Source: a bacterium | GTDB taxonomy: Bacteria; SM23-81; DAOVCL01 | Assembly (NCBI GenBank): GCA_029932675.1 | Contig: JAOZPP010000006.1 | Span: forward strand, 1 to 25,312 | Direction of reading: 5' to 3' | DNA: 25,312 bases | Part shown: positions 1-25,312 of the stretch, piece by piece | Layout of the letters: each line of letters starts with the position of its first letter | How positions within the stretch are numbered: position 1 is the first letter of the stretch | Made by a program: the position numbers and the translations under genes | Notes under the pieces: model-generated | Told to the model about the DNA's origin: nothing | What the model saw: only the letters and a program-made list of their open reading frames with translations | Database searches by the model: none

Positions 1-72
1 GATGAAAGAGAGAGAATCTATCCAGGGTGGTTACCATGTGGGGTCATCAGCCAAAGCGGACTCAAAAATGGG

Positions 73-101
73 TTGACAAGCCGAAAATGAATTGGTATAT
101 T
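73..101 (+). promoter_or_regulatory. Sigma-70-type promoter of the sigma factor gene
   Basis: A perfect -35 box TTGACA (73-78) is followed by a 17-nt spacer and a -10 box TATATT (96-101). Transcription would start near 108, giving a leader of about 110 nt before the GTG at 219. The remainder of 1-218 shows no supported gene. This is the best housekeeping promoter in the window. Confidence 0.8.
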
Positions 102-218
102 TGGGGCCGTCTGCCCAATAGGGGATGGGAAATAAATCAAAATTGGGCCACATTTCTGGGAACTAATTTGCCCTTTTTTCGTTTTACCTCTTGAAACTTG
201 AGGAAAGGAGTTTGTGCG

Positions 219-1073
219 GTGGCCGAACCTAAACGGAATTACAATGGGGAGGATAGATCCCTTGACCTTTATCTAAGGGAGATAGGCGAAACCCCCCTCA
301 TCTCCCCGGAGGAGGAGATAGCCCTTGCCCGGAAGATAAAGAAGGGTGATGAGAGGGCGTTGGAAAAGTTGACTAAAGCCAACCTCCGCTTCGTTGTTAG
401 TGTGGCCAAGCAGTATCAAAACCAAGGTCTCTCCTTAGCTGACCTCATTAATGAAGGGAATATAGGCCTTATTAAGGCAGCGAAGAGGTTCGATGAGACA
501 AGGGGTTTTAAATTTATCTCCTATGCTGTATGGTGGATCAGGCAAGCCATCCTCCAGGCCTTAGCCGAACAGTCCCGCATAGTGAGGCTACCTCTAAATC
601 GAGTAGGGGCTCTCCATAGGATTGGCAAGGTCTCCTCGGACTTAGAGCAGGAATTTGGGAGAGAACCAATGACTGAGGAGATTGCCGAAAGATTGGAGAT
701 GAGCCCAGAAGAGGTATCTGAGACCTTGAAGATTTCCAATAGCCATCTCTCGCTGGACGCCCCCTTCACTGAGGGGGAGGATAGCAATCTTTTGGATGTA
801 TTGAAGGACGAGTTACAGCCAGAGCCAGATAGGAACCTCTTAGGAGAATCTCTCAGGATCGAGATTGAGAAGGCCTTGGGGACGCTAACAAAGAGGGAGG
901 CTGAGGTGATAACCCTCTACTTTGGTATAAACAGGGCAAAGCCGATGACCTTAGAGGAGATTGGCCACCGATTTAACCTTACCCGGGAGAGGGTTAGACA
1001 GATCAAGGAGAAAGCAATAAGAAGGCTGAGGCATGCCTCCAGATCGCGGAGGTTGAAAGCCTTTGTGAACTGA
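219..1073 (+). CDS. rpoD: RNA polymerase primary sigma factor, short RpoD/SigA type
   Basis: Directs RNA polymerase to housekeeping promoters. The 284 residues hold a short region 1.2 (about 13-45), region 2 (about 55-120, with [20 protein letters not shown] and the [10 protein letters not shown] stretch for -10 melting), region 3 (about 121-200) and region 4 (about 211-278, ending in the [19 protein letters not shown] helix-turn-helix that reads the -35 box). Region 1.1 and the non-conserved insert of proteobacterial RpoD are absent; length and sequence match the compact primary sigma factor of Bacteroidota and relatives. The frame stays open back to a TTG at 198, but the AAAGGAG at 204-210 lies 8 nt before the GTG at 219, so GTG is taken as the start. 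It is the only complete plus-strand gene, monocistronic, with its own promoter and terminator. Confidence 0.95.
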
Positions 1074-1081
1074 GTGGAACC

Positions 1082-1116
1082 TCCCCTCGTCCAGCTCTGG
1101 ACGGGGGGATTTTTTT
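1082..1116 (+). terminator. Rho-independent terminator of the sigma factor gene
   Basis: Begins 8 nt after the sigma stop. A 12-bp stem (1082-1093 with 1098-1109, one G-T pair) closes a 4-nt loop and is followed directly by a run of seven T (1110-1116). Classic intrinsic terminator geometry. Confidence 0.9.
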
Positions 1117-1117
1117 A

Positions 1118-1137
1118 GACTCCGCCTTAGCGGAGTC
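1118..1137. repeat. Perfect 8-bp hairpin GACTCCGC/GCGGAGTC
   Basis: GACTCCGC (1118-1125), loop CTTA, GCGGAGTC (1130-1137). It follows the sigma terminator directly but has no T-run on either strand, so it is not itself an intrinsic terminator. It forms the left end of a palindrome-rich stretch reaching to 1230. Confidence 0.6.
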
Positions 1138-1147
1138 CGAAAGAAGC

Positions 1148-1170
1148 GGACAGACATAAATGTCTTGTCC
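1148..1170. repeat. Near-perfect intergenic inverted repeat GGACAGACAT/ATGTCTTGTCC
   Basis: GGACAGACAT (1148-1157) and ATGTCTTGTCC (1160-1170) are inverted copies with a single bulged T, separated by AA. Related sequence lies in other gaps, around 21289-21296 and 24750-24779, so this looks like a member of a dispersed intergenic repeat family. Confidence 0.6.
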
Positions 1171-1212
1171 CTACAGATGATCGGACAACCCCTGGATAAA
1201 GGGCTCGTTATT

Positions 1213-1230
1213 AGTTTATGAATAATTCGG
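1213..1230 (+). repeat. Dispersed 18-mer, copy A
   Basis: AGTTTATGAATAATTCGG. Two further copies lie at 19433-19450 (opposite orientation) and 21316-21333, differing from this one by one or two bases. On the minus strand this copy starts 4 nt after the stop codon of the glycosyltransferase gene. Confidence 0.65.
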
Positions 1231-1234
1231 ACTC

Positions 1235-2434
1235 TTACCCTTTGGGGCCTTTAAGAATTTCCGGGGGGTCAAAAGAGTTCGAAAGGCATTGCATCAAAGT
1301 CCTGCCTACATTCTCCATCCTGTAAGGGGCAACCTCTTCGGCCCGGGGGATGGGGAGTCTATCCTCCTCCCAGAGGCCATAAAGCTCCCGTATCGCCTCC
1401 CTGATCCCTTCGATATCCTCGGGCTCTATTATCCTCACTCCTGTCATCCTTTGGAGCACATCCCGCGCCGCACAATCTGGGATAGTGGCTAATATCGGAC
1501 TTCCTGAACCCAGGTAGTCAAAGAGCTTGCTGCTGGAGACAAACTGTGCTCCCTTCCCCCTCCCCACCATCAACCAGAGCAGATCGGATTCGACCATATA
1601 CCTCAATGCCTTAGGATAGGGGACTCTGCCGATAAGCCTTACCTTCTCCTGGAGTCCATATTGGGAGATCAACTCCTGCACATCAATCCATTTTTCCCCC
1701 ACCAACCATAGCTCCCATTCCAGGTCAACCAACCCGCTGAGGGCTTCCAGGATGAACCGAGGAGTCCTCCTCTCGGTGATCGTCCCCACCCAGCAAATTC
1801 TGAACCTCCTCCCCCTCTCGTACCTTAGCCTGCGAAAGTCATCGGGCTCGAATCCATGGGTGATGGTCTTCACCACAAGTCCTGGGTACCTTTCCCTTAA
1901 GTTCTGGGAAATCCTCTCATTTACAGTAATTATCAGTCTTGCGTGGCTCAGGCTTTTCCTCTCCCCCCATCTGTGCAACCACCTAAGGGAATTGCCCTCA
2001 TAGGGCAATGGAGTCTCCAACCAGGGATCCCTTAAGTCAATGACATAGGGTTTACCTGTGGTGAGGGAGAGAAGATAGGCGCAGAGGAGGGTGGAGTAGG
2101 GAGGAGCCGAGGCTATGATTAGGTCAACTCTCAGCCCACCGATCAATCCTTTGAGCTTGTGGTAGTTGAAAAGGGACCAAAAAAGCTTGGTATCTGGGAA
2201 GAAGATCTGTTTGAGGAACCTATATAGGAGCCTTACCTTCCTCTTGACGAACTCCCCGGAGCTGGTGGGTTCCGGAGAGGGGAGGGAGATGACCCCCTTG
2301 GCCCCAACCTCCTTGGTAACTACGGTCACCCGGTAGCCCATTTGACGAAGATATTTGACCAGCCTGGGACCCCTCTTTACCCCGGGCTTTGAATGGGGAG
2401 GGAAGTAGTAGGAGAGGAAGAGGATGTTCTTCAT
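1235..2434 (-). CDS. Glycosyltransferase, GT4-like (GT-B fold)
   Basis: A 399-residue cytoplasmic enzyme predicted to transfer a sugar from a nucleotide-sugar donor. The N-terminus MKNILFLSYYFPPHSKPG, followed by an RxxRLVKYL helix, is the usual opening of GT4 enzymes that build exopolysaccharide or LPS. VDLIIASAPPYST and YVIDLRDPW complete the first Rossmann half; the second half has FRICWVGTITERRTPR and the donor-site region SSKLFDYLGSGSPILATIP, where the usual acidic E(x7)E pair is not obvious. The ATG at 2432-2434 overlaps the malQ stop as ATGA, with a GAGGGGGG purine run close upstream, so translation is coupled; a longer frame to 2479 has no better start. Being paired with malQ raises a role in glucan metabolism, but the acceptor cannot be read from sequence and an LPS or exopolysaccharide role is equally possible. 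Confidence 0.85.
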   Translation of the reverse strand: MKNILFLSYYFPPHSKPGVKRGPRLVKYLRQMGYRVTVVTKEVGAKGVISLPSPEPTSSGEFVKRKVRLLYRFLKQIFFPDTKLFWSLFNYHKLKGLIGGLRVDLIIASAPPYSTLLCAYLLSLTTGKPYVIDLRDPWLETPLPYEGNSLRWLHRWGERKSLSHARLIITVNERISQNLRERYPGLVVKTITHGFEPDDFRRLRYERGRRFRICWVGTITERRTPRFILEALSGLVDLEWELWLVGEKWIDVQELISQYGLQEKVRLIGRVPYPKALRYMVESDLLWLMVGRGKGAQFVSSSKLFDYLGSGSPILATIPDCAARDVLQRMTGVRIIEPEDIEGIREAIRELYGLWEEDRLPIPRAEEVAPYRMENVGRTLMQCLSNSFDPPEILKGPKG

Positions 2435-4572
2435 CCCCCCCTCAGCCGGTTGACCAGATGAGCTACACCTGCAAACCAACTATCCCCCATTATCTGCTCG
2501 ATTGTTTGAGAAACCTTCCGGGTCCAATTGGGATGCTCATCAATGGTTCCAGGGAGGTTCTGCTGTTCCTCCTCGCCCAAAAGATCCCATATATTCAGGA
2601 TCAGAAGCTTGCAAGGGGTTAGAGCCAGCCAGGAGATCACCGCCTCCAGGAGCCCCCTCTCAGATTCCGCCCCTGAAGTAAGGAGCCCCCTCTCCCTCAG
2701 GGCAGTGACAATTGATCTCTTCTGATCCTCCCTTCCCCTCCTCTCCTCCTCGGCCAGCTCCACCTGCGGATAGAATCTCAGCTCTTCCCTCAATTCTATG
2801 TCCTTTAGCTCCCAAAAACCTTTGAAGGTGGGCATATCATGGGTGTTGATGCTTGCCAGGGCCAGGGGAGGATATTCCTCCGGAGGAGTAGGCCATCCAT
2901 CTACTCCCCTCTCGAAGTAGAATATCTTAGAGGATAGAATCCCCCATTTCGATAGTTCGCTCCGCACCCAAGTGGGCACAGTACCCAAATCTTCTCCAAC
3001 GATTAGGGCCTTGTTCAGATGGCTTTCCAGGGCCAGGATGGCCAGAACTTCCTTTGGGTAACCCCTTACATATGCCCCATCCTTAGGGGTCATCCCTGAA
3101 GGAACCCAAAAGGTATGGAATAGGCCCATTACATGGTCAATCCTTAGAACACCCCCCGGGGGGAGGTTGTGACGCAAAAGATAGATCCAGCTTTGGTAAC
3201 GTTCTTGGCGGAGGTTAGTGGGGATAACCGGGGGGAGACCCCACCTTTGACCCATGGGGAAGAACCCATCGGGCGGTGCTCCCAGTTCAGCCTTTAAGGA
3301 GAAGAGCTGGGGATTGCTCCAGGTATCGGCCCCACATCTTTCCACTCCCAAAGCTAAATCCTCATATAACCCCAGAGGCATCCCCCACTTCTGGCTATCA
3401 ACCCTTAATTCCCCCAACTGTTCATCTATGTTCCACTGGACATACTCCCAGAAGAGGATTCGTTGTTGGCGGCTTTCCCGGAATGAGCTCACCTCTTGGC
3501 TTTGCGGATCTTGGTATCCTTGCGGCCATTCGAGCCAAACCTGATCGGGGAACTCCTCGCTCAGGGCCTGAAAGGTGGCAAAATCTTCAAGGCCCTTTCC
3601 CTCCCTCTCCCGATACTTCAGAAATCCTCTCTCCCTTAATGGATGGGCTTTCTCCAGGAACGCGTTGAAGAGTAACTGCAAGACCCTTAGTTTGAGGGTG
3701 GCCACGCTTTCATAATCAACCAAAGGAGAGGATCTCAGGGTCTCCAACTTCCTCTGGAAGCTCCCCCCCTTTACCAACCTCTGGGCTTGGGGCGACGCCC
3801 TGAACTCAGGGATCGCCTCCACATCGAGATAAAGGAAGTTACGGTAGCTTCGACTGGATGGGAAGTAAGGACTGAGGTGGTATGGACGACGATTCTTAAT
3901 GGCATGGAGGGGGTTGATCCCCACAAACCCGGCCCTAAGTTTCTCCCCTATCCAGGGCAGAAGCTCCTTAAGATCTCTAAAATCACCTATCCCCCAGTTC
4001 TTCCTTGATCTTAGCGCATAAAGGGGAAAGAACAACCCCCAGGTCTTCCCCTCTCCCTCAAGGAATTCCGGAAGGTAAACGGTCCCCGGATGAACGACCA
4101 AGAGTGAATCACCAGTGGGGTTTTCGCCTGGCCCTCCCCAAATCCTCAATTCGTAATAACCTATGGGGAGAGAGTCTGGGAGGGGAAGATAGCAGGTGAT
4201 GAGGCCGTTTTCTTCACTGAGGACCAATTCCTCCCTCTTAAACCCCTGGCTCCAGATCTTCCCCTCACTCCCGGAAATCTCCACCTCAAAACTTTGCGGA
4301 ATAGGTTTAGCAGAGAGGTGGATGGTAAACCCCTGGGGAAGCTCCCCCTGATCTCTCACCAGGACGGGTTCCAAGAAACTTTTCCCTTCAAACACGGAGA
4401 GCCCCCGGCGCAGGCCCTCTTCGCTTCCAGTCTCCACGCCGAGGGCCTCCAGGATAGCCAGCTTAGTCTTGAGGGAAGTTAGGTGGCGATTTCCCCAGAT
4501 GTCGATATACTCCGACTCGATGCCGTAGAGAGAGGCAAGCCTATCGATGAGTTCTTGGAAATTAGCGGACAT
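2431..4572 (-). CDS. malQ: 4-alpha-glucanotransferase (amylomaltase), GH77
   Basis: Cytoplasmic enzyme that moves maltodextrin segments between alpha-1,4-glucans in glycogen or maltodextrin metabolism. It has 713 residues, close to the E. coli-type length of about 700, including an N-terminal extension with beta-sandwich character (about 75-165) before the GH77 barrel. Catalytic residues are visible: nucleophile Asp479 in LRIDHVMGLF, acid/base Glu527 in VGEDLGTVP, and transition-state Asp579 in NTHDMPTFKGFW. The ATG at 4570-4572 is preceded by AAAGGAGAGG about 10-13 nt upstream; the frame continues to 4647 but the added residues look like untranslated leader. The stop overlaps the start of the glycosyltransferase gene (ATGA). 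A CCCAAA/TTTGGG palindrome lies about 70 nt upstream of the start. Confidence 0.95.
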   Translation of the reverse strand: MSANFQELIDRLASLYGIESEYIDIWGNRHLTSLKTKLAILEALGVETGSEEGLRRGLSVFEGKSFLEPVLVRDQGELPQGFTIHLSAKPIPQSFEVEISGSEGKIWSQGFKREELVLSEENGLITCYLPLPDSLPIGYYELRIWGGPGENPTGDSLLVVHPGTVYLPEFLEGEGKTWGLFFPLYALRSRKNWGIGDFRDLKELLPWIGEKLRAGFVGINPLHAIKNRRPYHLSPYFPSSRSYRNFLYLDVEAIPEFRASPQAQRLVKGGSFQRKLETLRSSPLVDYESVATLKLRVLQLLFNAFLEKAHPLRERGFLKYREREGKGLEDFATFQALSEEFPDQVWLEWPQGYQDPQSQEVSSFRESRQQRILFWEYVQWNIDEQLGELRVDSQKWGMPLGLYEDLALGVERCGADTWSNPQLFSLKAELGAPPDGFFPMGQRWGLPPVIPTNLRQERYQSWIYLLRHNLPPGGVLRIDHVMGLFHTFWVPSGMTPKDGAYVRGYPKEVLAILALESHLNKALIVGEDLGTVPTWVRSELSKWGILSSKIFYFERGVDGWPTPPEEYPPLALASINTHDMPTFKGFWELKDIELREELRFYPQVELAEEERRGREDQKRSIVTALRERGLLTSGAESERGLLEAVISWLALTPCKLLILNIWDLLGEEEQQNLPGTIDEHPNWTRKVSQTIEQIMGDSWFAGVAHLVNRLRGG

Positions 4573-4642
4573 AGCAGATCTTCCTCTCCTTTGGCTTTCG
4601 CTCGTCTGAGGTCTGTGGGGTAAGCTCCTACACAGGGAGGTC

Positions 4643-4656
4643 CCCAAATCTTTGGG
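4643..4656. promoter_or_regulatory. Palindrome upstream of malQ, possible operator
   Basis: CCCAAATCTTTGGG is a 6-bp perfect inverted repeat with a 2-nt centre, about 70 nt upstream of the malQ start in the 186-nt gap. It could be an operator or part of the leader. No convincing -35/-10 pair was found beside it. Confidence 0.3.
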
Positions 4657-4758
4657 CCTAATTTGACCTAAACAGAGTCTTATTAGGGCCAGAACCTATT
4701 TCGAAGGCCTCTCCAGTCCCCGCTTTAGGATGACCAGGGTCGTTGGATGGGGAACTAC

Positions 4759-7497
4759 TCACTTAATGAGGACAAGCTTTTTGGTGATGGTCTGGCCACC
4801 TACCCTTAGCCGGTAGAAGTAGATACCTGAGGGGAAGAAGTTAGCCTGCCACCTCACCCTCTTCTCCCCTGCCCTCTGATAGCCATTAACTAAGCTTGTC
4901 ACCTTCTCCCCTAAGATGTTATAGATAGTCAGTTCCACATTCCCGGATTGGGGAAGGTCGTATCTGATTATCGTAGTGGGATTGAAGGGGTTGGGGTAGT
5001 TCTGATAGAGAACACACTCCCGGGGAAGGGATACCTCCTTCCCTCCCTTGGAAACTCCAGTAAATATATCGGCATAGTTGCCCGTGCGGCAGGGGTTGCC
5101 CCTGAACATACTCCAATATCTCCCTGGAGAGGACTTAGCTTTGTAATCGATGACCTGCACCCCCAGGCTATAGCCAAAGGCTATCTCCAGGTCTCCATCC
5201 CCATCCAGGTCGGCAACCGCCGGAGAAGAGGGACCTGTACCCCCTGCGGGCATAGGGAAATGGGGGAGTGGCTGCCCATTTAGGCTATAGGCATAGAGAT
5301 TACCATCCTTGCTTAAGGCTACTACTTCAGGTAAGCTGTCGCCATTAAGGTCTGAGAAACAGGGGGAGGATTCTATGGGATATCCCAGATCAACCGGCCA
5401 ACCAGCAACCACGGTGCTATCTTCTCTAACCAAATAGAGCAGCCCATCAGTTGCTCCAAAGGCAATAACTAAATCACCACCAAAGGAAACAAAGGAGGGT
5501 GAACCCTTTATCTCCCCCCCAGAAGTGAAGACGAGGTCAAATGTACCATCAGGGTTCAGCACATAGAGATTCTTGTCCTTACAGCTAACTACCACCTGAG
5601 GGCCACTTCCATTTAGATCGGCAATGGAGGGGGCAGAGCTTACCGTCCCCCCCAACTGAACTGGCCAGCCAGGTAAAGGCTCTCCATCTGAAGAAAGGGC
5701 ATATATCCTATTGGCGGCAGCAAAGACGATATCCTTTTGCCCATCTCGGTCTATATCGCCTACGGCAGTCCCCAAAGTAATTGCACCGCCTACATCGTAG
5801 GGAAAACTATCGTTGAAGCTTGAGCCACCGCTTTTAAGAACATAGAGCTTTTTATCGTAGCTCCCCACGATTATCTCCAAGCTCCCATCTCCATTAAGAT
5901 CGGAGAGAACTGGGGTGGCAGTGATAAAGGATCCCGTTGAGAATGGAGGGAAAAGCAACTGGCCATTGGCTCTCAAGCAGTATATCTTGTAATCCCAAGA
6001 GCCGAAGACTATATCCAGTGTATCATCCCCATCTATATCCCCCACCGCTGGAGAACCCTCGATAACCCACCCAGCCTGGAAGGGGAAACCTACCTTATCC
6101 TCCCCATCAAGGGATTTCACATAGAGCCTACCGTCAACACCGCCGAAGACAACCTCCTTCTGACCGTCTCTATCTATGTCCAGCATCAAAGGAGAAGTGT
6201 AAACACCATTTTCTAAGTCAACTGGCCAGCCTATCTGGGGCCAACCCACTTGCAGTTCAAATCCCCGGAGAGTGGCATAGGGATTATCCCCTTCCTGATT
6301 AGCTTGTAGATAAAGCTCCATAGGAATGCTCTCCACTCCCACACTTTCCGAGACGGAGATTTGAAAGGGATCGGCAGAGTTAAATGCTGAGTCATCAGCC
6401 TGAATAACTCCATAACTTCCCAGGCTGTCTAAGATGGTAACCCGAGGATCGTCACATCTTAAAGTGACGGTGACGGTATCTGCTTGACCCCAGCTTATCT
6501 CATTTCTCAAGGCCACAAGAAGGTCCCCCGTCTCCCCAGGGTTCAAGACTCCATCTCCATCGCCAAAGTTCGAATCAGAAACCGCGTAGGAGGCAAACAG
6601 CAGCTTGGGATAGGGGGGTCGAGAAGGGGTCATCCAGGCAACACCTGAGTTTATGCCGCACTCTCCCCATTTTATCTTAAACCACCCCTTCTCCCCCCAC
6701 CTCCTTCCCCAACTGTTCTTGCAGATCCAACAGGAATCCTGATCGCTCCAACCGACAATGGCTACCGCATGGCCACCTACAGGATCTCCCCAAACATGCT
6801 CATAAACGCCGCCCGTGTAATAATCAAAGTCCTCATAGACTGTAAAATCGGTGGCCAGTGGCCCCTTCGTGTAAAGCGTGGCCTTGATCTGCTCTGGCTG
6901 AGGGTAAACATTCCCCCACTCTTCGATCCCCCGGGCCCTCATCTGCCAATCAGCACAGGCCTGGTCGCAGTTGTCATCGCGGAAAACATAAGGCAGACAG
7001 GCTTCATCTGGGGTGCCGTGCAAGTTCAAGTAATTCAAAGCGGAGCTGTTTGTCCATCCGTATTCACAATCCCCTCCTCCACAGGAGAAGAGATATTGTT
7101 CGGAGAGGTCGATATTCAACTGGGGAGCATTGAAGTGCACCTTTATAGCCCCTTCAAATGCCCCCACTACGGCAAAGGCTACGCAACTTCCGCACGCTAA
7201 CTGGTCCCTAATCGGGGTTGTCCAATCGTATCCCTGGTAGTCCCTCCAGTCAAACTCAGCGGGCAAAGAATCTGTAGTAAATTCTACCTCTTCCTCCTTA
7301 TACTCTCCTTCTTCCAGTATAGCCCCCAAGAGCCTTCGCCTCGCCTCAGGAGGAAGCTTAGAGACCGATGTCTCTCCAGCGGTCCACTTTGCCCCCTTCT
7401 CCTTTATGGCCCTCTGGATTTCCTCCAGCTCCCCACCTTGGAGTGTTGGCATAAACAGGGCAAAGAATGTAATAAAAAGAATGCATCTCTTTAGCAT
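4759..7497 (-). CDS. Secreted papain-like cysteine protease with beta-propeller and sorting domain
   Basis: A 912-residue exported protein. A signal peptide (about 1-22) is followed by a short propeptide with the GAKWTAGET motif (about 36-44) and a C1A peptidase domain (about 80-295): oxyanion Gln99, nucleophile Cys105 in ACGSCVAFA, His243 in GGHAVAIVGW, Asn261 in CKNSWG. Next comes an Ig-like region (about 300-415), then about seven repeats (about 423-815) with FG-GAP/VCBS calcium motifs such as DIDGDD, DLNGDG and DLDGDGD, probably a seven-bladed propeller ending in WSMFRGNPCRTGNY. The last 80 residues are a type A sorting domain (YQNYPNPFNPTTIIRYDLP) that implies surface attachment or type IX-like secretion. 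The ATG at 7495-7497 has AAAGGGAAG upstream; a Met seven codons earlier does not. Separated by 80 nt from the MBL gene; it may be read from that operon or alone. Confidence 0.93.
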   Translation of the reverse strand: MLKRCILFITFFALFMPTLQGGELEEIQRAIKEKGAKWTAGETSVSKLPPEARRRLLGAILEEGEYKEEEVEFTTDSLPAEFDWRDYQGYDWTTPIRDQLACGSCVAFAVVGAFEGAIKVHFNAPQLNIDLSEQYLFSCGGGDCEYGWTNSSALNYLNLHGTPDEACLPYVFRDDNCDQACADWQMRARGIEEWGNVYPQPEQIKATLYTKGPLATDFTVYEDFDYYTGGVYEHVWGDPVGGHAVAIVGWSDQDSCWICKNSWGRRWGEKGWFKIKWGECGINSGVAWMTPSRPPYPKLLFASYAVSDSNFGDGDGVLNPGETGDLLVALRNEISWGQADTVTVTLRCDDPRVTILDSLGSYGVIQADDSAFNSADPFQISVSESVGVESIPMELYLQANQEGDNPYATLRGFELQVGWPQIGWPVDLENGVYTSPLMLDIDRDGQKEVVFGGVDGRLYVKSLDGEDKVGFPFQAGWVIEGSPAVGDIDGDDTLDIVFGSWDYKIYCLRANGQLLFPPFSTGSFITATPVLSDLNGDGSLEIIVGSYDKKLYVLKSGGSSFNDSFPYDVGGAITLGTAVGDIDRDGQKDIVFAAANRIYALSSDGEPLPGWPVQLGGTVSSAPSIADLNGSGPQVVVSCKDKNLYVLNPDGTFDLVFTSGGEIKGSPSFVSFGGDLVIAFGATDGLLYLVREDSTVVAGWPVDLGYPIESSPCFSDLNGDSLPEVVALSKDGNLYAYSLNGQPLPHFPMPAGGTGPSSPAVADLDGDGDLEIAFGYSLGVQVIDYKAKSSPGRYWSMFRGNPCRTGNYADIFTGVSKGGKEVSLPRECVLYQNYPNPFNPTTIIRYDLPQSGNVELTIYNILGEKVTSLVNGYQRAGEKRVRWQANFFPSGIYFYRLRVGGQTITKKLVLIK

Positions 7498-7577
7498 TTT
7501 GGCTTCCCTTTCTTGCATGGGTTTTTAAGCGGAAAGATCGGGCACTTATGTTTAAGAAGTAGCTCTAATCCATTCAT

Positions 7578-8360
7578 TTAATCTCCCTCCTCTTTCCACT
7601 TTTCCAGTTCAATTATCATTCCATCCCGGGCGGCGATGACCTCCACCCCAGTCCGCTGGGAGAGATCAGCAGCCAGTTCCCAGGGTTTGGCTCTAATCAT
7701 CGTCATCCCAAAATGGGTAAGGACGGCGAGCCTGGGCTGCACCTCATTAATTATTCTTTCTGCATCTTCCAGGCAGAGATGATCGAGATCAGAGGGTTTA
7801 AGCCTGACCACATTGATGATGAGAAACTTACCTCGGTAATGGCCGATTAGCTCAGGGAAGAACTTGGTGTCTGTTATATAGGAGATAGTGAAAGAAGGAG
7901 ACCTGAAGTTTACCCCGTAGGTCTCCGCATTTCCATGGATATGCCTAATAGGGGTAGTGAACTCCACCTCCCCTACCTGGTAACTTCCTCCTTCCCTTAA
8001 GGTAACCACCTCCTCCACATAGTCCCGCACATAGCGGAGGATGACTGGATCATCCTCCAAGGCCTGGACCGGAGCAAAGATCTTACCCCTTCTCTCAAAG
8101 CCCCCTTTGGTCATTGCCTCTATCATAATATTCACATCGGAGCTATGGTCTAAGTGCCTGTGAGAGAGGATTATTCCATCTAATTTCGCTGGGTCGAGCT
8201 TCTCCCTCTTTGACCTGCATTTGACCAAAGCGCCCGGGCCAGGATCCAGATAGAGGTTTGTCCCTTCTAAGGTGAACCACATCCCGCCTGAGGCCCTAAT
8301 CTGGCTGGTGACCACAAACCTGGCCCCAGCAGTTCCTAAAAAGATTATTCGATCGCTCAT
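7578..8360 (-). CDS. MBL-fold metallo-hydrolase
   Basis: A 260-residue cytoplasmic metallo-beta-lactamase-fold hydrolase. Metal ligands are visible: His67, His69, Asp71 and His72 in LSHRHLDHSSD, His142 in RHIHGNAETYG, Asp164 in YITDTKFF and His216 in LTHFGMT. This full two-metal set resembles the RNase Z/PhnP/YycJ branch more than class B lactamases; there is no signal peptide. The substrate cannot be told from sequence; phosphodiester hydrolysis is the likeliest chemistry. The start overlaps the stop of the rodZ-like gene as ATGA, so it is probably translated by coupling as the last or near-last gene of the UbiA-dtd-maf-rodZ operon. Confidence 0.88.
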   Translation of the reverse strand: MSDRIIFLGTAGARFVVTSQIRASGGMWFTLEGTNLYLDPGPGALVKCRSKREKLDPAKLDGIILSHRHLDHSSDVNIMIEAMTKGGFERRGKIFAPVQALEDDPVILRYVRDYVEEVVTLREGGSYQVGEVEFTTPIRHIHGNAETYGVNFRSPSFTISYITDTKFFPELIGHYRGKFLIINVVRLKPSDLDHLCLEDAERIINEVQPRLAVLTHFGMTMIRAKPWELAADLSQRTGVEVIAARDGMIIELEKWKEEGD

Positions 8361-9082
8361 TGTAACAAAAGTTTCCCTACGGTCTCCCTATCGATTCTCA
8401 GGTTGTGAACCACCTTTCTGCTCGGGCCCAATTTGGGCAACCTCTTCCCATTCAAAAAGAGCACGATCCCACCAGCATTCCCTACTGTAGCGAGAAAACC
8501 TTCACCCGAATAGAAGGTCCTTCTCTGGCCTGGGTTCAATATCCCCTGCCAAAGCAACCCGGAATCTCCTTCGATGAAAACCCAGGTTGATTCTATCCCC
8601 ACCAACTCCAGCTTTAAAGTATCAGGCCTGAGGTGAGGCATTTGCGGAAAGGTATCTGGGCCAATTACGGTTAAGCCCTCTGAGCCGGAGACGGCTGAGG
8701 AGACCGCACCCTTCGTTGGAGGCGGGGTCCTAGCTTTCTCGGGGTTCCGGGGATAGAGGATTATGGCCAAGCCAAGGATGGGGAGGATAAACAACCAAAC
8801 CCAGAGCCAGCGATGGGAAGGCGAAGGCTGCTCCACTACAGGGGGGGCAACCTCCTGGGGGAGCATTTTCTTCACCTCTTGAAAGTCCAGACCTATTTGG
8901 TTACAATAGGATCTCAAAAAAATGGTGAGGTAAGGATCTTGGGGGAGCTCCTCAACCCTCCCCTCCTCTATAGCCTTCAGGTATTTGATATTTATCCTGG
9001 TCTCCGCGGCTATATCCCTCAGACTTATCCTCTGGGCCCTCCTCTCCTTCTGTAAAAAACGGCCGAGTTTCTTAAACTCCAT
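8357..9082 (-). CDS. rodZ: RodZ-like cytoskeletal or membrane helix-turn-helix protein
   Basis: A 241-residue bitopic membrane protein with the RodZ layout: an N-terminal Xre-like HTH_25 domain (about 5-70, with ISLRDIAAETRINIKYLKAIE), a proline-rich link, one membrane span (about 91-110, WLWVWLFILPILGLAIIL), a Pro/Ser-rich stretch and a C-terminal DUF4115-like beta domain (about 152-236). RodZ links MreB to the envelope during elongation; no mreB lies in this window, so the role rests on family resemblance. The ATG at 9080-9082 is preferred over a TTG two codons earlier because GGGAG lies 7 nt before it. It overlaps the end of maf by 11 nt and its own stop overlaps the MBL gene start. Confidence 0.85.
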   Translation of the reverse strand: MEFKKLGRFLQKERRAQRISLRDIAAETRINIKYLKAIEEGRVEELPQDPYLTIFLRSYCNQIGLDFQEVKKMLPQEVAPPVVEQPSPSHRWLWVWLFILPILGLAIILYPRNPEKARTPPPTKGAVSSAVSGSEGLTVIGPDTFPQMPHLRPDTLKLELVGIESTWVFIEGDSGLLWQGILNPGQRRTFYSGEGFLATVGNAGGIVLFLNGKRLPKLGPSRKVVHNLRIDRETVGKLLLQ

Positions 9083-9665
9083 AGCCAAGCTCCCGAAGAA
9101 GACCTAATAGCCTGGCGAGGGGAAGGCCAACAACATTATAGAAACACCCCTTCACCCACTCTACCAAAAGGGCCCCCTTCTTTTGTACTCCATAAGCCCC
9201 AGCCTTATCTAAGGGCTCTCCTGTCTTTACATAGTTGACGATAAACTCAGCAGAGAGGGGGCGAAACTTCACCTTGGTCACCTCATAGCCTGTGGCTATC
9301 CTCCCCCTACCCACATCGATTATGGCCAGGCCAGTATAGACCTCATGGATATTTCCACTCAACCGGGTAAGCATCTCCACCGCCTCCTGAGCGTCCCTTG
9401 GCTTTCCCATTATCTCCCCCTGAAAGAAGACTATGGTATCCGCTCCCAATACCACCCCCTCCCTCAGCTTAGAGGCAGCAGAGCGGGCTTTTCTCTCCGC
9501 AAGGGTGAGCACATAATCTCCTGGAGTAATGCCCTCCTCAGCGTTCTCCTCTACTTCCACTGCTACAGTGCGAAAGCGTATACCCACCTGTCTGAGTATC
9601 CAAGCCCGCCGCGGAGATGATGAGGCGAGGATCAACCTCCTGCCGGATAGAAGATCCCAGGCCAT
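9072..9665 (-). CDS. maf: Maf-like nucleoside triphosphate pyrophosphatase
   Basis: A 197-residue cytoplasmic house-cleaning enzyme that hydrolyses non-canonical or excess nucleoside triphosphates to monophosphate and pyrophosphate; Maf proteins are also linked to septum inhibition. Family motifs in order: LILASSSPRRAWIL at the N-terminus, LGADTIV (catalytic Asp), MGKPRD, and EPLDKAGAYGVQ near residues 150-160. Length is standard. Whether it is the dTTP/UTP type or the m7GTP type (YhdE versus YceF) is not resolved here. Its ATG follows the dtd stop after one base and its tail overlaps rodZ, so it sits in the middle of a translationally coupled operon. Confidence 0.93.
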   Translation of the reverse strand: MAWDLLSGRRLILASSSPRRAWILRQVGIRFRTVAVEVEENAEEGITPGDYVLTLAERKARSAASKLREGVVLGADTIVFFQGEIMGKPRDAQEAVEMLTRLSGNIHEVYTGLAIIDVGRGRIATGYEVTKVKFRPLSAEFIVNYVKTGEPLDKAGAYGVQKKGALLVEWVKGCFYNVVGLPLARLLGLLRELGYGV

Positions 9666-9666
9666 C

Positions 9667-10104
9667 TCAGCTTTCTAAGATCAGGGTTACTGGCCCTTGA
9701 TTCTCAATCCCCACCAACATCTTCGCCCCAAAGACACCCGTCTCCACCCTCAACCCCTTCTCCCGCAGGAGGTTGACAAACATCTCATACAGTCTGTTTG
9801 CTTCTTCTGGAGGGGAAGCTTGGGTAAAACTTGGCCTTCTCCCTCTCTTACAATCTCCATAGAGGGTAAACTGAGAGACAACTAAAACCTCACCGCCAAC
9901 ATCGGTTACCGAGAGGTTAAATTTTCCGGAATAATCCTCGAAAATCCTCAGGTTGGCCACCTTCTCCGCCAAATATTGGGCATCCCTTTCTCCATCTCCC
10001 TCCCTTACCCCTAAGAGAACCACCAACCCCTTACCAATCCTCCCCACCAGTTTCCCATCTATTTTAACTTGAGCACCTTTTACCCTTTGAAGGACGATCC
10101 TCAT
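9667..10104 (-). CDS. dtd: D-aminoacyl-tRNA deacylase
   Basis: A 145-residue cytoplasmic proofreading enzyme that removes D-amino acids (and glycine from tRNA-Ala) from mischarged tRNA. It matches the DTD family over its whole length: [18 protein letters not shown] opening, the active-site [19 protein letters not shown] block (about 75-93) and the C-terminal [10 protein letters not shown] gate. The ATG directly abuts the TAA of the UbiA-family gene (no spacer), with a strong GGGGAGGG upstream that lies inside the prenyltransferase coding end. The downstream gene maf starts after a single base. Confidence 0.96.
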
Positions 10105-10968
10105 TTACACCCTCCCCAAACAGATAGCAGCCAGGCCAAATAACATATCCAGCTTCAATAACCCATTTACCGTTGACCACTTACTTGCTTCCCTCCTCTT
10201 CCAAATGTACCGGAGGAGGAAGAGGAGAAAGCTATCCACCCCCAGACCAACGGCTAACAGATAAGGCAGGTGGTAAATATTAAGTAAAAAGGGGAGAAAA
10301 GTCAAACAGATTAAAAGGCCAAAGCTTAGGGTGACTAACCTCAGGGAAGCGATAAGGTCGTGGGCCAGCGGATAGGTCATCTTTCCTCCAACCCTGTCCC
10401 CCTCTTGATCCTCTATGTCCTTCAGCACCTCCCGGCCAAAATGGTAGAGCAAGGCAAATAAGGCAGGGATTAGGGCCCCTTTCGGCTCTCCCACCGCAAT
10501 CCCCCCGTAGAGAAAGGCAAGACCACCTAAAAGGCTCACTATTAAATTCCCTATCAATCCCTTTCTTTTCCACCAGATGGGGTAGGAAAGGAGGAGAAGG
10601 GAGGAGATGGTAGCCAGGAGGACAGCCCCCAGCCCTAAGAGAAAACTGAAGGCCCACCCAAGGAGGAAGAGACAATAGGTAAGAACCCTGGCCATCCTGA
10701 GCTTGATACCCCCAGAGGGGAGAGGGCGAAAAGGGCGATTTATCTTGTCTATCTCCAAGTCAATGAGGTCATCAAGGACATTCCCCCCACCGGCGATCAA
10801 AGAAGCAGATAGACCAGCGATTAAAACCGGCCAAAGCGGGAAAACCCCTCCCATAAAAGCTCCCACCAACACGGAGAGGAAAACTAAAAGGAAATTTGGC
10901 CACCTTAATAGCTTAAGAAAGGAGATAAGCTTTGCCAGGGCGGGCTGATCCTTAGGTGAATCGTACAT
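10105..10968 (-). CDS. UbiA-family prenyltransferase, DGGGP synthase-like
   Basis: A 287-residue integral membrane protein with about eight to nine hydrophobic spans that would transfer a polyprenyl group. Both Mg-diphosphate motifs are present: NVLDDLIDLEIDKINRP (63-79) and KDIEDQEGDR (183-192). The RPLPSG after the first motif, the YPIWWKRKGLIGNLIVSLLGG segment (residues 129-149) and HFGREVLKDIED resemble digeranylgeranylglyceryl phosphate synthases, the archaeal ether-lipid enzymes, more than UbiA, MenA or heme O synthase. Homologues are reported in FCB bacteria. The true prenyl acceptor is unknown; chlorophyll or quinone side-chain transfer is the alternative. It is the first gene of a run continuing without gaps into dtd, maf, rodZ and the MBL gene. 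The start has no clear ribosome binding site, so the N-terminus is less certain. Confidence 0.88.
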   Translation of the reverse strand: MYDSPKDQPALAKLISFLKLLRWPNFLLVFLSVLVGAFMGGVFPLWPVLIAGLSASLIAGGGNVLDDLIDLEIDKINRPFRPLPSGGIKLRMARVLTYCLFLLGWAFSFLLGLGAVLLATISSLLLLSYPIWWKRKGLIGNLIVSLLGGLAFLYGGIAVGEPKGALIPALFALLYHFGREVLKDIEDQEGDRVGGKMTYPLAHDLIASLRLVTLSFGLLICLTFLPFLLNIYHLPYLLAVGLGVDSFLLFLLRYIWKRREASKWSTVNGLLKLDMLFGLAAICLGRV

Positions 10969-11063
10969 AGGTTTAGGGGTGTTTTGCTAATTGAACAATG
11001 TAGAACTCTTCATCCATAAACTTACTGATGGGTTCATTAATCTACGTCTCAATTCTATATTTT

Positions 11064-12089
11064 TCATCTCGTTAAATACTTAACTACCTGAGCATAAACC
11101 TCTTCAACTCCAATCCCCAGCATACAATCCCAACTCCCTCGGGGGCAACTGCGCGGGCCATGGGGGCTACAAGGACGACAGGGGAGATCCTTCTCCACTA
11201 CCTCCCCCTCCCCCCAGGGGCCAAAGCCAAACTGAGGGGTAGTAGGGCCAAAGATCACTACCACCGGGGTCCCCATAGCAGAGGCCATATGCACTGGAGC
11301 CGAGTCATTGGTCACCAAAACCTTTAATTTAGTCAGAAGCCAGGCAGACTCCAGCACGGTGAGCCTACCAGCTGCTACTACAACACCTCCCCCCATCGAG
11401 GTAGAGAGCTTCTCACAGATCCTCTTCTCCCGTAATGAGCCGAAGAGGACAATCTTCTCCCCCCCCCTCCTAACCAGCCTCCCCAACTCCGCGAACTTCT
11501 CCACAGGCCACCTTTTGGTGGGCCAGAAGGCACCAGGGGCAAACCCCACCAACCCATCCCCCCGGGAGACCCCTGCCCCATTGAGGAAATCTTCAACCCT
11601 GCCTTTTTCCTCATTGCCAGGGAAGAGTTCTGGGGGAAGAGGAGGAGGGGCTATTCCCAAAGGGGAGAGGAGACTTAGGTTTCTTTCCACCTCATGAATC
11701 CCCCACTGGTAGCCGACCCTCTTTGTGAAGAGGAAAAACCCCGCACTACGATTAAATCCTATCCTCTCCTTGATCTCTGCACCTGTAGCCAAGAGGGCAG
11801 ATCTCAGGGAGCGGTGAGGGATAAGGGCCAGATCAAACCCCATCTCCCCTAACTCCTTCTCCATCCGCAAAAATCCCTTAATCCCCCTATCCTTCCCTCT
11901 CTTGTCATAGGTGATTACTTGAGCAAGGTTTGGGTTGTGGGCTAAGGCCTCAGCCACAGAAGGGATGGAGAGGAAAAACAGCTCAGCTTCGGGGAAGGAC
12001 TCTTTAGTTGCCCTGATCAGAGGAGTGGAGAGGATCAGATCCCCCAGGAAGCCAGTTTGAACTATCAAAACCCTCTTAATAGGGGTCAA
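11064..12089 (-). CDS. waaF: ADP-heptose:LPS heptosyltransferase, GT9 (WaaF-like)
   Basis: A 341-residue GT-B enzyme that adds heptose (or a related sugar) to the LPS inner core on the cytoplasmic face. It opens with IKRVLIVQTGFLGDLILSTP, the GT9 acceptor-side signature, and has GFAPGAFWPTKRWP (about 182-195), LFGSLREK and the donor-site NDSAPVHMASAMGTPVVVIF (261-280) followed by GPT. A cysteine cluster at 304-322 (CRPCSPHGPRSCPRGSWDC) matches the C-terminal feature of WaaF and relatives. The start is a TTG at 12087-12089 that overlaps the acyltransferase stop by 14 nt; GGAAGAG lies 5 nt upstream. It is the last gene of the five-gene operon. The precise acceptor (HepI versus HepII) is not resolved. 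Confidence 0.9.
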   Translation of the reverse strand: MTPIKRVLIVQTGFLGDLILSTPLIRATKESFPEAELFFLSIPSVAEALAHNPNLAQVITYDKRGKDRGIKGFLRMEKELGEMGFDLALIPHRSLRSALLATGAEIKERIGFNRSAGFFLFTKRVGYQWGIHEVERNLSLLSPLGIAPPPLPPELFPGNEEKGRVEDFLNGAGVSRGDGLVGFAPGAFWPTKRWPVEKFAELGRLVRRGGEKIVLFGSLREKRICEKLSTSMGGGVVVAAGRLTVLESAWLLTKLKVLVTNDSAPVHMASAMGTPVVVIFGPTTPQFGFGPWGEGEVVEKDLPCRPCSPHGPRSCPRGSWDCMLGIGVEEVYAQVVKYLTR

Positions 12090-12936
12090 TTGTGCTCTTC
12101 CACCTCTTATGGGGCCAAAACCAGTGGTCGGGATAGTTTCTGATGTATCCCTCTAAGGTTTTGGCATAAACCTGAGTTCTCTCCTTTTTCCCTCCAGAAG
12201 GAAGGGGACGGGTAATAATTATCCTCTCTCCCTCCCCTTCTCGCACAATAAAGGCCATAACTATAGGGGAACCGGTCTTCTCGGCAAGTAAGGCCGGACC
12301 TGAACTGAAGGAAGCGGATTGGGAGAAGAAGCTGACCTTCAAACCATCCCCCCCTGCATCCTGGTCGGCCAGAATACCCACTAACCTGTTTCTTCTCAAA
12401 GCCTTCACCACCTTCCAACTCCCCCCTTTTGCCTTGATTACTCTCATCCCAGACCTTACCCGATACTCGTTGACCAACCTATCAACTAACCTGTTGTGCT
12501 GCTCTTTAGCTACTGCATCTATAGGATAACCCTTCTGGACCAGAGCGGACATCAGAAGCTCCCAACTGCCGAAGTGGCCACTCAAGATTATCCCCCCCTT
12601 CCCTCCCTGCAAAGCTTGATTTAGGTTGTTCAGCCCGGCAAACTCAACCCTGTTCTGAAAATTAGAATGAGGCAATTTTAGGAGGTCAAAAAAAGTGCGG
12701 CCCAAGGCCTGATAGTTTCTCCTCCCCAGGGAAATAAGCTCTTCTTTTCCCATTTGGGGGAAGGCTAATCGGAGATTGATCAGGGTAACCCTTCTCCGAA
12801 GACCAAAGAGGTCAAAAGCAGTCCTCCCGAGGAGTTCTCCTAATCGGTGGCAACTCTCCCAGGAGAGAACCCGACTCACCCCAATAACCAGCCTCAAGAG
12901 GAGGTATTCAAGGAGATAACGGATTCCCCTTATCAT
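12076..12936 (-). CDS. lpxL: Lipid A biosynthesis acyltransferase, LpxL/HtrB family
   Basis: A 286-residue inner-membrane-associated lysophospholipid-type acyltransferase expected to add a secondary acyl chain to lipid A. An N-terminal hydrophobic segment (about 6-24) anchors it. The catalytic HX4E motif is seen as GHFGSWE (His121, Glu126) and the later LVGILADQDAG and FFSQSASFSSGPALLAEKTG segments fit the LABLAT group. Length is slightly shorter than E. coli LpxL (306). Its start overlaps the upstream protease gene by 29 nt and no clear ribosome binding site is visible, so it probably depends on coupling. Ornithine-lipid or mannoside acyltransferases share the fold, but the heptosyltransferase next door favours lipid A. 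Confidence 0.9.
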   Translation of the reverse strand: MIRGIRYLLEYLLLRLVIGVSRVLSWESCHRLGELLGRTAFDLFGLRRRVTLINLRLAFPQMGKEELISLGRRNYQALGRTFFDLLKLPHSNFQNRVEFAGLNNLNQALQGGKGGIILSGHFGSWELLMSALVQKGYPIDAVAKEQHNRLVDRLVNEYRVRSGMRVIKAKGGSWKVVKALRRNRLVGILADQDAGGDGLKVSFFSQSASFSSGPALLAEKTGSPIVMAFIVREGEGERIIITRPLPSGGKKERTQVYAKTLEGYIRNYPDHWFWPHKRWKSTIDPY

Positions 12937-13870
12937 CTGATGGAGGGGAGAAGGTCTCTTCCCGTTTCCATTTATTTAGAATATCCCTCTGCTTCCATCT
13001 TTTAAGGAAGAAAACTATAATGAAGAGAACAGTTAACCCCAACCAGATAAGTGAGGTATCAGCAAAAAGGGCCAGCCAATTATATCTTCCCTTCACCCAA
13101 TGAAGCCATCTGTTTTCGCAATCCCTCAAGCCTAAGCCCGTGGCTCTCCATAATGCCCCATTCATTGAATGCCCTTCCTTTAACCCTTTGATTATCCTGG
13201 GTATAGTCTGAGGGCCAAAGCTTTTTTCCAACCAGAGCACTGCAGAGAAGCTCTCTGCATAGGCAAGGTCGGCTTTCTCTCTCCAGAATGTGTTTACCCG
13301 ATCGATCTCCCTCAAAGGGAGGAGGGAACCGGTGAGCCTTGCCTTAACAAGGGTAAAATCTAATCCGATCCTCCATTGTTGAGATTGGCTCATTGCCAAG
13401 CCTTCATCAAACCAACGGGGGATATGGACATCAGAGAGGTTCCCGTGAAGGAGAACGTGGGTTAGCTCATGGGTGACCACCTCTTCCAAATCCCTCCTCC
13501 CCTTAGTAGTCTCTAAATCTCTGAGGATTATAGCCCCCTTGGAGGGAAGGGCACAGGCCAAACCCCAATCAGGGAAAGCTGTCCCCACAAGCTCCTCGAA
13601 CCGGGCTCGATCTGGGGCAAGATATACACTCAGGGTTCCGGTAAGCCCTACCCCTAACCCACTGGAGATTGAGGGATAGTTCTCTCGGATGATCTCCTCC
13701 ACCTCCGTGGATGGCGGAATAACCTTGAGGGTAAAGGGGAGCTCTCCCCGCCCTCTTGAAACCCAAAGGAGAAACAAGAGAAGTAGAAAACCGAGAGGAT
13801 ACAGTTTTCCTCTCATGGTGTGAAGTGATTTTCTCTTCAAACTCTTTTCCAAAGAAGAGTGGCTACTCAT
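12908..13870 (-). CDS. Membrane-anchored gluzincin metalloprotease, peptidase MA-like
   Basis: A 320-residue protein with an N-terminal hydrophobic segment (about 24-38, signal peptide or anchor), an extracytoplasmic domain and a C-terminal membrane span (about 273-290) followed by a basic tail. The zinc site is explicit: VVTHELTHVLLHG with His134, Glu135 and His138, and the third ligand Glu156 in WFDEGLAM, the arrangement of the peptidase MA family. It is therefore probably an active protease on the periplasmic side of the inner membrane. The ATG at 13868-13870 overlaps the HEAT-repeat stop by 8 nt and is preferred for that reason; a Met 18 codons later also precedes the hydrophobic stretch. 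The substrate is unknown; the two exported repeat proteins encoded just upstream are natural candidates. Confidence 0.82.
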   Translation of the reverse strand: MSSHSSLEKSLKRKSLHTMRGKLYPLGFLLLLFLLWVSRGRGELPFTLKVIPPSTEVEEIIRENYPSISSGLGVGLTGTLSVYLAPDRARFEELVGTAFPDWGLACALPSKGAIILRDLETTKGRRDLEEVVTHELTHVLLHGNLSDVHIPRWFDEGLAMSQSQQWRIGLDFTLVKARLTGSLLPLREIDRVNTFWREKADLAYAESFSAVLWLEKSFGPQTIPRIIKGLKEGHSMNGALWRATGLGLRDCENRWLHWVKGRYNWLALFADTSLIWLGLTVLFIIVFFLKRWKQRDILNKWKREETFSPPSDDKGNPLSP

Positions 13871-14795
13871 CACCTTGGCTGGCCTTACCCTGCTCCAACC
13901 TTTGCAGCCCTTCCCCAATCTTACGGAGGACAAAGGGATGTTTTTCCCGCCTCTTAGCCAGGCTCAGGGCCTCTTTAGCCTCTCCCCCCCCGATCTCCCC
14001 AATCGCTTGGGCAACAAAGCCCCTGATAGCCCAATCCTCATTCTGAAGCAGGGATATCAGGGGGTTAAGGGCTCTCTTATCCCCTAATTCCCCCAAGACC
14101 TCAATTGCGTAATATCCTCTCCTTCCCAGCGGTTCCTCGAGAATAGCCAGAAGGGAGTCGATCACGGCCTCTCCCAGCTTGCTCAGGGCCCGGGCCGATG
14201 AATACCTTACCGCATAGAAAGGATCGGATAAACCTTTGAGAAGCGGAGTTGTTGCTCGGGGATCATTTAGTTCCCCCAAACTCACCGCCGCAGATTTGCG
14301 CACCAGATCTACTGAATCCCCAAGGGCGGAGATTAACCAAGGGGTTGCTTCTCTCGCCCCAATCCTTCCCAGGGCGAAGGCCACCACAGACCTTACCCTC
14401 CAGTCGGGATAGGAGGAAAACTCAAGGAGGGAAGGAAGAGCCCTCTTGTCGCCGATAAGCCCCAGGATCCTAATGCCTAACCGGAGAGTATAGGGATCAT
14501 CCGTCTTTAGGGCCTCGATTAATGGTTCCACTGCCGGACCCTTGATTCGTCTGAGAACCCTCTCCAAGGTATGTCTCTCCCGAGCATTCCTTGTCCCTAA
14601 CTTGCCCACTAAGTAGGGGACAGCCTCTCCCCCCCGGCGGACTAACTCTTCCTCTGCCGGCTTTCTTAGGGATGCGTATTGAAGCTCTGCCGAGGAGGCC
14701 TCCCGGAAGAGCTCCTCAACTGATTTAGCCTCTGCTTGGAGGCTGGAAGGGAGAATGAGGGAGAGGAAGCCAAACAAAATCATCCTCTTCTTCAT
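13863..14795 (-). CDS. Exported HEAT-repeat protein
   Basis: A 310-residue protein with a signal peptide (about 1-21, MKKRMILFGFLSLILPSSLQ) and a solenoid of about seven to eight HEAT/PBS-lyase-like repeats (about 55-300) with the usual GDKRALPSLLEF, VRSVVAFALGRIGAREATPW and VRKSAAVSLGELNDPRATTP units. No catalytic residues are visible, so it is likely a periplasmic scaffold or binding protein. It starts at an ATG overlapping the stop of the GGND-repeat gene (ATGA), with an AAGGAGG ribosome binding site inside the end of that gene. Repeats of this kind are easily gained and lost, so orthologues may differ in length. Confidence 0.85.
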   Translation of the reverse strand: MKKRMILFGFLSLILPSSLQAEAKSVEELFREASSAELQYASLRKPAEEELVRRGGEAVPYLVGKLGTRNARERHTLERVLRRIKGPAVEPLIEALKTDDPYTLRLGIRILGLIGDKRALPSLLEFSSYPDWRVRSVVAFALGRIGAREATPWLISALGDSVDLVRKSAAVSLGELNDPRATTPLLKGLSDPFYAVRYSSARALSKLGEAVIDSLLAILEEPLGRRGYYAIEVLGELGDKRALNPLISLLQNEDWAIRGFVAQAIGEIGGGEAKEALSLAKRREKHPFVLRKIGEGLQRLEQGKASQGDE

Positions 14796-16666
14796 CTCGC
14801 CTCCTTGATGGGCCTTTCCAGATCTGCCCCTACCCCATACTTTGATTTGACCCAGTAAGAACGATTCTCATATCCGGCCGCATAGCTATCTTTCCCAGAG
14901 AGGTCGATAAAGACACCAATCGAACCATAGTCCCTTCTGTAATCACCATAGCCATTGGTGTTAGCTTGCTTACGCACTTCATAATTGTCACTGCCCCCAA
15001 AGTCAAAGAGGATACCAATGCCATTGGCATTTCCCGCCCCCTGGGAGAGGTCACCTGTGGCATAATTGTCATCCCCCCTCCAGTCCTCCAAGAGGCCAAA
15101 GCTCAGATCATGGCCACATCCTTGGGAGACTCCGTGGGAGATATAGTTATCATCGCCCTCCTTGTCCAGTAGAGCAGCCAAGGTAAGGTGAGTAGCCGCC
15201 CCTTGGGCATACTGATAGGAGACATAGGTATCGTTCCCCCCTCCATCAATTAGGCCAGAAAGCGAATACCAGTAGCTTGATCCCTGTCCAAAGATATCGG
15301 AGATGTAGGTATCGTTCCCCGACAGATCTCCCAGGAGGGCAATCCCCCCTGATGCGTAAGGACGAAGGCCATAGGCAAATCCCTGGGAGAGGCTGAGGTA
15401 GTGGTCAAAATACCTCAGCCTATCAGTATACTTTCCCCCAGAATAGTAGAGATCGTTCCCTCCCCCATCGGAAAGCCAGCCAAACCCTCCTACAAAGGCA
15501 AATCCCTGGGAGAACAGGGCCGATCTATATTCGTCGTTTCCCGCATCATCCTGGAGGATCCCTACCCCAAATGCACCTGCTCCCTGCCCCGCCGTATCCG
15601 AGATGTACCTGTCGTTACCACCCCCATCCCAGAGGACCCCACAGCCGAAGAACCCTGCCCCCAGGGAGTAGTTGTCGGCGATATAGGTATCATCCCCTCC
15701 CCTATCCCAAAGCAACCCCACCCCAAAGAGACCACTACCATAGTTTCCTTTATCTCCAAGATAGATGTCATCCCCATCAAGGTCAATGATGACCATAGTC
15801 CGGCCATCCTGTGGCAGGCTGATATGATCGTATCGGTCATCTCCTCCCAGATCTATGATTATCGCTACATCTTGTTGATTATAGTAGTTGGGCCCTACTC
15901 CACCTACCATAACCCTACCCCACGGGGTGAGAAGATCAATGAGTACCCTTTGCCCAAGCTCAATTTGCCCCTCGAGGGAATCTTGGGCCAATTCAAGCGC
16001 CCTGGTGAGGACGACGCCAGCAGAGATTATCTTACCCCTCTCTATTTGCTCGGCCAGTTCCAGGACCCTCTTGTCCCTCTTCTCCCCCTCTTTTCTCTCC
16101 TTCTCCGTTAACTCAATGGGCTTCTGGGGATCAAACGTCCCTTCCTTGAGCACCTCTGGCCCCTGCTTAAGGAGAAACTCCATCTCCTCTTCGTTGAGGG
16201 AGGAGAAGGCTTCCTCCATCAACTGATTGGCTTTTTTTACTCCTCCCAACAGCCATTTTATCGAGGTCTGCAGTCCCTGGGGGAGGGGGAAATGACCTTC
16301 CCCTTGCAGGAGAGGCCCCAATCCACTGGTATCAACCTGGGGATCTACTGGGCTGAGGTCCAAACCCCTGCCCGCTTTTAGTAGCCTTTGGCTGAGATTT
16401 ACACTGTTTAATTCGGTGTTTAAGGAATCAAGCCAGGGGACAACTTTCAAGGGGTGGTTGAGGAGGTGATTTACCGCTCCCAACCTAAAGGAGTCTGGCT
16501 CCAGGTAGTCGTTCCTCAGGTAGATGTCCTCCGGGGTTAGCTTGATACACTTTAAGGCCTCCCTTAAACCCAAGCGAAAGTTCTCCTCTATCTCCCCGGC
16601 TTGGCCCCCAGGGGGAAGGACCAGCCAAAGGAGAAGGGGGAGAACGGCGAATCTTTTCACCAACAA
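14792..16666 (-). CDS. Exported protein with about twelve GGND repeats, unrecognised family
   Basis: A 624-residue exported protein I cannot place in a named family. It has a signal peptide (about 1-23), a mostly helical N-terminal region (about 25-260, with a charged stretch near 181-205), then about twelve repeats of 24-28 residues (about 266-605) with consensus GxGxLxDxGGNDxYxSxxxSQGxG; one unit near 410-430 has an insertion. Examples are LLWDGGGNDRYISDTAGQG and LLGDLSGNDTYISDIFGQG. The Asp/Asn pairs at each turn could bind calcium, and the regular period suggests a beta-helix or beta-roll, but it does not fit the RTX nonapeptide GGxGxDxux. The start is taken as TTG 16664-16666 because GGAGG lies 7 nt upstream; TTG and GTG codons follow immediately. 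It is the first gene of the five-gene operon. Confidence 0.85.
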   Translation of the reverse strand: MLVKRFAVLPLLLWLVLPPGGQAGEIEENFRLGLREALKCIKLTPEDIYLRNDYLEPDSFRLGAVNHLLNHPLKVVPWLDSLNTELNSVNLSQRLLKAGRGLDLSPVDPQVDTSGLGPLLQGEGHFPLPQGLQTSIKWLLGGVKKANQLMEEAFSSLNEEEMEFLLKQGPEVLKEGTFDPQKPIELTEKERKEGEKRDKRVLELAEQIERGKIISAGVVLTRALELAQDSLEGQIELGQRVLIDLLTPWGRVMVGGVGPNYYNQQDVAIIIDLGGDDRYDHISLPQDGRTMVIIDLDGDDIYLGDKGNYGSGLFGVGLLWDRGGDDTYIADNYSLGAGFFGCGVLWDGGGNDRYISDTAGQGAGAFGVGILQDDAGNDEYRSALFSQGFAFVGGFGWLSDGGGNDLYYSGGKYTDRLRYFDHYLSLSQGFAYGLRPYASGGIALLGDLSGNDTYISDIFGQGSSYWYSLSGLIDGGGNDTYVSYQYAQGAATHLTLAALLDKEGDDNYISHGVSQGCGHDLSFGLLEDWRGDDNYATGDLSQGAGNANGIGILFDFGGSDNYEVRKQANTNGYGDYRRDYGSIGVFIDLSGKDSYAAGYENRSYWVKSKYGVGADLERPIKEAR

Positions 16667-16769
16667 GTCGAGCCCTCCTTACTTTATCTGATTTTGTTTT
16701 TATAATAGAAATCCCCAGCCCTTTGAGAAATATTATCCCCCCTTTAATATTTTCCGTTACATAAACCTG

Positions 16770-16785
16770 CTATTAAAAATAATAG
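16770..16785. promoter_or_regulatory. Palindrome covering the -10 box, possible operator
   Basis: CTATTA AAAA TAATAG is a perfect 6-bp inverted repeat that covers the -10 element of the promoter for the five-gene operon. Position and symmetry fit a dimeric repressor site, though an A/T-rich palindrome can arise by chance. Confidence 0.35.
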
Positions 16786-16804
16786 AAGGGGGCAAAGATG
16801 TCAA
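16776..16804 (-). promoter_or_regulatory. Promoter of the five-gene envelope operon
   Basis: On the minus strand a perfect TTGACA (16804 down to 16799) is followed by 17 nt and TATTTT (16781 down to 16776). Transcription would start near 16769, giving a leader of about 100 nt before the TTG at 16666. It lies in the gap after the methyltransferase stop at 16827, so the operon has its own promoter. Confidence 0.65.
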
Positions 16805-16826
16805 TTGGTATTTAAAAACTTAAGCC

Positions 16827-17360
16827 TTACTTCATCACTCTCCTGAGGAAGTTCCACCGGGGGACCCTCCTCATATAGTTCTGATATCGACCTCCAAACT
16901 TCCTTATGTTGTATTCGTCCTCCTCTTTGGCAGCCATCCAAAAGCAGAAACCAGCCAGTATCCCCAATACAGCCGTGGGAACAGTTTGGATGACCAAAGT
17001 CACCCCTATAGCCCATAGAGCAAGGCTTAAATAGAGGGGATGGCGAACGATATTATATACACCGTTTTCGATCATCACAGTAGTTTGTTCCCATCCCGTT
17101 GGTGGTTTACCTCTTTTCTTTAGGTTGAGAAAACTGGCGCCAAGGAAGAAGGCCGCCGGAAGAAAGAGTGCAAAGCCGAGGACCTTCAGTGGGAAGATCC
17201 CTATCTCCCCCCAGGAAGAGTTCAGAAGAAAAGAGGTAAAATATAGTCCCAATCCACAGGCCACATAGATTTCATAAATGATATGCTCACGGACGACAGG
17301 GATAAGCCATTTTAGGATGATAGCAATCCAAATTCCAGCAAGTATGATGTAATTCCACAT
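16827..17360 (-). CDS. Membrane methyltransferase of the ICMT/PEMT family
   Basis: A 177-residue integral membrane protein with about four hydrophobic spans and the C-terminal S-adenosylmethionine and substrate motifs of the isoprenylcysteine carboxyl methyltransferase/phospholipid methyltransferase group: GVYNIVRHPLY (100-110) and EEDEYNIRKFGGRYQNYMRRVPRW (146-169 region). In bacteria such proteins methylate lipids or other small membrane substrates; the real substrate is unknown. The ATG at 17358-17360 has an excellent TTGGAGGTG upstream; the frame runs on to 17453 through what is more likely leader. It lies about 200 nt after the response regulator gene and is preceded by a long hairpin (17405-17433), so it may be regulated separately. 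Confidence 0.85.
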   Translation of the reverse strand: MWNYIILAGIWIAIILKWLIPVVREHIIYEIYVACGLGLYFTSFLLNSSWGEIGIFPLKVLGFALFLPAAFFLGASFLNLKKRGKPPTGWEQTTVMIENGVYNIVRHPLYLSLALWAIGVTLVIQTVPTAVLGILAGFCFWMAAKEEDEYNIRKFGGRYQNYMRRVPRWNFLRRVMK

Positions 17361-17404
17361 TTTGCACCTCCAACCGATTCGTACCGCCACTGGGGAATTA
17401 GAAA

Positions 17405-17433
17405 CCTCCCTTGGGTTCCAAACCCTTGGGAGG
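17405..17433. promoter_or_regulatory. Long imperfect hairpin with doubled CCCTTGGG, upstream of the methyltransferase gene
   Basis: Arms CCTCCC+TT+GGGTT (17405-17417) and AACCC+TT+GGGAGG (17421-17433) pair over 11 bp with a symmetric TT/TT internal loop and a 3-nt loop. CCCTTGGG occurs twice, starting 15 nt apart (17408 and 17423). It ends 45 nt before the start codon, so it is either a leader hairpin or a two-site operator. Confidence 0.45.
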
Positions 17434-17558
17434 TGCTCATATCCCCATCTCATCGGTTATATAGACTGGACACTTCCTCTCCGTACACAGGATTTTAGTG
17501 GGGCATAAAGGGGGCAGCCGAATAGCTTCCTCTTAAGGGGATTCAGAATGCCCTGAGA

Positions 17559-18308
<750 letters not shown>

Positions 18309-19397
18309 TTAAGCCTCCGACCTTAGAGGGAGGGTAAGTGTGACCTCAAACCACTGGGGATTCGAACGGTCGATGCCGAACCCATAATCCCCCTCATAGA
18401 GTCGCTCCAGCCTCTGGCGGATGTTGCTTAGACCCATACCCCCCTGGTTTGCCTCCCCCTCTATACCAACCTCCTCTGGTAGGGTGTTGCCTACCGAACA
18501 GTTGATTCCCTCAGTAGATCTCTCTATCCTCAATTTTATCCTTCCCCCCCTCCGGCTGCTGACTATCCCATGTTTCACCGCGTTTTCCACAAGGGGCTGG
18601 AGCAACATTGCTGGAAATGGTTGGGTCAAAAGCCTCTGGTCAACCTGCTCCTCATAGGCCAGCCTCTCACCAAAACGGATCCGCTCGATCTCCAGATAGG
18701 TGTGGACGAACTCAAGCTCCTCCCTCAATGGGACCAGCAGTTTCTCGTGACTTTCTAAGGCAATTCTCAGAAGCTCGGAAAGCCTGGCAATCATCCTCCG
18801 GGCCAATTGGGGATTCTCGGTCACCAGGGCATTGATCGAGTTTAATGAGTTGAAGAGGAAATGGGGATTAACTTGAAGTTTTAGGGCCTTAAGCTCCGCG
18901 TCCCGGGTTAAGAGTTTCAACTCGGCCTCCCTTAGCTCCTCCTCCCGGTAATGTTTGTAGTAGATGATGGTGTAAAATATGCCAGCGAGGAGGAGATAGG
19001 TGATCATACCAAAGAGAAATTGCCAACCTATTATCTTGGTTATCTGGACAGCTTCAAATATCTCTTCCCCTGATTGCAGATACCATACCCCATAGGTCAA
19101 GAATAACCAGAGCGCCGAACATAGCATAGCCAGTATGAAGTGAATGAAGACAAAAATGGGAACAGGTAGGCGACCATACGGGATTTGACGACAAACGAAC
19201 CAGATACCGATACTGAGCAGAGCAAATATGTAGTAGTTTTCGGCAGAAACAAACAGGGCAACAAACCAGGAAACTCCCACCTGAAATTTAAAGATAATGG
19301 AATAAAAAATAACCCACAGGGTCCAGAGGAGGAAACCATAGAGGAGGAACCTCCCTCTCCTAACTTCTATCCGCTTTTTATCTGCTGAAGGGTTCAT
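18309..19397 (-). CDS. LytS/YehU-type membrane sensor histidine kinase
   Basis: A 362-residue inner membrane kinase that would phosphorylate the adjacent response regulator. Four predicted spans (about 15-35, 45-68, 78-102 and 122-146) form the sensor part with no large extracytoplasmic domain, so the signal is probably membrane-borne. A short coiled coil (about 150-172) precedes the His_kinase domain, with phospho-acceptor His179 in LKLQVNPHFLFNSLNSINAL, the N-box LLQPLVENAVKHG (about 265-277) and the glycine-rich GGMGLSNIRQRLE. This is the LytS-type architecture rather than HisKA. The ATG at 19395-19397 has a GGAG about 12 nt upstream. The 233-nt gap before it holds one copy of the dispersed 18-mer. 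Confidence 0.95.
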   Translation of the reverse strand: MNPSADKKRIEVRRGRFLLYGFLLWTLWVIFYSIIFKFQVGVSWFVALFVSAENYYIFALLSIGIWFVCRQIPYGRLPVPIFVFIHFILAMLCSALWLFLTYGVWYLQSGEEIFEAVQITKIIGWQFLFGMITYLLLAGIFYTIIYYKHYREEELREAELKLLTRDAELKALKLQVNPHFLFNSLNSINALVTENPQLARRMIARLSELLRIALESHEKLLVPLREELEFVHTYLEIERIRFGERLAYEEQVDQRLLTQPFPAMLLQPLVENAVKHGIVSSRRGGRIKLRIERSTEGINCSVGNTLPEEVGIEGEANQGGMGLSNIRQRLERLYEGDYGFGIDRSNPQWFEVTLTLPLRSEA

Positions 19398-19432
19398 ACA
19401 AGTGGGGTCTCCATTTTTTAATTCACTTCAAC

Positions 19433-19450
19433 CCGAATTATTCACAAACT
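19433..19450 (-). repeat. Dispersed 18-mer, copy B
   Basis: On the minus strand AGTTTGTGAATAATTCGG, one base different from copy A. It lies 36 nt upstream of the sensor kinase start and, unlike copies A and C, reads toward the neighbouring gene rather than lying behind one. Confidence 0.6.
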
Positions 19451-19630
19451 TTACATCTCTACCCTACTTTCCCGACCGTTCCGGTTCGGGAGGGGCAGTC
19501 GGGGTCTTTAGGGCTTCTGGTATTGAGGTGCGGTAGAAGTTGTCTAACTTTAAGCAACCAAAAACAAAACCGGGAAATTTATGAATAGATCGAGTTAACC
19601 GGACTGTTCATAATTTCTTGCCAGGACCCT

Positions 19631-20299
19631 CTACCAGATCAATAGCCCACGCAGGATCACCAGGAAAAAGAGATCATTTAACAAATGAGCCAGGATTACC
19701 ACGCCAAGCCGATGGGTCCATAGATAAACCCCCGTCACTAAGAGGGCCCAAAAACCGATTGGGATGATCATCCCCCAACCCCAAAATCGAAGGTGAAGGC
19801 CGGTGAAAATCGTGGCTGTAATCAGGCCAGCCCAAAGCCTGCTGCCTATTAAGGATCCTAATCTCTCAATTGAATAGCCCCTGAATATAACCTCCTCGGT
19901 AATTCCCGCCGTCCCGATCAGCAGGATCAACATCGATGTTGGCTGCCGACTGAGTAGTTCGATACCACCTAAGCTACCTGTGAGTCCAAGAAGTTGGGCC
20001 AAAAGGGTGCTGAGCCAGAAGAGGAGCCCTCCAGCGAGGAAGGTACCCATCCCGATGAGCCAATGAATCGGTTTCATCCGAATCAGGCCGATCGAGCGGA
20101 GTGACCTCCTCTCCCCAAGGATGACCCAGAAGATGATCGCAATTGTCACTCCCCATTTGCATATTATGTTAAATGTCAGGTTTGGTCCTGGATGCCAGGT
20201 TCGCCAGCTCCAGCCAGAGAGGGGAAACAGCCCCAGAGCCAATGCCAAACCGAGTATAAATGATAATCGCCTCTTCAATCTATCGTCGGCCCAAAGCAT
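19631..20299 (-). CDS. CPBP-family intramembrane metalloprotease
   Basis: A 222-residue membrane protein with about six to seven spans. The active-site motifs of the CPBP (Rce1/Abi) family are present: EExxxR in GITEEVIFRGYS (Glu135, Glu136, Arg140), His168 in FTGLHLRFWGWG and His205 with Asn208 in ILAHLLNDLFF. Bacterial members act in self-protection against bacteriocins, protein maturation or signalling; no bacteriocin gene is visible here. The ATG at 20297-20299 is chosen; an in-frame TTG at 20320 is also possible and neither has a strong ribosome binding site. It follows the TPR gene by about 70 nt, so it could be the last gene of that transcript. Confidence 0.85.
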   Translation of the reverse strand: MLWADDRLKRRLSFILGLALALGLFPLSGWSWRTWHPGPNLTFNIICKWGVTIAIIFWVILGERRSLRSIGLIRMKPIHWLIGMGTFLAGGLLFWLSTLLAQLLGLTGSLGGIELLSRQPTSMLILLIGTAGITEEVIFRGYSIERLGSLIGSRLWAGLITATIFTGLHLRFWGWGMIIPIGFWALLVTGVYLWTHRLGVVILAHLLNDLFFLVILRGLLIW

Positions 20300-20370
20300 T
20301 AAACACCGAGGGGGGCACAAGATGGGGTGCTTCTTTAAGCTTCGGCCTTATTCGGTATTCTAAGGCAGCT

Positions 20371-21153
20371 TCATCTCTTTTCCCCAGAGGCCTTCTTCTC
20401 CAACTCTTTCATCAGGTAGAACTTAACCCAGCCATAGTTGGGGTTGATCTGGAGAGCCCTTTGGAAGTTTTCCCTGGCCTCAATGAGATTACCCCTGTCC
20501 ATTTCAATCAACCCTAAGTAGGCATAAACCTCCTCCTGGCCCCAGGAGGGGTAGATCTCCTTTTCGGGCCGATAAGTGGTAAAATATTCGGCAGCCTGAT
20601 GGAGATGTTTCCGGGCTTTTTCCTTCCCGCCGCCGAAGAGCTTTGGGGTGTAATAGGCTGATTCCCCGGCTATCAGATGGGACCGGGGATTTTGGGGGTC
20701 GAGTTCGAAGGCCTTCCCCTGTGCTGCCCCGGACTTTGGCCCTAAGGTCATCCCCAGAAGCGGTTTTATCCCTATTTTGTCCCCATACAAGGAGGAGAGG
20801 AGGCTGTAGGATTCGGCGAAATCTCCATTGAGCTCAATTGACGCCTTTAGATGTTTGACGCCATCATTCACATACTCCAGTGCCTTATCTTTGTCTTCCT
20901 TACTGAAGTAGTAGGTGACAATCCGCATATCGGCATAGCCGATGTAATAATGGATAAGCCAAGGATAGGTGGAATCGCTCAACAGCCTCTCAAATAAACC
21001 ACGTGCCGCCAGCATCTTTTGCAAATCCCAGCCATTTACTGCAGTCTGCATATACTCCTTGCCTTGGATGATTAACGAGTCGACAGGACTCTGGGAATGG
21101 GCAAATGAGCTAAAGGCAAGAATAATCCCCACCACCGAGAAAACTCTCCTCAT
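20371..21153 (-). CDS. Exported TPR protein
   Basis: A 260-residue exported protein with a signal peptide (about 1-20, MRRVFSVVGIILAFSSFAHS) and a helical body. The clearest TPR unit is near the C-terminus (AYLGLIEMDRGNLIEARENF, residues 217-236, continuing to QRALQINPNYG); others, around ALEYVNDGVKHLKASIELNGDFAESY and AQGKAFELDPQNP, are more divergent. Probably a periplasmic adaptor; no enzyme motif is seen. The ATG at 21151-21153 is preceded by CAGGAGGTCATA, a strong site, while the frame reaches 21204 without one. The 185-nt gap upstream contains the dispersed repeat, so it may have its own promoter; none was clear. Confidence 0.82.
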   Translation of the reverse strand: MRRVFSVVGIILAFSSFAHSQSPVDSLIIQGKEYMQTAVNGWDLQKMLAARGLFERLLSDSTYPWLIHYYIGYADMRIVTYYFSKEDKDKALEYVNDGVKHLKASIELNGDFAESYSLLSSLYGDKIGIKPLLGMTLGPKSGAAQGKAFELDPQNPRSHLIAGESAYYTPKLFGGGKEKARKHLHQAAEYFTTYRPEKEIYPSWGQEEVYAYLGLIEMDRGNLIEARENFQRALQINPNYGWVKFYLMKELEKKASGEKR

Positions 21154-21280
21154 TATGACCTCCTGAATATGGATTAAATCATCTCGGCAACGTCTTCCTG
21201 ACAAGGTCCAAAGAATTTTCTAACCCCGATTATCTTCTCAATCTTGTCTATTTAAAAAGAACAGGACTTTAGACCTCTCC

Positions 21281-21333
21281 GAAATGAGCGGACAGAGCGA
21301 AAGATTTATCTCTACAGTTTAGGAATAATTCGG
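21281..21333 (-). repeat. Composite dispersed repeat with 18-mer copy C
   Basis: Contains the 18-mer AGTTTAGGAATAATTCGG (21316-21333 on the plus strand) plus, read on the minus strand, GTAGAGA near 21315-21309 and TCTGTCCGCT near 21296-21287. The same two modules, in the same order, occur behind the glycosyltransferase gene (1146-1230). On the minus strand it starts 5 nt after the stop of the small outer-membrane-type gene. Confidence 0.55.
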
Positions 21334-21338
21334 GTACA

Positions 21339-22046
21339 TCATCTCTCTCTCCCTGCCCCTCCGAAGATCAGATGGATGTAGGGGCCTGAGAGCCTTATAT
21401 CAGGTCCCCCCAACACATCCGTATCCGCCATCTTCCAATCAGCATTAGAAGGGGAAACAATATAACCTGCTCGCATCCCAAATAACAGACCACCCTCCCC
21501 TCCTTCATCTCCCCCAATGACTAGCCAGTAGTCCAGGCCAATTCCGAAATTGAAGAGGAAGCCGGCAGCGGTGAGGTTTACCTCCCAACCAGGGTTTTGG
21601 AGCAGTTCATCAAATGTGGGGATAGGACCCCTTTCGACGATTCTGAGATTGAAACCACCCCCTCCAATGCCGATGAAGGGGAAGAGTCTCCACCCCCCCT
21701 TAGAGAAGATCACCCTTCCTACATCGAAAAACCCGTAGCCACCGCTTAGCCTCGCCTTGGCTGTATCCCCCACCACTTCCTGGGTGAAGCTTCCCCCTTC
21801 ACCGGCGATAATGATCTTCCCCTTGATCAGACCATAACCACTGCCACCGAAGAAGGTGTTTTTTGATTTCAAACTACCAAATCCTTTATTCCTCAATTCC
21901 GCCTTTAGATGGGTTAGGTCAACTCTATTCACCCCACAGAGGAAACCTCCTCCACCCCCACTCCCTTCACCCCCATAAAGGGAACTGGAGAGGAGAACTC
22001 CCAGAACTACTGTAGCCGCAGTCAACTTCGGCAGTTTTATAGACAT
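21339..22046 (-). CDS. Small exported outer-membrane-type protein, glycine-rich
   Basis: A 235-residue exported protein with a signal peptide (about 1-25) followed by a glycine-rich segment (GEGSGGGGGF) and alternating aromatic/glycine strands such as GYGLIKGKIIIAGEGG, LFPFIGIGGGGFNLRI and LFNFGIGLDYWLVIGG that look like a small beta-barrel or barrel-like fold. I do not recognise a family. The start has a strong AGAGGAGG upstream. It lies 50 nt after the TonB-dependent receptor gene, so the two are probably co-transcribed and may act together at the outer membrane. It could be a soluble beta protein instead; strand counts were made by eye. Confidence 0.7.
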   Translation of the reverse strand: MSIKLPKLTAATVVLGVLLSSSLYGGEGSGGGGGFLCGVNRVDLTHLKAELRNKGFGSLKSKNTFFGGSGYGLIKGKIIIAGEGGSFTQEVVGDTAKARLSGGYGFFDVGRVIFSKGGWRLFPFIGIGGGGFNLRIVERGPIPTFDELLQNPGWEVNLTAAGFLFNFGIGLDYWLVIGGDEGGEGGLLFGMRAGYIVSPSNADWKMADTDVLGGPDIRLSGPYIHLIFGGAGRER

Positions 22047-22096
22047 TGCAAACCTCCTCTTTTAGATACCCCCAGTTCTTGCACCAGTTACGGCAT

Positions 22097-24244
22097 TCAA
22101 ATACTTAGCGATACCCCAAAGTAGACCGACCGACGAAAGGAGCTCTTCACTGGTTCCCTTTTCCTGTAATCAGGCGAATAGCGGTAGTCAAAGATGTTCA
22201 CCCTCCCCAAAAGGTTGGAGATGGCAAGGTAAAAGACCGTCAGGTTCCCCTCGAAGAGGCTACAGAGGTAGCTTAAATTTACATCCATTTTCCGGTAGTC
22301 TGGTACCCTCTTGGTATGGTATTGGCCTGGGGCTGGGGTATAGGGCTTGCCTGTGGCGTAACGGTAGGTAGCTCCCAGACCCAGGCGCGGGGCAAGACGG
22401 AATTTTGTTACTAAAGTGAGGTTGTGGGTGATATCGAAATATGGTGGCCGGAGATCAGGGAAACCTTTCCACCTCCGCCGGGATTTAAGGTAACCATAAG
22501 AGAGCCAACCGGAGGCGGATTTAAACGATCGTTTCACAAATAGATCAACCCCTCTGGCATATCCATAACCATCGTTGGTATAGTTATTGGTTGAGTCCTC
22601 TAAGAGCAGGTTCCTATATCGTTTAGAGTAGGCCTCAATCCTCAAGATCTGGTTCCCCTGGTGATATTCGTAGCCCATAATAGTGTGGGTAGCTTCCATC
22701 GCCGTAAGATGCGGATTCCCGATGTTTGGATCATAGTATTGGGGATCAGGATACTGATGATAGACCCCCCAAGCTGCGGTCAATCCAGAGTGAAGACCCA
22801 AGGGGAACATCAGGGAGAGGCGAGGGTCAAGGGTGAATTCAGAGGAGTTCGATTCATACTCCCCGCGCAGCCCAGGGACGAACCTCCCTAAGAGACTATA
22901 GAATTCACCCTCGATAAAGCCATCGGCCAAACGGGAGCGGTAGTGGGTATCGACTATATCTACCGGGGCATTAGGGTTTAGATCAGCCTCCTCTTGGGGA
23001 ACTGTTCCTGAACAGAGAACCCTTCGGGAGAGGTAAGAAATGCCCCCGCGCAGGGTGAGATCGCTGCCGGCTTCATACTCCCCCGAGAGCCTGAACTGAC
23101 CCAACCTATCCTGGCTATTCAGATCTAACCTGTTCAAATGTGAACTCTGCTCAAAATTGGTGAATGCCAGGTTGCCCTGAAGGAAAAGCTTGTGGACAAA
23201 AAGATCGCTGAACTTCAGGTTGTAGAGGCAGTTAAGGCTTTTCCCCTTGTAAAATCCCCCGTATTGGGGGTTCTTCATCTCCACCCCGATTTTATCCATT
23301 TCCTGAAAGAGAAAGAGCTTAAGGTAGCCAGTGGTAGAATACCGATACATAAGGTTGAAATTCAGGTCATGGGCATAGGGATATTGGGTGAACTTCTCGC
23401 TGCAATTGTTCAGCTTAAACATAGCCCTTGTGGCGCTGATATTCCCAGAGGAGGAGAAACCCAACTTTTGCGGGATTAGGGGGAGGGCAAGGGCGGCAGA
23501 TTCAGCGGCCAAGCCCAGCCCCAAGGTAATCCCCATCTTTGCTGGTAAGTCCTTGCTCTCCATCGCCAATGCGCCGGAGAGAGCGTTCCCGTAGCGAGCA
23601 GAGAATCCCCCACTGGAGAAGTAAGTCCCCTTGAGCAGGAAGGGGCTAATGGTGCCAAAGAACCCACCGGTAGGGGATTCATATCTATAGGGATGAGTAA
23701 GGATTGCCCCATCTAAGAGCATCACTGTCTCTCCTACATCCCCACCGCGGACAAACATCCCCGCCCCCTCTTCCACTTGGGCCACTCCTGGGAAGGTCTT
23801 TATCGCCCAGAGAACATCGGCTGCCGCCCCGGGAGTAGTTACCACATCCAGGCTGGAGAGGGTTACTCCCTCTCTATCTGCGCTGGTAAAGCTACTTGCG
23901 GTGATGGTTATTGGCTTCCCCTTGATTATTTTGGTCTTCAAACAAATACTTAGCCTGACTGTCTTCCCTGGCCTCAAGACTATCTCCTTTTCGTAGGTCT
24001 GGTAGCCGATATAGGAACAGACCAAGGTAAATCTGCCCTCAGCTCTCGTGGAGAAGGTGAAGTTTCCCTGCTCATCGCTCATCGCCCCCTCTATTCGCCC
24101 CTTTAAGAAGACATTGGCGTAGGCCAAAGGTTTCCCCTCCTCACCCTTAACGGTGCCCTTGACCCAGCAGAGGGTTTCCCCTTGAACCTGAGGGGGGAGG
24201 ATCAAACCCATGATTAAAATTGAAATCACCGTCATAGTCCGCAT
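22097..24244 (-). CDS. TonB-dependent outer membrane receptor with CarboxypepD_reg-like domain
   Basis: A 715-residue active transporter of the outer membrane for an unknown ligand. A signal peptide (about 1-22) is followed by a CarboxypepD_reg-like domain (about 28-103, with GKPLAYANVFLKG and SYIGYQTYEKEI), a TonB-box-like segment (PITITASS, about 111-118), the plug (about 128-235, with FVRGGDVGETVMLLDGAIL and the ARYGNALSGALAM block) and a 22-strand-type barrel to the end. The layout fits SusC-like and related FCB receptors, but no SusD partner is encoded here. The frame runs to 24448. ATG 24242-24244 has GGGAG 5 nt upstream and gives a clean signal peptide; ATG 24257-24259 is an alternative. 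First gene of the block that runs on to the TPR and CPBP genes. Confidence 0.92.
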   Translation of the reverse strand: MRTMTVISILIMGLILPPQVQGETLCWVKGTVKGEEGKPLAYANVFLKGRIEGAMSDEQGNFTFSTRAEGRFTLVCSYIGYQTYEKEIVLRPGKTVRLSICLKTKIIKGKPITITASSFTSADREGVTLSSLDVVTTPGAAADVLWAIKTFPGVAQVEEGAGMFVRGGDVGETVMLLDGAILTHPYRYESPTGGFFGTISPFLLKGTYFSSGGFSARYGNALSGALAMESKDLPAKMGITLGLGLAAESAALALPLIPQKLGFSSSGNISATRAMFKLNNCSEKFTQYPYAHDLNFNLMYRYSTTGYLKLFLFQEMDKIGVEMKNPQYGGFYKGKSLNCLYNLKFSDLFVHKLFLQGNLAFTNFEQSSHLNRLDLNSQDRLGQFRLSGEYEAGSDLTLRGGISYLSRRVLCSGTVPQEEADLNPNAPVDIVDTHYRSRLADGFIEGEFYSLLGRFVPGLRGEYESNSSEFTLDPRLSLMFPLGLHSGLTAAWGVYHQYPDPQYYDPNIGNPHLTAMEATHTIMGYEYHQGNQILRIEAYSKRYRNLLLEDSTNNYTNDGYGYARGVDLFVKRSFKSASGWLSYGYLKSRRRWKGFPDLRPPYFDITHNLTLVTKFRLAPRLGLGATYRYATGKPYTPAPGQYHTKRVPDYRKMDVNLSYLCSLFEGNLTVFYLAISNLLGRVNIFDYRYSPDYRKREPVKSSFRRSVYFGVSLSI

Positions 24245-24341
24245 AGTTACTCCCATCATTGAGCTCTTCCCCAAATATAACGAAACCACCTCAAAGGGCA
24301 ATGATTTTTCGATAAACCGCATCATCCCCCTATAAAGGCGC

Positions 24342-24385
24342 AAAAAGGGGGGACAAATAGGGGTAAGACAAAAGAAAACTCCCCC
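24342..24385 (-). promoter_or_regulatory. Possible attenuator hairpin in the receptor gene leader
   Basis: On the minus strand GGGGGA (24385-24380) can pair with TCCCCC (24353-24348) and is followed after one base by TTTTT (24346-24342), about 100 nt before the receptor start. The loop is long (26 nt) and the stem short, so this is a weak candidate. Confidence 0.2.
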
Positions 24386-24567
24386 AGCCATATAGCCGCG
24401 GGAGGACGATGCCCACCGCGCTCTGAGCTTAGGTAAGAAATTACCCACAATTCCCTATCATGAAAGTAGCGAAGCTTCGAATTTCAAATGCGATTTGCGA
24501 AAGTTAAAATTACCTTTGCCTATCCGGAAGTTAAGGAAATACCTTACCCCTCATTCTGCATCGGATG

Positions 24568-24609
24568 AAAAACCATAATAGAATCGGTAGCCACAGGCAT
24601 ATGGTTTTT
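24568..24609. repeat. 10-bp perfect inverted repeat AAAAACCATA/TATGGTTTTT
   Basis: Arms at 24568-24577 and 24600-24609 with a 22-nt spacer. A/T-rich and ending in five T on either strand, it could act as a weak bidirectional terminator or be an old element end. Confidence 0.45.
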
Positions 24610-24749
24610 GACAACTTAATTGGGTAATAATTTAGTGAACTCCTTGCTCACAGCACTGCGCATTCGAGAGATCCTCTTCCCCCTTGATGGGGGAGGACTA
24701 AGGAGAAGGCGAAGGTTATGCTTGGTTTGAGCGATGGTAGGAGAGATTT

Positions 24750-24779
24750 GCAGGGACAGACATTTATCTCTCTCCCTGC
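24750..24779. repeat. Relative of the GGACAGACAT palindrome
   Basis: GCAGGGA (24750-24756) and TCCCTGC (24773-24779) form a 7-bp stem around ACAGACATTTATCTCT-like sequence. GGGACAGACAT is shared with the element at 1148-1170, so this is probably another copy of that dispersed intergenic repeat. Confidence 0.5.
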
Positions 24780-24971
24780 AGCGGCGGGTCGGGACAAACT
24801 CCAGTCTATTCCTATAGGAATCCGTGAGGCCATAAGCCCTACCAAGAACAAATCCGAATGATCTGCGTTAATCTGTGTCCCATAGAATCTGCCTAAGGGG
24901 AGATTCTCCGTGGGAGATGTTTCCTGATGCCGATAATCAGAGGCAGAAGCCCTGAAAGGGCAAAATTTAAC

Positions 24972-25000
24972 TTGACATGCGATGACTCTGTTACTAAATT
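24972..25000 (+). promoter_or_regulatory. Sigma-70-type promoter for the right-edge gene
   Basis: TTGACA (24972-24977), 17-nt spacer, TAAATT (24995-25000). A start near 25007 would give a leader of about 210 nt before the ATG at 25218, with the structured element inside it. Confidence 0.6.
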
Positions 25001-25059
25001 TGCGTAGATAAAGGATGGACCTTTTGGTATCGCCCATAAGAAGCAGTCCTTTTTCTTAA

Positions 25060-25175
25060 AGAGGGCTTTGCCCTCTAACCTACCAGTAAGAAGAAGGCTG
25101 CTGCCGGTGCCGTGCTTCGGCACGGCCAAGGGGTGGCAGTCATTTATCGGATTTACTGGTAGGTTGCCGATAATG
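25060..25175 (+). ncRNA. Candidate structured leader RNA, possibly a pseudoknotted cis-regulatory element
   Basis: Five helices can be drawn. P0: AGAGGGC/GCCCTCT (25060-25066, 25070-25076). P1: perfect 13 bp AACCTACCAGTAA/TTACTGGTAGGTT (25077-25089, 25153-25165), directly stacked on P0. P2: CTGCC/GGCAG (25101-25105, 25135-25139). P3: GCCGTGC-TTCG-GCACGGC (25109-25126), a stable tetraloop hairpin. P4: CATTTATCGG/CCGATAATG (25141-25150, 25167-25175, one bulged T), whose 16-nt loop contains the whole 3' strand of P1. P1 and P4 must therefore form a pseudoknot or exclude one another. The element lies between a good promoter and the ribosome binding site of an exported-protein gene 42 nt downstream. 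I do not match it to a riboswitch class I know. A palindromic mobile element is the main alternative. Confidence 0.5.
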
Positions 25176-25217
25176 ATATGCGCCCCTTTTTGTTTAGGGA
25201 GGCAGAAAAGGAGTGAG

Positions 25218-25312
25218 ATGATAAGAAGGATAGGTTTGTTGGTAGGGGTGATGGTTACTCTTTTTGTTGGAGGGTTAACCTTTGGGGAGAGCGGGTGGAA
25301 GGGAGATGGGGT
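25218..25312 (+). CDS. Exported protein, N-terminus only (cut by window edge)
   Basis: The first 31 codons of an open frame that continues past the window. AAAAGGAG (25206-25213) lies 4 nt before the ATG. The visible residues begin MIRRIGLLVGVMVTLFVGGL, a clear signal peptide (two Arg, then a hydrophobic core), with probable cleavage near LTFG-ES. Nothing can be said of the mature protein. It is the first plus-strand gene since the sigma factor and is preceded by its own promoter and a long structured leader, so its expression is likely to be regulated at the RNA level. Confidence 0.7.
   Translation, partial: MIRRIGLLVGVMVTLFVGGLTFGESGWKGDG

Follow-up and report, generated by a model that had tools for sequence, protein, structure and literature searches.

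Do five overlapping genes, which place two lipid A/LPS-type enzymes behind three exported or membrane proteins, serve a single process in the cell envelope? The original prediction held that they do. The genes lie on the minus strand of a 25,312-nt stretch of contig JAOZPP010000006.1 (hereafter the window), and we refer to the first, a protein with GGND repeats, as GGND. The features are listed below in order of transcription; units A and B are the two groups of genes for which we argue in what follows.

16776-16804, minus strand: promoter-like site TTGACA-17-TATTTT, 5' of the GGND gene (10/12 match)
14792-16666, minus strand: GGND-repeat exported protein, 624 aa; unit A, part 1 (ORF list and sequence)
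13863-14795, minus strand: HEAT-repeat protein, 310 aa; unit A, part 2 (PF13646, E 7e-57)
12908-13870, minus strand: Peptidase_MA metallopeptidase, start uncertain and maybe later; unit B, part 1 (PF13485, E 1e-14)
12076-12936, minus strand: LpxL-family late acyltransferase; unit B, part 2 (PF03279, E 4e-46)
11064-12089, minus strand: GT9 heptosyltransferase-like protein; unit B, part 3 (PF01075, E 8e-37)
7578-10968, minus strand: UbiA, Dtd, Maf, RodZ-like, and MBL genes, the same-strand continuation past GT9

The open reading frames and the sequence bear out the five overlapping genes in the predicted order, as well as the size of each overlap: 4 nt for GGND/HEAT, 8 nt for HEAT/peptidase, 29 nt for peptidase/LpxL, and 14 nt for LpxL/GT9. 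The run does not end at GT9 as had been supposed, and five more same-strand genes (UbiA, Dtd, Maf, RodZ-like, and MBL) follow after a 95-nt gap, with gaps or overlaps of 0 to 1 nt among themselves. The proposed promoter is present at 16804-16776 and is plausible but unproven, sharing the top score among the 19 promoter-like hits found over 10.3 kb, against 7.2 expected from shuffling; no such site was recognized by eye upstream of the GGND gene of the sister species. Two further observations concern other parts of the window. A tRNA-Arg(TCT) at 17363-17436 lies inside the first-ATG version of an open reading frame for an ICMT/PEMT-like methyltransferase, so that this gene most likely starts at 17360, right after the tRNA, and the protein encoded at 4759-7518 combines a papain-family protease with FG-GAP/beta-propeller repeats and a T9SS sorting domain.

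Our sample comprises four species of the phylum of the window genome and only two of its family. The sister species, deposited as Candidatus Zixiibacteriota CSMAG_1030, shares 74 to 79% protein identity with the window over the joined arrangement (78% for GGND), and its contig (L003) carries GGND, HEAT, peptidase, LpxL, GT9, UbiA, Dtd, and Maf in that order. Tight overlap proved to be a conserved trait at some junctions only: the 4-, 29-, and 14-nt overlaps recur in the sister species, as does the TTG start of GT9, but the 8-nt overlap does not. The latter rests on an ATG in the window that aligns with CCC in the sister species; the first start candidate conserved in frame between the two, a TTG, comes only after the end of HEAT. 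Between these two species, the junction of HEAT and peptidase, where unit A meets unit B, is the only one of the four that lacks a conserved overlap.

We then asked how the genes are arranged in other bacteria, using a survey that was uneven, had one genome per species, and included many loci near contig ends. A two-sequence profile matched the GGND family in 66 of 386 genomes spread widely over the domain, and GGND is present in 19 of the 20 genomes of one sampled phylum (that of G072). Outside the genus, we took 80 GGND loci from 64 genomes and 43 families and searched their six-frame translations with profiles built from hits. A HEAT gene was linked to GGND at 49 of these 80 loci, as counted with a profile that, like the one for LpxL, was seeded from the same fetched loci; at 25 of them the two are fused in one open frame, and at 24 they are adjacent on the same strand. 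GGND nearly always comes first, and the linked or fused loci span 31 families. By comparison, the 623 genes that surround the peptidase loci include neither HEAT nor GGND (Fisher 1.5e-54, with loci treated as independent). Because GGND and HEAT are often a single polypeptide elsewhere, they most likely act as one complex. Additional neighbors shared by GGND loci were too rare to use. Among individual loci, two genomes of one family have a gene of 292 to 294 aa between GGND and HEAT (L039:7785-8663 and L041:8327-9211), which in L039 is a short-chain dehydrogenase.

The peptidase gene has a different set of companions. The 386-genome survey gave 40 fetched loci, which together with same-phylum relatives made 43, and at 14 of these, from 10 families, the peptidase lies directly upstream of an LpxL-family gene (counted with the LpxL profile just described). 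GT9 follows LpxL at 7 of the 14 and lies within 5 kb at an eighth. The 1,023 genes that surround GGND contain no peptidase-LpxL-type hit (Fisher 3e-21, again with loci treated as independent). Peptidases linked to LpxL cluster on the peptidase tree: the label requires 6 changes against 13.4 when shuffled, and 0 of 500 shuffles were as low. What precedes the peptidase-LpxL pair varies freely (MnmA, response regulators, a ribosomal protein, PfkB-like and AsmA-like genes, and others), which leaves the pair itself as the conserved element. Three genomes of one family (L176, L177, and L178) have a gap of about 750 nt between LpxL and GT9, which in L177 holds a 241-aa gene with no Pfam match.

The two sets do not meet at any sampled locus outside the genus. 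No peptidase, LpxL, or GT9 gene was found within about 8 kb of GGND at any of the 80 nongenus loci, and no GGND or HEAT gene near the peptidase at any of the 43 peptidase loci. Both pairs, GGND-HEAT and peptidase-LpxL, occur in five genomes (G006, G154, G160, G284, and G299), where they occupy separate loci. Of the genomes in the phylum of G072, 15 have both GGND and the peptidase, on different contigs in every case, although in these fragmented metagenome assemblies this shows nonadjacency only where the contigs extend far enough beyond the genes. G002 and G003, of the same phylum as the window genome and its nearest relatives beyond the genus, possess peptidase-LpxL (G002 also has GT9) and gave no GGND match. 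Outside the genus, the first two genes are associated with each other and the peptidase with LpxL and GT9, never with GGND or HEAT. The outcome named in the original prediction as fatal to it, a lack of association among the first three genes, was half borne out.

We consider it probable that the five genes form a composite transcription unit of two independently conserved envelope modules, GGND-HEAT (unit A) and peptidase-LpxL-GT9 (unit B). As far as sampled, the join between A and B is a property of this genus, kept across two species. Such a lineage-specific junction implies shared expression and not one pathway. The predicted five-gene coupling consequently survives as a real and old link within each unit (49 of 80 and 14 of 43 loci), but between the units it is confined to this genus. 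One observation speaks against two modules: the A-B order and three overlaps have been kept since the split from the sister species, at 78% identity in GGND, and this kept arrangement could reflect a lineage-specific functional link.

The same conservation of order and overlaps in the sister species would also be expected if all five genes served one envelope quality-control or surface-assembly process, in which the peptidase processes or clears GGND and HEAT while LPS is remodeled. The apparent signal peptides of GGND and HEAT and the envelope topology of the peptidase fit that proposal too. We nevertheless regard it as unlikely, given that the A-B linkage is absent from the 80 GGND and 43 peptidase loci elsewhere, that the units lie apart in five genomes and their GGND and peptidase genes on different contigs in 15 more, and that of the four junctions only A/B lacks a conserved overlap. 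The neighborhood evidence as a whole runs against a module joining all five.

Could the run instead be a general envelope or housekeeping operon, in which a promoter is shared with UbiA, Dtd, Maf, RodZ-like, and MBL for expression only and even unit B lacks a shared pathway? The same-strand housekeeping genes that begin 95 nt past GT9, partly retained in the sister species, are compatible with this, as are the widely differing genes upstream of peptidase-LpxL (MnmA, response regulators, ribosomal protein, PfkB). Chance packing, however, would not give a pairing within units that survives in very different contexts and, for unit A, as fusions, and we assign this explanation little probability.

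We next describe the proteins of each module. GGND has an apparent signal peptide, a predicted helical N-terminal part of about 220 aa, and 12 repeats at residues 272-595 with the motif D-x-x-G-x-D-x-Y, spaced mostly 26 to 27 aa apart (one spacing of 23 and two longer, of 47 and 33). Across 72 homologs, exactly 12 motifs were scored in 44, and the D, G, and D positions are 85 to 100% conserved in every repeat. Certain polar residues are conserved in a repeat-specific manner, namely Q387, Q428, R435, Q461, Y465/W466, H493, and D520. The mostly fixed repeat count and these repeat-specific residues argue for a defined binding or catalytic face as opposed to a passive spacer.

The GGND domain matched no Pfam family among 20 members (fused HEAT parts aside), nor did the isolated domain at E values up to 1, and the window protein had no NCBIfam match either. 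No PDB sequence relative of the repeat region was found, the helical N-terminal part drawing nothing but coiled-coil noise, and a literature search returned no description of the GGND repeat or of HEAT/beta-solenoid pairs. AF2 models built from a two-sequence alignment (the window protein and one relative) reached a pLDDT of 34.8 at full length and 43.9 for the repeat domain; Foldseek gave only insignificant matches to the latter (best E 0.48, mostly beta-helices), and we did not use them as evidence.

The GGGNDTY turn looks, by eye, like the GGxGxDxU nonapeptide of RTX proteins, which raises the question of whether GGND could be a calcium-binding adhesin or a toxin-like protein of the RTX type. 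RTX repeats (PF00353) and the Ca2+-dependent beta-helical MpAFP (3p4g) presumably share with GGND tandem Gly/Asp-rich GND turns and export, a likeness that we draw by eye. Unlike those proteins, GGND has repeats of mostly 26 to 27 aa, not 9 or 18, usually 12 in number, with repeat-specific Q/R/H/D residues, an apparent N-terminal signal peptide, and a HEAT partner. RTX/hemolysin-type Pfam models matched neither the 20 members nor the isolated domain at an E of 1, and on these scans we rejected GGND as an RTX member; an RTX-type identity now seems very improbable. We think it probable that the GGND domain folds into a beta-solenoid, the 12 DxxGxDxY turns of which would bind metal, perhaps Ca2+, after export, and the conserved polar residues listed above may form its ligand-binding or catalytic face.

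Elsewhere, GGND domains sit behind parts other than the helical one: a PDZ domain (L070), a PQQ-type propeller (L074), a right-handed beta-helix segment (L064), or HEAT. In three genomes of one family (L099, L102, and L103), GGND directly follows a protein of about 1,070 aa with a 4-nt overlap, and in L102 this protein has a Tricorn-like/S41 protease architecture. Two candidates were set aside, the 1,414-aa open frame of L036 as a GGND fusion, whose first 780 residues have no Pfam match and may be a spurious frame, and the 778-aa GGND neighbor in L037 as a partner, which is a molybdopterin dehydrogenase.

The HEAT protein belongs to PF13646 (HEAT_2), at 190 bits against a cutoff of 27.7, and carries an apparent signal peptide. 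It shares HEAT repeats at this strong score with HEAT/PBS-lyase-like proteins (PF13646 and PF03130) and differs from them in having its own N-terminal LFxxAS motif, in being apparently exported, and in being dedicated, often by fusion, to GGND. The motif (F in 85% of 52 sequences) is not part of the generic HEAT repeats, so that the HEAT partners look like a dedicated, specific family. From these features, we infer that GGND and HEAT would be exported and work as a complex in which the HEAT solenoid docks onto GGND. More tentatively, GGND-HEAT may be a machine of the envelope that is widespread among uncultivated bacteria yet undescribed, in which a metal-dependent beta-solenoid of mostly 12 coils with a conserved polar face works as a unit with a HEAT solenoid; carried by almost all genomes in at least one phylum, it would supply a core envelope function outside annotated families.

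In unit B, the peptidase scores 55.1 bits with the Peptidase_MA profile PF13485 (cutoff, 32.4). Its predicted HELTH motif and third Glu ligand, the latter in PRWFDEGLA, held up fully: H134, E135, H138, and E156 are kept in all 45 homologs, and G157 and Y204 are likewise invariant. The HExxH and the Glu 18 residues past the second His are shared with the Peptidase MA superfamily. In contrast to that superfamily at large, the window peptidase is compact, partly LpxL linked, and equipped with a C-terminal transmembrane segment (44 of 45 homologs), after which there is usually a basic stretch with a WxxEE-like tail; elsewhere in this genome, MA matches lie in open frames of about 1,000 aa. A phmmer search found no PDB relative of the peptidase, and a literature search found no description of Peptidase MA together with lipid A. 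In Escherichia coli, the envelope metallopeptidase gene mepM lies beside the late acyltransferase gene lpxM, an arrangement like that of unit B. This is a lead only, as MepM belongs to the M23 murein endopeptidases, which are not related to Peptidase_MA.

The last two genes had been called lipid A and LPS-core enzymes, LpxL and WaaF-like. Both belong to the families concerned, but both fall below the NCBIfam equivalog cutoffs. The acyltransferase matches PF03279 at 158 bits and has the HX4E motif of LpxL/LpxM as GHFGSWE, and its best equivalog score is 140.9 bits against 248 for NF006270; we file it as LpxL family only. GT9 matches PF01075, the family of GT9 heptosyltransferases, at 127.3 bits (cutoff, 22) and narrowly misses the WaaF equivalog TIGR02195 (128.0 against 134.6 bits), which makes it heptosyltransferase-like and at most a candidate WaaF. 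A signal-peptide heuristic was dropped, GT9 proteins having passed it in 12 of 13 cases. Another LpxL paralog of the genome lies in a pyrG-kdsA-kdsC-kdsD-lpxL-lptC-lptB-rpoN run, indicating that Kdo and Lpt genes are present and that the window copy is a second acyltransferase. Within this Kdo/Lpt operon, pyrG and kdsA are separated by a type VII toxin-antitoxin pair, HepT/MntA (L140:11368-12220, on G000:C108); the operon of the sister species (L142) has no open reading frame of at least 80 aa at that place.

For unit B, we infer that the peptidase may be a tail-anchored periplasmic gluzincin, coexpressed with the late acyltransferase and GT9. The unit would act in the maturation of a lipid A/LPS-type glycolipid, where the peptidase might trim or control an inner-membrane or periplasmic partner.

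These results replace a functional guess about five genes with two testable units. Unit A is a widely conserved, Pfam-dark pair with natural fusions, and it offers a good target for envelope function in lineages that are known chiefly through metagenomes. In unit B, a membrane-anchored metallopeptidase is recurrently linked, at the genetic level, to late acylation of the lipid A type, and this peptidase is a candidate regulatory protease for LPS assembly.

Follow-up and report, generated by a model that had tools for sequence, protein, structure and literature searches.

Our analyses indicate, on comparative sequence grounds, that the leader element at 25042-25200 of the window is a real and uncatalogued cis-acting RNA with two alternative states, for which attenuation is the best-supported mechanism. 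The window is the whole stretch of DNA analysed; it makes up the first 25312 bases of a contig 67237 bases long, and the genome measures 3.03 Mb. The element is probably a transcription attenuator of a family absent from Rfam, most likely one that senses a soluble signal in a riboswitch-like manner. An earlier note on this DNA had proposed a cis-acting RNA with a pseudoknot or a two-state switch, and the covariation of mutually exclusive helices described below supports this proposal. The family adds an uncatalogued regulatory RNA to phyla with almost no genetics, and the number of sequences that back its exclusive helices is large enough for direct tests to be simple.

Architecture of the leader

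The promoter, the leader and the start codon lie where the earlier note had placed them (Table 1), and a promoter-like pair is found at a comparable upstream distance in many homologues. The downstream gene encodes a secreted protein; its open frame runs beyond the window and has a T9SS-like sorting segment at the C-terminal end. About 100 bases of this gene, just past the window, are masked (L029, about 1313-1412). The folding energy of the 211-nt leader is -89.4 kcal/mol, against -64.7 +/- 4.5 kcal/mol for its dinucleotide shuffles (z -5.5; 0 of 200), and the 111-nt core lies 4.5 standard deviations below its own shuffles of this kind. Given this z value and the covariation in homologues, the leader fold goes beyond chance.

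The perfect 13-bp P1 stacked on a 7-bp hairpin (P0), and the hairpin with a TTCG tetraloop (P3), both drawn previously from the sequence alone, were found again in our analysis. So was the placement of the P1 3' strand inside the loop of the TTATCGG/CCGATAA helix (PK), and P1 and PK both covary in 43 homologues. P3 is optional across the family, many copies having a short loop instead. The 116-nt segment in which the earlier note had drawn its structure does hold these helices, but the true structure begins earlier, with a helix that had been overlooked, PX, formed by region 1 with the linker and the P2 5' strand at 25088-25102. Also absent from that account was an intrinsic terminator, whose hairpin (helix T) spans 25128-25188 and is followed by a U-run. 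Region 1 has region 2 as its partner in the terminator state, while region 3 can pair either with region 2 (antiterminator) or with region 4 (terminator).

Table 1. Features of the leader locus, with positions in the window
Feature	Positions	Strand	Basis
Sigma-70-like promoter TTGACA-17-TAAATT	24972..25000	+	sequence
Region 1, PX 5' strand AGCAGTCCTTTTTCTT	25042..25057	+	MFE fold of leader to U-run; PX covariation
P0 hairpin AGAGGGC-TTT-GCCCTCT, stacked on P1	25060..25076	+	sequence, fold, covariation
P1 5' strand AACCTACCAGTAA (13-bp P1)	25077..25089	+	covariation
Region 2, linker and P2 5' strand (P2 at 25096-25105)	25088..25105	+	covariation, fold, region swaps
P3 hairpin, TTCG tetraloop	25109..25126	+	fold, alignment
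Region 3, AAGGGG and P2 3' strand GGTGGCAGTC	25128..25141	+	covariation, energies, region swaps
PK 5' strand TTATCGG	25144..25150	+	covariation
P1 3' strand TTACTGGTAGGTT	25153..25165	+	covariation
PK 3' strand CCGATAA	25167..25173	+	covariation
Region 4, terminator 3' arm TGATATGCGCCCCTT	25174..25188	+	covariation, energies
U-run TTTTTGTTT of intrinsic terminator, putative stop point	25187..25195	+	sequence; T runs after CCC in nearly all copies
Shine-Dalgarno AAGGAG of downstream gene	25208..25213	+	sequence
Downstream gene start, signal peptide MIRRIGLLVGVMVTLFVGGLTFG	25218..25312	+	sequence

Distribution of the family

The window element is the only copy in its own genome. A congener (G001, deposited as Candidatus Zixiibacteriota CSMAG_1030) carries a copy with an 86% identical core, which sits before an unrelated WD40-like lipoprotein-type gene and is devoid of region 1, P0, P1 and PX. 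From this copy alone P1 would have seemed unconserved, a notion that we rejected when the wider search revealed the copy as the exception. A covariance model of these two copies (R1) picked up strong matches from three other phyla (G349, G220, G211 and G075), and a DNA pattern scan of GTDB genomes gave several copies in Elusimicrobia. With a second model built from ten sequences (R2), the better matches, in small phyla and Elusimicrobiota, had E values of about 1e-29 to 1e-15; covariance-model matches in other phyla ranged overall from about 1e-12 to 1e-29. In Elusimicrobiota the element occurs in at least 21 of 340 genomes, with up to at least seven copies per genome, and the family as a whole extends to at least about 30 genomes of five poorly known phyla. 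These counts are minimum values, and little can be read into absence, as the large searches scored only 7-8 candidates per genome. The final alignment (A7) comprises 47 copies.

Weaker candidates were set aside. The weak R1 matches (L033, L034 and L159-L171) were left unused; L034 is internal to an MscS-like gene, and the similarity of L033 is confined to the 3' hairpin and the Shine-Dalgarno sequence. A locus in Rodentibacter (L178) fitted the pattern by chance, and a 14-base scan of viral sequences was discarded as unspecific, its specific counterpart returning nothing.

Some Elusimicrobia copies are decayed (L202:629-682, L204:1501-1651 and L205:1501-1647). One of them, before a lipoprotein gene, is without P1-P2 but retains region 1 together with the 3' part of the terminator; of the other two, one ends after the PK 5' strand and one in P3. 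Elsewhere in Elusimicrobiota (L223:1218-1674), the leader is duplicated in tandem ahead of a response regulator gene.

Covariation and the competing helices

The compensatory changes in homologues that the earlier note had named as a check on its proposal are abundant. Across 43 copies, P1 is paired at 96.4%, and both sides have changed in 10 of its 11 pairs (8 of 11 in the first 10 copies); several pairs display all four Watson-Crick types, with few or no failures. The corresponding values are 97.0% and 6 of 9 pairs for P2, 92.5% and 5 of 6 for PK, and 87.8% and 5 of 6 for the PX core. The alignment was made with a model that did not include PK and PX, and shifting partners by 1-3 columns lowers the pairing from 85.5% to 32-52%.

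In nearly all copies, region 3 faces a region 4 with a GCGCCCC end right ahead of a T-run. The resulting helix T (7 pairs) is paired at 90.2% with both-sided changes in 3 of 7; this covariation is modest because the pairs close to the GGGG/CCCC core hardly vary. Matched changes in the T arms are nevertheless found (GGGGUGGC/GYGCCCC, GGGCGAUAGUC/GAUUGUCGCCC, UGGCGGCAGUC/GAUUGACCGCCA and GGGGCGUCAGU/UUGGCGCCCC). Swapping regions among copies weakens T, P2 and PX, and for each helix 0 of 2000 permutations reach the observed pairing. At the level of sequence comparison, the helices P0, P1, P2, PK, PX and T are shown to exist, and P2 is shown to exclude both T and the PX extension.

The predicted energies are consistent with a balance of two states. 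When the window leader is cut at the U-run, the minimum free energy (-72.0 kcal/mol) belongs to the terminator state, which comprises PX, P0 and T, the last of these with PK inside it; the P2 state with P1 comes to -64.5 kcal/mol, a value that excludes the pseudoknot. The two states are at most 10 kcal/mol apart in 32 of 40 copies, with a median difference of 2.9 when the ON pseudoknot is uncounted.

Proposed mechanism

Since the pairings 1:2, 2:3 and 3:4 are mutual alternatives, the layout is that of an attenuator, to which the P1/PK pseudoknot has been added. Both hallmarks of such a device were found: a GC stem and U-run before the start codon, and an exclusive, covarying antiterminator that draws on the same strand (P2 versus T).

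We propose that the polymerase initiates at the sigma-70-like promoter and produces a leader whose four segments compete for pairing. When the switch is OFF, region 1 would pair with region 2 (PX), leaving region 3 free for region 4, and the resulting long hairpin of the intrinsic terminator, which has PK inside it, would stop transcription at the U-run, ahead of the gene. When it is ON, the P1/PK pseudoknot would be formed and P2 enclosed; P2 (2:3) would then withdraw region 3 from the terminator and permit read-through into the gene. We infer that transcription is the level at which the switch acts, with a ligand or a protein shifting the balance between the two states. As for the direction of the response, the pseudoknot probably favours the ON state, because P1 encloses P2 and, at its base, rivals PX.

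Relation to known systems

In a cmscan of all 4227 families of Rfam 15, no match in the window reached the gathering threshold, and at E values up to 10 the locus gave only chance matches of 11-14 bits. No Rfam match fell on the element in 25 homologous loci either, and the models of c-di-GMP, T-box, HDV-like and other described classes were unmatched by it. A search of open-access papers gave no description of the family.

The element resembles the transcription-attenuating pseudoknot riboswitches, of which fluoride/crcB is the best-studied case, in that a pseudoknotted sensor precedes a competition between antiterminator and intrinsic terminator. It differs from them by its larger fold, the third exclusive helix PX and a copy-specific P1, in addition to the missing Rfam riboswitch match. 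With the orphan riboswitch candidates (PMC7266159, PMC11109978) it shares the status of a conserved structured leader found by covariation, but its downstream genes are unusually mixed, its P1 is hypervariable and its phyla are rarely searched.

Downstream genes and the nature of the signal

The start codon usually lies 10-30 nt past the element and is preceded by a Shine-Dalgarno sequence (median distance 15 nt in 17 copies with clear start and Shine-Dalgarno). The downstream genes encode secreted or lipoprotein-type proteins, PDZ and PEGA proteins, a HAMP-PAS sensor, an ECF sigma factor and others, as well as response regulators, a PilZ protein and a DNA methyltransferase, the last three named from sequence and not by Pfam search. 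Because these genes are mutually unrelated and none is ribosomal, the option of a ribosomal-protein-type leader, raised in the earlier note, lacks support. The repeated use within genomes, before envelope, signalling and other genes, points to an intracellular signal and a sizeable regulon. The excess of exported proteins downstream is not significant (10 of 17 versus 16 of 45, p = 0.15). In three copies from different phyla (L188, L210 and L233), the downstream genes open with similar exported domains (DTIFLERGDSIKG, ETIYLKDGKILRG and ETIYFKDGTVIKG), a hint of a shared target.

The identity of the sensor is the point on which the main alternative departs from the riboswitch-like reading. Strictly conserved single-stranded positions are few, the majority of conserved positions being base-paired in one state or the other. 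This is below what is usual for a metabolite aptamer, and it would suit an attenuator set by a protein, either an antiterminator gripping P0/P1/PK or Nus factors at a boxA-like site. Such a site, TTCTTT (GTTCTTT), is present within 60 nt upstream of 26 of 50 copies, most often 20-30 nt ahead of region 1; 4.6 would be expected, and 300 Markov controls gave a maximum of 12. With a GTTCTTT-like site preceding the structured leader in many copies, the element recalls the boxA-associated leaders (rRNA leaders, suhB 5' UTR), and NusB/E sites beyond rRNA control genes in other bacteria (PMC5725501). However, the boxA-like site is missing from the window copy and from about half of the others, and no gene for an RNA-binding protein was seen linked to the copies. 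Moreover, the boxA of that study acts on Rho-dependent termination and translation, whereas the terminator here is intrinsic. A protein-set attenuator is thus a possibility that we hold with some doubt, and a riboswitch-like signal ranks somewhat ahead of a protein sensor.

Other explanations of the locus

The element could instead be a stand-alone small RNA, about 200 nt enclosed by its own promoter and terminator, to which the neighbouring genes are incidental. The downstream genes differ between copies, and two copies (L201 and L203) have no gene within 100 nt, so that a stand-alone role is possible for some. Most copies, however, have a Shine-Dalgarno sequence and a start codon within 10-30 nt, and several follow another gene and show no clear promoter of their own; the terminator strand also doubles as the antiterminator strand, which a simple small RNA would not need. 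As a general explanation we regard this as unlikely.

A little less likely still is a mobile promoter-leader cassette, or a structured DNA repeat, spreading with no regulatory function. Three copies of one genome (L197, L203 and L205) share the promoter, the boxA-like site and the leader amid differing flanking genes, two copies of related genomes (L186 and L187) show the same pattern, and the family includes the truncated copies described above. Against this, covariation has kept both of the mutually exclusive helices, the placement before start codons is fixed, the window copy is alone in its genome, and plasmids, phages and viral contigs yielded no copy. Identical palindromes at unrelated sites, the observation by which the earlier note would have recognised a mobile element, are not what the genomes contain, as same-genome copies differ in P1 with the pairing kept. 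A mobile cassette would in any case be compatible with regulation.

We also consider it improbable that the RNA works by processive antitermination of the EAR or put kind, in which a folded RNA modifies the polymerase. The combination of a boxA-like site with a pseudoknotted RNA at the head of the transcript, and the very long gene included in the downstream operon of the window, speak for it, but the family brings along a terminator of its own that competes directly with P2, and its downstream genes are mostly short.

Ribosome-dependent attenuation of the trp or his type is very improbable: the four segments with 1:2, 2:3 and 3:4 pairing, the U-run after segment 4 and a UAA often within region 1 (CUUAAAG) recall those attenuators, but no conserved upstream frame with a ribosome-binding site ending in region 1 was found among the copies, region 1 is constrained by its pairing with region 2, and a pseudoknot domain lies between the segments.

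The hypervariable P1

Within the attenuator, P1 presents a puzzle, as the RNA preserves nearly all of its other helices and yet rewrites this one. We compared copies, two at a time, whose remaining sequence agrees to at least 72%. In these comparisons, the five middle P1 pairs are replaced on both sides at 54% (same genome) and 46% (different genomes), as compared with 2-8% for P0, 1-3% for P2 and 10-19% for P3; for same-genome copies, the values of P0 and P2 are 1-2%. For example, L198 and L207 are 97% identical elsewhere, while their P1 reads TATTAGG/CCTAATA in the one and TCTGAAG/CTTCAGA in the other.

It is conceivable, though we think it rather unlikely, that P1 is a private address of each leader, rewritten fast by paired changes and serving for self-only folding or for copy-specific partners in trans, among leaders of one regulon that are otherwise alike. 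As the divergence is not clearly higher within a genome, insulation between paralogues is not demonstrated, and the nearly constant P1 of one Elusimicrobiota group (L217, L218, L221 and L228), which includes two copies of one genome, counts against a simple insulation rule. If P1 were such an address, an RNA switch common to many leaders, each with its own lock on the pseudoknot, would represent a new design principle for an RNA regulon.

Repeats and motifs near the leader

Upstream of the leader, 24593-24731 is a dispersed repeat with seven more copies of 76-85% identity in the same genome, and 24803-24899 belongs to another dispersed type, similar to several places in G001 (78-95% over 37-97 bases). 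The motif GCCGATAA occurs twice near the leader (24929-24936 and 25166-25173), and its genome-wide count of 120 is 1.7-fold that of the reversed control (69); GCCGATAAG lies upstream of the G001 copy. We rejected GCCGATAA as a sigma-28 -10 element at the leader, where it is half of a covarying helix. At other places, it is possibly a sigma-28-type element.
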